Shown: piece after piece, positions 1 to 64,000 of the stretch
Numbering within the stretch: position 1 is the stretch's first letter
Layout of the letters: every line of letters begins with the position of its first letter
Assembly: GCF_014189455.1 (NCBI RefSeq)
Contig: NZ_CP050296.1
Location: 372,001-436,000, forward strand
Length of the DNA: 64,000 bases
Reading direction: 5' to 3'
From: Mesorhizobium huakuii
GTDB lineage: Bacteria; Pseudomonadota; Alphaproteobacteria; Rhizobiales; Rhizobiaceae
The notes under the pieces: model-generated
The model's input: only the letters and a program-made list of their open reading frames with translations
The model's database searches: none
What the model was told of the DNA's origin: nothing
Program-made: the position numbers and the translations under genes

Positions 1-384
1 CCGCTGCGAGCCGAACACCTGTAAGAGCCGCTCTTCCTCGAGGCCGGAATAGTGCGTGTTGCCGAGCTGGATGCGGAACGGGCTGTCCGACAGGCTGTCA
101 TAGATGCCGCGCACCACCTCGGCGAAGACATTGTTGGTGAGCGAAGGCACCAGCACGCCGAACACCTCGGCACGCGCCGAGGCCAGCGCCCGCGCATTGG
201 GGTCCGGCACATAGCCGAGCTCATCGACGGCGGCCTGGATCTGGCGGCGCAAATCCTGGCTGACGCGCTCCGGCTCGCGCAGCGCGCGCGAGACAGTGAT
301 GGCGCCGACGCCGGCCTTGCGCGCGACGTCCGCTATGGTCGGGCGGCCGCCGCCCCGGCGCGAGCGCGGCTTGATCAAGGCCAC
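1..384 (-). CDS. LacI-family transcriptional regulator, N-terminal part (runs off left end)
   Basis: Reading leftwards from a GTG at 384 the frame gives a LacI-type DNA-binding domain: helix-turn-helix with TIADVARKAGVG and ITVSRALREPERVS, then the hinge LGYVPDPNARALAS and the start of a periplasmic-binding-protein-like effector domain (VFGVLVPSLTNNVFAEV). About 128 residues are visible and the C-terminus lies outside the window. The start is uncertain: GTG 384 sits right behind an AGGGG, and a TTG two codons later is also possible. Members of this family repress sugar-use genes in response to a sugar or sugar acid. Its target cannot be told from here; the MFS gene behind it on the same strand is one candidate. 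Confidence 0.85.
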   Translation of the reverse strand, partial: MALIKPRSRRGGGRPTIADVARKAGVGAITVSRALREPERVSQDLRRQIQAAVDELGYVPDPNARALASARAEVFGVLVPSLTNNVFAEVVRGIYDSLSDSPFRIQLGNTHYSGLEEERLLQVFGSQR

Positions 385-516
385 CGCCCCTGCGCGTGGC
401 CGCCGAAGCGCGTCGGCAATACGATTATCTGAGCTTTCGCCATCTCACCGGCCCGTTGCCGCACCCCATGGCCTCTGGGGTCGCGCAGTGCCTGCCTATT
501 GTCAAGCCGAGGTGTC

Positions 517-1746
517 TCAGGCTGCCACGACGGCCCGGTGCCTTGCCTTCCACATGAACAGCCCGACAGCCAGTATGTTCAGCAAATTCCACGCGATACC
601 GTTGAGGAAGGCAGCGGCATAGGAACCGGTCAGGTCGTAGATCCAGCCCGACATCCAGCCACCTATCGCCATGCCGAAGATCGTTGCCATCATGACGATG
701 CCGATGCGCTGGCCGGCTTCCTTGGCGGGCAGATACTCGCGCACGATGATCGCGTAGCAAGGCACGATGCCGCCTTGCGACAGGCCGAAGACCAGCGACA
801 CGACATAGAGCGAGGCGAGCCCGTCAAACGGGATGTAAAACAGCACCGACAGGCATTGCAGCACCGAGCCGATGACCAGGGTTTTCGCGCCGCCGATGCG
901 ATCAGCGATGAAGCCCGAGGCAAGCCGGCTGACGACACCCGCCGCCATCATGATCGACAGCATGTCGGCGCCATGCGCCATGCCGTAGCCCAGATCCATG
1001 CAATAGGCGACGATGTGCACCTGCGGCATCGACATCGCCACGCAGCAGCCGAGCCCGGCGATGACCAGCAGCACCTGTAACGCCGCCGGCGACATGGGAA
1101 TAGGCTGCACCGACCGGCTTCCCGGCGAGCCGGCGGCCGCGGCCTCCGGCGCGCCGCGCCGCAACATCAACACCAGCGGCACCATGGTGACCAGGCAGAA
1201 GATGCCGATCGCGGCATAGGTGAAGCGCCAGCCTTCCGCCTTGATCAGCGTCGGCATGATGGTCGGCCAGAGCGCCCCGGCGAGGTAATTGCCGGCGGCC
1301 GCCGCCGTGACGGCGACGCCGCGCCGGCGGTTGAACCAGTGCGAGATGTCGGCGATCAGCGGCCCGAAGATCACCGACGTGCCGACACCGATCAGCACCC
1401 CCTGGGCAAGGGTGAATTGCAGGATCGAGGTCGACAACGCGGCAAGCAGCAGGCCCGCCGAGAGCGCCACCGAGGAGATCAGCGCCGGGATCCAATAGCC
1501 CATGCGATCGATGGCGCGGCCGACCAGAACATTGCCGGCGGCGAAGCCTACCATGGTCGCCGTGTAAGGCATGGATGCCGCGGCGCGGTCGACGCCGAAT
1601 TCCGCCTGCACGGCGGGCAGCACCACGACGACGGCCCACATGCCGACCGCCCCGATCGTCGCCAGCACCATCGAGATGGCGAGCCGCGTCCAGGCATAGG
1701 AGCTGTCGATGCCGGAGCTCGGCCGGCTCAAATCGGGTCGGGTCAA
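517..1746 (-). CDS. MFS transporter
   Basis: A polytopic inner-membrane protein with about 12 hydrophobic segments. The first half carries a major-facilitator loop motif GRAIDRMGYW and the second half its counterpart SGFIADRIGG. The size is usual for MFS carriers (about 410 aa). I chose the TTG at 1746 because AGGA lies 8 bases upstream; an ATG at 1806 without a ribosome-binding site would add 20 basic residues. The gene follows the GntR gene at 1933-2709 and the epimerase on the same strand, so it may import the substrate of that pathway. The substrate is unknown; the overall look is of a monocarboxylate/sugar-acid type carrier. Confidence 0.85.
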   Translation of the reverse strand: MTRPDLSRPSSGIDSSYAWTRLAISMVLATIGAVGMWAVVVVLPAVQAEFGVDRAAASMPYTATMVGFAAGNVLVGRAIDRMGYWIPALISSVALSAGLLLAALSTSILQFTLAQGVLIGVGTSVIFGPLIADISHWFNRRRGVAVTAAAAGNYLAGALWPTIMPTLIKAEGWRFTYAAIGIFCLVTMVPLVLMLRRGAPEAAAAGSPGSRSVQPIPMSPAALQVLLVIAGLGCCVAMSMPQVHIVAYCMDLGYGMAHGADMLSIMMAAGVVSRLASGFIADRIGGAKTLVIGSVLQCLSVLFYIPFDGLASLYVVSLVFGLSQGGIVPCYAIIVREYLPAKEAGQRIGIVMMATIFGMAIGGWMSGWIYDLTGSYAAAFLNGIAWNLLNILAVGLFMWKARHRAVVAA

Positions 1747-1932
1747 AGGCGTTTTCCTGTCGGCGGCTACGAAAACCGGCCGCCGTTTGCGCCAATATCG
1801 GCGCATTCTGAGCGCGCAGCAACGCCACAGCCGGCAAATCCGTGGCTCCAGACCCGAAGTATGTGCAATGACCTTCCGCCGGGATTTGCGCGCCAATAGC
1901 CAGAGCAATCGTGCTGCTGGCTGATCAGCTGT

Positions 1933-2709
1933 CTAGCGCGACTTGATCACGTGGTCGGTGTTGGCCAGCAATTTCCGCACCGCGGCGCGCGCGGCGTCCG
2001 GGCGCTGCAGCCGGATGTTCTTCTCGATCGCCTCATGCAGCTTCTGCGCATGATTGAGGTCGTCGACCGCCCGCGTCGTAAAGGCGAACAGGTGGTCGAA
2101 AGCGGATTCGATCAGCACGCCGAGCGGCACCAGAAGATCGTTGCCGGAGGCCCGCAGGATGGCGAGGTGGAAGCGCGTGTCGGCGCGCGTGCGCTCCTGC
2201 AGGCTGGCCGCCTCCCCCATCTCGCGGCAAGCCTGGCTGATCTCGGCCATCTGCTCGTCGGTCCGCCGCAGGGCGGCGAAGGCGGTCGCTTCCGGTTCGA
2301 TGATGTGGCGGAACTCCTGCACCGTCTTCAGGAACACCTCGCGGTCGGGCGACGTCGCGTACCAGGCGAGCACGTCGCGGTCGAGCAGGTTCCAGCGCTC
2401 CTTTGGCTCGACCCAGCTGCCGATCTTGGGACGTGAAGCCAAAAGGCTCTTGGCCATCAGCATCTTGATTGCTTCGCGCACCGCCGAGCGGCTGACGCTG
2501 AAGGTTTCCGACCATTTCGCCTCATTGGGCAGGATGGTGCCGGGCGGATAGTCGCCGCGCACGATCCGCAGGCCAATTTCGCTGGCCAGCGAGGTGTGCA
2601 CGCTGGCGCCGGGAATGCGTGCGGCGTCGGGTCGACGAACGCCAGCCTGGCGCTCGCCGGATGCCGGCTTCTTCGGCGGTTTTTCCTTGTTCGGCTTTGC
2701 GTCCCGCAT
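1933..2709 (-). CDS. GntR-family regulator, FadR/FCD subfamily (copy 1)
   Basis: A winged-helix GntR domain (about residues 39-98, with GDYPPGTILPNEAKW and VSRSAVREAIKMLMAKSLL) is followed by an all-helical FCD ligand domain containing the metal-site-like DTRFHLAILRASGN. The start at 2709 matches the start of its paralogue at 4847-5629; an in-frame start 20 codons upstream lacks similarity. The two copies are alike along their whole length, differing mainly in the first 35 residues. It lies 102 bp behind the epimerase in the same direction. FadR-type proteins bind TNGTNNNACNA, and such sites occur at 3745-3755 and in the 7.05-7.10 kb promoter region, so it probably controls both transcription units. 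Confidence 0.92.
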   Translation of the reverse strand: MRDAKPNKEKPPKKPASGERQAGVRRPDAARIPGASVHTSLASEIGLRIVRGDYPPGTILPNEAKWSETFSVSRSAVREAIKMLMAKSLLASRPKIGSWVEPKERWNLLDRDVLAWYATSPDREVFLKTVQEFRHIIEPEATAFAALRRTDEQMAEISQACREMGEAASLQERTRADTRFHLAILRASGNDLLVPLGVLIESAFDHLFAFTTRAVDDLNHAQKLHEAIEKNIRLQRPDAARAAVRKLLANTDHVIKSR

Positions 2710-2811
2710 ACGCTTCAGAAAGGCCGGTTTGCGGAAGCTGTCAAGCACCACGGGGCGGTTGGGCCGCAAAGCGCGCCGCTATGCACAAGCCAGCCTCATT
2801 TAGCCGCTTGC

Positions 2812-3708
2812 TCAGGCGGTTTTTACATATTTGCGCCAGCTGTGCTCCGGGCGGAAGCCGAGCATGTCGCGCGCCTTGCGGTTCGACAGCAGCGTCTCGT
2901 ATTCGCCGAGTTCGGCCTTGACCGGCACGTTGGGATAAAACCGCTTCAGGAGTTCGGCCGTCGGCAGGTCGGACGAGGTGTCGTCATTGGCGGCGTTGAA
3001 CACCTGGTAGCCGAGCCCATCCTTTTCAACGGCGCGCAGCGTGATCTGGCCGAGGTCGCGCGCGTCGACATAGCTCCAGGCGATGCGCTTGCGGAAACCG
3101 GGATCGGCGAACCATTTCGGAAACAGCGAATACTCATGCGGCTCGATGACATTGCCGATGCGAAGCGCGTAGATGTCGGTGCCGTTGCGTTGCGCGAAGG
3201 CGCGCGCGGTCTTCTCGTTGACGATCTTCGACAGCGCATAGCTGTCCATCGGGTCGACGTCATACTCCTCGTCGAGCGGGAAATATTTGGGGTCGCGCGG
3301 TTCGTTGGCGAACACCAGTCCGTAGGTCGTCTCGCTCGAGGCGACGATCACCTTGGGGATGCCGAGCTTCACCGCGGCCTCGATAACGTTGTAGGTGCCC
3401 ATCGCATTGATGCGGAACACCTCATTGTCAGGCGTGATCATGATGCGCGGGATGGCGGCGAAATGCACCACCGCATCCACCGGCTGCGGGCGCAGCGACG
3501 GATCGAACTCATGCAGGCCCATATAGCTTGACAGCGCGTTGAACACCTGCCCGCTGTCGGTGATGTCGGTGATCAGCGTGCGCACCTTGGGATTGTCGAG
3601 CGGCTTGGTGTCGATGTTGAGCACCTGGCAGCCCTGCTCGACAAGATATTGCACGACGTGACGCCCAGCCTTGCCGCTGCCGCCGGTGAACATGATCCGC
3701 TTCGTCAT
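2812..3708 (-). CDS. NAD-dependent epimerase/dehydratase (extended SDR)
   Basis: A Rossmann-fold extended short-chain dehydrogenase of 298 aa. The nucleotide-binding motif TGGSGKAG lies at residues 8-15, an acidic residue in NID at 31-33 favours NAD, and the catalytic pair is Tyr157 and Lys161 in SYALSK, with Ser124/125 upstream. The start at 3708 has GGAG six bases before it; an upstream in-frame start is less well placed. The divergent partner is a 3-hydroxyisobutyrate-type dehydrogenase, and a GntR regulator follows. SDRs of this type include uronate and erythronate dehydrogenases, so oxidation or epimerisation of a sugar acid is a reasonable inference, but the substrate is not visible in the sequence. 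Confidence 0.88.
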   Translation of the reverse strand: MTKRIMFTGGSGKAGRHVVQYLVEQGCQVLNIDTKPLDNPKVRTLITDITDSGQVFNALSSYMGLHEFDPSLRPQPVDAVVHFAAIPRIMITPDNEVFRINAMGTYNVIEAAVKLGIPKVIVASSETTYGLVFANEPRDPKYFPLDEEYDVDPMDSYALSKIVNEKTARAFAQRNGTDIYALRIGNVIEPHEYSLFPKWFADPGFRKRIAWSYVDARDLGQITLRAVEKDGLGYQVFNAANDDTSSDLPTAELLKRFYPNVPVKAELGEYETLLSNRKARDMLGFRPEHSWRKYVKTA

Positions 3709-3742
3709 TCTGGTCTCCACAACAGGCTCTGGAATAACCGTC

Positions 3743-3757
3743 TATTGTCAGACAATA
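3743..3757. promoter_or_regulatory. Perfect 15-bp palindrome, candidate FadR-type GntR operator
   Basis: TATTGTCAGACAATA is a perfect inverted repeat. Its core TTGTCAGACAA (3745-3755) fits the FadR-subfamily consensus TNGTNNNACNA. It lies 35 bp before the epimerase start and 70 bp before the divergent dehydrogenase, between two genes for FadR-type regulators. Confidence 0.7.
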
Positions 3758-3826
3758 TTGCTTTCTGCAACCGCATATGGCTAAAACGCCAGTGCAATTA
3801 TCGATAATCCGGGATAGGACGACGAC

Positions 3827-4765
3827 ATGAACACCACCACCGCGCGCGAAAAGATCGGCTTCATCGGCCTTGGCCTGATGGGGCATGGCATCGCCAAGAA
3901 TATCGTCGACAAGGGCTATCCGCTGACATTCCTTGGCCGCAAGAACCGCAAACCCGCGGAGGATCTCCTTGGCCGCGGCGCCAAGGAGGCCGCCACCTCG
4001 CGCGATGTCGCGGCAGCGTCCGACATCGTCTTCATCTGCGTCACCGGCTCGCGCGAAGTGGAGGCGATCATTCGTGGCCCCGGCGGCCTCAAGGAAGGCT
4101 TGAAAAAAGGCTCGGTCGTCGTCGACTGCTCGACCTCGGATCCGGTCTCGACCGTGGCGCTTGCGGCCGAACTCAAGGCGCTGGGCATCGACTATGTCGA
4201 CGCGCCGCTGAGCCGTACGCCGAAGGAGGCCTGGGAAGGCACGCTCGACGCCATGGTCGGCGCGCCAGACGCCCTCTTCGCCAGGGTCAAGCCGGTGATC
4301 GAAACGTGGGCCGGCCGCATCGTCCATATCGGCGACACCGGCGACGGCCACCGCATGAAACTGCTCAACAATTTCATCTCGCTCGGCTACGCCGCTATCT
4401 ATTCCGAGGCCTTGGCTTTGGCCGAAAAGGTCGGCATCTCGCCGCCGCGTTTCGACAGTGTCATCCGCAACGGCCGCATGGATTGCGGCTTCTACCAGAC
4501 CTTCATGCGCTGGACGCTGGAAGGCGACCGCGACGCCCATAAATTCACCATCGCCAACGCTTTCAAGGACTTGACCTATCTGGAATCCATGGCGGGTGCC
4601 GCCGGCATCGCCAACCCGCTCGGCAACGCCACCAAGAATTCCTTCGCCGGCGCCCATGCCACCGGTCCGGCCGAGCAGTTCGTACCGATGCTGGCAACGC
4701 ATATCGCCAAGGTTAACGGCGTCGACCTGATGCCGACCAAGGATGGCAAGAAGCAGACGATTTAA
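3827..4765 (+). CDS. NAD(P)-dependent oxidoreductase, 3-hydroxyisobutyrate dehydrogenase family
   Basis: A beta-hydroxyacid dehydrogenase of 312 aa. The N-terminal dinucleotide-binding motif GFIGLGLMG is at residues 11-19, the conserved substrate loop VDCSTSDP at about 99-106, and the catalytic Lys is K178 in GHRMKLLNN. The C-terminal helical domain is complete. An AGGA lies before the ATG at 3827. Family members oxidise 3-hydroxyisobutyrate, tartronate semialdehyde, L-threonate and similar acids. The divergent SDR and the two GntR genes suggest a sugar-acid pathway; L-threonate/erythronate dehydrogenases combine these two families, but no DUF1537 kinase is nearby, so that assignment stays open. 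Confidence 0.9.
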   Translation: MNTTTAREKIGFIGLGLMGHGIAKNIVDKGYPLTFLGRKNRKPAEDLLGRGAKEAATSRDVAAASDIVFICVTGSREVEAIIRGPGGLKEGLKKGSVVVDCSTSDPVSTVALAAELKALGIDYVDAPLSRTPKEAWEGTLDAMVGAPDALFARVKPVIETWAGRIVHIGDTGDGHRMKLLNNFISLGYAAIYSEALALAEKVGISPPRFDSVIRNGRMDCGFYQTFMRWTLEGDRDAHKFTIANAFKDLTYLESMAGAAGIANPLGNATKNSFAGAHATGPAEQFVPMLATHIAKVNGVDLMPTKDGKKQTI

Positions 4766-4846
4766 GGCTCAAACTCTTTGTTTTGACGCAATTCCCAAGA
4801 GAAGCGTTTCACACTTCTCCTGGAATTGCTCTGGCGGCCGGACGGC

Positions 4847-5629
4847 TTACCGCCGCCGGCTTCCGATCCCCTCATCGGTATCGGCGAGCAGCTTGTGCAC
4901 GGCGTTGCGCGCGGCCGCCGGCCTTTGCAGGCGGATGTTCTTCTCGATCGCCTCGTGCAGCTTCTGCGCCCGGTTCTGGTCGCCGACCTGGCGTGTCGTG
5001 AAGACGAAGAGATGGTCGAGTGCCGACTCGATCAGCACGCCGAGCGGCACCAAAAGGTCGTTGCCCGAGGCCCGCAGGATGGCGAGGTGAAAGCGGGTGT
5101 CGGCGCGGATGCGTTCCGGCAGGTTCGCCGCCTCGCCCATCTCGCGGCAGGCGAGGCTGATCTCGGCCATCTGCTCGTCGCTGCGCCGCATGGCGGCAAA
5201 GGCGGAGGCTTCCGGTTCGATGATGTGGCGGAATTCCTGCACGGTGCGCAGGAAGGCTTCGCGGTCGGGCGCGGTCGCGTACCAGGCCAGCACGTCGCGG
5301 TCGAGCAGGTTCCAGCGCTCCTTCGGCTCGACCCAGCTGCCGATCTTGGGGCGTGACGCCAAAAGGCTCTTGGCCATCAGCATCTTCATCGCCTCGCGCA
5401 CCGCCGAGCGGCTGACATTGAAGGTTTCGGCCCATTTGGCCTCGTTGGGCAGGATGCTGCCGGGCGGATAGTCGCCGCGCACGATCCGCAGACCAATCTC
5501 GCTGGCGAGCGAAGCATGAACGCTGGATCCGGGAAAGTGTACCGCATCCGCCCTGCGCACTACCCCCGGATCGCGGTTGGCTTGCGCCTTGGCCCGGCTG
5601 GCTTGTTTCTTTGCCTTCTCGTCCGGCAT
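4847..5629 (-). CDS. GntR-family regulator, FadR/FCD subfamily (copy 2)
   Basis: This is the paralogue of the regulator at 1933-2709, 260 aa, with the same winged helix (GDYPPGSILPNEAKW, VSRSAVREAMKMLMAKSLL) and FCD domain (DTRFHLAILRASGNDLLVP). The helix-turn-helix recognition segments are almost identical, so both proteins should read the same operator. It is convergent with the 3-hydroxyisobutyrate-type dehydrogenase (80 bp gap) and sits upstream of the sugar-binding protein gene on the same strand side. Differences lie in the N-terminal tail and scattered FCD positions, consistent with two regulators that answer different effectors through shared sites. Confidence 0.92.
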   Translation of the reverse strand: MPDEKAKKQASRAKAQANRDPGVVRRADAVHFPGSSVHASLASEIGLRIVRGDYPPGSILPNEAKWAETFNVSRSAVREAMKMLMAKSLLASRPKIGSWVEPKERWNLLDRDVLAWYATAPDREAFLRTVQEFRHIIEPEASAFAAMRRSDEQMAEISLACREMGEAANLPERIRADTRFHLAILRASGNDLLVPLGVLIESALDHLFVFTTRQVGDQNRAQKLHEAIEKNIRLQRPAAARNAVHKLLADTDEGIGSRRR

Positions 5630-5776
5630 TCACGTTCCAGTAGGTCGGCCGTCCGTCACCCGGATTGATCCGGAGCTGCACGGCGCCGATCCCGTTGCCG
5701 AAATCCAACCACGGACGCGTCAAGGCCGGAGCCTGTTGCCCCTCGCCACAGCGTCTTGTCCAGGAATTCAAAGGGA

Positions 5777-5802
5777 CGGGGCGCCCGCTGCCGAGCGCCC
5801 CG
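5777..5802 (-). terminator. Hairpin terminator after the sugar-binding protein gene
   Basis: An 8-bp GC stem (CGGGGCGC pairing with GCGCCCCG) begins 13 bp past the stop at 5815 and, on the minus strand, is followed by GTCCCTTTG. The T-tract is short, so it may also act by stabilising the mRNA 3' end. Confidence 0.55.
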
Positions 5803-5814
5803 AAATCATCAAGC

Positions 5815-6804
5815 TTACTTCTGGATGCAGGTGTCGACCGTGTCCTTGGTGCATTCGTCGAGGCCGGTGAACACCGGATCGGCGACCTTGGTACCCTTGA
5901 TGAGATCGATCATCACAGAAGGCGCCTTGTAGCCCATTTCGAAGGGCCGCTGGCCAACCAGCGCGGTGACAAGGCCATCCTTGGCGATCGCCACTTCGTC
6001 GCCGATCGTGTCGGCGGCGCCGATGACGAAGTCGTTCTTGGCTATCCGGTCCTTGAGCGGCCCGAACAGATCGCGATAGGGCTGCGGCGCGCCGAACAGC
6101 GGCCAGCCGCCCATGATGCCGAAGGCATCGAGCTTGGGATTGGCGGCGAGGATGTCGGTCATCGCCTGCACGCCCTTGGCACCGTCATCATTGGTGAACA
6201 CCGGACAGCCGGCAACTTCCGTCCAGCCGCCTTCGCCGGCAAGTGCAGCGAGGCCTTCCTTGCCCGACAGTGCGTCGCGCATGCCCTGGGCACGGCGCAG
6301 GATGTTGTCGGCTGCGGGATTGCCCTCGATGGTGCAGATCGTGCCGCCATTCGGCTTGCCCTTCTTGATATACTCGCCGATCTTGTGACCCATCAGATAG
6401 TTGTCGGTGCCGAGATAGGTTTTGCGAAGTGCTGCATCTTCCTTGCTGAGGTCGGCGTCGACGGTCATGATCGGGATCGTCGGATTGGCGGTCTTGATCG
6501 TCTGCGCGATCAGCGGCGCGTTGGACGGTGAAATCGCCATCGCCACCGTGTCGGCCTTGCTCAGCATATCCTGGACGATCTGTGCCTCGCCGGCCTCGTC
6601 GGAAGTCGACGCCGGACCGGTGTAGAAGCACTCATATTCCGAGCTGGCGTTTTCCTTGTTCCATTTCTCGCAGCCCTGATGGATGGCTTCGAAGAATGGA
6701 TTGTCGAGACCTTTCACCACGATGACGAGCTGCTTCTTGGCCAAAGCCGGCCCGGCGCCCAGCGCCATGGCGGCGACGGCGGCGAGCAATACTGTTTTCC
6801 TCAT
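5815..6804 (-). CDS. Sugar ABC transporter substrate-binding protein (CUT2 type)
   Basis: A periplasmic type-1 binding protein of 329 aa. The ATG at 6804 follows GGGAGGACTGAC, and the first 24 residues form a clean Sec signal peptide ending ...GAGPALA/KK. The mature part begins with KKQLVIVVKGLDNPFFEAI, typical of the RbsB/FrcB family, with four cysteines that could form two disulphides (QGCEKW, YECFYTG, GTICTIEG, VAGCPVF). It is divergent from the matching ATPase and permease genes at 7246-9043. The ligand is unknown; ribose, fructose, xylose or an aldonate are typical for the family. Confidence 0.92.
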   Translation of the reverse strand: MRKTVLLAAVAAMALGAGPALAKKQLVIVVKGLDNPFFEAIHQGCEKWNKENASSEYECFYTGPASTSDEAGEAQIVQDMLSKADTVAMAISPSNAPLIAQTIKTANPTIPIMTVDADLSKEDAALRKTYLGTDNYLMGHKIGEYIKKGKPNGGTICTIEGNPAADNILRRAQGMRDALSGKEGLAALAGEGGWTEVAGCPVFTNDDGAKGVQAMTDILAANPKLDAFGIMGGWPLFGAPQPYRDLFGPLKDRIAKNDFVIGAADTIGDEVAIAKDGLVTALVGQRPFEMGYKAPSVMIDLIKGTKVADPVFTGLDECTKDTVDTCIQK

Positions 6805-7245
6805 GTCAGTCCTCCCTTGGAAACAGACGGGCACGGCGTGCCCGCCACACAAATCGACCTGATGCGAAATGGCAGAGCCAACGCTCGTGCCGCCAGGCAT
6901 GGCCGATAAGCATTTTCAGATGCGACCGGACCGGCAACGAGCCGGAACGGCCGATGACCTCCCGCCGGTCCCGCTGCAACGACGGCTTGGGACCAGGTAT
7001 CTTTCTCCGACCATCAACTAATAACGGCGCGGCGCCAACGTCAATTGCTATTTGTCCTACAAAACGGATTTTTCGGAACCGCATGTCACTATTCGTCTGA
7101 CAAATAGCCTATTTCGACAATTGACGCATGCGCGAGCATTCGCGTAAATGCCGCTCAACGTTGCTTCCGGGAGGAATGGGGAGCACGATATTAGAGCTGC
7201 GACCTGGAACAGGCAGGCAGCAAGGCATGGGGAGGCTATAGGCTG
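6805..7245. promoter_or_regulatory. Divergent promoter region of the CUT2 transporter with two FadR-type sites
   Basis: This 440-bp gap separates the binding-protein gene from the ATPase gene and holds no credible coding frame. TTGTCCTACAA (7052-7062) and TCGTCTGACAA (7093-7103) both fit TNGTNNNACNA. They also form a larger dyad: CTATTTGTC at 7048-7056 pairs with GACAAATAG at 7099-7107, flanked by CAATTG at 7042-7047 and 7118-7123. A sigma-70-like TTGACG at 7121-7126 with TAAATG 18 bp later could serve the ATPase side; TTGACG on the other strand at 7044-7039 could serve the binding protein. The sites therefore abut both -35 elements. Confidence 0.6.
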
Positions 7246-7989
7246 GTGGCGGTTCTCGAACTCACCAATATCTCGAAGCATTTTGGCGCCATCCAGGCGG
7301 TCAACGACGTGTCGCTGTCGATCGAACCCGGCCAGGTCGTCGGCCTGATGGGCGACAATGGCGCGGGCAAGTCGACGCTGGTCAAGATGATCGCCGGTAA
7401 TTTCCACGCGAGCCATGGCACCATGCGCATGGATGGCAAGGAATTGATCCTGAACAAGCCGTCGGAAGCCCGCCAGCACGGCATCGAGATCGTCCACCAG
7501 GATCTTGCGCTCTGCAACAATCTGACGGCCGCCGCCAATGTCTATCTCGGCCGCGAGCTGCGGCGCGGCGTCGGCCCGTTCCGCATCCTCGACTATGCCG
7601 CGATGTACAAGCGCGCCGGCCAGCTCTTTGCCGAATTGAAATCCGAGACCCGCCCGCGCGATCTCGTCAAGCAGATGTCGGGCGGCCAGCGCCAGGCGGT
7701 TGCGATCGCGCGGACTATGCTGTCGCAGGCCAAGATCGTGCTGATGGACGAACCGACGGCGGCGATCTCGGTCAGGCAGGTCGCCGAAGTGCTCAACCTG
7801 ATCCGCCATCTGCGCGACCAGGGCATCGCGGTTGTGCTGATCAGCCACCGCATGCCCGACGTGTTCGACGTCGCCGACCGCGTCATCGTCATGCGGCGCG
7901 GACGCAAGGTCGCCGACAAGGCAATCGCCTCGAGCTCGCCCGAGGAAGTCACCGGGCTCATCACTGGCGCCATCGAGCAGGTCTCGTAA
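7246..7989 (+). CDS. Sugar ABC transporter ATP-binding protein, single-domain CUT2 type
   Basis: A single nucleotide-binding domain of 247 aa with Walker A GDNGAGKST (residues 36-44), Q-loop VHQD, signature MSGGQRQ, Walker B VLMDEPT and switch histidine ISHR. It begins at a GTG with GGGGAGG about 10 bases upstream. Most CUT2 systems (RbsA, XylG) use one 500-aa protein with two such domains; half-size versions such as FrcA of Sinorhizobium must dimerise. Only 55 bp separate it from the permease. It energises uptake of the sugar bound by the product of 5815-6804. Confidence 0.93.
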   Translation: MAVLELTNISKHFGAIQAVNDVSLSIEPGQVVGLMGDNGAGKSTLVKMIAGNFHASHGTMRMDGKELILNKPSEARQHGIEIVHQDLALCNNLTAAANVYLGRELRRGVGPFRILDYAAMYKRAGQLFAELKSETRPRDLVKQMSGGQRQAVAIARTMLSQAKIVLMDEPTAAISVRQVAEVLNLIRHLRDQGIAVVLISHRMPDVFDVADRVIVMRRGRKVADKAIASSSPEEVTGLITGAIEQVS

Positions 7990-8044
7990 GCGCGGCTAAT
8001 TTCACCAGGCTGGCGCGTATCGCAGCCGGCAGGAAAGGTCGATA

Positions 8045-9043
8045 ATGGCAGTCACCCTTGACCAGACGATCGCACAGAAGCAGCACAGTTTCCTGTCGCG
8101 GCTGTTCTCCACCCAGACCTTCTGGGTGGTGATAGCCGTCATCCTCGCCTGCATTTTCCTGTCGTTCGCCACCGACGCCTTCGCAACGTCGAAGAACCTC
8201 TACAACATCACCCGCAACATCACCTTTGTTGCCATCATCGCGCTCGGCATGACCTTCGTCATCATCACCGGCGGCATCGACCTGTCGGTCGGCTCGGTTC
8301 TGTGCCTGTCGTCCATGGTGCTGGCCGTTACCATGCATGCCGGCTACTCGATCGAAATCGGCATCCTGGCCTCGATCGCCACCGCGCTCGCCATCGGCGC
8401 CTTCAACGGCGTTCTGATCGCCTATCTCGGCTTCCCGCCCTTCGTGGTGACGCTAGGCATGCTGTCGATTGCCCGCAGCCTGGCCATGGTCGCCTCCAAC
8501 AACACGGTCGTCTTCCAGTTCGGGCCGGATCACGACAAGTTGCTGGCGCTCGGCGGCGGCGCCTGGGTGTTCGGTATCGCCAATCCCGTGCTCTACATGA
8601 TCCTGCTGGCGCTGATCACCGGCTTCATCCTGCGCTGGACCAAATTCGGCCGGCACATCTTCGCCATTGGCGGCAATGAGCACGCCGCCACCCTGACCGG
8701 TGTTCCGGTGAAGCAGATCAAGGTCGCCGTCTACATGATCTCGGCGCTGTCGGCCGGCATTGCCGGCATCATCCAGACCGGCTGGCTGGGCGCCGTCACC
8801 ACCAATCTCGGCACGGGCATGGAGCTGCAGGTCATCGCCGCCACCGTCATCGGCGGCGCGAATCTCGCCGGCGGCGTCGGCACCGCCTTCGGCGCCATTG
8901 TCGGCGCGGCCCTCATCGAGGTGATCCGCAACAGCCTTGGCCTGCTTGGCATCAACGCCTTCTGGCAGGGCGTGTTCATCGGCGGCGCCATCCTGCTGGC
9001 GGTGCTGTTCGATCGCATTCGCAATTTCAGGCGCAGCGACTGA
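8045..9043 (+). CDS. Sugar ABC transporter permease (RbsC/AraH type)
   Basis: A polytopic membrane protein of 332 aa. It carries the CUT2 permease hallmark GMTFVIITGGIDLSVGS near residue 70, the cytoplasmic loop with GRHIFAIGGNEHAATLTGV that contacts the ATPase, and the late motif IGGANLAGGVGTAFG. About ten transmembrane segments are visible. It is the only permease of this transporter, so it presumably works as a homodimer with the half-size ATPase encoded just before it. Confidence 0.94.
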   Translation: MAVTLDQTIAQKQHSFLSRLFSTQTFWVVIAVILACIFLSFATDAFATSKNLYNITRNITFVAIIALGMTFVIITGGIDLSVGSVLCLSSMVLAVTMHAGYSIEIGILASIATALAIGAFNGVLIAYLGFPPFVVTLGMLSIARSLAMVASNNTVVFQFGPDHDKLLALGGGAWVFGIANPVLYMILLALITGFILRWTKFGRHIFAIGGNEHAATLTGVPVKQIKVAVYMISALSAGIAGIIQTGWLGAVTTNLGTGMELQVIAATVIGGANLAGGVGTAFGAIVGAALIEVIRNSLGLLGINAFWQGVFIGGAILLAVLFDRIRNFRRSD

Positions 9044-9220
9044 TCGGGTTTGCACCGAAGCGCTATTCGTTCCGGTGCCTATCGCTCAGTCTGAAAATCG
9101 GCAGAAGCGGTCCGCCATGGCTACCGGCCAACAGCCGATGTCTTGACGGAAACTGGAAACCGGCCGCACAATCCTCGATGCAGGCGAAGGGAGGCCAGTC
9201 GTCTGCGGGAGGATATACCC

Positions 9221-10048
9221 ATGACGGACGCGATCAGGCTCTACTGGGGCCGGTTCGGACATGTTTCTGTCCTGAATGTCGCAAGCGACTTCGTCACCCA
9301 TGCCCATGTCGAGGCACATCTGATCATCTGGCTCGAAGGCACCGCCGGCGAGATGACCATCGGCCGCGAGACGGTCCGGCTTGGACCATGCACCGCCGCC
9401 GGCATCAACTCCTTCCAGCCGCACAGCCACGTCCTGTCGCAAAACGGCAGGCCGGGCCTGTTCCTTGCCTTCTACATCGATCCCGACTGGGCGCGCCGCC
9501 GCCGCGACCTGCCCTCTTCCGCGCCACTGTTTGCCCAGGCCGCGATCACGCTAGAGCCGTGGCTGCACCAGGCCGCCGCCAGCCTGCTCGACCATCTGAC
9601 AGACAATGAAAGCGTCGATGATGTCGCCAATTACGAGATCGAGCGCTTTATCGATTCGGTGCTCGATGCCGCCGATGCCTCGGCGCCGCAGGAAGCCCGC
9701 ACCCGCATCAACACCATGCAGGATTTCCGCGTCCGCAAGGCGATCCAGCTGATGAAGGCCAATGTCTGTGAGCGCATCTCCTTCGACGACGTGGCGCGCA
9801 GCGTCGGCCTGTCGCGGCCGCATTTCTTCGCGCTGTTCAAGGAACAGACCAATCTGACGCCCAACGTCTACTGGAACACGCTGCGCATGGAGGAAGCGGT
9901 GCGGCAGTTGCAATGGTCGCAGGAGCCGCTGATTTCGGTCGCCTGCAATCTCGGCTTCACCACGCAGGGCAATTTCTCGCGTTTCTTCCGCGACCATGTC
10001 GGCGTGCCGCCGACGCTCTACCGCGAAGCCGCGCGGGCGAATGCCTGA
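9221..10048 (+). CDS. AraC-family transcriptional regulator
   Basis: A 275-aa regulator with an N-terminal cupin-like sensor domain (HAHVEAHLIIWLEG...) and a C-terminal pair of helix-turn-helix motifs (SFDDVARSVGLSRPHFFALFKEQ and ISVACNLGFTTQGNFSRFFR, with the family ending GVPPTLYRE). The ATG at 9221 is preceded by GGGAGGA seven bases away, which rules out the longer frame. It sits behind the CUT2 transporter and before the hydroxylase cluster, so it could activate either. The 177 bp before it contain only a weak stem and no clear operator. Confidence 0.92.
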   Translation: MTDAIRLYWGRFGHVSVLNVASDFVTHAHVEAHLIIWLEGTAGEMTIGRETVRLGPCTAAGINSFQPHSHVLSQNGRPGLFLAFYIDPDWARRRRDLPSSAPLFAQAAITLEPWLHQAAASLLDHLTDNESVDDVANYEIERFIDSVLDAADASAPQEARTRINTMQDFRVRKAIQLMKANVCERISFDDVARSVGLSRPHFFALFKEQTNLTPNVYWNTLRMEEAVRQLQWSQEPLISVACNLGFTTQGNFSRFFRDHVGVPPTLYREAARANA

Positions 10049-10051
10049 GCC

Positions 10052-10072
10052 GGCCCGCCGGGCCCGCTTTTT
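10052..10072 (+). terminator. Rho-independent terminator after the AraC gene
   Basis: A GGCCC/GGGCC stem with a GCC loop, followed by CGC and five T residues, lies a few bases after the stop at 10048. It separates the regulator from the hydroxylase operon. Confidence 0.7.
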
Positions 10073-10167
10073 CAGACTCCTTGATACGCCCACAAGACGC
10101 TTTGATAAGCGCCGCCGTGACCGGCGCCCTACCCTTGCCGCAACGATCATTCGCAAGGGAACGTCCT

Positions 10168-10611
10168 ATGGCAAACGTCACCATCTCCAGCGTCATCGAC
10201 GCGCCGGTCGAAAAGGTCTGGGCGCGCATACGCGACTTCAACGGCCTGCCGGGCTGGCATCCGCGCATGGTCGAAAGCCATATCGAGGACGGCAAGGACG
10301 CCGCGACGATCGGCTGCGTGCGCAATTTCGAGCTGATCACCGGCGCGCGGCTGCGCGAAAAACTGCTCGACTTCTCCGATGACAATTTCCTCGTCAGCTA
10401 TTCCATCCTGGAAACGCCGCAGCCGTTGACCAACCACAAGGCGACGCTGCAATTGCGCCGCGTCACCGACGGCGACCGCACCTATGCCGAATGGACCGCC
10501 AGCTTCGATGCGGCACCCGAAGAAGCCGACAAGATCGCCGCCGGCATGGGCGCCAATGTCTTCCAGGGCGGCTTCAACGCCCTGAAGAGCCATTTTGCCG
10601 GCCAGAGCTGA
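10168..10611 (+). CDS. SRPBCC family protein (CoxG-like / polyketide cyclase-like)
   Basis: A 147-aa START/Bet v1-type fold: the opening ISSVIDAPVEKVWARIRDFNGLPGWHP is the family signature, and the end (GANVFQGGFNALKSHFAG) is the long C-terminal helix lining the cavity. GGGAACG precedes the ATG. In cox-type hydroxylase operons a SRPBCC protein (CoxG) accompanies the molybdenum enzyme, and here it is the first gene, 26 bp before the FAD subunit. Its precise role, whether membrane anchoring or ligand binding, is not shown by the sequence. Confidence 0.88.
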   Translation: MANVTISSVIDAPVEKVWARIRDFNGLPGWHPRMVESHIEDGKDAATIGCVRNFELITGARLREKLLDFSDDNFLVSYSILETPQPLTNHKATLQLRRVTDGDRTYAEWTASFDAAPEEADKIAAGMGANVFQGGFNALKSHFAGQS

Positions 10612-10637
10612 ATCGGGCTTCAGAATAGGAGCGTTCC

Positions 10638-11432
10638 ATGGCGCTTGCCCTCCAGACATTCCCGACCGTGAAGGACGCCAATTCGGCGCTGAAGGCGGCC
10701 GGCACCCGCTATCTCGGCGGCGGCACGCTGGTTATCCGCGCGGCCAATGAAGGCGATGTCTCGGTCTCCAGCCTTGTCAGGTCGACCGACCCGGCTTTGT
10801 CGGCCATCGCGGTCGCCGGCGGCAAGGTCCGCATCGGCGCTTCGGTGACGATGGCGGCCATCGCCCGTCTTCCCGACCTCGGCGCGCTCGCCAAGGCCGC
10901 ACGCGCTGTCGGCGGCCCGGCGATCCGCAACATGGCGACCGTCGGCGGCAATCTGTTCGCGCCCGCACCCTATGGCGATTTCGCCGTGGCCTTGCTGGCG
11001 CTCGACGCCACGATCAGCACCGATGATGGCGAACTACCCATCGAGACTTTTCTGGCCAAGCGGGACGGCAGCCGCGTCATCGTCACGTCCGTCAGCTTCA
11101 CGCTGCCGAAGGCTGACGGCTTCCGCTTCCTGAAAGTGTCGCGGGTCAAGCCCAAGGGCGTCTCGATGCTCAGCATCGCCGCCGTTCTGGAGCGGGCGGC
11201 CGATGGCACCGTGTCTTCGGCGCGGATCGCGCTTGGCTGCATGGCTGACCGGCCGATACGGGCCAGGGCGGCGGAAAAGGCGATCGAGGGAAAGACGCTT
11301 GACCGGGACGGCATCGCACCGGCGCTGGCCGCCGCCACCGAAGGCATCGCGCCCATCACCGATCCGATCGCCAGCGCCTGGTACCGCGCTGAAGTCCTGC
11401 CGGTCCATCTCGGCCGGCTGCTGCTGACCTGA
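10638..11432 (+). CDS. Xanthine dehydrogenase family, FAD-binding subunit (CoxM-like)
   Basis: A 264-aa flavoprotein subunit of the molybdenum hydroxylase family. Visible motifs are YLGGGTLVIR in the first FAD segment and IRNMATVGGNLFAPAPYGD in the second, followed by the C-terminal CO-dehydrogenase flavoprotein domain. It passes electrons from the Fe-S clusters to its acceptor. The gene is followed by the Fe-S subunit after 61 bp that contain a strong hairpin. The order M-S-L matches the coxMSL layout. Confidence 0.92.
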   Translation: MALALQTFPTVKDANSALKAAGTRYLGGGTLVIRAANEGDVSVSSLVRSTDPALSAIAVAGGKVRIGASVTMAAIARLPDLGALAKAARAVGGPAIRNMATVGGNLFAPAPYGDFAVALLALDATISTDDGELPIETFLAKRDGSRVIVTSVSFTLPKADGFRFLKVSRVKPKGVSMLSIAAVLERAADGTVSSARIALGCMADRPIRARAAEKAIEGKTLDRDGIAPALAAATEGIAPITDPIASAWYRAEVLPVHLGRLLLT

Positions 11433-11447
11433 AATCACCCGTTGGGG

Positions 11448-11481
11448 GCGCGCGTCTGTCCGATCCGTCGGACAGGCGCGC
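11448..11481 (+). other. Intercistronic hairpin between the FAD and Fe-S subunit genes
   Basis: GCGCGCG + CTGTCCGA pairs with TCGGACAG + GCGCGC around a 4-base loop, with one unpaired T at 11455. No T-tract follows; the ribosome-binding site of the next gene starts immediately after. It probably tunes relative mRNA stability or subunit dosage. Confidence 0.55.
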
Positions 11482-11493
11482 AAGGGAGGAAAC

Positions 11494-11976
11494 ATGGCGA
11501 AGGTCCCGGTCCAGTTCACGCTCAACGGCTCGGAAAAAGCCGAATTCATCGACAGCGGCACGACGCTGCTCAACGCTCTGCGCGACAAGATCGGCGACAC
11601 CTCGCCGAAAGGTGGCTGCCACCAGGGCACTTGCGGCGCCTGCTCCGTCATCATCGACGGTGAGCTCCGCTTGTCCTGCCTGACGCTGGCTGAAACTTGC
11701 AACGGGACAACAATCACCACGACGTCGGGACTGTCGGAAAGTGGCGTGCTGCATCCGCTGCAGCGCGCCTTCCTCGACACATTCGCCACGCAATGCGGCT
11801 TCTGCACGCCGGGCATGATCATGGCGGCCAAGGTGCTGCTCGACCACACGCCCAACCCGAGCCGCGATGAAGTTGTCGAGGCGCTGTCGGGCAACATCTG
11901 CCGCTGCACCGGCTACGAGCCGATCATCCAGGCGGTGCTGCTAGCCGCCCGCGCCAATTCGCAGAACGCGGCCTGA
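11494..11976 (+). CDS. Xanthine dehydrogenase family, 2Fe-2S subunit (CoxS-like)
   Basis: A 160-aa iron-sulfur subunit. The plant-type 2Fe-2S cysteines are in KGGCHQGTCGACSVIIDG with a fourth Cys in LSCLTL, and the second cluster domain has QCGFCTPGMIM and NICRCTGYEPI. All eight cysteines are present. GGGAGG precedes the ATG. It relays electrons from the molybdenum site to the FAD subunit. Confidence 0.95.
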   Translation: MAKVPVQFTLNGSEKAEFIDSGTTLLNALRDKIGDTSPKGGCHQGTCGACSVIIDGELRLSCLTLAETCNGTTITTTSGLSESGVLHPLQRAFLDTFATQCGFCTPGMIMAAKVLLDHTPNPSRDEVVEALSGNICRCTGYEPIIQAVLLAARANSQNAA

Positions 11977-11988
11977 GGGGGAAGCAAC

Positions 11989-13356
11989 ATGGAACTGCGC
12001 AAGAACTACTTCGCCGATGTCCGCAAGGACGATCTGCACGAGGTCGGCCAGCCCCGGCCCCGCTCGGACTCGCCCGGCCATGTCACCGGCAAAACAGCCT
12101 TTTTCGCCGACCGCAACTTTCCCGGCATGCTGCACCTGAAGATGGTGCGCAGCCCGCACCACCATGCCCGCATCCGCTCCATCGACACGTCGGAGGCCGA
12201 GAAGCATCCGGGGGTGGTCAAGGTGCTGACGGCCAAGGACGTGCCGCACAATGTCTACACCATCCTGATCCTGATCCAGATTGGACCGGAGGACGAGACG
12301 GTGCTGGCCGACGGCAAGGTGCGCTGGAAGGGCGAGGCCGTGGTGGCGGTGCTGGCCGAAACCGAGCGCGCCGCGCAAGAGGCCGCCGCCAAGGTCAAAG
12401 TCGACTATGAAGTGCTGCCGGCCGTCTTCGACATGGAGGAAGCGCTGAAACCCGGCGCGCCTTTGGTCAACGAATATCACGGCCAGAACTATTATCTCTA
12501 TGACAGCGGCGAGTGCCGCAAGGTGCGTTTTGGTGATGTCGAGGCGGGCTTTGCCGGCGCTGACCACATCCTCGAACAGAGCTATCAGTCCTCGCCGATC
12601 GAGCATGCGCCGACCGAGACCACCGGCTGCGTGGTGGCACCCGAGGGCAATGACCGCTTCACCTGCTACACCAACACGCAGGCGATGTTCTTCACCCTCG
12701 ACAACACCTCGATCATCCTGCAGATGCCGGGCAGCAAGCTGCATTTCGTCGGCGGCACGGTGGGCGGCGGCTTTGGCGGCAAGGTCGACGTCATCGTCGA
12801 GCCGATCGCCATTCTCGGCGCCAAGCTCACCGGCCGCCCGGTGTCCTTCATCTACAGCCGCGAGGAGGAGATGCAGATCTCTTCGCCCCGCGCCGCCGAA
12901 AAGGTGGTCATCAAGGACGGCGTGATGAAGGATGGCCGCATCGTCGCCCGAAAAGTCACCGGCTACACCGATGCCGGCGCCTATTCGCGCCACTCGCCCT
13001 ATGGCGCGCAGAAGGGCGCCGGGCACTATCCCGGCCCCTACACCATCCCCAATGTCTGGATCGACACCTACTGCGTCTACACCAACCGCACGCCGTCCTC
13101 GGCCATGCGCGGCTTCGGCGTCACCATCAGCGATTTCGCGCTGGAGGTGCAGATGGACAAGCTGGCGCGGCTGATCGGCATGGATCCGCTCGAATTCCGC
13201 TTCATCAACGCCTATCGCGACGGCGACATGAAGGCGCATCGCCAGCCAACGGAAGGGGCAGCACTGATCGAATGCATGCAGGAAGCCTCGCGCGCCGCCA
13301 ACTGGCCGGTGGCGGAAAAGTATATGGCGATGTCCTCCTACAAGAAGGGAGCCTGA
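11989..13356 (+). CDS. Xanthine dehydrogenase family molybdopterin-binding subunit, N-terminal half
   Basis: 455 aa covering the first part of a molybdenum hydroxylase large subunit: the a/b hammerhead domain (TGKTAFFADRNFPGMLHLKMVRSPH is split here by position about 25-50) and the first MoCo-binding domain with VGGGFGGKVD near residue 260 and SSAMRGFGVT near 365. The gene stops at 13356, where other large subunits simply continue. The MRGFG motif resembles xanthine-dehydrogenase-type enzymes, not the AYRGAGR or CSFR motifs of CO dehydrogenases, so the substrate is likely an N-heterocycle or aldehyde. It must pair with the product of 13358-14362. Confidence 0.92.
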   Translation: MELRKNYFADVRKDDLHEVGQPRPRSDSPGHVTGKTAFFADRNFPGMLHLKMVRSPHHHARIRSIDTSEAEKHPGVVKVLTAKDVPHNVYTILILIQIGPEDETVLADGKVRWKGEAVVAVLAETERAAQEAAAKVKVDYEVLPAVFDMEEALKPGAPLVNEYHGQNYYLYDSGECRKVRFGDVEAGFAGADHILEQSYQSSPIEHAPTETTGCVVAPEGNDRFTCYTNTQAMFFTLDNTSIILQMPGSKLHFVGGTVGGGFGGKVDVIVEPIAILGAKLTGRPVSFIYSREEEMQISSPRAAEKVVIKDGVMKDGRIVARKVTGYTDAGAYSRHSPYGAQKGAGHYPGPYTIPNVWIDTYCVYTNRTPSSAMRGFGVTISDFALEVQMDKLARLIGMDPLEFRFINAYRDGDMKAHRQPTEGAALIECMQEASRAANWPVAEKYMAMSSYKKGA

Positions 13357-13357
13357 T

Positions 13358-14362
13358 ATGGCGATCCGGCGTGGACGCGGCGTTGCCGCGATCAACTATC
13401 CCACCGGCATGAATCTCGGCGGCGATCCGACCCAGGCCCTGGTGCATTCGACGCCGACCGGCAATTTCATGGTGACGCTGTCCTCGGTCGATCTCGGCCA
13501 GGGCATGAAGCAGATCATGGCGCAGATCTGCGCCGAGACGATCGGCGTGCCTACCGACCGCGTCGTCGTCGACACCGCCGACACCGACACAGGTCCACAC
13601 TGCATGGGCACCTTCGCCTCGCGCGGCACCCACCGCGCCGGCAACGCCGTCATCCAGGCCGCCAGGGAAGCGCGCCAGGTGATGCTGGAAGTGGCGGCGG
13701 AAGAGCTGGAGGTCAACGCATCCGACCTCGAGACCGATGGCCAGGGCAACATTCTGGTCAAGGGCGCGCCGCAAAAATCGATCTCGATCTTCGATGTCGC
13801 GCTGTCGGCGCATTTCAAGCGCGGCCGCTCCATATCAGGCCGCGGCATGTTCCTGATCCCGCGCTCCTATCCCGAGAAGGAAACCGGCGCGATGAAGCCG
13901 TCGACCTGCTACGCGCATGCCTGCACCGTGGCCGAAGTCGAGGTCGATGACGAGACCGGCGAGGTCACCGTGCTGACGATCAAGAACGTATTCGAGATCG
14001 GCCGCGCCCTGAACCCGAAAATGGTCGAGCAGCAACTGGTCGGCGGCTCGTGGATGGGCATCAGCCATGCGCTCTACGAGACCACAGAGCCCTACTACCC
14101 CAACCGCGACCATGGCGGCACCGACTTCAACCAATATCTGATGCCGGGTCCGGGCGATCTCGCCGAGACCGAGATCATCGTCCTGGAGCGGCCATCGGCT
14201 GATGGCCCCTACGGTGCCAAGGGCCCAGGCGAAATGTGCGCCAACCCGCAAATACCGGCGGTCGCCAACGCCGTCTTCGACGCGGTCGGCGTGCGCATCG
14301 ACACGCTGCCGATCACGCCCGAGCGCATCCTGCGCGCGCTCAAGGCGCAAGCGGCGAACTGA
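13358..14362 (+). CDS. Xanthine dehydrogenase family molybdopterin-binding subunit, C-terminal half
   Basis: 334 aa supplying the rest of the molybdenum-binding subunit. It contains the second MoCo domain (LSSVDLGQGMKQIMAQICAE; GTFASRGTHRAGNAV) and, near the C-terminus, the catalytic glutamate Glu292 in AKGPGEM. The start ATG follows GGGAG seven bases upstream and only one base separates it from the preceding stop, so this is a true split with its own translation start rather than a simple frameshift. Two-piece large subunits are known from nicotinate dehydrogenase (NdhL/NdhM). Confidence 0.92.
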   Translation: MAIRRGRGVAAINYPTGMNLGGDPTQALVHSTPTGNFMVTLSSVDLGQGMKQIMAQICAETIGVPTDRVVVDTADTDTGPHCMGTFASRGTHRAGNAVIQAAREARQVMLEVAAEELEVNASDLETDGQGNILVKGAPQKSISIFDVALSAHFKRGRSISGRGMFLIPRSYPEKETGAMKPSTCYAHACTVAEVEVDDETGEVTVLTIKNVFEIGRALNPKMVEQQLVGGSWMGISHALYETTEPYYPNRDHGGTDFNQYLMPGPGDLAETEIIVLERPSADGPYGAKGPGEMCANPQIPAVANAVFDAVGVRIDTLPITPERILRALKAQAAN

Positions 14363-14370
14363 GAGACGAG

Positions 14371-15252
14371 ATGCCTGGAGTGAATGCAGAGACTGTCGCG
14401 ACCTCGCCCGAGGCGGTGGCGCAGCATCTCGCCGCCTCGCGCTATCTGGCCGATGACAGCCTGGCGACCGCCATCTTCCTGGCGATACGGCTCGGCAAGC
14501 CGCTGCTGCTCGAAGGCGCGCCGGGCGTCGGCAAGACGGAAGCGGCCAAGGCGATCGCCGAACTCCTCGGCCGCGATCTGGTGCGGTTGCAATGCTACGA
14601 AGGCATCGATGCCGCGCATGCGCTCTACGAATGGAACTACCAGCGCCAGTTGCTCGCCATCCGTCATGCCGGCGAGCATGAAATCGACATCTACGACGAC
14701 CGTTTTCTCATCGCCCGGCCGCTGCTGCAGGTGCTGAAGGCACCGGAGCAGCGGGTGCTGCTGGTCGACGAGATCGACCGTTCCGACCATGAATTCGAGG
14801 CGCTGCTTCTGGAGTTCCTGTCCGATTTCCAGATCAGCATTCCCGAGCGCGGCACCATCCGCGCCGCCGCACAGCCGATCGTCATCCTGACCTCGAACCG
14901 CACCCGCGAGCTCGCCGAGGCCCTGCGCCGGCGCTGCGTCTACCACTGGATCGGCTATCCCGATGCCGAGCGCGAGGCCGCCATCATCATGCTGCGCGCT
15001 GGCGATGTGGCGCAGGCCACCGCGCGCGCCGTGGCGGCAGCCGTGCAGACCATCCGCGCCCGCCCGCTGGCCAAGCCGCCCGGCATCGCCGAAGCGGTCG
15101 AATGGGCCAATGCCGCGACCATCCTCGAAAAAGGCGGCAGCCCGTGGCCGGAAGCCTTCCGCCGCGCCATCGGTGTGCTGATCAAGGACGAGGAGGACTT
15201 GTCCTACATCGCGCCGGAGCTTGGCCGGATTGTCGAGGAGGCGCTGGCGTGA
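14371..15252 (+). CDS. MoxR-family AAA+ ATPase (CoxD-like)
   Basis: A 293-aa AAA+ protein with Walker A EGAPGVGKTEAAK (about residues 47-59), Walker B VLLVDEIDR and a sensor-1 ILTSNRTREL. It starts with ATG at 14371 just after the hydroxylase gene. In cox clusters CoxD together with the VWA protein CoxE is needed to mature the molybdenum-copper or sulfurated molybdenum site. The stop overlaps the start of the next gene (GTGA), which argues for a coupled pair. Confidence 0.92.
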   Translation: MPGVNAETVATSPEAVAQHLAASRYLADDSLATAIFLAIRLGKPLLLEGAPGVGKTEAAKAIAELLGRDLVRLQCYEGIDAAHALYEWNYQRQLLAIRHAGEHEIDIYDDRFLIARPLLQVLKAPEQRVLLVDEIDRSDHEFEALLLEFLSDFQISIPERGTIRAAAQPIVILTSNRTRELAEALRRRCVYHWIGYPDAEREAAIIMLRAGDVAQATARAVAAAVQTIRARPLAKPPGIAEAVEWANAATILEKGGSPWPEAFRRAIGVLIKDEEDLSYIAPELGRIVEEALA

Positions 15253-16520
15253 GCCGGGACGTCAATGACCCCTTCTCCCCGTTTACGGGGAGAAGGTGCC
15301 CCGAAGGGGCGGATGAGGGGCAGCGCCATCATGGGCAGAAGGTGGCGCCGCCCCTCACCTGCCTGCCGGCATCCTCTCCCCGTAAACGGGGCGAGGAGAG
15401 CCTACCTCCGGCCGCCGCGCCGTTCCTGGGTTTTGCCAGGCTGTTGCGCCGCCACGCCTTCGCCATCGCCCCCGAACAAGTCTCCTGCTTCATGCAAGCG
15501 GTAACACTGCTCGGCCCCCGCTCCATGGCCGACATCCGCGAGGCCGCGCTCGCAACGCTCGCACCGCCGCCCGACCGCCGCGGCGAATTCGAAGCGCATT
15601 TCCAGAGCCATTTCTACGGCAACACTTCAGCCGTGGTCGCAGGCGACGCCGATGAGGAAACCCGCATCAAGGATGATGGCGGCACCGACGACGAGCGCAT
15701 CGAAGCCGAGCACAGCCAGGAAGGCGGCGAGCTATCCTCCGCCCTGGAGCAATTGAGCACCCGCGATTTCCAGCGCGGGGACGACAGGCTGACCGCCTTT
15801 CGCCGCAAGCTTTCGTCGGCCTTGCCCGCCCGCCGCTCCTTCCGCACCGTGCGCACCCCTTCGCGCGGCAAGCTCGATTTGCGCCGCTCGCTGCGCGAAA
15901 TCGTCAGCGCCGATGGCGACGTCCCGTCGCCGTTGCTGCGCCGGCGCCAAACCGTGCCGCGCAAGCTGCTGCTCTTGATCGACGTCTCCGGTTCGATGAA
16001 GCTGCACACGGCCAATTACCTCCGGCTGGCGCATGCCGCCGTGCAAGGTGCCGACCGCGCAGAGATCTTCACCTTCGGCACACGGCTGACCCGCATCACC
16101 TCCGCGCTGCGCATCCGCGACCGCGACCAGGCACTGGCCCACGCAGCCGCACAGGTCGACGACTGGGACGGCGGCACCCGCATGGGACCGACACTGCTCG
16201 CCTTCCTCTCCGTTCCGCGATTTTCCGCCTTCGCGCGCGGTGCCGCGGTGGTCATCCTGTCCGACGCTCTCGAGCGCGGCGATCATGCCGAGTTGGAGAT
16301 TGCGATGCGCCGGCTTAGCGCACGCGCCTTCCGGCTGTCGCTCGCCACACCTCTGGCTGGCGATCCACGCTTCCGGCCGGCCACCGCGGCGCTTCGCGCC
16401 ATCCTGCCTGACCTCGACGATCTGGTCGACGGCTCCTCGCTCGCCGGCCTCACCGATTTCATCCTGTCGCTCGCCCGCCCTGCCCCCGCGGCATCGACAA
16501 TCTGGAAAAGGGTATCGTGA
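15249..16520 (+). CDS. VWA domain protein, CoxE-like, with a palindromic repeat read through in frame
   Basis: A 423-aa protein with a C-terminal von Willebrand A domain: the MIDAS motif LIDVSGSM, then GGTRMGPTL and VVILSDALERG. The start is GTG 15249, overlapping the stop of the MoxR gene. Residues about 8-52 (PFSPFTGRR ... PRKRGEES) are encoded by a palindromic repeat (15271-15396) and look nothing like the family; the conserved part resumes at AAPFLGFARLLRRHAFAIAP. CoxE-type proteins act with CoxD in cofactor maturation of the hydroxylase. The repeat keeps the frame open, so the protein is probably still made, with an extra low-complexity insert. Confidence 0.88.
   Translation: MSRDVNDPFSPFTGRRCPEGADEGQRHHGQKVAPPLTCLPASSPRKRGEESLPPAAAPFLGFARLLRRHAFAIAPEQVSCFMQAVTLLGPRSMADIREAALATLAPPPDRRGEFEAHFQSHFYGNTSAVVAGDADEETRIKDDGGTDDERIEAEHSQEGGELSSALEQLSTRDFQRGDDRLTAFRRKLSSALPARRSFRTVRTPSRGKLDLRRSLREIVSADGDVPSPLLRRRQTVPRKLLLLIDVSGSMKLHTANYLRLAHAAVQGADRAEIFTFGTRLTRITSALRIRDRDQALAHAAAQVDDWDGGTRMGPTLLAFLSVPRFSAFARGAAVVILSDALERGDHAELEIAMRRLSARAFRLSLATPLAGDPRFRPATAALRAILPDLDDLVDGSSLAGLTDFILSLARPAPAASTIWKRVS
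15271..15396. repeat. Palindromic repeat element inserted in the coxE-like gene
   Basis: Two hairpins bound the element: an 11-bp stem around TTTA at 15271-15296 and a related one around TAAA at 15373-15396. Between them CCCC-GAA-GGGG (15299-15309) and GATGAGGGGC / GCCCCTCACC fold further. Arrays of CTTCTCCCC...GGGGAGAAGG hairpins like this are common intergenic repeats in rhizobia. A related element lies at 17417-17562. Here it sits inside a gene and is translated. Confidence 0.8.
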
Positions 16521-17407
16521 TGCAGAAAGCCATCGACGCGCATTTCCACATCTGGCGCCAGAAGGACCAGCCCTGGCTGGTCGGGCCGATGGTGCCGCGC
16601 ATCTTCGGTCCCTACGAACCGATCCGCCGCGACTATCCGATTGGGGAATTCCTCGAAGACCAGAAGGACGCCGGCGTCGAGAAGGCCGTCTATGTCCAGA
16701 CCAACTGGGCCAAGGAGGATTTCGAGAAGGAAGTCGCCTTCCTGCAGAAGACGGCTGACGAGACCGGCTGGCCGCATGCCATCGTCGGCTATGCCGACAT
16801 GACGGTCGACGATTTCAGGCCGCAGATCGACAGGCTGAAAAGATATCCACTGCTGCGCGGGGTGCGCATGCAGTTGCACTGGCACGAAACGCCGGCCTTC
16901 CGCTTCGCCGCCTCGGCGGATCAGGTCATCGACCCCAAGGTGCGCGCCAATGTCGCCAGGTTGAAGGACTATGGCCTGTCCTTCGACCTGCAGCTCTTCC
17001 CCGCCCAGATGAAGGATGGGCTGACGCTGGTCGGCGAGAACCCGCAAACCAATTTCATCCTCACCCATGCCGGCATGCTGACCGGCATGGAACCGGAAGC
17101 CACCGAAGCCTGGAAGGCCGGACTGCGCACGCTGTCGGCAGCGCCCAATTTCTACGCCAAGCTCTCCGGTCTCGGCACCTTCGTCCACCGCAACGATCCG
17201 GCTCTGATCGCCTATATCGTCGACAACGCGATCGACATCCTGGGCTCGAACCATCTGATGTTCGGCTCGAACTTCCCGATCGAGAAGCTCTGGACCAGCC
17301 ACGCCGAACTGATCAAGGCGCACCGCAATGCGGTGGCAAAGCACGGCGCGGCCGCCGAGGCCGATATCTTCTGGAACACGGCGGAGCGGGTCTACAGGCC
17401 GATGTAG
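16520..17407 (+). CDS. Amidohydrolase family protein (COG3618-type TIM-barrel hydrolase)
   Basis: A 295-aa metal-dependent hydrolase. It opens with the metal motif DAHFHIW and carries VRMQLHWHE, NFILTHAGM (conserved His) and the late LMFGSNFPIEKLW with the catalytic Asp position occupied by Asn, as often seen in this subgroup only with SDFP; the substitution is worth noting. COG3618 enzymes cleave lactones such as L-fucono-lactone or 2-pyrone-4,6-dicarboxylate. The ATG overlaps the coxE-like stop (TGATG), so it belongs to the hydroxylase operon and may open a ring made by that enzyme. Confidence 0.88.
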   Translation: MQKAIDAHFHIWRQKDQPWLVGPMVPRIFGPYEPIRRDYPIGEFLEDQKDAGVEKAVYVQTNWAKEDFEKEVAFLQKTADETGWPHAIVGYADMTVDDFRPQIDRLKRYPLLRGVRMQLHWHETPAFRFAASADQVIDPKVRANVARLKDYGLSFDLQLFPAQMKDGLTLVGENPQTNFILTHAGMLTGMEPEATEAWKAGLRTLSAAPNFYAKLSGLGTFVHRNDPALIAYIVDNAIDILGSNHLMFGSNFPIEKLWTSHAELIKAHRNAVAKHGAAAEADIFWNTAERVYRPM

Positions 17408-17416
17408 CGCTCTTTT

Positions 17417-17562
17417 CCCTTCTCCCCTTGTGGGAGAAGGTGGATCGGCGCGCAGCGCCGAGACGGTTGAGGGGTGTTCCAGCGGAGTGAGGCGTTGGTG
17501 CTTTCTGGAGCACCCCTCATCCGTCGCCTTCGGCGACACCTTCTCCCACAAGGGGAGAAGGG
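17417..17562. repeat. Intergenic palindromic repeat with perfect 26-bp terminal inverted repeats
   Basis: The arms 17417-17442 and 17537-17562 are exact reverse complements over 26 bp and each is itself a hairpin (CTTCTCCC-CTTGT-GGGAGAAGG type). An inner pair GAGGGGTG/CACCCCTC adds a second stem. It fills the 176-bp gap between two convergent genes and could act as a bidirectional terminator. It belongs to the same repeat family as the element in the coxE-like gene. Confidence 0.85.
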
Positions 17563-17583
17563 AAGACCCGCAATGAGACGCCG

Positions 17584-18848
17584 TTACTGCGTCGGCAGCA
17601 TGCCCTCGACATCGCTGGCTGCGTCATTGAGCGCTTCCTTGGGCGAGGCCGACTGGTCGACGATACGCGACAGATTGTCGACGATGGTCTGCGTTACCTT
17701 GACCCCGTTGGTGCCCGGGAAGGCATACCACGGAACCATCAGCGGCATCTGGCTGAGACCGGCCTGGAACAGCGGGTTCTTCTTGTAGAAATCGCCGAGA
17801 TAGTCGGGAGATTTTGCCGCGAGCTCGTTGTTGGGAACATAGCCGGTGCCCGGCACGACGACCGAAGCGCCATAGGGGCCGGCCGCGAATTTCGCGAACT
17901 TCCAGGCCGCCTCCTGCTTGGCCGCGTCCTTGGTCAGGATGACCACGGCATTGCCGCCGGTCGGCAGATGGCCGTTGACCGGATCGATCAGCGGGATCTT
18001 GGCGGTGCGCAGCGTGAACTTGTCGCCGACATTCTTGATCGTGTTGACCAGCGCACCCGTGGTCTGGAATTCGAAGCCGACCTTGCCGGCCGCGAAAGCC
18101 TGCTCGCCCGCCGGCTTGGTGAAGACCGGCATGCCGCCCTCCTTCACCATCCGCTCGAGGATCTCGACCGCTTTCTCGCCTTCCGGTCCGTTGAAGGCGA
18201 CCTTGCTTTCGTCCTCGTTCAGCATCTTGCCGCCGGCGCCGAACAAAAGCGCCGAGAACATCCAGTCGTCGCCCTGCCAGCGGAAGTCGATGCCGTCGAC
18301 GCCGTTGCCGAGCGCCTTGATCTTGCCGCCGAGCGCGATGACCTCATCCCAGGTCTTGGGCGGATTGTCGGGTCGCCGCCGGCCGCTTTCACCAGGTCGG
18401 CGTTGTAGTACATGATCGGGTTGGAGGTGGCGAAGGCGAGGCCAACCTGCTTGCCGTTGACCTGCGCCAGCTTCAGGATCGTGTCGGAGAAGCCGAGCTC
18501 CGCCATATTGCCTTCCTTCTTGACCAGCGGGCCGAGATCGACGGCAACGTCGCGCTCATTGAGCATGCGCAGGCGGTTGAGGCCGATGAAGGTGATGTCG
18601 GGCATCTCGTCGGTGCCGGCCTGGCGAAGAATGGTCTGGATGCCTTCTTCATAGGTCGCCGACGGGCTGGCGAACTGGATCTTGATGTCGGGATTTTCCT
18701 CCATGAACTTCTTCGAGATCGTGTCCATCACGTTCTTGAAGAAGCCGGGCATCGGGTAGTGAACCGTCAGCGTCGTCTCGGCATAGGCCGGGAGAGCCGT
18801 CGCCAGCGACACCGCCGCCGCAGCAAGAATCCTGGAAATATGCTTCAT
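17584..18848 (-). pseudogene. Extracellular solute-binding protein (UgpB-like), single-base frameshift
   Basis: A family-1 binding protein in two frames. The first frame (from ATG 18848) has a signal peptide ending ALPAYA/ETT and runs normally to ...YYNADLVKAAGGDP; the second frame resumes with NPPKTWDEVIALGGKIKALG and continues to ...DVEGMLPTQ. One base is missing near 18370 (CCGAC where CCGGAC restores the frame). Both halves are well conserved and joined would give about 421 aa, the usual size. The gene follows its two permeases by 25 bp. Without the binding protein the transporter would not work, so this is either a sequence error or a very recent loss. Confidence 0.88.
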
Positions 18849-18872
18849 TGGTCGTGCTCGTTGTTGGTCCGG

Positions 18873-19703
18873 TCAGCCTTTGAGACCGGTCATGGTGATG
18901 CCCTCGACGAAGCGCTTCTGCGCGAGCAGAAAGGCGGCGACGAGAGGAAGGGTGATGATCAGCGTGGCGGCCATCAGCGCGCCGTAGTCGTCGCCCGCTT
19001 CGGCGGCCCGGAAATACATCAGGCCGAGCGGCGGCGTGGCGTAGGCCTGCTTGCTGACGACGATCAGCGGCCAGTAGAGGTCGTTCCAGTGCGCAACGAC
19101 GGAAAAGATGGCGAAGGCGGTGACCGCCGGCCAGGCATTGGGCACGATGACGCGCGCGACAATGCCGAGTTCTGACATGCCGTCGAGCCGCGCCGCATGC
19201 AGCAGATCGTCGGGCATGGCACGGAAGAACTGCAGGAACATGAAGATCGCGAACACCGAAATGGTGAAGGGCGCGACCAGCGAGGTGTAGCTGTTGAGCA
19301 GCGACATCCGGTCGAAGGCGACATAAAGCGGCAGCGCCGTTGCGTGGATCGGCACCAGCAGGCCGAGCATGACCAGCACCATCATCAGCCGCGCGGCGCG
19401 GAACTTCAGCTTGGCCATCGCGTAGGCGCAAGGGATCGCGACCACGACCTGGAAGAAGAAGATCAGGCCGCAGACGACGACGCCGTTCCACAGCAGCGTT
19501 GCCATCGGCACCTTGGCAAACGCCTTGGCGAAATTCTCGGCGAAGTAGAAATGCTGCGGGACGAGCGACAGCGACGAGGTGAAGATGTCGCTCTGCGTCT
19601 TGCCCGCCGTCGAGATCATGAAGATGTAGGGCGCAAGGATCATCAGCGCGCCGAGCGAAAGCAGCGCGAAGCGGATGATGCGGCCGGCCGGAATGCTCGT
19701 CAT
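18873..19703 (-). CDS. Carbohydrate ABC transporter permease (UgpE-like)
   Basis: A 276-aa CUT1 permease with six membrane segments and the EAA-type loop DDLLHAARLDGMSELGIVARVIVPNAWPA (positions about 185-213) that docks onto the ATPase. Its start overlaps the stop of the other permease by 4 bp. The shortness and the RFVEGITMTGLKG ending are typical of UgpE/MalG-type subunits. Confidence 0.93.
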   Translation of the reverse strand: MTSIPAGRIIRFALLSLGALMILAPYIFMISTAGKTQSDIFTSSLSLVPQHFYFAENFAKAFAKVPMATLLWNGVVVCGLIFFFQVVVAIPCAYAMAKLKFRAARLMMVLVMLGLLVPIHATALPLYVAFDRMSLLNSYTSLVAPFTISVFAIFMFLQFFRAMPDDLLHAARLDGMSELGIVARVIVPNAWPAVTAFAIFSVVAHWNDLYWPLIVVSKQAYATPPLGLMYFRAAEAGDDYGALMAATLIITLPLVAAFLLAQKRFVEGITMTGLKG

Positions 19704-20623
19704 GTGTAGTGCACCCGCCGGTCGAGCACGCGGTATTGCAGGAGCATCAGCACGACCAGGATCGCCAGGAAGACGACCGTCATCGCCGAGGCGTAGCCGA
19801 CGCGCAGATAGACGAAGCCTTCCTGGTAGATGGTGAAAAGCAGCACTTCGGAGGCCTTGTTGGGGCCGCCATCGGTCAGCATCTTCACCGTTTCGAAGAC
19901 CTTCACCGCATTGGTGATGCTGATGGTGACGACGAACAGCGTCGTCGGTCCGAGCATCGGCCAGGTGACCAGGAAGAACCGGTCGAGCGCCGATTTCGCG
20001 CCGTCGACATGAGCGGCGGCATAGAGCTCGCGCGGGATCGCCGTCAGCCCCGCCAGGAACAGCACCATGTTGAAGCCGACCGACTGCCAGATGCCGATGA
20101 TCGACAGGCTGTAAAGCACGGTGTTCGACGCGCCGAGCCAGTTCGGGCCGGGAATGCCGGCCAGCGAAAGCAGCGCGTTGAGCGGCCCGATCGTCGGGTG
20201 GAAGATGTATTGCCAGACCGTCGCCATGGCGACAATCAGCGAGGCGACGGGCAGGAAATAGACGGTGCGGAAAAAGCCGCGCGCCCGCCCCTCGCCTTCG
20301 ATCAGCAGGGCAACCCCCAGGCCAAGCACGATCGAGACCGGCGCGACGATCGCCGTGTAGACCGATGTGTTCCATAGCGACCGGCGGAAGGTGCGGTCGT
20401 TCAGGAGATGCGCGTAATTCTCGAAGCCGACAAAGCGGAACTTGCCGTAGCCGAGTTCGAAATCGGTGAAGCCGAGGAAGATGACGGCAGTCACCGGCAA
20501 GAGCACGAACAGCAGCAACAGCACGATGGCCGGCGCCGCCAGCAGCCAGGCGGTCCGGTCCTCGCTGCGCGCACGAAGTGCGGCGGCGCTCGCCACATTG
20601 CCCGCCAGCGCGACGCTAGACAT
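19700..20623 (-). CDS. Carbohydrate ABC transporter permease (UgpA-like)
   Basis: A 307-aa CUT1 permease with a hydrophobic first segment (WLLAAPAIVLLLLFVLLPV), a FRRSLWNTSVYTAIV segment and the EAA loop RELYAAAHVDGAKSALDRFF. The ATG at 20623 lies inside the last codons of the ATPase gene (8-bp overlap), so translation is coupled. It forms the membrane channel with the UgpE-like partner. Confidence 0.93.
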   Translation of the reverse strand: MSSVALAGNVASAAALRARSEDRTAWLLAAPAIVLLLLFVLLPVTAVIFLGFTDFELGYGKFRFVGFENYAHLLNDRTFRRSLWNTSVYTAIVAPVSIVLGLGVALLIEGEGRARGFFRTVYFLPVASLIVAMATVWQYIFHPTIGPLNALLSLAGIPGPNWLGASNTVLYSLSIIGIWQSVGFNMVLFLAGLTAIPRELYAAAHVDGAKSALDRFFLVTWPMLGPTTLFVVTISITNAVKVFETVKMLTDGGPNKASEVLLFTIYQEGFVYLRVGYASAMTVVFLAILVVLMLLQYRVLDRRVHYT

Positions 20624-21767
20624 AGGCCGGCTCCTGCCGCGCGCCCGCCGCGATGCGCAGACGCTTTCCCTCCGGCCCGAAGACCATCGCCTGTTCAGAG
20701 GCCAGAAGGACACCCACCTTCATTCCCGCGATCAGGTCCCGCGCCTCATGCGGCACCAGCTTGGCGATGACGCTGTCGCCGGAGGCATCGAGGCGGCAAT
20801 GCGCAATGACTTCCGAACCGAGGAATTCGAGGCGCTCAATCCGCCCGGCAAGGCCACTGCGCCCGCTGGGGGACAGTTTGACGAATTCCGGCCGGATGCC
20901 GAGGCTGACCGGGCCGTTCGCCACCTTCTCTAGCAAAGCCAGTCGGATGCTTTCGAAGCCGACGCGGCCGTTTTCGGCCTGCGCCTGGATGATGTTGATC
21001 CGCGGCTGGCCGACGAAACGCGCGACCTCGATATGGGCCGGGTCGTTGTAGATCACCTCGGGTGCCGCGAGCTGCAGCAGATTGCCGCCGATCATCACCG
21101 CCACCCGGTCGGCCATCGAAAGCGCCTCGGCCTGGTCGTGCGTCACATAGAGCGTAGGCACGCCGGCGCGGCGGTGCAGTTCGACGATCTCGCCACGGGC
21201 ATGGACGCGCAGATTGGCATCGAGATTGGAGAGCGGCTCATCCATCAGGAAGATGCTGGGGTGGCGCACCATGGCGCGCGCCAGTGCCACGCGCTGCCGC
21301 TGGCCGCCCGACATCTGCCCCGGCTTGCGGTCAAGCAGGTGGTCGATCTTGAGCAGACCCGCCATCTCGCGGACATCGCGCGCGATAGCGCTGCGGATCT
21401 CCCTCTGACCGGGCAGCAGCGAGCCGACCAGCGGCAGGCGCTGCGACCGGCTCAGCCGTTTCATGGCGAGCGGCACGGCGATGTTTTGTCCTGCCGTCAA
21501 ATGCGGATAGAGCGCGTAGGACTGGAACACCATGGCAATGTTGCGGTCGGCCGCGGCAACCGGCGACATGTCCTTGCCGCCGACGAAGATGTCGCCGCTG
21601 TCGGCATGGTCGAGCCCCGCCAGGATGCGCAGCAAGGTGCTCTTGCCGCATCCGGAAGGGCCGACGAGTGCGATGAATTCGCCGGCTTCGACATCGAGGC
21701 TGACGCCATTCAGAATGGCGTTGCCGCCGAAGGATTTTTTCAGGCCGCGAAGCGACAGCGCGCTCAT
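20616..21767 (-). CDS. ABC transporter ATP-binding protein (UgpC/MalK-like)
   Basis: A 383-aa ATPase with Walker A GPSGCGKST, Q-loop FQSYALYPHL, signature MSGGQRQR, Walker B IFLMDEPLSNLD and the switch VTHDQAEA, followed by a C-terminal TOBE/OB regulatory domain (SLGIRPEFVKL). A stretch of about 15 extra residues (RLPLVGSLLPGQREI) sits between the Q-loop and the signature. It overlaps both neighbours. It powers the Ugp-like transporter. Confidence 0.94.
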   Translation of the reverse strand: MSALSLRGLKKSFGGNAILNGVSLDVEAGEFIALVGPSGCGKSTLLRILAGLDHADSGDIFVGGKDMSPVAAADRNIAMVFQSYALYPHLTAGQNIAVPLAMKRLSRSQRLPLVGSLLPGQREIRSAIARDVREMAGLLKIDHLLDRKPGQMSGGQRQRVALARAMVRHPSIFLMDEPLSNLDANLRVHARGEIVELHRRAGVPTLYVTHDQAEALSMADRVAVMIGGNLLQLAAPEVIYNDPAHIEVARFVGQPRINIIQAQAENGRVGFESIRLALLEKVANGPVSLGIRPEFVKLSPSGRSGLAGRIERLEFLGSEVIAHCRLDASGDSVIAKLVPHEARDLIAGMKVGVLLASEQAMVFGPEGKRLRIAAGARQEPAYV

Positions 21768-22600
21768 GACGCGACCCGCTTTCGAACCTTGTGCGCCTCG
21801 TGCGGATAGACCTCCTCGACCACGTCATCGAGGACGTAAGCCGTCATGCCGGGGATGGCGACGATCTCGCTGGCGACGGTGTCGCCGAATTGATGGATCA
21901 CGGCGCCAAGCAGCCGCTCGCCCGGCATCTCGCGCTCCATGTCGCCGACCACGAAGGCGGCCGACGGACCCCATATCAGCGACGTGTTTTCGTATTTGCC
22001 TTGCCAGGCCCGGTGCAGGTGGCCGCTTGCAAACAGCGCGACGTCGTGAGCGGCGATCAGATCGTAAAGGCGTTGGCGCTGCGCCGGCCTGACGCTCCAG
22101 TAGCCGGTATCGCCCTCGCCGGGCGCATCGACGAACAGCGGCTTGTGGGCAAAGAGCACGGTGCGCCGGCCGCCGCGGTTTTCCAGAGCCCTCCGCAGCC
22201 AGTCGAACTGCGCCTCCTCCTCGGCATCGTCAAAACCCATCAGCAGACTGTCGAGCCCGATGAGACGCCAGTTCCCGGCGTCCTCCATCCAGTAATCGGG
22301 GCCGACAAGCCGGCGCCAGCGCTCGAGGCGTCCGGCATTGACCGGCTGCAGCGAGCCCGGCAGATGGCCGACATCGTGATTGCCGGGCACCAGCAGCATC
22401 GGCGTGGAGACTTCCCGCATCAGATCCATGCAGAAGGTGATGTCGTCATCCTTGTCGGCACCGTCGACGCTGAGGTCGCCGGTATGGATGACAAGGTCGG
22501 CGCCGCTCTGCTCGATCCAGTCGGCCAGCGGCTGCCAATTGCCGTTGAAGTGCGGCTTGGTCGGGCTGAAATGGGTGTCTGTGATCTGAACGATTTTCAT
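21764..22600 (-). CDS. Metallophosphoesterase (cyclic-AMP / glycerophosphodiester phosphodiesterase-like)
   Basis: A 278-aa class III phosphodiesterase with all dimetal-site motifs: ITDTHFS (residues 5-11), HTGDLS, VPGNHDVG, FAHKPLF and SGHLHRAW. The ATG at 22600 follows GGTGGAG. This family includes CpdA and GpdQ. It is the first gene of the operon and overlaps the ATPase start by 4 bp. Coupling to a UgpABCE-like importer suggests that the cell takes up and then cleaves a phosphodiester such as a glycerophosphodiester. There is no signal peptide, so it acts in the cytoplasm. Confidence 0.9.
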   Translation of the reverse strand: MKIVQITDTHFSPTKPHFNGNWQPLADWIEQSGADLVIHTGDLSVDGADKDDDITFCMDLMREVSTPMLLVPGNHDVGHLPGSLQPVNAGRLERWRRLVGPDYWMEDAGNWRLIGLDSLLMGFDDAEEEAQFDWLRRALENRGGRRTVLFAHKPLFVDAPGEGDTGYWSVRPAQRQRLYDLIAAHDVALFASGHLHRAWQGKYENTSLIWGPSAAFVVGDMEREMPGERLLGAVIHQFGDTVASEIVAIPGMTAYVLDDVVEEVYPHEAHKVRKRVAS

Positions 22601-22766
22601 GCCGGCTCCACCATGCGAGCCGCGCCCCCAGGCGAGCGGCATCGCATGGGGCTTCCTTAGTGCCGTTCCATGTCACTTCCTTAACAGCGACTGGGATAAA
22701 TTGTGCAATTGCGGGCAACGGTCACCGAAGAGTGCAAGCGGCCACCGTCGCAGCGCATAAAGCATT

Positions 22767-22783
22767 TAAATATCAGATATTTA
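22767..22783. promoter_or_regulatory. Perfect 17-bp AT-rich palindrome upstream of the phosphoesterase-transporter operon
   Basis: TAAATATCAGATATTTA is an exact inverted repeat in the 240-bp gap before the operon, 167 bp from its first start codon. A second short palindrome TCACAATCTTGTGA is at 22812-22825, just past the end of the AhpD-like gene. The first looks like a regulator-binding site; the second may be a weak terminator stem. Confidence 0.5.
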
Positions 22784-22840
22784 CCGTCGTTCTGCGACAC
22801 ATCGGCCGCACTCACAATCTTGTGACGGCGCGCGAAAAGC

Positions 22841-23248
22841 TCACTTCACCTCGAATTGCTGATCGACCGGGATCTGCATGGCCGTCACCAGATGGTTGGT
22901 CTGGCCGGCGAGCCCGATGATCGACACCAGCTCGCCATGTTGGGCGTCGGTCATGCCCTTGGCCCGCGCTGCCGCCGTGTGCGAATGGACGCAGTAGGAA
23001 CAGCCGTTGGCGGTCGACACCGCGATGTAGATCATTTCCTTGGTCAACGGATCGATGGCACTGTCGGCAACCATCACCGCCTTGAGCTGCTCCCACACCC
23101 GCCTCAGCGACACCGGATCATTGGCCAGCCCGCGCCAGAAATTGTTGACGAAATCGGATTTTCGCGTTGCCTTGATATCGTCGAACACGGCCTTCACCGC
23201 CGGGATTTTTTCGACCTCTGCATCGCTGAGGAGTCTTGTGGTGGCCAT
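22841..23248 (-). CDS. Carboxymuconolactone decarboxylase family protein (AhpD-like)
   Basis: A 135-aa helical protein with the redox motif GCSYCVHSHTAAA (CxxC followed by the conserved His), as in AhpD-type alkylhydroperoxidases. The start ATG at 23248 follows a GGAAAACGCC stretch. Such proteins reduce peroxiredoxin partners or peroxides in the cytoplasm. It stands alone between the repeat element at 23348 and the phosphodiester operon. Confidence 0.88.
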   Translation of the reverse strand: MATTRLLSDAEVEKIPAVKAVFDDIKATRKSDFVNNFWRGLANDPVSLRRVWEQLKAVMVADSAIDPLTKEMIYIAVSTANGCSYCVHSHTAAARAKGMTDAQHGELVSIIGLAGQTNHLVTAMQIPVDQQFEVK

Positions 23249-23347
23249 GGCGTTTTCCTTCGTTGAATCGTAGCGTGAATTGAATCAGGTCTTGAGCAAT
23301 CGCGGGCAATCCGCTCGCCCGATTCACTTTTCCAGCGCCGGCGTGGA

Positions 23348-23492
23348 GATTCAGGTCAGGCCGAGTCGAAAATGGTGGCTTCCGAGAACCGGAGCGGAGC
23401 GTACTTAAAGTACGTGAGCTCAGTTCTACTGCGACGCAGTAGAACGGGGAAGCGCAGGAAGCCGTCGTTTGCAGGCCGGCCTCACCTGAATC
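23348..23492. repeat. 145-bp imperfect palindromic element at the 3' end of the CUT2 ATPase gene
   Basis: GATTCAGGTCAGGCCG at 23348 pairs with CGGCCTCACCTGAATC ending at 23492. Inside are GGCTTCC/GGAAGCC arms, a 15-bp palindrome CGTACTTAAAGTACG and a hairpin with 10-bp arms GTTCTACTGC/GCAGTAGAAC. Its right end touches the stop codon of the ATPase gene. Such nested symmetry suggests a mobile or structural repeat and it may also terminate transcription. No second copy occurs in the window. Confidence 0.65.
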
Positions 23493-24988
23493 TAATGCAC
23501 GGCCGCGTACATGATCTTCTCCTCCGTAGCCTCCGCCGGCGAAAACTCTTCAACAATGCGGCCCTGCCGGCACACCAAAATCCGGTCCGACAGGTTCATG
23601 ATCTCCGGCAGATAGGACGAGATGACGACGACGGCCAATCCCTCGCCGGCCAGCCGGTTGATGATCTGGTGGATTTCGGCGATGGCGCCGACATCGACGC
23701 CGCGCGTTGGCTCGTCGAAGATGACGATGCGCGGCTGCTGCACCAGCCCCTTGCCGATCACCACTTTCTGCTGATTGCCGCCGGAGAGCTCGACGACGCG
23801 GGCATTGTCGTTGATCGCCTTGATGTTCAGCGTCTTCGTCCATTCGGCTGACAGCGCGCGCATCTCCTGCTGGTTGATCACCCAAGCCTTTTCGCGGCCG
23901 GCTGCCAAGAGCCCGCCAAACAGGTTCTCGGCAATACCCATCGTCTCGAAAATGCCTTCGCTCTTGCGGTCCTCGGTGACGTAGACGATGCCGTCGGCCA
24001 CCGCTTCGCTCGGCACGAGATAGCGCACCGGCTTGTCGTCCAGCTCGATCGCGCCACCGCGCAAAAAGTCGCGCTTGTAGATGCCCGACACGATCTTGAA
24101 CGTCTCGGTGCGGCCGGAGCCGATCAGCCCGAACACACCGGTGATCTGGCCCTCGAAGATCGAGAAGGAATTGTTGCGCACGACATTGCTCATCGAAATG
24201 TCCTGCACCGACAGCACCTTCTTGCCGGCCTTGCGCAATTTCGCTTCGTCGCGTTGGCGGTAGATCTGCCCCGACAAAGTGCGACCGACCATGGCGGCGA
24301 CAATCTTGTCGCGATCGAAGGCGGATGTGTCGTCGGTGACGACCAGCTCGCCGTCGCGCAGGATGGTGATGCGGTCGGCGATGGCAAGTGCCTCTTCCAG
24401 TGCATGGCTGATGAAGACGATGGAGACACCGCTGGCCTTCAGCCGGCGGATCAGCGCGAAGAAGTGGCGCTTTTCCTCCGGCGTCAGCGTCGCCGTCGGC
24501 TCGTCGAAAATGATGATCTCGGCATTGTGGTGCACAGCGCGTGCGATCTCGACCATCTGCCGCTTGGCGGCGCCCAGCGTCGCCACCATGGCGTTCGGAT
24601 CGACCGGGAAATTCAGCGACTGCAGGAATTGCTGTGCTGAAATATACGTGCCGCGCAGCCGGTTGAGGAATTTTTCAGTACCGAGATAGAGGTTTTGCGC
24701 CACCGTCATCGATGGCACCAGGCTAGTTTCCTGGAACACCATGGCAATGCCGGCTTCAAGAGCCGCATGCGGCGAGGCGTAGGCGATCTCCTGGCCCTTG
24801 TGGAACATCTTGCCGGAGGTGGCGTCGACGACGCCGGCGATGATCTTGGTCAGCGTCGATTTGCCGGCACCATTCTCGCCGAGCAGCGCGTGGATTTCGC
24901 CCTTGTGCAGTTCGAAGCTGACATTCTTCACGGCAGGCACGCCACGATAGTTCTTGGTGACGTTTTCCAGACGAACGATCGGTTCCAT
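23492..24988 (-). CDS. Sugar ABC transporter ATP-binding protein (RbsA-type, two domains)
   Basis: A 498-aa tandem ATPase. Domain 1 has Walker A GENGAGKST, a divergent signature region LGAAKRQMVEIARAV and Walker B IIIFDEPTATL; domain 2 has the usual degenerate Walker A (GLIGSGRTE), signature LSGGNQQKV and Walker B IVIFDEPTRGVD. The start follows GGGAGG. It is the last gene of a CUT2 operon (30331 to 23492) and its start overlaps the stop of the SMP-30 gene. It energises the permeases encoded at 26034 and 29345. Confidence 0.94.
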   Translation of the reverse strand: MEPIVRLENVTKNYRGVPAVKNVSFELHKGEIHALLGENGAGKSTLTKIIAGVVDATSGKMFHKGQEIAYASPHAALEAGIAMVFQETSLVPSMTVAQNLYLGTEKFLNRLRGTYISAQQFLQSLNFPVDPNAMVATLGAAKRQMVEIARAVHHNAEIIIFDEPTATLTPEEKRHFFALIRRLKASGVSIVFISHALEEALAIADRITILRDGELVVTDDTSAFDRDKIVAAMVGRTLSGQIYRQRDEAKLRKAGKKVLSVQDISMSNVVRNNSFSIFEGQITGVFGLIGSGRTETFKIVSGIYKRDFLRGGAIELDDKPVRYLVPSEAVADGIVYVTEDRKSEGIFETMGIAENLFGGLLAAGREKAWVINQQEMRALSAEWTKTLNIKAINDNARVVELSGGNQQKVVIGKGLVQQPRIVIFDEPTRGVDVGAIAEIHQIINRLAGEGLAVVVISSYLPEIMNLSDRILVCRQGRIVEEFSPAEATEEKIMYAAVH

Positions 24989-26037
24989 CAGAAACCTCCC
25001 GTATCGACGGCGAGCACACAGTCGCCGCCCCTGGAGGCGATGAACAGCTGGCCGTCCTTTTCCGCCACGCTGCAAATGCCGTGGCGCGTGCCGTTGGCGC
25101 GGCTGTGCAGGCTGAATTGCGGCTGCATTTTTGGATCGAGCCTGACCACGAGACCATAGGAGCGGCTCGGCGACCATGGCTTGTGGATGCCCATGGTGCG
25201 GATGCCGCCGCATTGCAGCGGTTCGAGGAAGCTGCGGCTGGAGGCCAGCGTCGGCGCGATCCAATAGGCCGGCGGCACTTGGTCGATCATGTCGCGCCGG
25301 TAATGCGTTTCCTGCAGCACGAATTCGATCAGCCGGTTGCGCGGCGCGAACAGGGTCAGCCATGCCCCGCCATCGCCGGCCGGCGCCAGCCGCGCCGGAT
25401 AGCCGGGCAGATGCGTCAGCACCGTCGAGCGATTGCCTGTCACGCCGTCGAAACGGATGAGCTGATGGCGCCAGCTTTCGCTCACCAGCACATCCTTGCC
25501 CACGGGATGGAGCCCATAGGGAAAAGCGAGATCGCCGGCCACCTTGCGGAATTCGCCGCCTGCCACGTCCCGTTTCCAAAGCGAACCGGACGCGCCCTTC
25601 TTCATCAGATCCGCAGCCCATTGCGATGGCGCGTGCTCAGCTGACCCGTTGGCCAGCCACAGCGTGCCGTCCTCGGCATAGGCGAGCGCGGTGATGCAGC
25701 GGATATCAGCGGGCAGCGGAATCTCCTTGTCGCCGACCAGCAGCTTGCCGCTTTCCAGCCCAACCGTGAGCTCGCCCAACGGCGACAATGCCAGTGCCGT
25801 GATCGGGGACGGAAAGGTCTCAACAATTTTGGGCTCGGTTCCAGCGGCAAGCGAATAGACGGCGTTGCCGCTGGATGCCAGCAGCCGATCCCCAGAGACC
25901 AGCAGATTGTCCGGCTCGGTCAGTTCGGCAAATGCTGGCGCATCATCGAGCCGTGTGTTCGGACGAAAAGCGCCATCGAGCGGCGGGATGGTGACGGCCC
26001 TGCCGCGAAACATATCCAGGATCGGATCGAGGATCAT
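24988..26037 (-). CDS. SMP-30/strictosidine-synthase-like beta-propeller protein
   Basis: A 349-aa protein with repeated propeller blades (ITALALSPLGELTVG, ITALAYAEDGTLWLANG, FPYGLHPVGKDVLVSESWRH, HLPGYPARLAPAGDGGAWL). No signal peptide is seen. ATG 26037 overlaps the stop of the upstream fusion gene and has GGGGAG before it. Members of this fold hydrolyse lactones or similar esters with a divalent metal. It resembles the propeller fused to the permease, so the two could act on successive forms of the same imported compound. The catalytic residues are less clear here than in the fused copy. Confidence 0.8.
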   Translation of the reverse strand: MILDPILDMFRGRAVTIPPLDGAFRPNTRLDDAPAFAELTEPDNLLVSGDRLLASSGNAVYSLAAGTEPKIVETFPSPITALALSPLGELTVGLESGKLLVGDKEIPLPADIRCITALAYAEDGTLWLANGSAEHAPSQWAADLMKKGASGSLWKRDVAGGEFRKVAGDLAFPYGLHPVGKDVLVSESWRHQLIRFDGVTGNRSTVLTHLPGYPARLAPAGDGGAWLTLFAPRNRLIEFVLQETHYRRDMIDQVPPAYWIAPTLASSRSFLEPLQCGGIRTMGIHKPWSPSRSYGLVVRLDPKMQPQFSLHSRANGTRHGICSVAEKDGQLFIASRGGDCVLAVDTGGF

Positions 26038-28157
26038 GGCTTTGCTCCCCAATAGGAAGCAGGGCTGGTCCAGTTCGGGTCGGCGCCTGATATCCTGTAG
26101 CGGCCGATGCGGTTGTTGAGGATGCCGCCGACGAACAGATATCCCTTGTGTTCACGCATCGAGGTGACCATCGGATGCGCGTCGCCGGAGAGGTCGCCCA
26201 TCGCCTCGACGATGCCGCCCTTCTCCGTAAATTTCACCACGCCGCCGGTGTTGATGTTGGGGAACAGCCATTCGTCCTGCGGCAGCCGGCGGGTCATGCG
26301 CTTGCGCATGTCAGGGTGGCGCAACGAAAGGTCGAAGCTCGGCGTGCGCATGCCGAGCCACGCCATCCAGTAATTGCCGTCCGACGCCCGGTTGATGTTG
26401 TCGGGATAGCCCGGCATGTCGCGGATGACGCATTCGGCGGTGCCGGCCTTCGGCCCATCCAGCCAGTAGCGATGCACGCGGCAGGCCCAGCTTTCGGCGA
26501 AGAACAGCGACTTGCCGTCATGCGCCATGCACACGCCGTTGGTGTAGCGGTAGCCATCGAGCAGCGTCTTCGTCGAGCCATCCTTCGGGTCGTAGACCAG
26601 CAGCCGGCCGGTGGCGCGGTTTTCGATGGAGTCCAGTGCCCAGTCATGGGCGTCATAGCGCTTGGTCGAGTCGGTGAAGTAGATGCGGCCATCGGGCGCG
26701 ATGTCGCAGTCATTGGGATCGCGCAGCCGCGCATCGTCGACGATCGAGGTCCAGGAGCGCGCAGTCTCGGCCGAGAGACGTCTCACCTCACGCTGTGGCG
26801 AGACGGAATAGAGCCCCATGGCGCCGACGCAGCTGATCAGATTGCCCGATTTGTCGAAGGCGAGCCCCAGCGGGAAGCCGCCAATATGGGCAAAGACTTC
26901 CGACTTGACGTAATCCGGCGCGAAGAAGCGGACGATCTCGCCATGGCGGGTGCCGCAATAGAGATGGTCGTCGCGGTCGAGGATGACGTCTTCCGGCCCT
27001 TCCAGCTCGCCGAGCCCGATGTGGTCCGCCGCCGACAGCCGGTTGTCGAGTTCGTAAGGCGTCCCGGAGCCCGGCACCGCCGACTGCGTCTCACCCATCT
27101 TGAGATAGACCGGCGCGACATAGACTTCGTTGAGCACCTTATGGCGGTTCTTCAGCCAGCGGATGTCGATGGTCACCGCCACCGCCAGCATGATGCCGAG
27201 CACCATCTGGTTGGTGCCGGTGCCGTAGCCCAGCCGGATCAGCCCGTTGGTCATGGTCAGCACGATGATGGCGCCCATCAGCCCCTTGATCACCGAGCCG
27301 CGGCCGCCGCCGAGGCTGACGCCGCCGACCACCGCCGCCGTCAGCGCCATGATCTCGAGGTTGAGGCCGGTGCCCGGCCCTGCCCCGCTCAGCCGGCAGG
27401 CGATGAGGAAGCCGCCGATCGAAGCGCAGAAGCCGGAGAAGACATAGGTCATGAACACGGTTCGGCGCACGCGGATGCCGGCATTGTGGGCCGAGCGCCG
27501 GGAGCCGCCAACCGCCAGCACATGCCAGCCGGGCCGCGAGCGCGTCAGCGCGATATGGGTGATGATGGCGAGGATGATCGCCAGCCAGACAGAGACCGAC
27601 AGGCCCCAGAAGGTGCTGTCGCCGATGAAATCGAGCACATCAGATGTGGCGGTCGAAAGCTGCACGTCGGCGGCGTAGGTGGTGACGAGGATATCGAACA
27701 GCGCCCGTCCGAAGATGAAGGTGACCAGCGTGGTGAGAAAGGCGCGCAGGCGCAGGTACCCAACGAGATAGCCATTGATGGCACCGAAGACGAGGCCGGT
27801 GGCGAGCGAGGCGGCCAGCGCCAGCCAGATCGACTGTTCGAGGATGAAGAAGACATAGACGGCGGAAAAGCACGACAGCGCGAAGATCGAGCCGACGGAG
27901 AGATCGATGCCGCCGCCCAGCATCACCACCGTCATGCCGGTGACCACCATCGAGAATTCGCCGAGCTGGCGGGTCGATTCCTGCAGCGCGTTCAGCTTGA
28001 AGAAGCCCGGAATGATCGAGCCGAAACTCGCCAATGTCACCACCAGCGCCAGGAACGGAATGGCGTTGTCGGTCCAGCGTTTGGTCAGGATCTCGCCGAC
28101 CAGATGGTCGGGCACGAGATTGTAGCGCCAGGACTGGAGGCGTTCGCGAAAGGACAT
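26034..28157 (-). CDS. Fusion: CUT2 sugar permease plus SMP-30/gluconolactonase-like domain
   Basis: One continuous frame of 707 aa. Residues about 1-335 are a ribose-type permease (VVTGMTVVMLGGGIDLSVGS, then WHVLAVGGSRRSAHNAGI and VGGVSLGGGRGSVIKG). After a linker, residues about 375-700 form a beta-propeller with SMP-30/strictosidine-synthase motifs: GPEDVILDRDDHLYCG, RDPNDCDIAPDGRIYFTD, YTNGVCMAHDGKSLFFAES, MPGYPDNINRASDGNYW. Both parts look intact. CUT2 permeases end in the cytoplasm, so the propeller should sit at the inner mouth of the channel. The ATG at 28157 is chosen because a GTG at 28205 falls inside a hairpin. Confidence 0.9.
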   Translation of the reverse strand: MSFRERLQSWRYNLVPDHLVGEILTKRWTDNAIPFLALVVTLASFGSIIPGFFKLNALQESTRQLGEFSMVVTGMTVVMLGGGIDLSVGSIFALSCFSAVYVFFILEQSIWLALAASLATGLVFGAINGYLVGYLRLRAFLTTLVTFIFGRALFDILVTTYAADVQLSTATSDVLDFIGDSTFWGLSVSVWLAIILAIITHIALTRSRPGWHVLAVGGSRRSAHNAGIRVRRTVFMTYVFSGFCASIGGFLIACRLSGAGPGTGLNLEIMALTAAVVGGVSLGGGRGSVIKGLMGAIIVLTMTNGLIRLGYGTGTNQMVLGIMLAVAVTIDIRWLKNRHKVLNEVYVAPVYLKMGETQSAVPGSGTPYELDNRLSAADHIGLGELEGPEDVILDRDDHLYCGTRHGEIVRFFAPDYVKSEVFAHIGGFPLGLAFDKSGNLISCVGAMGLYSVSPQREVRRLSAETARSWTSIVDDARLRDPNDCDIAPDGRIYFTDSTKRYDAHDWALDSIENRATGRLLVYDPKDGSTKTLLDGYRYTNGVCMAHDGKSLFFAESWACRVHRYWLDGPKAGTAECVIRDMPGYPDNINRASDGNYWMAWLGMRTPSFDLSLRHPDMRKRMTRRLPQDEWLFPNINTGGVVKFTEKGGIVEAMGDLSGDAHPMVTSMREHKGYLFVGGILNNRIGRYRISGADPNWTSPASYWGAKP

Positions 28158-28180
28158 TGGCTGCCGTTGCTTAAGAGAAA

Positions 28181-28208
28181 GAGGTGGCCGAACTGATCCG
28201 GCCACCTC
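28181..28208 (-). other. Intercistronic stem-loop after the binding-protein gene
   Basis: Arms GAGGTGGCCG (28181-28190) and CGGCCACCTC (28199-28208) pair perfectly, and on the minus strand TTTCTCTT follows. It lies 25 bp past the binding-protein stop and 24 bp before the fusion gene. Partial termination here would make binding protein in excess over membrane subunits, a common arrangement in ABC operons. Confidence 0.7.
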
Positions 28209-28232
28209 GTGGATTTTATTCGACGGCGTGGC

Positions 28233-29258
28233 TTACTTCGCCGCTGCTTCGGCCTGCAGCGCCTTCAGGTCCCAGCAGCTGTCGGGCTTGAGGTCGGCCT
28301 TGGTCGTCGCCTTCTCCAGCGTGTAGATGTAGGTGTGCGAGGTGCCGGCCGGCTGGCCGCTCTGCAGCAGGAACTTGATGATGGCGTTCATGTCGCCCGA
28401 CTGGCGGGCTAGCTCTGTCATGACGACCGCGCCATAGGTGCCGTCGGCCAGCTTGTCGCAATCGGCCGCCTTCTCGCCGCCACCGGTGGTGACGAGAAAC
28501 ACCTTGCCGTCGAGCTTGGCATCGCGGATCGCGGCCGATGCGCCGGTGGCGTCACCATCCCAGAAATCGATGATCGAGCAGATGTCCGGGTTCTGCTGCA
28601 GCATGGTCGTCGTCACATTGCGCGAGGTCGTCGCGTCCCAGTTGGAGTCGGGCTTGGCCACCACCTTGAAGTCGGGATGCTTGTCCAGCACCTTCATGAT
28701 GCCGGCATATTGATAGAGGCTGGAAGAGTTCGCCTGGTCGCCCTGTACCAGGCCGATCTTCTTGGAAGAATTCTCGCCGCAGCCCTTGATCGCCGCCTCG
28801 GCTTCGAGCTGGCCAAGCCGGTCCCAGTCGCTGCCGACGAAAGCATCGGCCGGGAAGTTGGCGGGATTGTCGACCAGCAACACGTAGGTGCCGGCGGCCT
28901 GCGCCTTCTTCATCAGCTTGGAATAGGAGTTGAGGTCCGGCGCATGGATGATCAGCACGTCGGGCCTGGTGTCCGACGAGATGGCGTCGGTGATCGCCTG
29001 GGCACCGGCATCGACCACCCAGTTCGGATCGCGCGTCTCGAACGTGCCGCCCCACGCGTCGACCTCCTTCTTCAGGTAATGCGCCCAGCCCTGCGCCAGG
29101 TCGAAGCCCATCGCCAGCGGCACCAGCATGACGCGTTTGCCCTTGAGCGCCTGCGCGTAAGCCGCCGGGCCGGGATCGTCGGCGGCGAAGGTCGGCGCCA
29201 CGAAGGCGGTAACGGCGAGCGCCGTTGCGGCGGCCATGAGAGTTCTGATCAGTTTCAT
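28233..29258 (-). CDS. Sugar ABC transporter substrate-binding protein (CUT2 type)
   Basis: A 341-aa periplasmic type-1 binding protein. The signal peptide ends ...FVAPTFA/ADD and GAGGACGTGAC precedes the ATG. The fold motifs are LIIHAPDLNSY, VLLVDNPANFPADAFVGSDW and DICSIIDFWDGDATGASAAI. Four cysteines are present in the mature part. It serves the transporter with the lactonase-like fusion permease, so a sugar lactone or aldonate ligand is a fair guess. Confidence 0.9.
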   Translation of the reverse strand: MKLIRTLMAAATALAVTAFVAPTFAADDPGPAAYAQALKGKRVMLVPLAMGFDLAQGWAHYLKKEVDAWGGTFETRDPNWVVDAGAQAITDAISSDTRPDVLIIHAPDLNSYSKLMKKAQAAGTYVLLVDNPANFPADAFVGSDWDRLGQLEAEAAIKGCGENSSKKIGLVQGDQANSSSLYQYAGIMKVLDKHPDFKVVAKPDSNWDATTSRNVTTTMLQQNPDICSIIDFWDGDATGASAAIRDAKLDGKVFLVTTGGGEKAADCDKLADGTYGAVVMTELARQSGDMNAIIKFLLQSGQPAGTSHTYIYTLEKATTKADLKPDSCWDLKALQAEAAAK

Positions 29259-29344
29259 GTCACGTCCTCTGGTTCGGTTTTCATTGCCGACCGATCGTCG
29301 CGATCGCGCCGGGTACCCCGAGCAGATGGGCTAGCCCATCTGCT

Positions 29345-30331
29345 CTAAATGTCGCCCTGCTGCGCGGTCTGCTCGTCACGCGGATTGATGATGCCGTCGA
29401 CGATGATGGCCCCGAGCAGGATCGCCGCCTTGATCAGGTTCTGGTAGAGCAGCGGAATGTCGATGATGGTCATGGCGTTGAGCAGGATGCCGATCAGCGC
29501 TGCCCCCACCAGCACATTGCGCACCCCGCCCCTGCCGCCCGACAGGCCGATGCCGCCGATCACCGCCACCAGCACGATGTCGTAGAGCAGCGTCGAGTTG
29601 ACGATGCGGGTGTTGATCGAGTGCAGGCTGGCCGCCGTCAGCAGGCCGGCGATCAAAGCCACGAAAGCCGAGAGCACATAGCGCAGCACCAGCATCGGCC
29701 GCACCGGAATGCCGATGTTGCGGGCCGCGACCGGATTGTCGCCGGCGAAATAGATGTATCGGCCCCATTTGGTGTAGCGCAGGAACAGGAAGAACAGGAA
29801 AGCCAGCCCGGCGAAGACGAAGACCTCGATGGGAATGTCGAGGAAGCGCAGGCCGCCGAGCAGCTCGACCCAATGGCCCTGCGGCACCGGCACGGCATCC
29901 TGCGTGATCAGTTGCGAGCGCACATAGCCGAAGACGAAGGAGCCGGTCGCCAGCGTCACGAAGATCGCCGGCACGTCGGCGTAGGCGACGAGAAAGCCAT
30001 TGAGTAGCCCGATGGCGAGCACGCCGGCCAACACATAGGCGAAGGCCAGCCCGTCCGAGGTCCCGGTGTTGAGCAATTGCAGATACCAGGCGACCGACAT
30101 CGCCATGATCGCCACAGCCGACAGGTCGATGCCGCGCCCGATGATGACGACCGCCATGCCGAGCGCCAATATGCCCAGCACCGACACGGATCTGACGATG
30201 GCGACGAGGTTGTTGGGGTCGATGAAGCCCGGCAGGCCTATGGCCGCGGCAACGAACAGCACCACCGCGATGGCAAAGACAATGCCTTCCTGATTCAGGC
30301 TCCTGAGATTTAGCCAGCCAATCGCGTTCAT
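29345..30331 (-). CDS. Sugar ABC transporter permease (RbsC type)
   Basis: A 328-aa CUT2 permease with about ten membrane segments and the hallmark GMAVVIIGRGIDLSAVAI, the loop WGRYIYFAGDNPVAARNIGI and IGGIGLSGGRGGVRN. The conserved GGIDLS is GRGIDLS here. ATG 30331 is preferred by similarity; a TTG at 30370 is possible. It is the first gene of the operon and would pair with the permease half of the fusion, giving a heterodimeric channel, unusual for CUT2 systems. Confidence 0.88.
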   Translation of the reverse strand: MNAIGWLNLRSLNQEGIVFAIAVVLFVAAAIGLPGFIDPNNLVAIVRSVSVLGILALGMAVVIIGRGIDLSAVAIMAMSVAWYLQLLNTGTSDGLAFAYVLAGVLAIGLLNGFLVAYADVPAIFVTLATGSFVFGYVRSQLITQDAVPVPQGHWVELLGGLRFLDIPIEVFVFAGLAFLFFLFLRYTKWGRYIYFAGDNPVAARNIGIPVRPMLVLRYVLSAFVALIAGLLTAASLHSINTRIVNSTLLYDIVLVAVIGGIGLSGGRGGVRNVLVGAALIGILLNAMTIIDIPLLYQNLIKAAILLGAIIVDGIINPRDEQTAQQGDI

Positions 30332-30470
30332 GTCTGCATTTGCCCCGATGGCAGCGCTGCCATCCCTCAAAGAAAGCTAATCGGCTCGGCGCCGGTTCGT
30401 CAAATGAATCCGCGTTCAGAACGCGGCCTTGTGCCAATATTCGCCGAGTGGACGCATCGATTGCCGAAAC

Positions 30471-30520
30471 TGGCGCAATGCCCGGAAACTCCTGCATTTT
30501 TGGCAATTGATTGCGCCAAT
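30471..30520. promoter_or_regulatory. Clustered TTGGC/GCCAA inverted repeats upstream of the CUT2 operon
   Basis: TGGCGCAAT (30471-30479) pairs with ATTGCGCCA (30510-30518), and TTGGC (30500-30504) pairs with GCCAA (30515-30519). A further TGCCAAT is at 30432-30438. They lie 140-190 bp before the permease start in a 270-bp gap with no other visible features. They look like regulator-binding sites, but no regulator gene adjoins. Confidence 0.4.
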
Positions 30521-30601
30521 GCCGCCAGCCGCGCAAGCGCCGCGTCGAGACGAAAGCACAGGGCGGAATTTATCTCCGCACCAGGCGAGAAAATCCGATT
30601 T

Positions 30602-32035
30602 TCAGTTCCCCGGCGCGTGGCCGGAAACCTCGGCACCGGCGCCGGCCGGCAGCACCAGAAAACGCAACGCCGCCACCAGCCCGATGGCGCCGATCACGAA
30701 AAAGGCGATTCGAAAATCGACGAGGTCGAGCGCCGGCTGCGCCCTGACTATCTGCGACAGGTTGAGGATCGCCGCAGCCACGGCAACGCCGAACAGCATC
30801 GCCACCTGCTGCAGCATCGACGACAGCGTCGCCGCCGAACTGCGCTGCGCCGCATCGATATCGGCGAAGGCCAGCGTGTTGAGCGCCGTGAACTGCATCG
30901 AGCGCGACAGGCCGGCGATCAGCATCAGCGCCACCACCAGCGCCTGCGGCGTCTGCGGCGAGATTGCCCCGCAAGCCATGATCGAGGCCGAGGCGATGAT
31001 GCCGTTGACGACCATCACCGAGCGGAAACCGAAACGCCGCAGCGTTGGCGTCGTCACCGTCTTCATGCCGAGATTGCCGAGGAAATAGGCCAGGATCATC
31101 AAGCCGGCATCGACGGGCGAGAGGCCGAAGCCAACCTGGAACAAAAGCGGCAGCAGGAACGGCGTGGCGTTGATCGCCACCCGGAAGATGGTGCCGGCGG
31201 CCAGCGTCGAGATGGCGAAGGTCAGCACCTTGAACGAGGCGAGGTCGAGCAGCGGATGCGGCGCGCGCCGGAGATGCCGCACCGCCAGCCAGCCGATGAC
31301 GATGCCTGCCGCGATCAGCAGCACCGTCTGCAGCAAGCCATCCTCCGGGTGTGCGATGCGCTCGAGGCCGTAGAGCAGGCAAGCGAGCCCGAGTGAGGTC
31401 AGGAAAAATCCCGGCCAGTCCAACGGCTTGGGATCGGCCTCGCGGTCGCCGGGGATGAAGCGGGCGACCAGCGCCAGCCCGATCAGCCCAAGCGGGATGT
31501 TGATGAAGAAATTCCAGTGCCAGGACAGGTAGGTGGTGATGAAACCGCCGAGCACCGGCCCGACCACCGGCGCGAACAGCGCCGGCCAGGTGATCAGTGC
31601 GGTGGCGTTAAGCAGCTCGGATTTCGAGGCGTTGCGCAGGACGAGAATACGCCCGACCGGCGTCATCAGCGCGCTGCCCAGCCCCTGCACGGCGCGTGCG
31701 GCGACGAATTCAGTCAGGTTTTCAGAGAAACCGCAGGCGAGCGAGGCCAGCGTGAACAGCGCGATCGCCGCGAGAAAGATGTTGCGCGCGCCGAAGCGGT
31801 CGGCGAGCCAGCCCGACAGCGGCACGAACACCGCCATGGTCAGCATGTAGACGGTGATGCCGATGCTCATAGCCACCGCCGGCACGCCGAAGGACTGGCC
31901 CATCTGCGGCAGCGAGGTCGAGATGATCGTCGTATCCAGCAGCTGCATGAAGAAGGCGATGGCCACGATCAGCGCCACGCGCCGCGGATTGGTGGCCGTT
32001 TCGGGTAAGGCTTCGGTGTCGGGAATGGCAGTCAT
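30602..32035 (-). CDS. MFS transporter, DHA2 (EmrB/QacA-like) drug efflux family
   Basis: A 477-aa inner-membrane protein with about 14 hydrophobic segments. Motifs of the drug:H+ antiporter group are visible: LDTTIISTSLPQMGQSFG (motif D1), SGWLADRFGARNIF (motif A) and RAVQGLGSALMTPVGR (motif B), with PVVGPVLGGFI (motif C). ATG 32035 is chosen because the upstream extension is not hydrophobic or conserved. It is divergent from the ornithine-cyclodeaminase-like gene with 120 bp between. It probably exports a small hydrophobic compound. Confidence 0.92.
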   Translation of the reverse strand: MTAIPDTEALPETATNPRRVALIVAIAFFMQLLDTTIISTSLPQMGQSFGVPAVAMSIGITVYMLTMAVFVPLSGWLADRFGARNIFLAAIALFTLASLACGFSENLTEFVAARAVQGLGSALMTPVGRILVLRNASKSELLNATALITWPALFAPVVGPVLGGFITTYLSWHWNFFINIPLGLIGLALVARFIPGDREADPKPLDWPGFFLTSLGLACLLYGLERIAHPEDGLLQTVLLIAAGIVIGWLAVRHLRRAPHPLLDLASFKVLTFAISTLAAGTIFRVAINATPFLLPLLFQVGFGLSPVDAGLMILAYFLGNLGMKTVTTPTLRRFGFRSVMVVNGIIASASIMACGAISPQTPQALVVALMLIAGLSRSMQFTALNTLAFADIDAAQRSSAATLSSMLQQVAMLFGVAVAAAILNLSQIVRAQPALDLVDFRIAFFVIGAIGLVAALRFLVLPAGAGAEVSGHAPGN

Positions 32036-32155
32036 GTCGGTCCGGTTTGAACAGCATTTAGCCGGCAGCGTCCAGACACAGCGCAACAAACTTTCGTGTC
32101 GCGTCGTGGCCTGCTATGGGATGCACGGGGCGACCGAGGAAAGTACGCGCATAAA

Positions 32156-33157
32156 ATGAAGCCCATTTATATCGACTATCTCAATGCCCTCGACATCGAA
32201 GCGCTAGATATGACCGATGGCGAAATCATCGCCGCCGTCGAGGCGGGCCTGGTCGCCCAGGGCAAGGGCCAGACGGTAATCGAGCCGCGCGTGCATCTCG
32301 AACCGGACCCATCCTTCCACGGCCATTTCAATGTTCTGCGCGGCTATGTGGCGCCGCTCGACACGGCGGGCGTGAAGATCGTCGGCGACTATGTCGACAA
32401 TTATCTGCACGGCCTGCCCTCGGAATTCGGTATCCTCAATTTGTTCGATCCGCGCACCGGCACGCCGCGTGCCATCCTTGACGCCACCGTCATCACCGAC
32501 ATGCGCACCGGCGCCGTCACCGCCATAGGCGCCAAGCATCTGGCGCGCAAGAATTCGAAGGTGCTGGCCCATATCGGCGCGCGCGGCACTGCCTATTGGA
32601 ACGTGCGGCTGCTCGACCATCTCTTCGATTTCGACGAGATCCGCGTCCATTCGCGCCGCCCGGAAAGCCGCGACGGCTTTGCCGCCAAACTCTCCACCGA
32701 TCTTGGCAAGAAGGTTACGGCCGTGGTCGACTGGGAGAGCTGCGTCAAGGGCGCCGACATCGTCGTCGAGGCCTCGCGTCTGCCGGAGCCGCAGCCGCTG
32801 CTCAAGACCGAATGGGTCAAGCCCGGCGCGCTGGTCGTGCCCTATGGCACGATGAGCGCGGTGGAGTTGTCGCTGACCGACATCATGCAGAAGATGGTCG
32901 TTGACGACTGGGGCCAGTGCAAGGGCGGCAAGTTCGGCTCGCTGCGCGCCCATGTCGAGACCGGACGGCTGAGCGAGACGACGCTGCACGCCGAACTCGG
33001 CCAGATCGCCGCCGGCCTCAAATCCGGGCGTGAGAGCGACGACGAGACCATCCTGTTCTGGCATCGCGGCCTGTCGCTCTCCGATATTGCGCTGGGCAAG
33101 GCGATGCTGGCCAAGGCAGGGGAAAAAGGCATCGGCCAGAGGCTGCGTTTCGCATGA
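32156..33157 (+). CDS. Ornithine cyclodeaminase / mu-crystallin family protein
   Basis: A 333-aa NAD(P)-binding protein. The opening YIDYLNALDIEAL, the substrate loop GVKIVGDYVDNYLHGLPS, LDATVITDMRTGAVTAIGAKHLARKNSKVLAHIGARG (Rossmann entry) and the late KPGALVVPYGTMSAVELSL match the family. These enzymes include ornithine cyclodeaminase, ketimine reductases and ectoine-pathway dehydrogenases. The ATG at 32156 lies in a poor ribosome-binding context. Its stop overlaps the start of the ammonia-lyase-like gene by 4 bp (ATGA), so the two act together; an amine/imine step on the lyase substrate or product is likely. Confidence 0.88.
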   Translation: MKPIYIDYLNALDIEALDMTDGEIIAAVEAGLVAQGKGQTVIEPRVHLEPDPSFHGHFNVLRGYVAPLDTAGVKIVGDYVDNYLHGLPSEFGILNLFDPRTGTPRAILDATVITDMRTGAVTAIGAKHLARKNSKVLAHIGARGTAYWNVRLLDHLFDFDEIRVHSRRPESRDGFAAKLSTDLGKKVTAVVDWESCVKGADIVVEASRLPEPQPLLKTEWVKPGALVVPYGTMSAVELSLTDIMQKMVVDDWGQCKGGKFGSLRAHVETGRLSETTLHAELGQIAAGLKSGRESDDETILFWHRGLSLSDIALGKAMLAKAGEKGIGQRLRFA

Positions 33158-34662
33158 GCGCGCTCGTCCTCACCGGAGCCGGTGTCGGCACTGGCGATGT
33201 CGCCGCCGTCGCCCGCGAAACGCGCAGGGTGGAGATCGGACCCGAAATCATCGCCAGGCTGGAGAAGGCGCGAAAAGTGCTCGACCAAGCCGCTGCCTCC
33301 GGCCAGCAGATCTATGGCCTGAACACCGGGCTCGGCGCCAATCTTGGCACCTCCGTCGAAGGCGACGCCAGCGCCTTCCAGCGTCAGTTGCTGGAGGGCC
33401 GCAGCGGCGCGGTCGGCGAAACCCTGCCGGTCGAGACCGTGCGGGCCACCATGGTCGCCCGCGCCTCGATGCTGTCGGCCGGCGGCTCCGGCCTGTCGCC
33501 CGCCGTGTTCGTCGCGCTGGTCGATGCGCTCAATGCCGGCGTCCATCCGGTGATGCCGTCGCTCGGCTCGATTGGCGCCGGCGACCTCGTGCTGATGACC
33601 GCGCTTGCCCGGCTGCTGATTGGCGAAGGCGAAGCCGAGTACCAGGGCCGCCGCATGCCGGCGGCCAAGGCACTGATGATGGCCCGCCTCGCCCCGATCA
33701 GCCTGGCGCCGAAAGATGGACTGTCGCTGATCAACGCCTCGGCGGTCTCCGCCGGCAGCGGTGCCCTCGCGATAACGGATACGCTGTCGGCGCTGGCCCA
33801 GCAGCAGCAGGCCGGCGCGCTGACCATGGAAGGATTTGGCGCCAACCGCACCATCCTCGATCCGCGCCTGCAGATGGCGCGGCCGGCCGCCGGACAGCAG
33901 GAGGCGGCGAAAGCCCTACACGACCTTCTCGCCCGCGACGAGATGCCGGCGCCCACCACCTTGCAAGACCCGTTGTCGATCCGCTGCATGCCGTCGATCC
34001 ATGGCGCGCTGATCGAGGCGATCGGCCAGGCAAAACGCGCCGTCGAGATCGAACTCAACGCCGCCGCCGACAACCCGCTGGTGCTGGGCGATGACGAACT
34101 GGTGATGTCGACCGGCAATTTCCATACGGCGTCGCTCTCGCTGGCTTTCGAAACACTCAGCCTGGCGATCGCGCAATGTGCCGCCGCGAGCGTCGCCCGC
34201 TTCATCCAGCTCACCGGTTCGGGCCGCAACGGCCTGACCAAATACCTGTCGCCCATCGGTGGCGCGTCGGCCGGTTTCGTGCCGCTGCAGAAGACGGCGA
34301 CATCAATTCTGGCCGCCATCCGCCACAAGGCCAATCCGGTGATGCTCGACTTCCTGCCCGTTTCGGAAGGCGTCGAGGACCACGCGACCCAGTCGCTGCT
34401 CGCTGTTTCGAAATGCGCCGGGATGATCGCGCTGTGGCGACGGCTGATCGCCTTTGAATTGATGGCCGCCGCCCAGGCCGTCGACCTGCGTGAAGGGTTG
34501 ACGCTCGCACCACGCACCGGCGCGATCTATGCGGCGGTGCGCGCGCATGTATCGATGCTGAAGGACGACCGGCCGCTGGGGGCCGACGCCGAGGTGCTCC
34601 ACGCCATGCTTGCCAATGGAGCGTGGCGAGGCACTGCGACAGTCGGCAAAGAAGCCGAATAA
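33154..34662 (+). CDS. HAL/PAL-family ammonia-lyase homologue lacking the MIO triad
   Basis: A 502-aa member of the histidine/phenylalanine ammonia-lyase family. The catalytic Tyr54 in YGLNTGLG and downstream motifs SLINASAVSAGSGALAI, QDPLSIRCMPSIHG, AADNPLV and GNFHTASLSLAFE are retained. The active-site loop, however, reads HPVMPSLGSIGAGDL (residues 131-145) where the family has GSVGASGDL: the Ala-Ser-Gly that cyclises to the MIO cofactor lacks its serine. The spacing on both sides is otherwise exact, so this is a one-residue deletion, not misalignment. The enzyme cannot use the normal MIO chemistry. It is coupled to the ornithine-cyclodeaminase-like gene and ends without a gap against the convergent PanB-like gene. 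Confidence 0.9.
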   Translation: MSALVLTGAGVGTGDVAAVARETRRVEIGPEIIARLEKARKVLDQAAASGQQIYGLNTGLGANLGTSVEGDASAFQRQLLEGRSGAVGETLPVETVRATMVARASMLSAGGSGLSPAVFVALVDALNAGVHPVMPSLGSIGAGDLVLMTALARLLIGEGEAEYQGRRMPAAKALMMARLAPISLAPKDGLSLINASAVSAGSGALAITDTLSALAQQQQAGALTMEGFGANRTILDPRLQMARPAAGQQEAAKALHDLLARDEMPAPTTLQDPLSIRCMPSIHGALIEAIGQAKRAVEIELNAAADNPLVLGDDELVMSTGNFHTASLSLAFETLSLAIAQCAAASVARFIQLTGSGRNGLTKYLSPIGGASAGFVPLQKTATSILAAIRHKANPVMLDFLPVSEGVEDHATQSLLAVSKCAGMIALWRRLIAFELMAAAQAVDLREGLTLAPRTGAIYAAVRAHVSMLKDDRPLGADAEVLHAMLANGAWRGTATVGKEAE

Positions 34663-35465
34663 TCAGCTCTTTGCGTCTACCCTTTTCATGAACAGGCTGA
34701 GCTCGGCCGGATCCATGTGCACGATGTGCCTGTCCTCGGGATAGGCGCCGCTGTTGACGTCGGCGACATATTCCGAGAAGGCCGCCACCCGCTCCGCCTG
34801 CAGCCGGTCATACTCGGCGGCGAAATTGCGGTAGACCTTGAGTGGCGCGGCATGTGGCCCCGGTTCTGGCCAAGGATGTCGTCGGCGAACAGATATTGCG
34901 CGTCGCAGCCGGTGCCCGCCCCCATCGACAGCATGATCAGCGAGGTGCGTTCCGAGATCGCCTTGGCCACCTCGACCGGCACCACTTCGATCTCGGCGCC
35001 GATGGCGCCGGCGGCCTCCAGCTGCTTCACCGCCTCGAACACCTGGAGGGCTGTGTCGGCGGTCTTGCCGACCGCCTTGAAGCCGCCGGTCCAGGTGGCG
35101 CGGGACGGAATGAGGCCGACATGGCCGATGACGGGGATGGCGTCTTCGGCCATACGCTTGATCGTGGCATAGCCGGCGCTGCAATAGACCGCGTCGGCGC
35201 TCGCCTTGTAGAGCCGGAAGGCCCAGCGCACGAAATCATCCGCCGTGCCGATCTCGAAGAAGTTTTCGCCCGGCATTGTGAAAAGGCTGGGCGCCGCATC
35301 GCGGTACTGCGGGTTGAGCACAAGTTCGGGCGGCACTGAGACTATGTCGACCCCTGCCCGTTCGGCGGCCTCCGCCTCGTCCAGGTTGAGCACGCGCAGC
35401 ATGGTCAGCTGGCGCTTGCCCTTCATCGCGCGCAGATCGGCGACGGTCGGTCTCTTTCGGCTCAT
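34663..35465 (-). pseudogene. PanB-like (ketopantoate hydroxymethyltransferase family) protein, frameshifted near its C-terminus
   Basis: The frame from ATG 35465 gives a PEP-mutase-fold TIM barrel with PanB landmarks PVIGHVGLIPS, GGFKAVGKT, EIEVVPVEVAKAI, GAGTGCDAQYLFADDILG. After ...GHMPRH the frame shifts: KVYRNFAAEYDRLQAERVAAF...VDAKS continues in another frame, so one base is missing near 34841. Joined, it is about 267 aa, the normal size. By hand alignment to E. coli PanB the three Mg ligands are replaced (GDS by VPP, LAD by TMP, KIEGG by YCSAG) while the catalytic Glu in EIEVVP remains. It is therefore unlikely to be a true PanB. It lies 40 bp behind the MocE-type ferredoxin. Confidence 0.85.
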
Positions 35466-35505
35466 CAAAACGTCCCCTCTGTGATGCTGGATCGAGTTCC
35501 ACGCG

Positions 35506-35817
35506 TCAAATCTGGATCATCACCTTACCGGCCTCGATCTTCACCGGATAGGTCGCGAGATTGACGCAGACCGGCGCGCCCTTGGCTTGGCCAGTCTTGT
35601 AGTTGAAGCGGCCATTGTGTTTCGGACATTCGATGATGTCGTCCATCACCAGCCCGTCGGCCAGATGCGCCTTCTCGTGCGTGCAATAGCCGTCGGTGGC
35701 GAAGAACTCGTCATCCGGCGAGCGGTAGACCGCGAAGGTGCGGCCGCCATGATCGAAGCGGATGACGTCCTCTGCCTCGACGTCGTCCACCGTGCACGCT
35801 TCAACCCAATCGGCCAT
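35506..35817 (-). CDS. mocE: MocE-family Rieske 2Fe-2S ferredoxin
   Basis: A 103-aa soluble Rieske protein with both cluster motifs, CTH at 45-47 and CPKHNG at 64-69. It hands electrons to an oxygenase. The upstream neighbour, 14 bp away, is a membrane desaturase/hydroxylase of the MocD type; MocD and MocE of Sinorhizobium meliloti belong to rhizopine (3-O-methyl-scyllo-inosamine) catabolism, where they are thought to remove the O-methyl group. The symbol denotes family membership only. Confidence 0.88.
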   Translation of the reverse strand: MADWVEACTVDDVEAEDVIRFDHGGRTFAVYRSPDDEFFATDGYCTHEKAHLADGLVMDDIIECPKHNGRFNYKTGQAKGAPVCVNLATYPVKIEAGKVMIQI

Positions 35818-35831
35818 CCCGGTCTCCTCAG

Positions 35832-36923
35832 CTATTCAGCCGCCGCCGACATATCGACCTCGTGGAACTCGCCGCGATAGGGCCTGGCCGTCGGCGGCAG
35901 TTCGCGCTTGAGATAAAAATCCTCGTATTTCAGCTGCCGCAGCAGCACCGGCCAGACCTCGCGATAGGCATGCCACATTGACGGGTTCGGCTCGGGCAGA
36001 TCGTGCTTGATCAGTTCATGCAGCCTGGGCAGTGCGTGATACGGCACCATCGGGAACATGTGATGCTCGACATGATAATTCATGTTCCAGTAGATGAACC
36101 GGCTGATCGGGTTCATGTAGACGGTGCGGGTGTTGAGCCGGTGGTCGACGACATTGTCGGCGAGCCCGATATGCTGCAGCAGGCCGGTCGTCACCATGTG
36201 CCAGGTGCCATAGAGGCGCGGCAGACCGATCAGCACCAGCGGCACCCATGATCGCAGCACGACCGCAAGCGCGATCGTGACGATATAGATGGCGACGTGC
36301 CAGCGGGCGGCGACCACCGCCTTGTGCTGTTCCATCTCGGGGATGTAGCTCTTCTCGTCGTCCGACAGCGTGCCAAAGGCCTGGCGCACCAGCGTCGGCA
36401 GCGAATAGCGGAAATCGAGAATGCCGGTGAAGGCCAGCGCCGCCTTCAACAGGTCGGGCGGACGCATGACGGCGATCTCGGCGTCGCGGCCGACGATGAT
36501 GGTGTCGGTGTGGTGGCGGGCATGGCTCCAGCGCCATTGCACGGGATTGCGCATCAGCATGAAGGAGGCGATGTGGTAGACGACATCGTTCATCCAGCGC
36601 GTGCGGAACGCCGTGCCGTGGCCGCATTCATGCCAGCGCGAGTCACTCGACGAGCCGTAGAGCACGCCATAGACGAACAGAAACGGCACCATCCACCAAG
36701 AGCCCCAGAACCAGACGATGCCGGCGGCCGAACCCACGATGACAGCGAGCCAGATGATGGTGTCGCGGATCGCTGGACCGTCCGAGCGCTGCATAAGCTC
36801 CTTCATCGCCTTGCGCGGCACGTCGGTGTGATACCACTCGGCCGAGGCAAGTCCGGTCTCGATCGCGGCCCGCGTGCTTTCGCCGACCAGGCTGTAATCG
36901 CGCTTTTTTGCCATCGTCGTCAC
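35832..36923 (-). CDS. Fatty acid desaturase-type membrane di-iron oxygenase (MocD-like)
   Basis: A 363-aa membrane protein with the three histidine boxes of the family: HECGH (about residue 98), HARHH (about 134) and HVEHH (about 281), between pairs of membrane segments (IIWLAVIVGSAAGIVWFWG; WHVAIYIVTIALAVVL). These ligate a di-iron centre that desaturates, hydroxylates or demethylates with O2. GTG 36923 has GGAGG five bases before it; ATG 36914 is an alternative. It is followed by its likely ferredoxin MocE and the PanB-like gene. Substrate unknown. Confidence 0.9.
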   Translation of the reverse strand: MTTMAKKRDYSLVGESTRAAIETGLASAEWYHTDVPRKAMKELMQRSDGPAIRDTIIWLAVIVGSAAGIVWFWGSWWMVPFLFVYGVLYGSSSDSRWHECGHGTAFRTRWMNDVVYHIASFMLMRNPVQWRWSHARHHTDTIIVGRDAEIAVMRPPDLLKAALAFTGILDFRYSLPTLVRQAFGTLSDDEKSYIPEMEQHKAVVAARWHVAIYIVTIALAVVLRSWVPLVLIGLPRLYGTWHMVTTGLLQHIGLADNVVDHRLNTRTVYMNPISRFIYWNMNYHVEHHMFPMVPYHALPRLHELIKHDLPEPNPSMWHAYREVWPVLLRQLKYEDFYLKRELPPTARPYRGEFHEVDMSAAAE

Positions 36924-36999
36924 ATCGACCTCCAATCGTCATGCACCGCTGGCAATCCGGTTCGCCGGCCGGAGGGCTTGCTTTGGATAAATGTGTCAC

Positions 37000-38181
37000 T
37001 CATGCCCTGCCCGCCAGTCTTGGAAAGGTGCCGGAAGGCCTGGGATAGTCCTGCTCTGGCTGGCGGGCGATGGCCGCGATCCTGCCTTCGGCCGCGGCAA
37101 TCTCACCAGCACCGTCGAGCACCCGGAACACCGCATCGTAGGCCCTGGCTTCGCCATGCTCCAGCCAGATCATCTCGCCGCGTTCGCGCGCGGCGAGATC
37201 GCCGAGCACATGATGCGTCGACGGCTCGATGCCCAGCGCATACTGGCCGGCCTGGAAATTCTGCCATTGATAGGCGCAAGGCAATTGATCCTTGCGCGTC
37301 ACCACTTCGAAGCCAAGGCCGAGCCGGTCGTTGACCACCGCCACCGGCACTTGGCCCTTTGCGTCGGCGCCCATCTCATGCTGCCAGACCTGCTCGCTGA
37401 ACCCCATTTGCGGTTCCGGCATGGTGCGGTAGCCGACCTTCTGCGCCTCGTAGCGCGCGCCGGCATGGCCGGCCCACACCACGTCGCGGATCGGCGCCAG
37501 ATAGCGCGAGCCTTGGTCGAGCAAGGGATGGCTGACATTGACGTGATAGAAATACATATGCGGCGTGCGGTTGAAGCCGTGATTGACGACACGGTCGGAC
37601 AGCCGGATCTCATTGCCGCCGACATCGGCCTCGATGCGGCGGATGAGATGCAGATCCTCTCCGAACACCGCCGACTGCTGGACGATGCCCTCGGCCCACA
37701 GCACGCAGCGGTCGCCATCCCAGCGCTCGCCATAGCCGGTCAGCCGCGCCGGGATCGTGCCGACGCGTCCGTGCAGCGCATGGGTGACGGTCTTCTTGCC
37801 TGGATAGTTGTAGTTTTCTGCCGGCACGTCTTCGCGGCCCAATATGTGATCCAGCCCACAGGTGACGAGAAGGCCGGAAAAGGAGCGTGCCCAGGCGAGA
37901 CCGCTCTCCCCCTCATAATCGTGCAGGCCGGGATGGCGAAAGCCGCTCGGCGAATGCCAGCCGATCGCCTGGCCCTTGAAGTCACAGTCCGAGATATCGA
38001 GCGCCCGGTCGACCAGCGCTGTGAAGCGCAGGCCCGAGCCGGTGCGGAACTCCAGCATGCGGATGCCGCGCTCGATGCCGTCGCCAAGCGTCATCAGCCG
38101 CACGCCGGCGAATTGCGACAGCATGCCGGACCGCTCCGCCACTTGCCGTCGCGACAGCGTCTTGCCGTAAAGCTCTACCAT
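37000..38181 (-). CDS. DUF4432 / aldose 1-epimerase-like protein
   Basis: A 393-aa beta-sandwich of the galactose-mutarotase superfamily, DUF4432 type. Signs are GIERGIRMLEFRTGSGLRF near the N-terminus, the paired HGRVG and LSDRVVNHGFNRTPHMYFYHVN (conserved His residues) and LGIEPSTHHVLG. It is the last gene of the minus-strand sugar operon starting at 45987, 57 bp behind the isomerase-like gene. It probably interconverts anomers or epimers of the imported sugar. The next gene, the desaturase, begins 76 bp further on and may be a separate unit. Confidence 0.87.
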   Translation of the reverse strand: MVELYGKTLSRRQVAERSGMLSQFAGVRLMTLGDGIERGIRMLEFRTGSGLRFTALVDRALDISDCDFKGQAIGWHSPSGFRHPGLHDYEGESGLAWARSFSGLLVTCGLDHILGREDVPAENYNYPGKKTVTHALHGRVGTIPARLTGYGERWDGDRCVLWAEGIVQQSAVFGEDLHLIRRIEADVGGNEIRLSDRVVNHGFNRTPHMYFYHVNVSHPLLDQGSRYLAPIRDVVWAGHAGARYEAQKVGYRTMPEPQMGFSEQVWQHEMGADAKGQVPVAVVNDRLGLGFEVVTRKDQLPCAYQWQNFQAGQYALGIEPSTHHVLGDLAARERGEMIWLEHGEARAYDAVFRVLDGAGEIAAAEGRIAAIARQPEQDYPRPSGTFPRLAGRA

Positions 38182-38238
38182 GTCACGACTGCTTCATTCG
38201 CTGCACTGTCATCCTTCGACCGGCGGCGCGAACTGCCT

Positions 38239-39153
38239 TCACAGGCCGTTGGCACGGAACTTTCCGTCGAGGAATGTCTTGGCGCGCGGCACGTCGTCTT
38301 CGGACAGATGCTCGATGATGACCGGGATGTTCGGATGCTTCTCAGCCAGTCGCTTGAGATAGAGGTCGTAGTTCAGCGAGCCGAGGCCCGGCGCCGGCAG
38401 TTCGATCTCGCCGACACCGCGGAACGTGTGGCTTTCCATCGCATCGGCGTCGCCGATATCGGCGTGCTTCTCCGACTTGTCGTCGCCCGAACGCTTGACG
38501 TCCTTGGCGTGGGCGATCCTGATCTTGTCGGTCAGCGTGTCGAACACCTGGTTCAGGATCTGGTCCATCCTGTCGATGTTGTGCGTCTCGAAATAGTTGG
38601 TCGGGTCCATCAGCAGGCCAAGGCCGGGATGGTCGACCTGCGCGAACATCTTCACCGTCTCCTCGACCGAGCCGACGACGTTGTTGACGTAGGTTTCGAG
38701 CAGGAACACCGCGCCGTGGTCATAGGCTGTCTGGGCAAGGTCGGCGATCACCTTGCGGCATTCCTCGAAGCCCTCTTCGGTCTTGTTCTTGGGGTGATGC
38801 ACCCAGTCGGATTCGGTGTTGTAGGTGCCGGTCTCCGAGATCACGTAAGGCGAGCCGAAATGGCGGGCGTTGCGGATGATCTCCTTGAGATAGCCGACGC
38901 GCTTGTCGCGCTCGGCCTTGTCGGGATGGATGATGTTGGTGTAGCCCGAGACGCAGCAGACCGGCAGATTGTGGTCGCGGAAGACGTCGCGCACCTTTTT
39001 TGCCTTGTCCTTGGTAATCTGCCCGGCCGACAGGTCGACATCCCTAAAATGCAGGTCGAGCTGCACCGTGTTGAAACCGAGCCCGCGGATCTTCTTCGCC
39101 GTCTCTTCGAGGCCGTACGGGAAATAGCCCGTGAAAATGCCTGCCTGCATCAT
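38239..39153 (-). CDS. Sugar phosphate isomerase/epimerase family protein
   Basis: A 304-aa xylose-isomerase-like TIM barrel (AP endonuclease 2 family): IRGLGFNTVQLDLHF, VCCVSGYTNIIHPD, SPYVISETGTYNTESDW, GAVFLLETYVNNVVGS, LGLLMDPTNYFETHN, RIAHAKDVKRSG and VIIEHLSEDDV carry the metal-ligand Glu, Asp and His positions. GGGAGGA precedes the ATG at 39153. Such proteins isomerise, epimerise or dehydrate sugars and inososes (for instance IolE, IolI, MocC). It lies 55 bp behind the Gfo/Idh gene. Confidence 0.88.
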   Translation of the reverse strand: MMQAGIFTGYFPYGLEETAKKIRGLGFNTVQLDLHFRDVDLSAGQITKDKAKKVRDVFRDHNLPVCCVSGYTNIIHPDKAERDKRVGYLKEIIRNARHFGSPYVISETGTYNTESDWVHHPKNKTEEGFEECRKVIADLAQTAYDHGAVFLLETYVNNVVGSVEETVKMFAQVDHPGLGLLMDPTNYFETHNIDRMDQILNQVFDTLTDKIRIAHAKDVKRSGDDKSEKHADIGDADAMESHTFRGVGEIELPAPGLGSLNYDLYLKRLAEKHPNIPVIIEHLSEDDVPRAKTFLDGKFRANGL

Positions 39154-39208
39154 GGTGTGAATTCCTCCCTGTAAGCGATTCAGTTGTCTGGTGTTTCGGT
39201 TGCGGTGA

Positions 39209-40294
39209 TCAGATAGCGATTTCGGAAAGCTTGACCGTGCGGCCCGATGCCATCGAGCGATAGCCCGCCTCGACCAGCGCCATGGTCTTGACATTGTCGG
39301 CGACGGAGAGCGCCGGCGGCGTGCCGGTCTTCACCGCATGCTGCAGCTGCTCCATGACGCCGATGAAGGCATGCGGGAACCACATCGTCTCCCAGCTCGG
39401 GCTCACCCATTCGCCGCCGGTGGTCTCGGCCGAGGCATAGGTCAGCGTCGAGGCCGCACCCGTCGGCCAGCCGATCGTGCCCTTGGCGACGCCCTTGGTG
39501 CCGTCGACACGCCAGTTGATGTGCTGGTCGTCCTTGTATCCTTCCTGGCGCGGGCCGGACCAGACATCCTCCAGCGATACAGCAAGCATGCCGGACGGAA
39601 AGCGCAGGGTCGACACGGTGATGCCGTCCAGGTGGTCGAATTTGGTGCGCGGATCCTTGCGCGTCAGCGTCGTGATCTCGTCGGGGTCGCCGAACAGGAA
39701 GCGCAGCACATCGAGATGGTGCACGCTCATATTGGCGAGCGTCAGCCGGTCGTAATCCTCGAGGAACGTCTGCCAGTGCGGGATGGCATGCATGTCGATC
39801 TGCGCGAAGACAATGTCGCCCAGCGCGCCGCTGTCCATGATCTGCTTCAGCACACGCATCGACTGGTCGTAGCGCATGTTCTGGTTGACCGAGAGGATCT
39901 TGCCGGCCTTCGCCGCCTCGTCGCGCAGCTTGACGGCTTCCTCGACCGACAGCGCCAAAGGCTTCTGCGCCAGGATCGCCTTGATGTGCTTCTGCTTCAG
40001 CGCATGGCGGATCAGCGCTGGCTGCAGGTCGGGCGGAAAGGCCAGGTCGATGATCTCGACAGTCTCGTCCTCGATCAGCTGTTCCGGCGTATCGTGCACC
40101 GTCGGGATGCCCCAGCGCGTGGCGACCTTTTGCGCATTCGCCGGCGTGCGCGAGGCGATCGCCACGACGGGAAAGCCGGCCTCGTGATAGGCGGCGAGAT
40201 GGCACTCGGCCATGATCATGCCGGCGCCGACGCAGCCGATCCTGTATTCTTTCGTGCGGACTTTAACGTCCGGCTCGAAGCCTTTGCCTGCCAT
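39209..40294 (-). CDS. Gfo/Idh/MocA family oxidoreductase
   Basis: A 361-aa NAD(P)-dependent dehydrogenase. The Rossmann motif IGCVGAGMIMAECH is near residue 20, the family signature ILAQKPLALSVEEA near 105 (Lys in the EKP-like position is QKP), and the second-domain motif VHHLDVLRFLFGDPDEI near 190 with conserved His/Asp. ATG 40294 follows GGGAGGAAGAC. The family oxidises inositols, rhizopine derivatives, glucose and other sugars at a carbonyl or hydroxyl. It follows the second ATPase after 35 bp and should act on the transported substrate. Confidence 0.92.
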   Translation of the reverse strand: MAGKGFEPDVKVRTKEYRIGCVGAGMIMAECHLAAYHEAGFPVVAIASRTPANAQKVATRWGIPTVHDTPEQLIEDETVEIIDLAFPPDLQPALIRHALKQKHIKAILAQKPLALSVEEAVKLRDEAAKAGKILSVNQNMRYDQSMRVLKQIMDSGALGDIVFAQIDMHAIPHWQTFLEDYDRLTLANMSVHHLDVLRFLFGDPDEITTLTRKDPRTKFDHLDGITVSTLRFPSGMLAVSLEDVWSGPRQEGYKDDQHINWRVDGTKGVAKGTIGWPTGAASTLTYASAETTGGEWVSPSWETMWFPHAFIGVMEQLQHAVKTGTPPALSVADNVKTMALVEAGYRSMASGRTVKLSEIAI

Positions 40295-40329
40295 GTCTTC
40301 CTCCCGAAATTCTGTCCTTGCGGCCGCGG

Positions 40330-41391
40330 TCATCGTGCCAGCGCTCCCCCACTCTGTCCGAAATAATGCACGCGGGCCGGCTCGCAGGATATCGCCACCA
40401 TGGCGTCAGGCCTGATGTCAGGCTGGCCTCGCAACAGCGCCTTCAGCCGCGCCTGCCCGGCGGCGAGTGTCACCACGGTGTAGCCGCCGAGCGGCTCGAC
40501 CTCGAACACCCGCGCCGGGCGGCCCTGGCCCCCATCCGCCCACGGCCTGACCTTGATATCCTCCGGCCTCAGCCCGATCTCGACGGCATCGGCGGGAGCC
40601 GCCTTGTCGGCAATGCGGATCGTGCCTTCGGCTGCCTCGACGCCGCCCTCGCCCCGGGCCGATTTCAGGATGTTCATGACAGGCGAGCCGAGCAGCCGCG
40701 CCACATAGGTGTTGGCCGGACGGTCATAGATCTCGGCCGGCGCGCCGATCTGCCTGATCCTGCCATTGTCCAGTATGGCAATGCGGTCGGCGATCGACAT
40801 CGCCTCTTCCTGGTCGTGGGTGACGTAGATCAGCGTCTTGCCGAGCTCGCGCTGGATGCGCTTCAGCTCGACACGCGTCTCCTCGCGCAGCCGCGCATCG
40901 AGCGCCGAGATCGGATCATCCATCAGATAGGCGTTGGGGTCGCGCACCAGCGCACGCGCGATCGCCACGCGCTGCCGCTCACCGCCCGAAAGCTGTGCCG
41001 GCGGCTTGTGCAGGATGTGCCCGATATGCAGCTTGGCCGCGACATCGGCGACGCGCTTTTTGATCTGGAGCTCGGCAACGCCGCGTTCGACCAGCGGAAA
41101 GCGCACATTGTCGAGCGCACTCATATGCGGGAACAGCGCCAGGTTCTGGAACACCATCGCCACATTGCGCTCGGCCGGCGACACCGCGTTGACCGGTCTG
41201 CCGCCGATCAGGATCTCTCCGGCGTCCGGGCTCTCCAGCCCGAGCACCAGGCGCAGGATCGTCGACTTGCCCGACAGCGGCGGCCCGAAGAAGCAGAAGA
41301 ACTCGTTGTCGTTGACCGTGAACGAGGCGTCGTCGACGGCGACTGTGTTGCCGTAGCGCTTGGTCACATTGCGAAAGACGATGTCAGCCAT
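40330..41391 (-). CDS. ABC transporter ATP-binding protein 1 (canonical signature, Walker-B Glu replaced by Asp)
   Basis: A 353-aa CUT1-type ATPase with Walker A GPPLSGKST (36-44), Q-loop FQNLALFPHM, signature LSGGE (134-138), Walker B AYLMDDP with Asp159 in place of the catalytic Glu, switch VTHDQEE and a TOBE-like C-terminal domain. It is coded directly after a second, different ATPase (1-bp gap). Two-ATPase systems of this type are known from the rhizobial glycerol transporter GlpSTPQV. The defect here complements that in the partner. Confidence 0.93.
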   Translation of the reverse strand: MADIVFRNVTKRYGNTVAVDDASFTVNDNEFFCFFGPPLSGKSTILRLVLGLESPDAGEILIGGRPVNAVSPAERNVAMVFQNLALFPHMSALDNVRFPLVERGVAELQIKKRVADVAAKLHIGHILHKPPAQLSGGERQRVAIARALVRDPNAYLMDDPISALDARLREETRVELKRIQRELGKTLIYVTHDQEEAMSIADRIAILDNGRIRQIGAPAEIYDRPANTYVARLLGSPVMNILKSARGEGGVEAAEGTIRIADKAAPADAVEIGLRPEDIKVRPWADGGQGRPARVFEVEPLGGYTVVTLAAGQARLKALLRGQPDIRPDAMVAISCEPARVHYFGQSGGALAR

Positions 41392-41392
41392 C

Positions 41393-42484
41393 TCAACCTG
41401 CCCTCATCGCAAGGCCACTGGCGGCGTCGAAAATGCGCACCGATGCAGCCGTGGGCACAACGGTCGCGGTTTGCCCGATCGACAACCCGACATCATTGTC
41501 GAAGACCGCTTTCACCGCGCCCTCGCCTTGGCCGAGATGGACGATGGTGCGCGCGCCGATGCGCTCGACGAAGGTGACAGGCATGGCAAGCCCGCGCCCA
41601 TCCTGCGCCAGGGCCACCTGCTCCGGCCGAAAGCCGTAGAGCACATCGCCGCGTGCACCCCGCAAGGTCGCCGCCAGCTCATCCGGCAGCGGCGGCGTCG
41701 CACCCAGCGGGCCGAGATCGACGACCAGCCCACGATCGCTCTCCGCCGGCCTGCCCTTGAGCAGGTTCATGCCCGGCGCGCCGATGAAGCGGGCGACGAA
41801 GACATTGGTCGGATTGTTGTAGACTTCGAGCGGCGTGCCGACCTGCTGCAAAACGCCATGATCCATGACGGCGATGCGGTCGGCCATGGTCATGGCTTCG
41901 AGCTGGTCGTGGGTGACGTACACCATGGTCTGCTTGAACTGGCGCTGCAGTTGCTTGAGCTCGGTGCGCATCACCGCCCGGAAGGCCGCGTCGACATTGG
42001 AGAGCGGCTCGTCGAGCAGGAAGATCGCCGGCTCCATGATCGCCGAACGGCCGATCGCCACGCGCTGCAAGATGTTGACCGAAAGCCTATCCGCCTTGCG
42101 GTCGAGCAGCGGCGTCAGCTGCAGCAGCTCGGCGATGGCGCCGACGCGGCGGTCGATCTCGGCTTTGGCGGCGCCGCGCATCCTCGGGCCGTAGGCCAGA
42201 TTCTGCCGGACCGTCATATGGGTGAAGATGGCGTAGTTCTGGAACACGAAGCCGACGCCGCGCCGGCCCATCGGCACGCCGGCCATGTCGCGCTCGCCAA
42301 ACAGGATCCGGCCGCTGGTCGGCTCCTCCATGCCGGCGATCATGTTCATCGTCGTCGACTTGCCGCAGCCCGATGGCCCGAGCAGCGCCATGAACTCGCC
42401 ATTCGCTATGTCGAGGTCCATGGTCTTCAGCGCGGTGAAGTCGCCGAACGTCTTGGTGAGGTTGCGCAGCTGGATCGTGCTCAT
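41393..42484 (-). CDS. ABC transporter ATP-binding protein 2 (canonical Walker B, degenerate signature)
   Basis: A 363-aa ATPase with Walker A GPSGCGKST (36-44), Q-loop FQNYAIFTHM, signature region LSVNI (134-138) where LSGGQ is expected, Walker B IFLLDEP with Glu159 intact, switch VTHDQLEA and a C-terminal TOBE domain. The start overlaps the stop of the permease gene by 4 bp. The residue numbering matches its partner exactly, which makes the heterodimer easy to model. Confidence 0.93.
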   Translation of the reverse strand: MSTIQLRNLTKTFGDFTALKTMDLDIANGEFMALLGPSGCGKSTTMNMIAGMEEPTSGRILFGERDMAGVPMGRRGVGFVFQNYAIFTHMTVRQNLAYGPRMRGAAKAEIDRRVGAIAELLQLTPLLDRKADRLSVNILQRVAIGRSAIMEPAIFLLDEPLSNVDAAFRAVMRTELKQLQRQFKQTMVYVTHDQLEAMTMADRIAVMDHGVLQQVGTPLEVYNNPTNVFVARFIGAPGMNLLKGRPAESDRGLVVDLGPLGATPPLPDELAATLRGARGDVLYGFRPEQVALAQDGRGLAMPVTFVERIGARTIVHLGQGEGAVKAVFDNDVGLSIGQTATVVPTAASVRIFDAASGLAMRAG

Positions 42485-43434
42485 GCCGCAACCTGCCTTG
42501 CCCGCGCCATGCGCTTCATGGCGAACACGGCGACGATGGAGAGCACGATCAGGATGGCGAGCGCGATCGCCGCCACATAGCCCCAGATCAGATCCTGCGT
42601 GGTGACCTTGTAGATATAGACGGAAATCGTTTCCGTGGCGACGCCGGGGCCGCCGCCGGTCATGATGTAGAGCGTGTCGAAGATCTTGAAGTTCTCGATC
42701 ACCCGGATCGCCAGCGCGATGATGATGATGGTCTTCATCTTCGGCAGCACGATGGTGACGAAGCGCTGCCAGGGATTGGCGCCGAGCAAGGTCGCGGCCT
42801 TGATCTGGTCCTCCGGCACGCCCACCAGGCCGGCCAGCAGGATGAGGAACATCAGCGGCGTCCACTGCCAGATATCGGCGATCATCACCGCGATCAGCGC
42901 CAGCGTCGGATCCGACAGCCAGGCGATGGTGACTGGTGTGCCCGTGATGGCGGACAGAATGTCGTTCACCGGGCCGCCCGACTGGAACAGCATGAAGAAC
43001 ATGTAGCCGGCCACCGCCGGCACCACCATCATCGGCATCAGCAGGATTGAATAGAAGATGCGCTTGCCGGGAAAATCGTCGGCGAACAGCGTCGCCAGCG
43101 CCAAGCCGAGCAGGAACTCCGCCGGCACGCAGACGATCATGACGATCGCCGTGCGCTTCAGCGCGCTCCAGAAGCGGGCATCGGCGGCAAGATCGGTGTA
43201 GTTGGCGAAACTGTTCCACATCTCCCAGGCATTCCACCAGCCGAGGCCCGAGAGCGGCGACCAGTCGGTGACGCTGATGTAGAGCTGCATCAAGAGCGGA
43301 AAGACCGAGATGAACAGCACCAGGATCTGCGCCGGCAGCGTCAGCCGGAAGCCCAGCCGCGCGCCTTCGTCTCGCAGGGCCGGCTTCGCACGCGCAGCAC
43401 CCATTTCGTCCTCCGAAACAGTCACCGCACTCAT
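42481..43434 (-). CDS. Sugar/polyol ABC transporter permease 1 (CUT1, UgpA/MalF-like)
   Basis: A 317-aa membrane protein with six segments; the first is [23 protein letters not shown], and the EAA loop is [26 protein letters not shown]. The chosen ATG at 43434 overlaps the stop of the other permease by 4 bp; ATG 43404 is an alternative. It forms a channel with the partner at 43431-44291. Confidence 0.92.
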
Positions 43435-44291
43435 TGCTTGAGCGCCCCGAATGTCAGCCCGCGCACCAGATGGCGCTGGATGGCGATGCCCATGATGACG
43501 GGCGGCACGGCTGCAATGAGCCCAAGCGCCGCCTTGGCGCCATAGAGCTGGCCGGTCATCGAGGAGGACAGTGAGGCCATGTAGACCGGGATGGTCACCC
43601 ATTCGCGCGTCGTTAGAAGCAGCGCGATCAGATAGTCCGACCAATTGAGGATGAAGACGAAGAGGGCCGCACTGGCGAGCGGCGCGCGCATCATCGGCAG
43701 CGTGATGCGGGTGAAGACGCGCAGCCGCGAACAGCCTTCGACCAAAGCGGCTTCCTCGATCTCGCGCGGCATGTCGTCGAAGAAGGTCTTCATCAGCCAG
43801 AAGGCGAAGGGCAGAGTGACGATGCCGTAGATCAGCGCCAATCCCCACCAGCTGTCAGTGAAGTTCAGGAAGGCCCACATGATCATCACCGGGATCATCA
43901 CCGCCATCGGCGGAAACAACCTGAGCTGGATCAGCGCCAGCGGCAGGTTCTGTCCGGAGCCGAAGCGTGACAGCCCGTAGGCCGCCGCAGTGCCCGCCGA
44001 CATGGCTATCGCGGTGCCGAACACCGCCGACAGCAGCGACGACAGTATCGGTTTCAGCGCGGTGCGGTCGAGCGCCACTATCAGGCTGTTGGTGGATTCG
44101 CCGAAAACGAAGCGGAAATTGCTGAGCGTCGGGTTCTTCGGCCACCATGTCAGGTCGGCGCCGGTCGCCGACCATTCGGCGATCGGCTTGAAGGCCATCG
44201 ACACCATCCACAGGATCGGCACCAGCGTCACCGCCATCGCCGCGAGGATCGCGGCGTAGCGGAATATCTCGAAAGGAACGGAACGCTTCAT
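43431..44291 (-). CDS. Sugar/polyol ABC transporter permease 2 (CUT1, UgpE/MalG-like)
   Basis: A 286-aa permease with six segments, a [14 protein letters not shown] opening and the EAA loop [25 protein letters not shown]. The ending [13 protein letters not shown] is typical of MalG-type subunits. ATG 44291 is selected because upstream codons read as non-hydrophobic spacer. The gene lies 82 bp behind the binding-protein gene. Confidence 0.92.
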
Positions 44292-44373
44292 CTGGCTGCT
44301 TTTGCTGGTGGCGTTGAGTGCGGAGGGGAAGAGCTTTCGCCCCTCCCCTCCGGCTCTGATCCAGGGAGACGGA

Positions 44374-45987
44374 TCAGCTGATCGGATCGAGAACGGTCGG
44401 CCAGGCCTCCTTGTTGGTTCTGATGGCTTCGAGCAGTTTGTCCTCGCCAATGCGCCGGGCGATCTTCTTCCACTCGGTCTCGGTGTCGGCCATCGCCTGT
44501 TCAGCGGTCTTGGCCTTGGTCAGCGAGGCCATGAGGTTTTCGTCGAGCGCATTGTGGAAGGCGGTGGCGCCGGGATAGTTGATGGTCGGCACCGTGCGGG
44601 CGACCGTCTCGCGCACCACATCCATGTGATAGGCATGGTAGGTCTGGCGCACCAGCGGATCGGAGAAATCCGACAGCCGGAACGGATCGAGATAACCGCC
44701 GGGATTGGCGCTCATCCAGGCATAGATGCGGGCCGAGCCCAGCCATTGCAGCAGGAGATAGGCCACCTCCTGGTTTTTCGACTGCGACGAGACCATGCCG
44801 GTGAGCGAGAACCACAGCACCGAGCGGCTGATCAGCTTGCCGTCGATCTCGCGGCCGGGCGGCAGCATCGAGCCTATCTTGCCCGTGACGGCCGAATCCT
44901 TGTTGCCGGCATTGTCGAGGAATTTCGGCAGGTTGGAGAAGGCGCAGGTCATCGCCGCACCGCCCTTGGCGAAATTGCCGTACTGCTCCGGCCAGCCCCA
45001 GGAGATCGCATCCGGCGAATGGTGGACGAGCGAGCCGACATATTCATTGGTGGCGGCGATGCCGTGCTCGGAATTGATCAGCGGCTTGCCGTCGTCACCG
45101 AACAGAAACTGGTTGGGCGAGGCCATCGAGACATAGCGCTGGTACCAGTTGGTGTAGCCCCAGCCCTGGTTGCGCAAATCGGTCGAGCCGAACAGGCCCT
45201 TGTCCGGACGCTGGAAGAAGGCGGCGATGTCGCCATGCTGCTTCCAGGTCTTCGGCGGCGCCAGATCGTAGCCGTATTTGTCCTTGAAGGCTTTCTGCTC
45301 GGCGGCGTCGCCGAACAGGTCGGTGCGGTAGACCCAGGTCTGGAAGTCGCCGTCGAGCGACACGCCATAGTTCGAGCCACGATATTTGTTGAGCAGCGAC
45401 ACGCCCTTGGCGCCGTCGACATAGCCGGTCTTGGGATCGTCCCACTCCGGCTTGTACTGGGCGACGAAGTCGTCGAGCTTGGCAATGCCGCCGGTTTCGG
45501 CGAGATCGCCAAGGCGGTTCCACTCGGTCGAATAGATGTCATAGGCCCCACCCTTGGTGGAGATGTCCTGCATCGTCTTGGTGAATTCCTGGCCGTTCGG
45601 CAGGCCGACGATCTCGATCGGAATGCCGGTCTCTTTTTCCCACAGCTCCTTGATCGACGGCGCGCCGGCCGGGAAAGGCTGCGTCAGCTGGCCGATCGAG
45701 CCGTCCGACAGGCCGAGCACGATCTTGGCCGGCGCCTTGCCGGCGCCCTTCAGCGCCTTGGCCGCCTCGATGGCGCGGCCTTCCGGCGTATCCGCTCCAT
45801 ATTGATAACGCTCGGCGCCCTCGAAGCCGGTCGGGCCGCCGATCATGCCCGGCGCCAGCGCGTCGGCCGCAAAGGCGCGGCCGGGACGAATGAATTGCGG
45901 TGCGATACCCGTGGCGGCAATGAACACCGCCGCCTTTCCTCCGGACGCCAGCAACCGGCGTCGCGATATGCGGATCAGATCAGACAT
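44374..45987 (-). CDS. Large extracellular solute-binding protein with TAT-like signal (GlpV-type)
   Basis: A 537-aa family-1 binding protein, larger than the usual 420 aa. GGGAGGAATTCC precedes ATG 45987. The N-terminus [16 protein letters not shown] is a twin-arginine signal ending near AFA/AD. Conserved stretches are [37 protein letters not shown] and [17 protein letters not shown]. Size and operon partners (two permeases, two ATPases) resemble the glycerol-binding GlpV system, but enzymes here point to a sugar or cyclitol. It is divergent from a LacI regulator. Confidence 0.9.
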
Positions 45988-46335
45988 TGGAATTCCTCCC
46001 TCAGGGCTCAATGTTTCCTCCACGAGCCCATGAGGGATATTGACGGCAGTATCGGAAGGCTGTCAACATCATAAATAATCAAAATACCTCACAACATCGC
46101 AATGAGGCGAGGAAATGCGTCATACCGGGGTTCATATACCGCTCCAGATGCCTCGATTTGATGGGAAATGTGTCTTCCCGTCCCGGAATAGCCGTGCCGG
46201 GCAACCTGATTTAGCCCGACGGCTTGCACTTCGGCCAAGGCCGGATACATCATTTCCCATCAGAATCGCCGAGGACTGGCAGCCGTCGCCCTCAGGCCGG
46301 CAGCCGGCATTGCGTGATCCTGATGCGTTGAGGAG
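45988..46335. promoter_or_regulatory. Divergent control region between the sugar operon and its LacI regulator
   Basis: A 348-bp gap with no coding potential. TGATGGGAAATG (46159-46170) and CATTTCCCATCA (46251-46262) form an exact 12-bp inverted repeat 80 bp apart. An AT-rich stretch (46065-46100) contains CCTCA/TGAGG arms around 46087-46107 and is a likely promoter for the binding-protein gene. The paired sites could bind two dimers of the LacI protein with looping. Confidence 0.5.
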
Positions 46336-47373
46336 ATGAAGACGGTGCGTTCCACCCTGACTGACATAGCCCGGGAAGCCGGCGTTTCCGCCGCCACCGT
46401 CGACCGCGTGCTCAACAACCGGCCCGGCGTGCGGGCGCGCACGCGCGAAATCGTGCTCGAAATGGCGCAGCGCCTCGGCTACATCGCCGAAGGCCCGAAC
46501 GGCGCGCCGCCCAGGCCCTCGCCCGGCGAGGTCATCCGGCTCGACTTCGCGCTGCCGGCCGGTACCAATTCCTTCATCAAGATGCTGCACCGGCACATCG
46601 AGGCGCAGGCCCTGGCGCGCCCCGATCTCGACGTCCACATCGCCACCATAGAAGGCTTCAATCCCGACCGTCTCGCCCGCCTGCTGCAGGAATTGCGGGG
46701 ACAGACGCAAGGCGTCGGCGTCATCGCGCTCGACCATCCGACGGTGCGCGAGGCGCTCCGCTCGCTGTCGGCCAACGACGTCAAGGTGGTGACCATAGCC
46801 TCCGACATTCTGCATGTGCCGAGGGTGGCCTATATCGGCATCGACAACCGTGCCGCCGGGCGGCTGGCCGGCTATCTGCTCAACCGCTTCATGGGGCCGG
46901 ATCGCCCCGGCAAGGTGGCGCTGTTCGCCGGCTCGCTGTCCTATCGCGGCCATGAGGAACGCGAGATGGGATTCCGGCACATACTGACCGAGGAATCCCC
47001 CAATCTCGAGATCGTCGAGATGCGCGAAATGCTCGACGACCGCGAAAAAGCCTATTCGGAAGCATCAGCGCTTCTGGACCGGCACCCCGACCTTGCCGCG
47101 ATCTACAATGTCGGCGCTGGCAATACCGGCATTGCGCGTGCGCTCAAGGAGCGCGGCCGGGCGCAATCCATGGTCTTCCTCGGCCATGAAGTGACGGACG
47201 GCACCAAGGATCTTCTGCTCGACGGTACGCTCGACGCGGTCATCGACCAGAACCCACGCGTCGAGGCGCGCGAGGCGCTCAACACGCTGACCCATGCGGT
47301 CCGGGGACTGCCCTATGAACTGCACCAGCCAAGGCTGCAGGTGATCTTCAAGGAAAACATCCCGGAGATCTGA
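46336..47373 (+). CDS. LacI-family transcriptional regulator
   Basis: A 345-aa regulator: the headpiece has TLTDIAREAGVSAATVDRVLNNRPGV and hinge AQRLGYIAEG; the core is a type-1 periplasmic-binding fold with VAYIGIDNRAAGRLAGYLL and YNVGAGNTGIARALKE. GAGGAG precedes the ATG. The divergent position implies control of the transporter and sugar enzymes at 37000-45987. It ends 4 bp from the convergent aconitase X gene. Confidence 0.93.
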   Translation: MKTVRSTLTDIAREAGVSAATVDRVLNNRPGVRARTREIVLEMAQRLGYIAEGPNGAPPRPSPGEVIRLDFALPAGTNSFIKMLHRHIEAQALARPDLDVHIATIEGFNPDRLARLLQELRGQTQGVGVIALDHPTVREALRSLSANDVKVVTIASDILHVPRVAYIGIDNRAAGRLAGYLLNRFMGPDRPGKVALFAGSLSYRGHEEREMGFRHILTEESPNLEIVEMREMLDDREKAYSEASALLDRHPDLAAIYNVGAGNTGIARALKERGRAQSMVFLGHEVTDGTKDLLLDGTLDAVIDQNPRVEAREALNTLTHAVRGLPYELHQPRLQVIFKENIPEI

Positions 47374-47377
47374 GCGG

Positions 47378-47812
47378 CTAGCTTTCTGTTTTGGCCCTTA
47401 TGATCGCCCGGCCATCCACGCCGGCGCGGATAGCTATCCTGTCGCCGGAAACAATCCCCGCAATCTCACACACTACCAGCGGCATGCTGATCCCATAGAG
47501 AAACTCGGCAACGATGGCGCCCACCGCCAGGATCGGATCCGGCCGCTCCAGAAGAATCCCGGCCGGCGCCGTGCCCCGGCGGATAGCCTCCGCCAGCACC
47601 GACGACGAGGACGACGACCCTCGCCCGCTCGGCATGGCGAGAATCTTCCCGGCGACATTCTGGCCCAATCCAGGATGCGAATGGTCCATGATGTCGCCAG
47701 TCTCGGCATCGATACCGCCCCAGAAGCTGAGCGGTCGTGAAAGAACCAGCGCCTGGCCCTCGGCCTCGCCGGCCAGCTGGAAAGTGCCGGATCGCTCTGC
47801 CGACTGGGTCAC
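47378..47812 (-). CDS. Aconitase X small subunit (AcnX_S, DUF126)
   Basis: A 144-aa swivelling domain. Motifs are LSRPLSFWGGIDAETGDIMDHSHPG, LGQNVAGKILAMPSGRGSSSSSSVLAEAIRRG (catalytic-serine loop, positions about 48-75) and GTAPAGILLERPDPIL. The GTG start at 47812 overlaps the stop of the large subunit (GTGA). In archaea the two subunits dehydrate mevalonate 5-phosphate; bacterial forms characterised so far are cis-3-hydroxy-L-proline dehydratases. Confidence 0.9.
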   Translation of the reverse strand: MTQSAERSGTFQLAGEAEGQALVLSRPLSFWGGIDAETGDIMDHSHPGLGQNVAGKILAMPSGRGSSSSSSVLAEAIRRGTAPAGILLERPDPILAVGAIVAEFLYGISMPLVVCEIAGIVSGDRIAIRAGVDGRAIIRAKTES

Positions 47813-49059
47813 AATGCACCCCGCACAACATGCCCAACCGCGGCGGAGCGGATGCAATCCTTCATCTCGGCGAAGGCGACGGTCACGCCGATATTGCCCG
47901 GCGCATAATGCGCCCATTTGCCGGAGTTGGTCATGACAACCCCATCGAGCCGCTCGAGGATGGAAGTGACATAGGTGCAGGTGTCGGCAACCGGGATCAG
48001 GCCGAAAGCCTCCACGCCGGCAAGCGCGCCCTCCTCCTGCAGCCGCGTCAGCGTCGCGCGGCCGGTGTTGACGTAGATCGGGATGCCCTTGCCCGGTGCT
48101 GTCTCGCGCAGCATGGACAACAGGCGCGTCCACTCCTCATGCGAGAAATGCGGTGTGCCCAGCGACACGGCCGCCAGCGGCGTGCCGTCGGGCACCATCG
48201 ACAGCCTGGCCAGCGCATGATCAATGTCAGCCCGCATGATGCGGATCGTCTCATCCGGCGCGTGGCCCTGGAACGCTTCGTCGAGCGTTCCGGCCTCCGG
48301 CGTGATGCCGACCGCATGGAACAGCGCCACGGCACCGGTTGTCGCAGCCGCCGCGCCCAGCGCCTTCAACTGGTCCTCGTCACGCGGCTGCGGCAGGCCT
48401 GCGATGACCGGAACGCGGTCGCCACTGGCTTGCCCGATGATCAGCCCGACGCCGACGAACAGGCTGTCGCTTGGTTCGGCCTCGGCGATGTCCAGTTCGA
48501 ACAGGATGCGGCCACGCCGGTTCTCGCTGAGATGCAGACCCCAGGCCGGCGCGCGTCCGGTCATGGCGCAGCACAAATCGATGAAGTCGCCATAGCGGTT
48601 GGTGCGCGCGCCGATCACCGAATTGGCGAATACGATGGCATTGGATTCGCCCCAGGCGATCTGTTGCCCGAATTCAGGCCGAAACCGCGTCTGATACGGC
48701 GCGCAAGTGAAGGTCGCCTGGCAGCCAAGCTCCATATGCGCCTTCATCAGCCGCCGCGCCGGTACCTCTTCCGCCGCCGGCATCTTCACCATGCCGGGAT
48801 GGATGAGGTCGAACGAGCCGACATTCAGCGTCGTCGGCACCTGCACGCGCCCGCCGCCCTCGACCAGCCGTTCGACGAAATCGAGCCCGGCCTTGCCGTG
48901 ATAGAGGCAGCCATCGATATGAGCGCCCGTGATGTCGAGCAGGCCCTGTGCGGCGATCGCGTTGGAAAAGGCGACGAGGATTTTCATGGCGGCGGCGGCG
49001 GATGGGCCTTGCTCGCCGTCGAGCATGGATTGGTCCTGTGCGGTCAGCTCAAGCGTCAT
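47809..49059 (-). CDS. Aconitase X large/catalytic subunit (AcnX_L, DUF521)
   Basis: A 416-aa protein with the AcnX landmarks LDGEQGPSAAAAMKILVAFS, HIDGCLYHG, GCQATFTCAPYQ, WGESNAIVFANSVIGARTNRYGD, HFSHEEW and DTCTYVTSILERLDGVVMTNSGKWAHYAPG. Cys residues in these motifs hold the iron-sulfur centre. ATG 49059 is used; 16 upstream codons lack similarity. It ends a nine-gene operon beginning with the GntR gene at 55768, so it probably dehydrates a late hydroxy-acid intermediate of that pathway. Confidence 0.9.
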   Translation of the reverse strand: MTLELTAQDQSMLDGEQGPSAAAAMKILVAFSNAIAAQGLLDITGAHIDGCLYHGKAGLDFVERLVEGGGRVQVPTTLNVGSFDLIHPGMVKMPAAEEVPARRLMKAHMELGCQATFTCAPYQTRFRPEFGQQIAWGESNAIVFANSVIGARTNRYGDFIDLCCAMTGRAPAWGLHLSENRRGRILFELDIAEAEPSDSLFVGVGLIIGQASGDRVPVIAGLPQPRDEDQLKALGAAAATTGAVALFHAVGITPEAGTLDEAFQGHAPDETIRIMRADIDHALARLSMVPDGTPLAAVSLGTPHFSHEEWTRLLSMLRETAPGKGIPIYVNTGRATLTRLQEEGALAGVEAFGLIPVADTCTYVTSILERLDGVVMTNSGKWAHYAPGNIGVTVAFAEMKDCIRSAAVGHVVRGAL

Positions 49060-49123
49060 CGGTGTGTTCCAGGCCTTGCTCGACCTGATGGCGGGACAGC
49101 GCCCCAACTGTCAATGCCATCAA

Positions 49124-50192
49124 TCAACCAGCCGCGATCAACACCGTACTTTCCGGCGACCAGCGCAGCACCACATCCTGCCCTTCGGCCAGCCTGTCGG
49201 CACCGGTGTTCTGCACGATGACCTTCAGCATCTGGCCGGCGCGCTCGACGAAATAGGTGCTGTTGTTGCCGGCGAAGATGCGTTTGGAAACCTGCCCCTT
49301 CAGCATGTTCGCATTGGTCGCGTCGGAGGCTCCGCCATCCGTGGCAATCCGAATGCGTTCCGGCCGCACGGCGCAACTGGCCTTGGCACCGGCGGCAAGC
49401 GTCGCGCCCGCGCCGGCAGCGATCGCGGTGCCATCGGGCAGCCTGATGCCATTACCCGTCGCGTCACCGCGAAAAATGTTGGCGTCGCCGAGGAAGGTGG
49501 CGGCGAATTCGCTTTTTGGCCGGTCGTAGATTTCCTCCGGCGGCCCTTCCTGCACCAGCCGTCCATCGCGCAGAATGCCGATGCGGTCGCTCATCGTCAG
49601 CGCTTCTTCCTGGTCGTGGGTGACGAAGATGGTGGTGATGCCGATCTCGCGCTGTATACGCTTGAGCTCGATCTGCATGTCGACTCGCAGCGCCTTGTCG
49701 AGCGCGCCGAGTGGTTCGTCGAGCAACAGCACGCGCGGCTTGGTGACGATGGCACGCGCCAGCGCTGACGCGCTGGCGCTGGCCGCCGGAGAGCTGATGC
49801 GGTCGGCGCCCGCCAAGCTTGCCCAATTGCACGAGGTCGAGCGCGCGCTGCACTTCAGTCGCGATCACCGCCTTGGCCTCGCCACGCACCGACAGACCGA
49901 AGGCGACGTTGTCGGCGACGCTCATATTGGGGAACAGTGCATAGTTCTGGAACACCATGCCGATGCGCCGCTTCTCGACCGGCACGCGTTCAACACTCTC
50001 GCCGCCGATGGAAATACGGCCGGAGTCGGGAAAATCGAAGCCGGCGATCTGGCGCAGCAGCGTGGTCTTGCCGCTGCCCGAAGGCCCGAGCAGTGCATAA
50101 AAGCCGCCATCGGCGAAATCGATGGAGACATCATCCAGCGCCTTGTGGGCGCCGAAGCTGCGGGAGACGTTCGATACCTGCACGCCGGCCAT
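49124..50192 (-). pseudogene. Polyamine-type ABC transporter ATP-binding protein (PotA-like), single-base frameshift
   Basis: The first frame from ATG 50192 has Walker A GPSGSGKTT, Q-loop FQNYALFPNM and signature LSGGQRQRV; there the frame breaks. The continuation [31 protein letters not shown] and a TOBE domain up to ...STVLIAAG is in another frame. One extra A near 49772 (GTCAGCGCTG for GTCGCGCTG) explains it. Joined, the protein is about 355 aa. The break falls between signature and Walker B, so an unrepaired gene would be non-functional. Confidence 0.88.
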
Positions 50193-50980
50193 TATTTCTC
50201 TCCGCCGAATTTGAAGAAACGCGCCGTCAGCAGCATCAGCGCCATCGACACGACAATGATGATGGTCGAGACCGCATTGATCTCGGGCGTAAAACCCTTG
50301 CGGATCGCGGCGTAGATTTCGACCGGCAGCGTCGTCTGGCCGGGCGTCGACAGGAAGTAGGAGACGACGAACTGATCGAACGACACAGCGAAGGCAAACA
50401 GCCCGCCGGCAATCACGCCCGGCATGATCCAGGGCAGTGTGACGCGCATCGTGACCTGCCATTGGTTGGCACCGAGCGAGCGCGCCGCCTCTTCCAGCTC
50501 GGGCGCGAAGGTCTGCAGCCGGGCCGAGACGACGACGATGACATAGGGCAGCGCTAGCGCGACATGACCGAGCAGGATGGCAAACAGGCCACGGCCGATG
50601 CCGACGCCGAAGAAGAAGATCAGCATCGCCGTGCCGGTGATCAGCCACGGAATGGCGATCGGCGGGAAGAGCAACGCCTGCAGCACTTTCTTGCCTCGGA
50701 AGTCGTAGCGATAAAGCGCCAGCGATGCTGCCGAGCCGAGCACCACGCTGATGATGGTGGTGATGATTGCGATCTCGAGGCTGTTCCAGGTCGCTGATAT
50801 CAACTGGTCGTTCTGCCACAGCGAGGCGTACCATTCCGTCGTCCACTCGAACGGCAGTTGGTAGAAGGGCGAGACGTTGAACGACATCAGCGCCATGATG
50901 ATGATGGGCAGATAGAGGAAGGCGAGCAGCAAGCCGACGTAAAGCCGGCCGAGTCCTTCCAGGATGCGGGTCGTCATCAT
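50192..50980 (-). CDS. Polyamine-type ABC transporter permease (PotC-like)
   Basis: A 262-aa membrane protein with six segments, LLAFLYLPIIIMALMSFN at the front and the EAA loop PELEEAARSLGANQWQVTMRVTLPWI. Its start and stop overlap the neighbouring genes by one base each. It belongs to the spermidine/putrescine/Fe3+ permease group. Confidence 0.93.
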   Translation of the reverse strand: MMTTRILEGLGRLYVGLLLAFLYLPIIIMALMSFNVSPFYQLPFEWTTEWYASLWQNDQLISATWNSLEIAIITTIISVVLGSAASLALYRYDFRGKKVLQALLFPPIAIPWLITGTAMLIFFFGVGIGRGLFAILLGHVALALPYVIVVVSARLQTFAPELEEAARSLGANQWQVTMRVTLPWIMPGVIAGGLFAFAVSFDQFVVSYFLSTPGQTTLPVEIYAAIRKGFTPEINAVSTIIIVVSMALMLLTARFFKFGGEK

Positions 50981-51849
50981 CACGCGGCCCTCCGCAACAC
51001 CGGCGAGGCAATCGCCAGGATGACCAGCACCACGGCCAGCAGGATGAAGGAGAGTGCGGCGCCGAGCGGCCAGTTGAACACGGCGACAAACTGGTCCTCG
51101 ATCACAGTGCCGTAGAAGGTGCCAGTACGCCCGCCCAGAATGCGTGGCTCCATGAAGGAGCCGACGACGGGTACGAAGATCAGCGCGGCGCCCGCCACGA
51201 GTCCCGGCATCGACAGCGGGATGATCACCCGCTTCAGCACCTGCAGCCGCGAGGCGCCGAGCGAGCGCCCGGCCTCGATCAGCGAGTCGTCGATCGCCTG
51301 CAAGGTCAGATAACAGGTCAGCACCATGTAGGGCACGTAGGAGTGCACCAGCCCGATGATGACGGCCGGGTAGGAATACATTAGATCGATGTTGATCTTG
51401 AATGGCAGCACCGCGTTGAGCGCCGTGTCGAGGATGCCGCCTTCGCGCAAAACCATCGCCCAAGAGAAGATGCGCACCAGCCCGTTCGACCAGAAGGGCA
51501 AGATGACGAGGAGAAAAATCGCCTCGCGGCTGCGCCCCTTCAGCACCTTGGCGAGCACATAGGCGGCAGGATAGCCGATGACGACGCACCACAGCGTCAC
51601 TTCGAGGCCAAGCCGCAGCGAGGCCAGCAGCAGCGTCAGATAGAGGCTCTGCGAGAAGAAAGCGGCATAGTTGCCAAGCGTGAACGCCCACGGCTTTCCC
51701 GACAGCGGCAGGTCGGTCATGAAGGAGAAGAAGACCATGGCCGAGAGCGGCAGGAAGATCGCCACTGTCAGCCAGAGATAGGCCGGCGCCAGCAGCGGCA
51801 GCGCCGATCTCAACCCGCTGCGCGATGCGGTCGCGCCTTGTGCTGCCAT
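50980..51849 (-). CDS. Polyamine-type ABC transporter permease (PotB-like)
   Basis: A 289-aa permease opening LLAPAYLWLTVAIFLPLSAMVFFSF, with the EAA loop DDSLIEAGRSLGASRLQVLKRVIIPLS and the PotB-like EPRILGGRTGTFYGTVIEDQF. GGGGAGGAGGG lies before the ATG. It pairs with the PotC-like subunit. Confidence 0.93.
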   Translation of the reverse strand: MAAQGATASRSGLRSALPLLAPAYLWLTVAIFLPLSAMVFFSFMTDLPLSGKPWAFTLGNYAAFFSQSLYLTLLLASLRLGLEVTLWCVVIGYPAAYVLAKVLKGRSREAIFLLVILPFWSNGLVRIFSWAMVLREGGILDTALNAVLPFKINIDLMYSYPAVIIGLVHSYVPYMVLTCYLTLQAIDDSLIEAGRSLGASRLQVLKRVIIPLSMPGLVAGAALIFVPVVGSFMEPRILGGRTGTFYGTVIEDQFVAVFNWPLGAALSFILLAVVLVILAIASPVLRRAA

Positions 51850-51916
51850 GCCACCCTCCTCCCCAGGATTGAAGGACCAACCGGCGCGAACCGCCGGCTG
51901 GTCCGGAGACGCGAAC

Positions 51917-52978
51917 TTATTTCACGTCGACCTTGAGCTGCTGCCACAGCGCCAGATAGGCTTCGCGCTGGGCATCGGTGATCGGCGCCTGGAACTGGAT
52001 GCGCTTGGCAACCTCGGGATCGCCCATCACCTTGCGGTTGAAGGCATCCTCGGGCAACGCTTCCACCGCCTTGGTGTTGGCCGACACCGGCGCGCCGACC
52101 TTGGTGACCCATTCCACATAGAATTTCGGGTCGATCATCCAGTTGATGAAGGCCTGTGCGCCTTCGACATTCTTGGAGCCGACCGGAATGGAGAACGCGT
52201 CGAGCCAGGCGACGGCGCCTTCCCTTGGAATGACCAGCGAAACCGGCAGCTTGAAGTGCGTCTTGGCGCGGTCGGCCGAGCCGCTCCAATAGGTGCCGAT
52301 GTCGATCTGGTTGGAGGCGACCATCTGGTTCCAGTCGTTCTCCGAGCTCCAGAAGGTCTTGATCTGCGGCATCAGCGAGGTGAGCTTCGTCTTGACCGCA
52401 TCCATATCCTTGATGTCGTTGATGTTCTGGCCGGTGGCGATGGCGCCGAACTGCACCGCCTCGACGGCGTCGTCGCGGATGACGACACGGCCCTTATGCG
52501 CGGGATCCCACATTTCGGCGATCGACGTCGGCGGCTTGTCGAAGGATTTTTCGTTGATCGCCAGCGCCGTCAGCCCCCAAACCCACGGCACGCCGTAGAC
52601 CTTGCCGTCATGGTCGAGCATTGGCGAGCCGGCCTTGTCCTTGCTGATGTCGGCATAGTTCGGCAGCTTGGAGACATCGATCGGCTGGATCAGTTTTTCT
52701 GCCATCGCCTGGTCGTTGAAGGCGGCGTTGATCATGACGACGTCGTAGAGGCCGGGATTGGTCCGGATCTTGGTCAGCATTTCCTGTTCGGAGTTGAAGA
52801 AGTCGTTGACGACCTTGTTGCCGGTCGCTTTCTCGAAGGCAGCGACCGCCCACGGTTCGTCGGCGCCGTAGCCTTTCCAGTTGAGCACATGCACTTCGGC
52901 GGCACTGGCGGCCAGCGTGAGTGCGGTGGTGAAGACGGCGGTCGCCGTCAAGAGAGCAGTCAGTCTTGGCATGCGCAT
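51917..52978 (-). CDS. Polyamine-type extracellular substrate-binding protein (PotD-like)
   Basis: A 353-aa periplasmic protein; the signal peptide ends LTLAASA/AEV. The mature start VHVLNWKGYGADEPWAVAAFEKATG, plus YDVVMINAAFNDQAM, VWGLTALAINEKSF and PREGAVAWLDAFSIPVGS are typical of the PotD/PotF group. AGAGG precedes ATG 52978. Family ligands are polyamines, opines, choline-like or small amino compounds; the enzymes nearby do not look like polyamine catabolism. Confidence 0.92.
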   Translation of the reverse strand: MRMPRLTALLTATAVFTTALTLAASAAEVHVLNWKGYGADEPWAVAAFEKATGNKVVNDFFNSEQEMLTKIRTNPGLYDVVMINAAFNDQAMAEKLIQPIDVSKLPNYADISKDKAGSPMLDHDGKVYGVPWVWGLTALAINEKSFDKPPTSIAEMWDPAHKGRVVIRDDAVEAVQFGAIATGQNINDIKDMDAVKTKLTSLMPQIKTFWSSENDWNQMVASNQIDIGTYWSGSADRAKTHFKLPVSLVIPREGAVAWLDAFSIPVGSKNVEGAQAFINWMIDPKFYVEWVTKVGAPVSANTKAVEALPEDAFNRKVMGDPEVAKRIQFQAPITDAQREAYLALWQQLKVDVK

Positions 52979-53016
52979 GTTGGTTCCTCTCTTTGTTTGC
53001 CCGCTTCCCGGGCTTG

Positions 53017-53994
53017 TCAGGCTGTCTGATGGGCCTTCTTTGTCTGGCCGGGCGCGCCGGTCGCGGCGGCCTGGCTCAGGAATGTCTGGATTTCGGCACC
53101 GCTCGGCGCCGACGACCCGCCATGGCGGGTCACCGAAATGGCCGCCGCCGCATTGGCGTAGCGCGCCGCCTCGAAGGGAGGCACACCGCGCGCCAGCGCA
53201 CTGACGAAAGCGCCGATATGGGTGTCGCCGGCGCCATTGGTATCGATGGCATCGACTTTGAACCCGGCGACGGTTTGCGCCGTACCGTCGGCCAGCCGGA
53301 TATGGCAGCCCGTGGCGGCGGAGCGGATGACGACCCCGGCCGCTTGAGAACAATGGTCGACGAGCAGCCGCGCTGCGAGAGCCTCAACATCACCAGGGCC
53401 GGCAATCTCGGCGGCCTCCGTCGTGTTGCAGCTCAGCCATGTGGTGCGGGCAAGCACACGCGACAGGATGGCACGCGGAATGTCTGAGATGATCGGCGTC
53501 GGGTCGAAGACAAAGGGAATCTTTGCCGGCAGCGCCTCGATCCAGTCGGTCAGCGCATCGCGGCTGCCCGCATAGCTCAGCGTGTAGCCAGAGGTGAACA
53601 CCCAGTCTCCCGACCCGACGGAGACGGGCGCCATCATGTCGAGGCTGAGCACGCTTTCAGCGCCCGGCCACGACACGAAAGTACGTTCGGCATCGCTCGA
53701 GATCATCGCGACGCAATTGCCGCTGTCCATATGAGGCGATGGTGGCGTCAGCGTTTCGATGCCCTCGGCGGCGAAAGCAGCGCGCAGGAAATCGCCATTC
53801 GGCCCGCTGCCGAGTTGGCCGCCGAACACCACTGTCATGCCGGTGCGGCTGGCCGCGACCATCATGTTGAAGCCGCCGCCGGCAAGCTGGGCAAAGCTCG
53901 ACGCCGTCTTCTCGGTGCCCGGCGCCGGCAAGGCGTCAATGCGGTAGACATAGTCAACCACCGCGCTGCCGATATTGACGAGGCGCCCGCTCAT
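53017..53994 (-). CDS. PfkB-family carbohydrate/nucleoside kinase
   Basis: A 325-aa ribokinase-fold kinase. It begins NIGSAVVDYVYRIDALP, has the GGGFNMMVAASRTG sugar-binding loop, and the C-terminal signature DTNGAGDTHIGAF with the catalytic Asp in GAGD. ATG overlaps the stop of the ADP-ribosylglycohydrolase gene by 4 bp. It would phosphorylate a ribosyl or related sugar with ATP, which fits a pentose freed by the preceding hydrolase. Confidence 0.9.
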   Translation of the reverse strand: MSGRLVNIGSAVVDYVYRIDALPAPGTEKTASSFAQLAGGGFNMMVAASRTGMTVVFGGQLGSGPNGDFLRAAFAAEGIETLTPPSPHMDSGNCVAMISSDAERTFVSWPGAESVLSLDMMAPVSVGSGDWVFTSGYTLSYAGSRDALTDWIEALPAKIPFVFDPTPIISDIPRAILSRVLARTTWLSCNTTEAAEIAGPGDVEALAARLLVDHCSQAAGVVIRSAATGCHIRLADGTAQTVAGFKVDAIDTNGAGDTHIGAFVSALARGVPPFEAARYANAAAAISVTRHGGSSAPSGAEIQTFLSQAAATGAPGQTKKAHQTA

Positions 53995-55033
53995 GCCGCC
54001 GCGTCCTTGCCTGGGCCGGTGTCGTTCGAGCGGCCCTCGGACGTCCGCGCCGCCACTAGGTCGGTGGCCAGCGCGCGAACCTCCGTCATGTCTATACCTT
54101 TGAGACCAGCGACACGGTCCTGCGGTAACTGCGAAAAACCGGTACAGGCGCCGGCCATGCCGGCCGCGATGGCGCCGATCGTGTCGGTGTCGCCGCCGAG
54201 ATTGGCGCTGATAACGGCCGCTTGCCAGAATCGCCGCTGGCGACTTCCAGCACCGCGAAGGCCGCCGGAACCGATTCCTGGCTGGCGACGCCGGTGCCGA
54301 CCAGATCGGTGATCAGCCGGATTGCATCGCTCACTACCTTGCCGCGCACCAGATCCTGCGCCCAGACGATCCGCGCGGCGATGTCGCCGCCGGTCACCCA
54401 ATGGCCAAGCGTCGCCCCTCGCCGCGCCGCCGCGACGGCGCTGCCGGAGGCGGCGCGCCAGTCACCGCCGGCAACGCCGCGGCTGACGGCGGCCGCAACC
54501 GCGGCGGCCGAGGCTATGGCGATCGAGGTGTTGTGCGTGGCGCGGCAGGTCTCGGCCACTTTGGCGACGAACCCATCGAGCGGCTCCAGCGGCATCATGA
54601 TGCCGACCGGCGCGATGCGCATCGCCGCGCCATTGGTGTCGCCGCTGCGCCCCGCCTCCTCCGCCGGCACGCCATTGTTGATGGCGTCGATGGCACGCTT
54701 CGTCGAAGGACCCAGCAGATCGTAGCTGCCGCGCGCCTTGACCTCGCGCTCCCAGTCGAGCAGTGCGTTGACCCAGCGCGCATGGTCGAAGCGCTCGCCG
54801 GATTCGACGAGAATGCGGCCGAGCAGCAGCGCCTGTTCGGTATCGTCGGTGATGGTGCCGGCCGCGAGCCCCTTCGACACCGGATGATCGGCGAAGGGGG
54901 CGACGAAATCCTCGACATGGCCGTAGAGTTCGGCAATGCGGGCCGGCGACAGAAGCTGCGTCGGCATGCCGAGCGCATCTCCCAGCGCTCCGCCGACAAG
55001 CGCGCCCATGGCGCGATCAAGTGTGTCCGGCAT
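53991..55033 (-). pseudogene. ADP-ribosylglycohydrolase family protein, single-base frameshift
   Basis: The frame from ATG 55033 has the paired-metal motifs GALVGGALGDALGMPTQ and GTITDDTEQALLLG, a THNTSIAIASAAAVAAAVS segment and runs to ...AFAVLEVASGD. After a break near 54222 (one base missing) another frame gives FWQAAVISANLGGDTDTIGA, with the second metal motif GGDTDT, and ends GPGKDAAA. Joined, it is about 347 aa with all metal ligands. The family removes ADP-ribose or similar N/O-ribosyl groups. Its place next to a PfkB kinase and a transporter suggests a catabolic N-ribosyl or N-glycosyl hydrolase rather than DraG-type regulation. Confidence 0.88.
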
Positions 55034-55036
55034 CGT

Positions 55037-55768
55037 TCAGAACCTCATATGCAGCGCGAAATGCGCGGGATTGAGCAGGCTGGTGACATATTCGATTGGC
55101 CGGTCGTCGGCCGCACGCGTCAGCCGCCGACCGCGCAGAAAGGGCGTGCCTTGCGGGCAACCGAGGATGGCCGCATCCTCGGCGTTGAGCATCTCGATGC
55201 CGACCCATTCCTCGCCATGATCGGGGATGAGGCCGGCACCGCGCAGCGTCTGGTGCAGCGACCCTTCGCGCAGGCCACGCAGCGGCACATCCTCCAGCTC
55301 CGGCGACAGCGGCAGGCGGCTGCGCTCGATGGAGATCGCATGACCATCGCTGGCATTGGTGCGCACCCGGTCGACGGCGATGAAGAACGGACTTTCGATC
55401 TCCAGCAAGGCAGCGAGATCAGCGTCTTCGATGACCTCCAGCCGCAGCGTCCTTGTCTCGGCATTGGCGCCGGCATTGGCAAGCGCCCGTGACCAGCCGA
55501 TCGAATCGTCGACCGGCTTGCCGTCGAAGGTGACGAAGGAGCCGATGCCGACCTTGGTGGTGATCAGCCCGCGGCTGGACAGTTCCTCGAGGCCCTTGCG
55601 GACCGTGTTGCGGCTGACGGAGAAGCGTTGGACGAGCTCGTTCTCGCTTTGCAGGCGGTCACCGAAGCCGAGCACGCCGGAGCGGATTTCATGCTCCAGA
55701 ACGGTCGCGATCTGCTCGGGCTTGCCCGTGCCGGGAGACAGTTGAACCGCGCGTCGCTTCATATGCAT
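55037..55768 (-). CDS. GntR-family regulator, HutC/UTRA subfamily
   Basis: A 243-aa regulator with winged helix (GVLGFGDRLQSENELVQRFSVSRNTVRKGLEELSSRG) and UTRA ligand domain (FFIAVDRVRTNASDGHAISIERSRLPL ... RPIEYVTSLLNPAHFALHMRF). It heads the operon; four bases separate it from the next gene. M1 at 55768 or the ATG at 55762 could start it. Operator-like repeats lie directly upstream (55770-55800), so it likely represses its own operon until a ligand arrives. Confidence 0.92.
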   Translation of the reverse strand: MHMKRRAVQLSPGTGKPEQIATVLEHEIRSGVLGFGDRLQSENELVQRFSVSRNTVRKGLEELSSRGLITTKVGIGSFVTFDGKPVDDSIGWSRALANAGANAETRTLRLEVIEDADLAALLEIESPFFIAVDRVRTNASDGHAISIERSRLPLSPELEDVPLRGLREGSLHQTLRGAGLIPDHGEEWVGIEMLNAEDAAILGCPQGTPFLRGRRLTRAADDRPIEYVTSLLNPAHFALHMRF

Positions 55769-55769
55769 A

Positions 55770-55800
55770 CCTGTTCAGTGAACCTGTATAGTCCTGTTCA
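55770..55800. promoter_or_regulatory. Candidate GntR operator: palindrome plus direct repeat
   Basis: GTTCAGTGAAC (55773-55783) is an exact palindrome, and CCTGTTCA occurs at 55770-55777 and again at 55793-55800. They sit directly before the regulator start and probably overlap its promoter. Confidence 0.55.
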
Positions 55801-55901
55801 ATATATGGCGACAAAGCCCATGTCAATGCGATACCAAGACAGGTCAAAAAGCCCGCAGTGGGTTCCTGACAGTGTGGTAGGTTCCGCGTTGAAGGAGCAA
55901 C

Positions 55902-56159
55902 ATGTCCCATTCAACAGAGCATAAGAATCCCAAGCTGATCGTGGTGGTCGCGTTCGATCGCGGCGAGGACGGTGAATTGTTTGCGGCCTTCGGCCCAGCC
56001 GACCAGCAGAGCGAGGACCGCGCCATACGCACCGCCAGGGCTCTGGCGGCAAAACATGTCGGCGTCATCGCCTGGAGCCGCGATGCCGACCCGACACTTG
56101 GCGACTACGGCCCGCCGACCACGCTGTTTGTCAGCGGCGACGTGCCGGATATGGAGTAG
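55902..56159 (+). CDS. Conserved small hypothetical protein (85 aa)
   Basis: GAAGGAGCAAC precedes the ATG. The protein is acidic and soluble (LIVVVAFDRGEDGELFAAFGPADQQSEDRAIRTARALAAKHVGVIAWSRDADP split over residues 12-63) and has no membrane segment or signal. The codon use fits the genome. I recognise no named domain; small proteins of this shape occur in rhizobia next to stress genes. Confidence 0.75.
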   Translation: MSHSTEHKNPKLIVVVAFDRGEDGELFAAFGPADQQSEDRAIRTARALAAKHVGVIAWSRDADPTLGDYGPPTTLFVSGDVPDME

Positions 56160-56216
56160 CCGGCCGCCTTGGCCGGATCGAGAAAATAAAAAAATTTTAA
56201 TTTATGTTCACATAGA

Positions 56217-56241
56217 GGAACGGTTTGCTCTCGATGCCGTT
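56217..56241 (+). promoter_or_regulatory. EcfG (general stress sigma) type promoter
   Basis: GGAAC-N16-CGTT matches the alphaproteobacterial EcfG/RpoE2 consensus. It lies 49 bp before the ATG at 56290, next to an AT-rich run (56188-56212). Confidence 0.7.
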
Positions 56242-56289
56242 TGTCTGCAGGTCGTTTATTCCAATGACCTCTACGAAAGGAATTCCCCG

Positions 56290-56580
56290 ATGAACTTCAA
56301 GATGCTCACGATGGGCGCGATGGCGCTTGCAATGATGACCGGTTCGGCGCTGGCCGCTGCCAATGGCACCTCCGCGCTCGACAATCCGGAAAAGATGGCG
56401 CCTTTCTATACGGACTCCGGCATGAAGACGATGAAGTCCGAAAAGGAATTCAAGACCGCCTGGATGGCCATGAAGGAAGAAGACCGCGCAGGCATGACGA
56501 AGGAATGCGGCGACAAGGCCATCGCCAAGTCGCATGACGATTTCTGCAAGATGACCAAGCAGCTCGGCGGCGCGAACTGA
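56290..56580 (+). CDS. Small secreted protein of unknown function (96 aa)
   Basis: An AAAGGAATTCCCC precedes the ATG. The first 22 residues form a signal peptide (MLTMGAMALAMMTGSALA/AA). The mature part is 70 charged residues with two cysteines (KECGDK, DDFCKM) and much Lys/Met. It stands behind an EcfG-type promoter and ahead of a terminator, so it is a single-gene stress-induced unit. No domain recognised. Confidence 0.82.
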   Translation: MNFKMLTMGAMALAMMTGSALAAANGTSALDNPEKMAPFYTDSGMKTMKSEKEFKTAWMAMKEEDRAGMTKECGDKAIAKSHDDFCKMTKQLGGAN

Positions 56581-56623
56581 CGCACCGCGATTTGGGCGAA
56601 GGCCTGAATGGAACAGCTGGACG

Positions 56624-56648
56624 AAGGCGGGCCGAGTGCCCGCCTTTT
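56624..56648 (+). terminator. Rho-independent terminator
   Basis: AAGGCGGGC pairs with GCCCGCCTT around CGAGT-type loop bases, ending in TTTT, 44 bp after the stop at 56580. Confidence 0.85.
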
Positions 56649-56767
56649 CCGTGACAATACGGGACATCACGTCATCGTGGCCGGCGATTCACTTCGCGAC
56701 AACGGCGCGGCAAAGGTGTAACATCAATACCCAGAGTGGCAGAACGCCGCTCGTCTGGCTTTTGCCC

Positions 56768-57838
56768 ATGTTTCAACCCATCGCGAATATCGAGGATGCG
56801 CAGACGCTGGCGCAGGCGATCGTCAACACGATCACCGAGCCGTTCCTGGTCCTCGATGAGAAATTTCGCGTGCTGGCCGCCAGCCGCTCCTTCTACAAGA
56901 CATTCGAAGTCGACCCCGCGCAAACCCAGGGCTCGCTGCTCTACGCGCTCGGCGACGGCCAGTGGGATATTCCGGCCCTTCGCCTGCTGCTGGAGACGAT
57001 CATTCCCGAGAAGACCGCCATGGACGGCTTCGAGGTCGAGCATGATTTCCCGCGGATCGGCCGCCGCACCATGCTGCTCAATGCCCGCAAGGTGCTTTAC
57101 GACCACAGTTCAGCGATCACCATCCTTCTCGCCTTCAACGATATCACCGCCCGTCGGGTGATCGAGAGAGAGAAAGAGGAGTTGCTCAAGCGCACCGAAG
57201 ATCTGCTCAACCAGAAAGACGTGCTGTTGCGCGAAATGGAGCACCGGGTTGCCAACAGCCTGCAAATCATCGCCAGCATCCTGCTGCTGAAGGCGCGCTC
57301 GGTCACTTCGGAAGAGACGCGCCAGCATCTCAGGGACGCCCATCAACGCGTCCTGTCCGTGGCCGAAGTGCAGCGCCATCTCCACACCTCGGTCGGCATC
57401 GACGAGATCGATGTCGGCTCCTACCTTTCGAAACTGTGCGGCAGCCTCGCCACTTCGATGGTTGGCGAGGCCCAGCCGATCGAAGTCACCGTTACGACCG
57501 AAGGCGGCAGGATGGATTCGCAAAAGGCAGTCAGCCTCGGACTGATCGTCACCGAACTGGTGCTCAACGCCATCAAATATGCCTTCCCCAAGGAAAAGGA
57601 CGGTGCTCGGATCCAGGTGAGCTACGAGACCGCGGGCAGCGACTGGAAACTGACGGTTTCGGATAATGGCGTCGGCAAGATCGCCAACGACGTGCCGGCC
57701 ACCGGCCTTGGAACAGCCATCGTGGAGGCGCTGGTGAAACAGCTCGAAGCCAAGGTGGAAGTCATCAGCGACAACGACGGCACCAGCGTCTCGGTCACCC
57801 GGGCAACGTTCACCTCACGGGTGCCGCGCGCGGCGTAA
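56768..57838 (+). CDS. PAS-domain sensor histidine kinase (HisKA_2 / HWE-like)
   Basis: A 356-aa cytoplasmic kinase. A PAS domain (ITEPFLVLDEKFRVLAASRSFYKTFEVDP, about residues 22-130) is followed by a coiled linker (IEREKEELLKRTEDLLNQKD), the phospho-acceptor box LREMEHRVANSLQ with His159, and a HATPase domain (VTELVLNAIKYAFPKEKDG; VSDNGVGK; GLGTAIVEAL). The ATG at 56768 follows the terminator, which excludes the upstream extension. Kinases of this class often feed the PhyR-EcfG stress pathway; the EcfG promoters nearby fit that, but no response regulator is in the window. Confidence 0.9.
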   Translation: MFQPIANIEDAQTLAQAIVNTITEPFLVLDEKFRVLAASRSFYKTFEVDPAQTQGSLLYALGDGQWDIPALRLLLETIIPEKTAMDGFEVEHDFPRIGRRTMLLNARKVLYDHSSAITILLAFNDITARRVIEREKEELLKRTEDLLNQKDVLLREMEHRVANSLQIIASILLLKARSVTSEETRQHLRDAHQRVLSVAEVQRHLHTSVGIDEIDVGSYLSKLCGSLATSMVGEAQPIEVTVTTEGGRMDSQKAVSLGLIVTELVLNAIKYAFPKEKDGARIQVSYETAGSDWKLTVSDNGVGKIANDVPATGLGTAIVEALVKQLEAKVEVISDNDGTSVSVTRATFTSRVPRAA

Positions 57839-57844
57839 GAACCG

Positions 57845-58330
57845 CTACCAGGAAGCCTGCCTTCCCGACAGCGCCTCGATCCTGATCTGATAGAAGAGAT
57901 GTCGGCCCGAGTGCGTGAGGGCATCGCCAGGCTTCAGTGCTCCCGGCTCCCACCAATTCGCATGCGTGGCAAGAAGCGACCAGGCAAGCTTGCGGTCGCC
58001 ATCGACTGGAACGGTCATCCTTTCGACGCTGGTCATGCCGGCATCCGGATCAGGCGCTTTGGGCAATTCCTCGAACAGGCCTTCCACCACGACGCTCCTC
58101 CAGCCATTGACACCGCCGACATCGTCGACCTGAAGGCAGACATGGGGGTTGGCCCGCATCCAGTCGACTTTCCTGCCGGGAAGCGAGAAACTGAAAATGG
58201 AATTCTCGCCGAAGGCGAAATGGACCGGCACCACATAGGGTTTATGGTCACGCACGCAGGCCAGGCGACCAAGGCGTTGCGTCTTCAAAAGGGCGACGCA
58301 GTCCTGCCGCGTCATCTCCTTGATGTTCAT
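57845..58330 (-). CDS. Pyridoxamine 5'-phosphate oxidase family (FMN-binding split barrel) protein
   Basis: A 161-aa protein: MTRQDCVALLKTQRLGRLACVRDHKPYVVPVHFAF is the FMN-binding entry and KVDWMRANPHVCLQVDDV the second strand pair. It is related to nitroimidazole-resistance and PNPOx-like proteins, with a C-terminal part rich in Trp (ATHANWWEPG). It is convergent with the kinase (6-bp gap). The cofactor could be FMN, F420 or heme. Confidence 0.88.
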   Translation of the reverse strand: MNIKEMTRQDCVALLKTQRLGRLACVRDHKPYVVPVHFAFGENSIFSFSLPGRKVDWMRANPHVCLQVDDVGGVNGWRSVVVEGLFEELPKAPDPDAGMTSVERMTVPVDGDRKLAWSLLATHANWWEPGALKPGDALTHSGRHLFYQIRIEALSGRQASW

Positions 58331-58353
58331 CCAATCCTACTTCCTGTTCATGT

Positions 58354-58527
58354 TCAGGCCGCGCGATCGATGCGGCGTATGACCTTGATAGCCTCTGCTT
58401 CCGCGATGCCGATCAAGGCGTCTATGCCCTGGATGGTCTCGATATGACCACGAGCCGCCACCATCCGCCGCAGGACATGAAGATCATCGCGAATTTCGCA
58501 GAGTGTCGTTCTGAGTGTTGCGGGCAT
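58354..58527 (-). CDS. Small hypothetical protein (57 aa)
   Basis: MPATLRTTLCEIRDDLHVLR opens a helical, soluble 57-aa protein; GGAAGG precedes the ATG, and an EcfG-like promoter lies just upstream. It sits 23 bp ahead of the PNPOx-like gene on the same strand, so the two may be one stress operon. No domain recognised. Confidence 0.6.
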   Translation of the reverse strand: MPATLRTTLCEIRDDLHVLRRMVAARGHIETIQGIDALIGIAEAEAIKVIRRIDRAA

Positions 58528-58548
58528 TGGGTAGCCTTCCGCAAACTC

Positions 58549-58573
58549 AACTGTCTCGAAGCAAGCCGGTTCC
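58549..58573 (-). promoter_or_regulatory. EcfG-like promoter (minus strand)
   Basis: On the minus strand GGAAC (58573-58569) and GTT (58551-58549) are 17 bp apart. The base before GTT is A rather than the preferred C. It lies just before the 57-aa gene and just past a terminator. Confidence 0.5.
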
Positions 58574-58587
58574 CTTGGCTTCAACGC

Positions 58588-58617
58588 AAAAGCCCGCTCC
58601 GGTATACCGGGGCGGGC
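58588..58617 (-). terminator. Rho-independent terminator (minus strand)
   Basis: An 11-bp stem GCCCGCTCCGG/CCGGGGCGGGC (one G-T pair) around TATA is followed on the minus strand by TTTT. It would end transcripts from the DUF3309 gene. The remaining sequence to 58800 shows no gene. Confidence 0.75.
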
Positions 58618-58800
58618 CTTGAGGAGGATGAAGGGGTGGGACCCTCTCCTCTTGTTTCCACGGGGGGTGTGGACCGAAATCAAACATACTCGAGTCCCGC
58701 GGAATGGCGGATCACAAGCCGGCTTGCTTTCATCACGATCCGGTGCGCTCCCTTTGTCTGGCAGTCACGAGATCGCGATTATCCGAAGCCTTGCGAGCTG

Positions 58801-58965
58801 CTAAATCCGCCCCAGCACGACAAGGACGATGAGGATCAGCAGCACAAGCCCGAGCCCACCGCCGCCATAGTAGCCCGTTCCATAGAAAGGTCCGCCGCCG
58901 AGCCCGCTGAAGCCGCCCAGCAGCGCAATGACAAGGATGATGATGAGTATGGTGCCTAAACTCAT
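58801..58965 (-). CDS. DUF3309 small membrane protein (54 aa)
   Basis: Two hydrophobic helices (SLGTILIIILVIALLGG and GLGLVLLILIVLVVLGRI) flank a Gly/Tyr-rich loop. This is the DUF3309 pattern, found in many soil bacteria and often stress-induced. It follows an EcfG-type promoter. Confidence 0.85.
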   Translation of the reverse strand: MSLGTILIIILVIALLGGFSGLGGGPFYGTGYYGGGGLGLVLLILIVLVVLGRI

Positions 58966-59034
58966 GGTTCCCGCTCCCGTTGGGCGCTGATGCGCCGGTT
59001 TGAGCACCGTCGCATGCGGTGTTTCGAAGACGAG

Positions 59035-59059
59035 AACGTTCGAGCGGCCTTACCGTTCC
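59035..59059 (-). promoter_or_regulatory. EcfG-type promoter (minus strand)
   Basis: On the minus strand GGAAC (59059-59055)-N16-CGTT (59038-59035) is an exact match to the consensus, 70 bp before the DUF3309 start. Confidence 0.75.
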
Positions 59060-59101
59060 GCGTGACGGCGCGTGATCGCGAAGAAGATCCGCCGGCAAAT
59101 T

Positions 59102-59133
59102 AAAAGGGCCCGCCACCTTACGGCAGCGGGCCC
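59102..59133 (-). terminator. Rho-independent terminator (minus strand)
   Basis: GGGCCCGC pairs with GCGGGCCC around a 12-base loop, and on the minus strand TTTTAATTT follows. It ends the repeat-protein gene at 59148-59645. Confidence 0.88.
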
Positions 59134-59147
59134 TGACATTTCCTGCT

Positions 59148-59645
59148 CTAGCGGCGCGAGATCAGCAGGCATAGCTGACGCAGATCGCGATCGTAGCTGC
59201 CCGAACTGGCCAGCACGTCGGCGCAGCGCTTCTTCATCCGCGCCACCTGGCTGTCGGACATGTCGGCGACGACGCCTGACAGGCTGGAATTTGACAGACT
59301 GCTGGGCGTTGCCCCACCAATGCCCGCGACGCCGGTGCCAACACCGACACCATTTTGACCGCCAACCGTGGCACCGAGCCCTGCTGTGCCGCCGCCGCTG
59401 CCGCCAATGCTTGCTCCGGCGCCCGCATTGGCACCAGTGCCGCCGCCGATCGATGCCCCGGCGCCGCCATTGACGCCATTGCCCCCGCCGACTGAAGCAC
59501 CGGCGCCGGCATTGACACCGCCACTGCCGCCGACCGAAGCGCCGGCGCCAACGCCGATTCCGGCAGCGAGGGCCGGCATGCATAGAGCGGCCACGACTGC
59601 GCCGCCCGCGAGGATTGTGGAAAGTCTTTTCGTGATGCCAAACAT
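59148..59645 (-). CDS. Secreted Gly-rich tandem-repeat protein, copy A (165 aa)
   Basis: AAGGAGAC precedes ATG 59645. A signal peptide (ILAGGAVVAALCMPALA/AG) is followed by about seven imperfect 14-residue repeats of the form GAGASVGGSGGVNA and a conserved C-terminal segment, VVADMSDSQVARMKKRCADVL...YDRDLRQLCLLISRR, with two cysteines. The paralogue at 59991-60638 shares both parts. The function is unknown; a regular Gly/Ala/Asn repeat suggests a stacked beta or surface filament structure. Confidence 0.85.
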   Translation of the reverse strand: MFGITKRLSTILAGGAVVAALCMPALAAGIGVGAGASVGGSGGVNAGAGASVGGGNGVNGGAGASIGGGTGANAGAGASIGGSGGGTAGLGATVGGQNGVGVGTGVAGIGGATPSSLSNSSLSGVVADMSDSQVARMKKRCADVLASSGSYDRDLRQLCLLISRR

Positions 59646-59990
59646 GGCTGTCTCCTTGGGTTGTCTCGAACAACCGGACTTCAAAACCGGCTGTATCACC
59701 AACCCGAGCCTCTATCATTGGTTGCTAAAGTACGGTGAGCAACCAGCGGTATAGTTACCCGTGTACCGGCCAATTCAAGACAACTGGACAATTGGGGAGA
59801 TGTTGATCGGAAATTGGCGCAGAGTTCTTCGCCTGGAAGCCTGAAAGCGGCCCCTGAGCGTCGACGTTACGAACGCGCTCCACAGCAGGAAGCCCGCCTG
59901 GGTGGCGGGCTTCCGACCGGCCGGAGGCCAGGAGAGTGCTATCAAAGCCTCACGGCTGGCTGTGCACTTCCACTCCTGGCGGTCTTGGCT
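59646..59990. other. Gap between the two repeat-protein genes
   Basis: A 345-bp noncoding stretch. It contains the terminator at 59888-59914 and an AT-richer promoter-like part at 59700-59760 upstream of copy A. No small gene with a ribosome-binding site is apparent. Confidence 0.5.
59888..59914 (-). terminator. Hairpin terminator after repeat-protein copy B
   Basis: GGAAGCCCGCC and GGCGGGCTTCC form a perfect 11-bp stem 77 bp past the stop at 59991. The T-tract is short, so termination strength is uncertain. Confidence 0.6.
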
Positions 59991-60638
59991 TCAGCGGCGG
60001 GCGATCAGCAGGCAGAGCTGACGCAGGTCGCGATCATAGGTACCTTCGTTGCCGAGCACGTCGACGCAGCGCTTCTTCATGCGCGCCACCTGGCTGTTCG
60101 ACATGTCGGCAACGATGCCCTGCAGCTTGGGATTGTTCGGATTGCTGGGGTTTGAGAGATTGCTCGGATTGCTACTCACGCCCACGCCGCTCGTGTCGCC
60201 AACATTGGCGTTGAGCCCGGCGGCGACGCCGGTCGAATCGCCGATATTGGCGCCCACCCCGGCATTGATGCCGTTGCTGTCGCCAACGGATGCACCGAGC
60301 CCGGCGGTAACGCCGCCCGTACCGCCGACATTGGCGCCGGCGCCGGCATTGATGCCGTTGCTGCCGCCGACGGAGGCGCCCAATCCGGCGCTGACGCCGC
60401 TCGAGCCGCCGATATTGGCCCCGGCTCCGGCATTGACGCCATTGCTGCCGCCGACATTGGCACCGGCTCCGGCATTGATGCCACCGCTGCCGCCGATGGA
60501 GGCACCGACGCCGGCATTGACGCCGCCGCTACCGCCAACCGAGGCACCGACACCGGCTGCGCTTGCCGGCATGGAAAGAACGAAGACTATTGCACTACCT
60601 GCCAACACACTGGCGACTGTTTTGATGGTAAAAGTCAT
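59991..60638 (-). CDS. Secreted Gly-rich tandem-repeat protein, copy B (215 aa)
   Basis: AGGAGAG lies six bases before ATG 60638. A signal peptide (VLAGSAIVFVLSMPASA/AG) is followed by about ten 14-residue repeats (GAGANVGGSNGVNA type; 42-bp DNA period), an Asn/Pro/Ser linker (SNPSNLSNPSNPNNP) and the C-terminal segment VADMSNSQVARMKKRCVDVL...DLRQLCLLIARR shared with copy A. Copy number of repeats differs between the two, as expected from slippage. Likely an exported surface or matrix protein; no enzyme motif. Confidence 0.85.
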   Translation of the reverse strand: MTFTIKTVASVLAGSAIVFVLSMPASAAGVGASVGGSGGVNAGVGASIGGSGGINAGAGANVGGSNGVNAGAGANIGGSSGVSAGLGASVGGSNGINAGAGANVGGTGGVTAGLGASVGDSNGINAGVGANIGDSTGVAAGLNANVGDTSGVGVSSNPSNLSNPSNPNNPKLQGIVADMSNSQVARMKKRCVDVLGNEGTYDRDLRQLCLLIARR

Positions 60639-61105
60639 AACACTCTCCTGTTGTCGTTGCGCTAAGGCAGCCGGCGCACAGCCGATTGCTGTCGCAACTA
60701 CGCAACAGACGAGCTTCAGTTTCAAATCGACGGATGCCTGTGCAGTTAATGGTGAATATTTAAAAAATACAGAAACTATAAGAATAATAAAACTATACTA
60801 CATATGTAGAAAATATTTTTCCTGCAACATATACATCACCGACATATTTGCAAATATATGAATAAAAACGATTTTTAAGGGCCGCCGACTCCCGGTTGCT
60901 GGCAGGCCTCTCTGCTTGGTGCATAGCGCGAAGATCGGACGTCAATCACCGATCAAAGGCATCGGATCCCAAAGGCCGTCAAACACTGATGGCCGTACCT
61001 GCCACCAACCTGGAGGGGTGACCAGCCCAGCAGCGACCTATGTCAAGGCAAACGATCCAGTTGGCGCTTTGGAAGCGCTGTTAGCCAATCCCAAGCCAGA
61101 TGCCC
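60639..61105. other. AT-rich upstream region of repeat-protein copy B and empty gap
   Basis: From about 60745 to 60880 the sequence is strikingly AT-rich for this genome (runs such as AATATTTAAAAAATAC). It probably contains the promoter of copy B and may bind a nucleoid protein. From 60880 to 61105 I see no gene, repeat or terminator; a frame that opens there has no ribosome-binding site. Confidence 0.5.
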
Positions 61106-61717
61106 TCAGAATATCCGGTAGAACAGCCTGTAGTGCACACGCTCCATGTAAGCGCGATACTCCGGCTCGGCGGCCAGCAGGGCCTCCTCGCGCAGGATAC
61201 GATACAGCTGCAGATAGGTGATGACCGCATAGACCGCGAGGTTGTGGAAGGAAAAGGCCGAGAGCAGATAGAGCACATGGCCGGCAAGGTAGCCGGCATA
61301 GATCGGGTGCCGCACAATCCGGTAGGCGCCGCCCGTCATCACGCCGCGATTGCCGGGCAGGATGGCGAAGGAACGACCCAGCGATATCTTGCCCCAGATG
61401 ACGAACAACAGCGCAACGACCTGCAGCGGCGCGGCGAAATAGACGGGAACAAGCGCAACGCCAGGCTGGAGGCTGATCAACGCAACCCCGAAACTGGCGG
61501 TCACGGAGACGATGACCGTAAGCGGATTCCAGTCACGCGTCACCGGGCGCCGCGACAGAAGCAGCCATGTGAAAGTGAGTATCTCGGAAATCGCCACCAA
61601 CGCGGCGTTGAGCCGGGTCGGATCCTCTACGAGCTGATGTAGGCCGCGATAGACGAACAGCCCCGCACAGGCCAGCGCACAGACGCGAAAGAAGCCTTCG
61701 CGCAGGTCGACCAGCAT
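61106..61717 (-). CDS. Isoprenylcysteine carboxyl methyltransferase / phospholipid methyltransferase-like membrane protein
   Basis: A 203-aa protein with five or six membrane segments and the C-terminal PEMT/ICMT signature: LPGNRGVMTGGAYRIVRHPIYAGYLAGH binds S-adenosylmethionine, and LREEALLAAEPEYRAYMERVHYR completes it. ATG 61717 is preferred (AAGG upstream); an ATG at 61831 would add a basic extension. The substrate could be a lipid or an unknown acceptor. Confidence 0.85.
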   Translation of the reverse strand: MLVDLREGFFRVCALACAGLFVYRGLHQLVEDPTRLNAALVAISEILTFTWLLLSRRPVTRDWNPLTVIVSVTASFGVALISLQPGVALVPVYFAAPLQVVALLFVIWGKISLGRSFAILPGNRGVMTGGAYRIVRHPIYAGYLAGHVLYLLSAFSFHNLAVYAVITYLQLYRILREEALLAAEPEYRAYMERVHYRLFYRIF

Positions 61718-61973
61718 GTCATGCCTTCGCGCGGCGGAGAAAAATCCACCCTCTTTGTTATGCGAAAACGCTTCACTTTTTGACGTGAGCAACGCGAGCA
61801 CCCCGATGATCCCTCGAAGGGACCATTGCATGCAACCATTGCCGGGCGGTTAACCGGAGAGATCGCAATGGTATCAAACGGAGTGACGCCTCCGAAAGCA
61901 TACGGGGGCAGGACGCCCCCGTACGCCAAGCCAACGGAGTAGGCCGGCCGCTACTGGTGATGCGTATCCAACC

Positions 61974-62990
61974 TCACCCCAAGTTCAGATTTGCGAAATA
62001 CTTCGCGAAATCAGGGCGTTGCGCCAGAATCTTACCATCAGCATCGCGCAAGATGCCGGCGGTGAAGAGGTAGTCGCCGATCGCGTCCATCTTGGCCGGA
62101 TCCATCGCGCCGATGGCGCCGTTCTCTGCGCGCAGATAGTGGCCGTCGATCAGCGCCTTCAGCGACGCCTCGATCAATGCCGGGTTGGTCAGGGCATCCT
62201 TGTTGGCGGCGATCAGCAGCGTGGCGGCTTCCCCGGGATGATCGACGGTGAACTGATAGCCGCGCCGCGTTGCCTGGATAAAAGCTGACGCCAGTGCCGG
62301 GTTTGCCTGGAGATACGCTTCGCTCGACGAGATCAGCGTCGTGTGTTCGTCGGGCACGCCGTAATCGGCATAGACGAAGCTGCGCTGCTTGATGCCTTTG
62401 AGTTCGGCCTCGACGCCCTCCCAGGTCGAGACCTCGAGCGTGAAGTCGACCGAACCGTTGGCCAGCGCTTCATAGGCGGATGTGCCGAGCGTCACCGTTT
62501 CGAAATTGCCCTTGCCGCCATCATGGCGGATGATGGTCGAGATCAGCGCGTTTTCCCAGGCGCTGCCGAAGCCGCCATAGGTCAGGCCGTCAAGATCTTT
62601 CGGGCTTTTGATCTGGCTGCGCGCCGCATTGAAGACCACGCGGCCGGTTTCCGACTGCACCACGGCATAGACGGCCTTCAGATCGGCACCGGCGGTCTTC
62701 TGGGTGAACAGGCTGATGGTGCCGTTGATGCCGAAATCGGCGACGCGGTTGGCGACCAGCGTGCCGGCGCCGGTATCGCTGTAGGGCAGAATGTCGACCT
62801 CCAAGCCGGCCTCGCGGTAAAACCCCTTGTCGCGTGCGACGAACAGCCCGATGTGGTTGGTGTTGACCGTCCAGTCCAGCGCGACGCTGACTTTTTGCGT
62901 GGCCGCGAAGGAGCGGTTCGATCCGGCGATCAGCGGAAATCCGCTGGCAAGGGTGAGCAGCAAGGCCTGCCGGCGCGTCAAGTCAGTCAT
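61974..62990 (-). CDS. NMT1/THI5-like ABC transporter substrate-binding protein
   Basis: A 338-aa periplasmic protein. The N-terminus TDLTRRQALLLTLASG is a twin-arginine-like signal ending near SFA/AT. The mature part VSVALDWTVNTNHIGLFVARDKGFYREAGLEVDI and VADFGINGTISLFTQK match the thiamine-precursor/taurine-type family; ALDW-NTNH is seen in pyrimidine-precursor (HMP) binders. AAGGA lies seven bases before ATG 62990, and the gene overlaps the ATPase by 8 bp. A pyrimidine or thiamine precursor is a plausible ligand. Confidence 0.88.
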   Translation of the reverse strand: MTDLTRRQALLLTLASGFPLIAGSNRSFAATQKVSVALDWTVNTNHIGLFVARDKGFYREAGLEVDILPYSDTGAGTLVANRVADFGINGTISLFTQKTAGADLKAVYAVVQSETGRVVFNAARSQIKSPKDLDGLTYGGFGSAWENALISTIIRHDGGKGNFETVTLGTSAYEALANGSVDFTLEVSTWEGVEAELKGIKQRSFVYADYGVPDEHTTLISSSEAYLQANPALASAFIQATRRGYQFTVDHPGEAATLLIAANKDALTNPALIEASLKALIDGHYLRAENGAIGAMDPAKMDAIGDYLFTAGILRDADGKILAQRPDFAKYFANLNLG

Positions 62991-63750
62991 GGTCATGTCC
63001 TTTGGATGGTTGCGGGTTGAGCAAAATGTCGAGAATCTCGGCCTCGAGTGCGCCGGCCTGCTGCGCGGCGGCGCCGGTTGGATCGCGGGGGCGCGGCAAC
63101 GGCACTCCGATTTCACGCAGCACACGGGCCGGGCGCGCCGACAGCACATAGATGCGGTCGGACAGGAACACGGCCTCGCGCACATCATGGGTGATCAGCA
63201 GCGCGGTCCAGCGATGGTGCCGCCACATCTGCTCGAGCCAGCGCTGCATGGCCGCGCGGGTCAGCGCGTCGAGCGCGCCGAACGGCTCGTCGAGCAAAAG
63301 CATATCGCGCTCCTGCACCACCGTGCGCAGCAATGCCGCGCGCTGGCGCATGCCGCCCGAAAGCTGTGCCGGGAAATGCCGCTCGAAGCCGGCAAGCCCG
63401 AACTCGGCAAACAGCGGCGCGACACGCGCCCGCGCCGCTTTGCGTCTGACGCCTTGCACTTCGAGCCCGAGCGTCGCGTTGTCGAGGATGCGCCGCCACG
63501 GCATCAGCGCGTCGCGCTGCGGCATGAAGGCGAAATGCCTGCCATGGTCGTCGAGCGGCGCACCGTCGAACAACATCTCGCCCTCGCCATGCTCGGCACC
63601 CGTCAGGAGCTGGAACAGCGTCGACTTGCCGGCGCCCGACGGCCCAAGGATCGAGACGAATTCGCCGGCGCCGACGCTGAGCGAAATATCGGCGAGCACG
63701 TCGAGCCCGCCAAACGCTTTGTGCACATGCCGCAATTCGAGCCGGCTCAT
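62983..63750 (-). CDS. ABC transporter ATP-binding protein (TauB/SsuB/ThiZ-like)
   Basis: A 255-aa ATPase with Walker A GPSGAGKST, Q-loop FMPQRDALMPW, signature LSGGMRQRA, Walker B MLLLDEPFGALDALT and the switch ITHDVREA. Its start overlaps the permease stop by 4 bp. Confidence 0.94.
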   Translation of the reverse strand: MSRLELRHVHKAFGGLDVLADISLSVGAGEFVSILGPSGAGKSTLFQLLTGAEHGEGEMLFDGAPLDDHGRHFAFMPQRDALMPWRRILDNATLGLEVQGVRRKAARARVAPLFAEFGLAGFERHFPAQLSGGMRQRAALLRTVVQERDMLLLDEPFGALDALTRAAMQRWLEQMWRHHRWTALLITHDVREAVFLSDRIYVLSARPARVLREIGVPLPRPRDPTGAAAQQAGALEAEILDILLNPQPSKGHDHD

Positions 63751-64000
63751 CCCTGCGCCCCCTTCCCTGCCGGCTGCCGGCCGGCCCGTTCCCAGGGCAT
63801 GGCGAGGCGCTGCAAGAGCACCGTCAGCCCGAACAGGATCAGCGTGAGCGCGGCACTGACGCCGACAGCGGCCAGAACCAGATCGGGGCGGAAATTGTTC
63901 TTGGCGTTGAGCATGTAGATGCCCAGCCCCTTCGCCGCGCCGGCATATTCGGCGAAGATCGCGCCGACCACGGCATAGGTGATGGAGATCCTCAAGCCGG
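63747..64000 (-). CDS. ABC transporter permease, C-terminal part (runs off right end)
   Basis: The visible 84 residues (ISITYAVVGAIFAEYAGAAKGLGIYMLNAKN and a final hydrophobic helix ALTLILFGLTVLLQRLAMPW) match the end of a TauC/SsuC/ThiX-type permease. The start lies beyond the window. It completes the NMT1-type transporter. Confidence 0.88.
   Translation of the reverse strand, partial: GLRISITYAVVGAIFAEYAGAAKGLGIYMLNAKNNFRPDLVLAAVGVSAALTLILFGLTVLLQRLAMPWERAGRQPAGKGAQG

Follow-up and report, generated by a model that had tools for sequence, protein, structure and literature searches.

A PF00221 lyase without the MIO motif in Mesorhizobium huakuii belongs to the clade of ergothionase and is paired with an ornithine cyclodeaminase family gene

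Results

Two overlapping genes

The window, a stretch of 64,000 nucleotides of the Mesorhizobium huakuii genome (G000:C1:372001-436000), carries on its forward strand a gene for a PF00221 lyase, preceded by a gene of the ornithine cyclodeaminase/mu-crystallin (OCD) family (Table 1). The last four bases of the OCD-family gene (ATGA) are the first four of the lyase gene, and translation of the former may in fact begin with the ATG at 32156. The lyase product matched PF00221 (Lyase_aromatic) at 433.1 bits, against a gathering cut-off of 27.3, over positions 4-466 of the 466-position profile. It scored 363 bits against TIGR01225, the NCBIfam hutH equivalog, which is below the cut-off of 539.15 and places it outside HutH, and the NCBIfam models for aminomutases, PAL and TAL gave scores far under their cut-offs. 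Nor is it the genome's canonical HutH (GSVGASGDL), which is encoded elsewhere, adjoining an imidazolonepropionase-like ORF and urocanase. The partner is a member of PF02423 (193.8 bits, cut-off 24) and fell below the cut-off of every NCBIfam equivalog listed for it. Its nearest PDB entries were the archaeal alanine dehydrogenase structures 1vll and 1omo, and it showed weak similarity to SbnB and imine reductases.

Table 1. Genes and residues of the lyase locus, in window coordinates.
Feature	Position	Strand	Basis
Ornithine cyclodeaminase/mu-crystallin family (PF02423) partner gene	32096..33157	+	Profile match, gene context
PF00221 lyase without MIO motif, 502 aa, ATG start	33154..34662	+	Pfam and NCBIfam profiles
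Tyr54, equivalent of HAL Tyr53	33313..33315	+	In 78/78 short-loop rows
Arg83, replacing His83 of HAL and ergothionase	33400..33402	+	Residue counts
Short loop G138-L145, GSIGAGDL, one residue fewer than GSVGASGDL	33565..33588	+	Codons, alignment
Leu274, replacing HAL Tyr280	33973..33975	+	Residue counts
Arg277, equivalent of HAL Arg283	33982..33984	+	In 78/78 short-loop rows
Lys380, common to ergothionase	34291..34293	+	Residue counts
Glu408, equivalent of HAL Glu414	34375..34377	+	Residue counts

A conserved loop, one residue short

An earlier sequence-only reading had described the loop as one residue short, with Tyr54 kept, and both the codons and the HAL alignment bore this out. The codons GGC TCG ATT GGC GCC GGC GAC CTC encode GSIGAGDL, and alignment with Pseudomonas putida HAL placed exactly one gap at this loop. 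As the loop lacks the Ala-Ser-Gly of MIO-dependent ammonia-lyases and aminomutases, it cannot form the usual MIO, again as had been proposed. The more specific claim, that the MIO serine is the residue missing, stood in part: one loop residue is lost, but some short-loop relatives with an A-S-D loop keep Ser and lack Gly. Position 143 was Gly in 51, Ser in 19 and Ala in 6 of 77 short-loop relatives, with one gap in a fragment (rows from the best 80 of 528 confirmed stretches, window lyase and ergothionase excluded), and Gly in 73 and Ala in 47 of 120 ergothionase-type proteins (the best 120 of 766 hits). The family trait is therefore the shortening of the loop by one residue, not the loss of serine as such.

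A pattern search found the short loop in 120 of 121 proteins (the window lyase and the best 120 of 4289 hits), the remaining protein not matching the pattern. Most named relatives among these 120 hits are annotated as histidine ammonia-lyase or as 'HAL/PAL/TAL family', and the nearest named ones are from Mesorhizobium. In a survey of the genus, 96 of 119 genomes had a lyase match at E 1e-90 or better; 94, the genome analysed here included, carry the window-type gene, once two genomes whose best match is a 41%-identical paralogue are set aside, and in 2 of the 94 the match spans residues 169/170-494 only. Conservation of the short loop and of the gene across relatives rules out a sequencing error, the missing serine codon that the earlier reading had allowed for, and likewise a local pseudogene.

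Membership of the ergothionase clade

The closest structural relative of the window lyase was ergothionase. The best PDB sequence match was 6s7j (E 6.7e-68), with the loop aligned gap-free, and the same entry ranked first in a Foldseek search (E 1.3e-34, TM 0.94) with the AlphaFold2 model of the window lyase (pLDDT 92.3). In a 46-row tree all 32 short-loop rows, ergothionase-type proteins included, formed one clade (100/99), a grouping that the sequence-only reading had proposed to look for among homologues with GA-GD in this loop. The loop columns and positions 83, 274 and 380 had been removed from this tree, which left out PAL and TAL and whose root is thin, being the single row L233 (GSVGASGDL). 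The six ergothionase-type rows were sister to the other 26 short-loop rows (99/94), and in a 72-row tree one branch (100/99) separated 53 short-loop rows from the rest. By its loop, its tree placement, its Lys380 and its predicted fold, the window lyase is a member of a MIO-less short-loop PF00221 clade that contains ergothionase. Beyond Mesorhizobium and Phyllobacterium, most lyases were 32-47% identical to it, and the 80 loci compared were from Alpha- and Betaproteobacteria, with one named Granulosicoccaceae and one named NC10 (both statements for the best 80 of 528 stretches).

The feature is thus real and conserved. MIO-less PF00221 lyases are already known, however, through ergothionase, described in passages of PMC13405746 as a characterised PF00221 enzyme without MIO; it has the same loop, Leu and lysine, and the suggestion that loss of MIO sets the window protein apart from every known member of the family does not hold.

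Active-site residues

We compared residues across the 77 short-loop relatives, the 120 ergothionase-type proteins and 16 canonical rows. Tyr54, Gln271, Arg277 and Glu408 were kept in all 78 full-length short-loop rows counted. We take HAL Tyr53, the counterpart of Tyr54, to be the base and HAL Arg283 (Arg277) to contact the substrate carboxylate, and HAL Glu414 (Glu408) to contact the imidazole in HAL. The Glu at position 408 was found in every row of all three groups (77/77, 120/120 and 16/16). Position 274 was Leu in 68, Ile in 6 and Val in 2 of the 77 short-loop rows (one gap), Leu in 118 and Ile in 2 of the ergothionase-type proteins, and Tyr in all 16 canonical rows. Lys380 was present in 77/77 short-loop and 115/120 ergothionase-type proteins, and the canonical rows had Val (15/16) or Cys (1/16). 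Leu274 and Lys380, together with Glu226, Asn63 and Arg103, are among the changes from canonical enzymes that the short-loop and ergothionase-type proteins have in common. In an order-level sample, all 22 distinct short-loop rows (window lyase and ergothionase included) had the lysine and lacked HAL Tyr280, and 11 canonical rows had ASG and the Tyr, without the lysine. A class-level sample showed that the lysine is not universal in the clade, as 8 of 11 short-loop rows had it and three lacked it. L190, L192 and L193 are short-loop lyases with His or Leu in place of the lysine, and form a branch of their own.

Treponema denticola ergothionase (6s7j, 6s7q) resembles the window lyase in fold, in its one-residue-short MIO-less loop and in the Tyr, Arg, Glu, Lys and Leu of the active site. 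The two proteins are, in contrast, only about 30% identical and lie on separate branches. Four residues are near-invariant in the best 120 of 766 ergothionase-type hits (Arg58 in 118, His83 in 120, Glu142, within the loop, in 118 and Glu324 in 118), and the window lyase has Thr, Arg, Ala and His instead. So do most of its 77 short-loop relatives, with Thr58 in 73, Arg83 in 76 (one gap), Ala142 in 60 and His324 in 71; canonical rows have His83 in 15 of 16 (one gap). We infer that the four ergothionase residues bind substrate. The lack of these residues in the window lyase, with Arg83 for His83, suggests that its substrate is probably different from that of ergothionase. Compared with P. putida HAL, the window lyase has the same PF00221 fold and most of the active-site residues, but lacks ASG and has Arg for His83, Leu for Tyr280 and Lys for Val. 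MIO aminomutases and PAL/TAL enzymes (e.g. 3kdz, 3unv) differ from it in being MIO-dependent.

A constant partner gene

The sequence-only reading had asked whether the clade has a conserved gene context, and it does. Across regions from 20 genus genomes, with lyases of 78-96% identity, an OCD-family gene adjoins the lyase in 20 of 20, and other neighbours vary (an MFS gene, for example, in 17/20). The genes at 34686-36935 on the reverse strand, downstream of the lyase, encode a PanB-like protein, a MocE-family ferredoxin and a desaturase-family protein; they recall rhizopine (moc) genes and occur in many, not all, of the 20 regions.

We also searched the surroundings of 80 lyase loci (the best 80 of 528 confirmed stretches, from species genomes, to which all counts out of 80 below refer), using tblastn because simple gene calling left out some ORFs or put them in the wrong frame. 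An OCD homologue lay near the lyase in 64 of the 80, within 400 bp in 57 and upstream on the same strand in 49, and it matched the closer of two reference OCD proteins at 51-100% identity (median 79%). In a class-level sample of 385 genomes, all 12 that had a short-loop lyase also had OCD, against 15 of the 373 others (Fisher p 9e-16, a value that ignores relatedness). At most four candidates were scored per genome, and G708 (L189), one of the 12, was counted by score with its loop unread. In four of these 12 genomes about 1 kb at most separated the two genes on one contig; in two they were far apart on one contig, and in six they were on different contigs.

Other neighbours

Several further gene types recurred near short-loop lyases. 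ABC binding or permease proteins of OpuBC/OpuBB type (betaine/choline-type) were found at 16/80 loci, mostly in Phyllobacterium, whose lyases have the loop GSIGAGDL and are 58-61% identical to the window lyase. NtaA/DmoA-type FMN monooxygenase homologues lay near 15 lyases, Dpp-type binding proteins near 13, MttB near six, homocysteine methyltransferase near three, and dimethylglycine-dehydrogenase-like proteins near six, one of them only 28% identical. HutU was near six lyases, with canonical HutH within the locus in five, and the Hut-bearing loci include Roseovarius, Rhodobacteraceae, Paracoccaceae and SAR116. At L094 an N-formylglutamate amidohydrolase gene overlaps the lyase start, and HutI-, HutF- and HutH-like genes lie within about 12 kb. 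The lyase follows an MttB gene at L085 and L088. Aerobic marine bacteria demethylate glycine betaine through cobalamin-dependent methyltransferases, according to the abstract of PMC12478193, which makes MttB-type genes plausible in aerobes. We rejected MttB as a neighbour of the window lyase itself: profile matches across the genome gave nine MttB-family hits (two being adjacent pieces at 5493411-5494899), none within the window.

A binding protein near an orthologous Phyllobacterium lyase had matches to several proteins that bind quaternary amines, including some that bind ergothioneine. At one cage position it appears, by a weak mapping to the part of PMC9732360 that describes EgtU, to have Tyr rather than the EgtU-type Phe, and we set aside EgtU-type ergothioneine transport as a clue from Phyllobacterium. 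Synthesis of ergothioneine or hercynine by the cell itself was also rejected, as no EgtD-family (PF10017) match was found in the genome.

Elsewhere in the window, a single ORF at 26034-28205 on the reverse strand fuses an ABC sugar-type permease domain with a strictosidine-synthase/SMP-30-like domain.

Discussion

MIO turns the amine of a substrate into a leaving group or helps to free the beta-proton. A quaternary amine departs without help from MIO. In the reading that we prefer, and to which we give about an even chance of being right, the window protein is a putative cofactor-free lyase that removes a methylated amine as ergothionase does, from a betaine-type substrate other than ergothioneine. 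Tyr54 would abstract the beta-proton, Arg277 would hold the substrate carboxylate, Glu408 and nearby residues would polarise the ring, and Lys380 may serve as an additional acid or charge where MIO would otherwise sit. The methylated amine, being already a good leaving group, would then depart, so that an electrophilic cofactor would not be needed. The substrate would be an N-methylated (betaine-type) amino acid, perhaps of histidine type. Histidine betaine (hercynine) is the leading candidate, since the window lyase retains the imidazole-binding Glu and some relatives in the clade are encoded within histidine-utilisation clusters. The OCD-family partner would act in the same catabolic pathway. 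Set beside the observed absence of the MIO motif, the clade, the kept residues and the gene pair, we infer the elimination, the methylated leaving group and the histidine-type ring. The earlier conclusion that the protein must do different chemistry is upheld in part: the MIO-independent elimination that it offered is the best reading, but loss of MIO is not unprecedented, ergothionase having come before.

One alternative is that the window lyase is an ergothionase in the strict sense, splitting ergothioneine to give trimethylamine. It shares the clade, short loop, Lys380, Leu274 and top PDB match with that enzyme, and a review states, in the passage concerned, that Agrobacterium and other bacteria contain ergothionase (PMC7653990). 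We nevertheless consider it unlikely. The residues near-invariant in ergothionase-type proteins are replaced in the window lyase and are not those of its 77 short-loop relatives, ergothionase rows are sister to the rest of the clade with the window lyase not nested among them, and the Phyllobacterium binding protein differs at the weakly mapped EgtU position. The search for urocanase-family genes in the genome, moreover, found no second member, the only one lying beside hutH, which indicates that there is no separate thiourocanate hydratase of that family. Somewhat less doubtful, though still improbable on balance, is that the amine eliminated is a non-methylated one. The substrate might then be, for instance, an opine-like N-substituted amino acid, on which the OCD partner would also act, as an imine/opine-type dehydrogenase. 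This would accord with the OCD gene being the most constant neighbour, with its weak similarity to SbnB and imine reductases and with the Dpp-type binding proteins, and Arg83 could bind an extra carboxylate. Without MIO, however, an ordinary amine leaves poorly unless the proton is very acidic; a bacterial PAL with its MIO serine changed (S153A) lost practically all activity, as reported in the relevant part of PMC3903478; and the genes for handling methyl groups near some lyases would be left unexplained.

That the protein is catalytically dead and merely binds a ligand, a possibility raised by the sequence-only reading, is very unlikely. The family cofactor is absent and one active-site Tyr is replaced, but the active-site Tyr, Gln, Arg and Glu persist throughout the full-length short-loop rows, and most of the genus retains the gene, which forms an operon-like pair with a gene for an enzyme. 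The methylidene of MIO comes from Ser. Formation of MIO nonetheless, whether out of Ala-Gly-Asp or with the help of a serine lying elsewhere, is hardly credible; relatives with A-S-D do have Ser in the loop, but the window lyase has none between G141 and D144, and the short loop is common to the MIO-less ergothionase.

Beyond the preferred reading of the window lyase as a methylated-amine lyase, we put forward more tentatively, as possible but on the whole less than likely, that the short-loop branch of aerobic proteobacteria consists of betaine lyases of a new, MIO-independent class, each with a dedicated OCD enzyme. The pair would be a widespread module for the breakdown of N-methylated aromatic amino acids (e.g. 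histidine betaine), and would supply the histidine pathway and pools of methylated amines. If these readings are right, genes that databases name histidine ammonia-lyase, as they do most of the named hits above, encode enzymes of another class, which act on another substrate. The MIO-less solution of ergothionase would be old and broad, would have arisen once in the sample and would be paired with a second enzyme. The clade would also allow the conditions under which an ammonia-lyase requires its electrophilic cofactor, namely a poor leaving group, to be tested directly. Open-access full text, most subscription papers being outside its scope, yielded no paper describing the short-loop proteobacterial branch or its partner, and as far as these searches show the constant OCD partner is undescribed. 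A term search of a paper on MIO-enzyme evolution (PMC9002059) gave no match to 'ergothio'.

Some other PF00221 proteins deserve mention. The third of the genome, L003 (G000:C1:4559208-4560677, reverse strand), has the loop GSIGAADL, keeps His83 and has the lysine; its neighbours in the genus include a class III aminotransferase gene. The fourth, L002 (G000:C1:5843917-5845317, reverse strand), has a loop three residues short (GSAGYL). In the tree, it and L205 (GSVGYI) lie on the canonical side, which suggests a second loss of MIO. In L200 (G543), which has GSVGACGDL, a Cys replaces the MIO serine.
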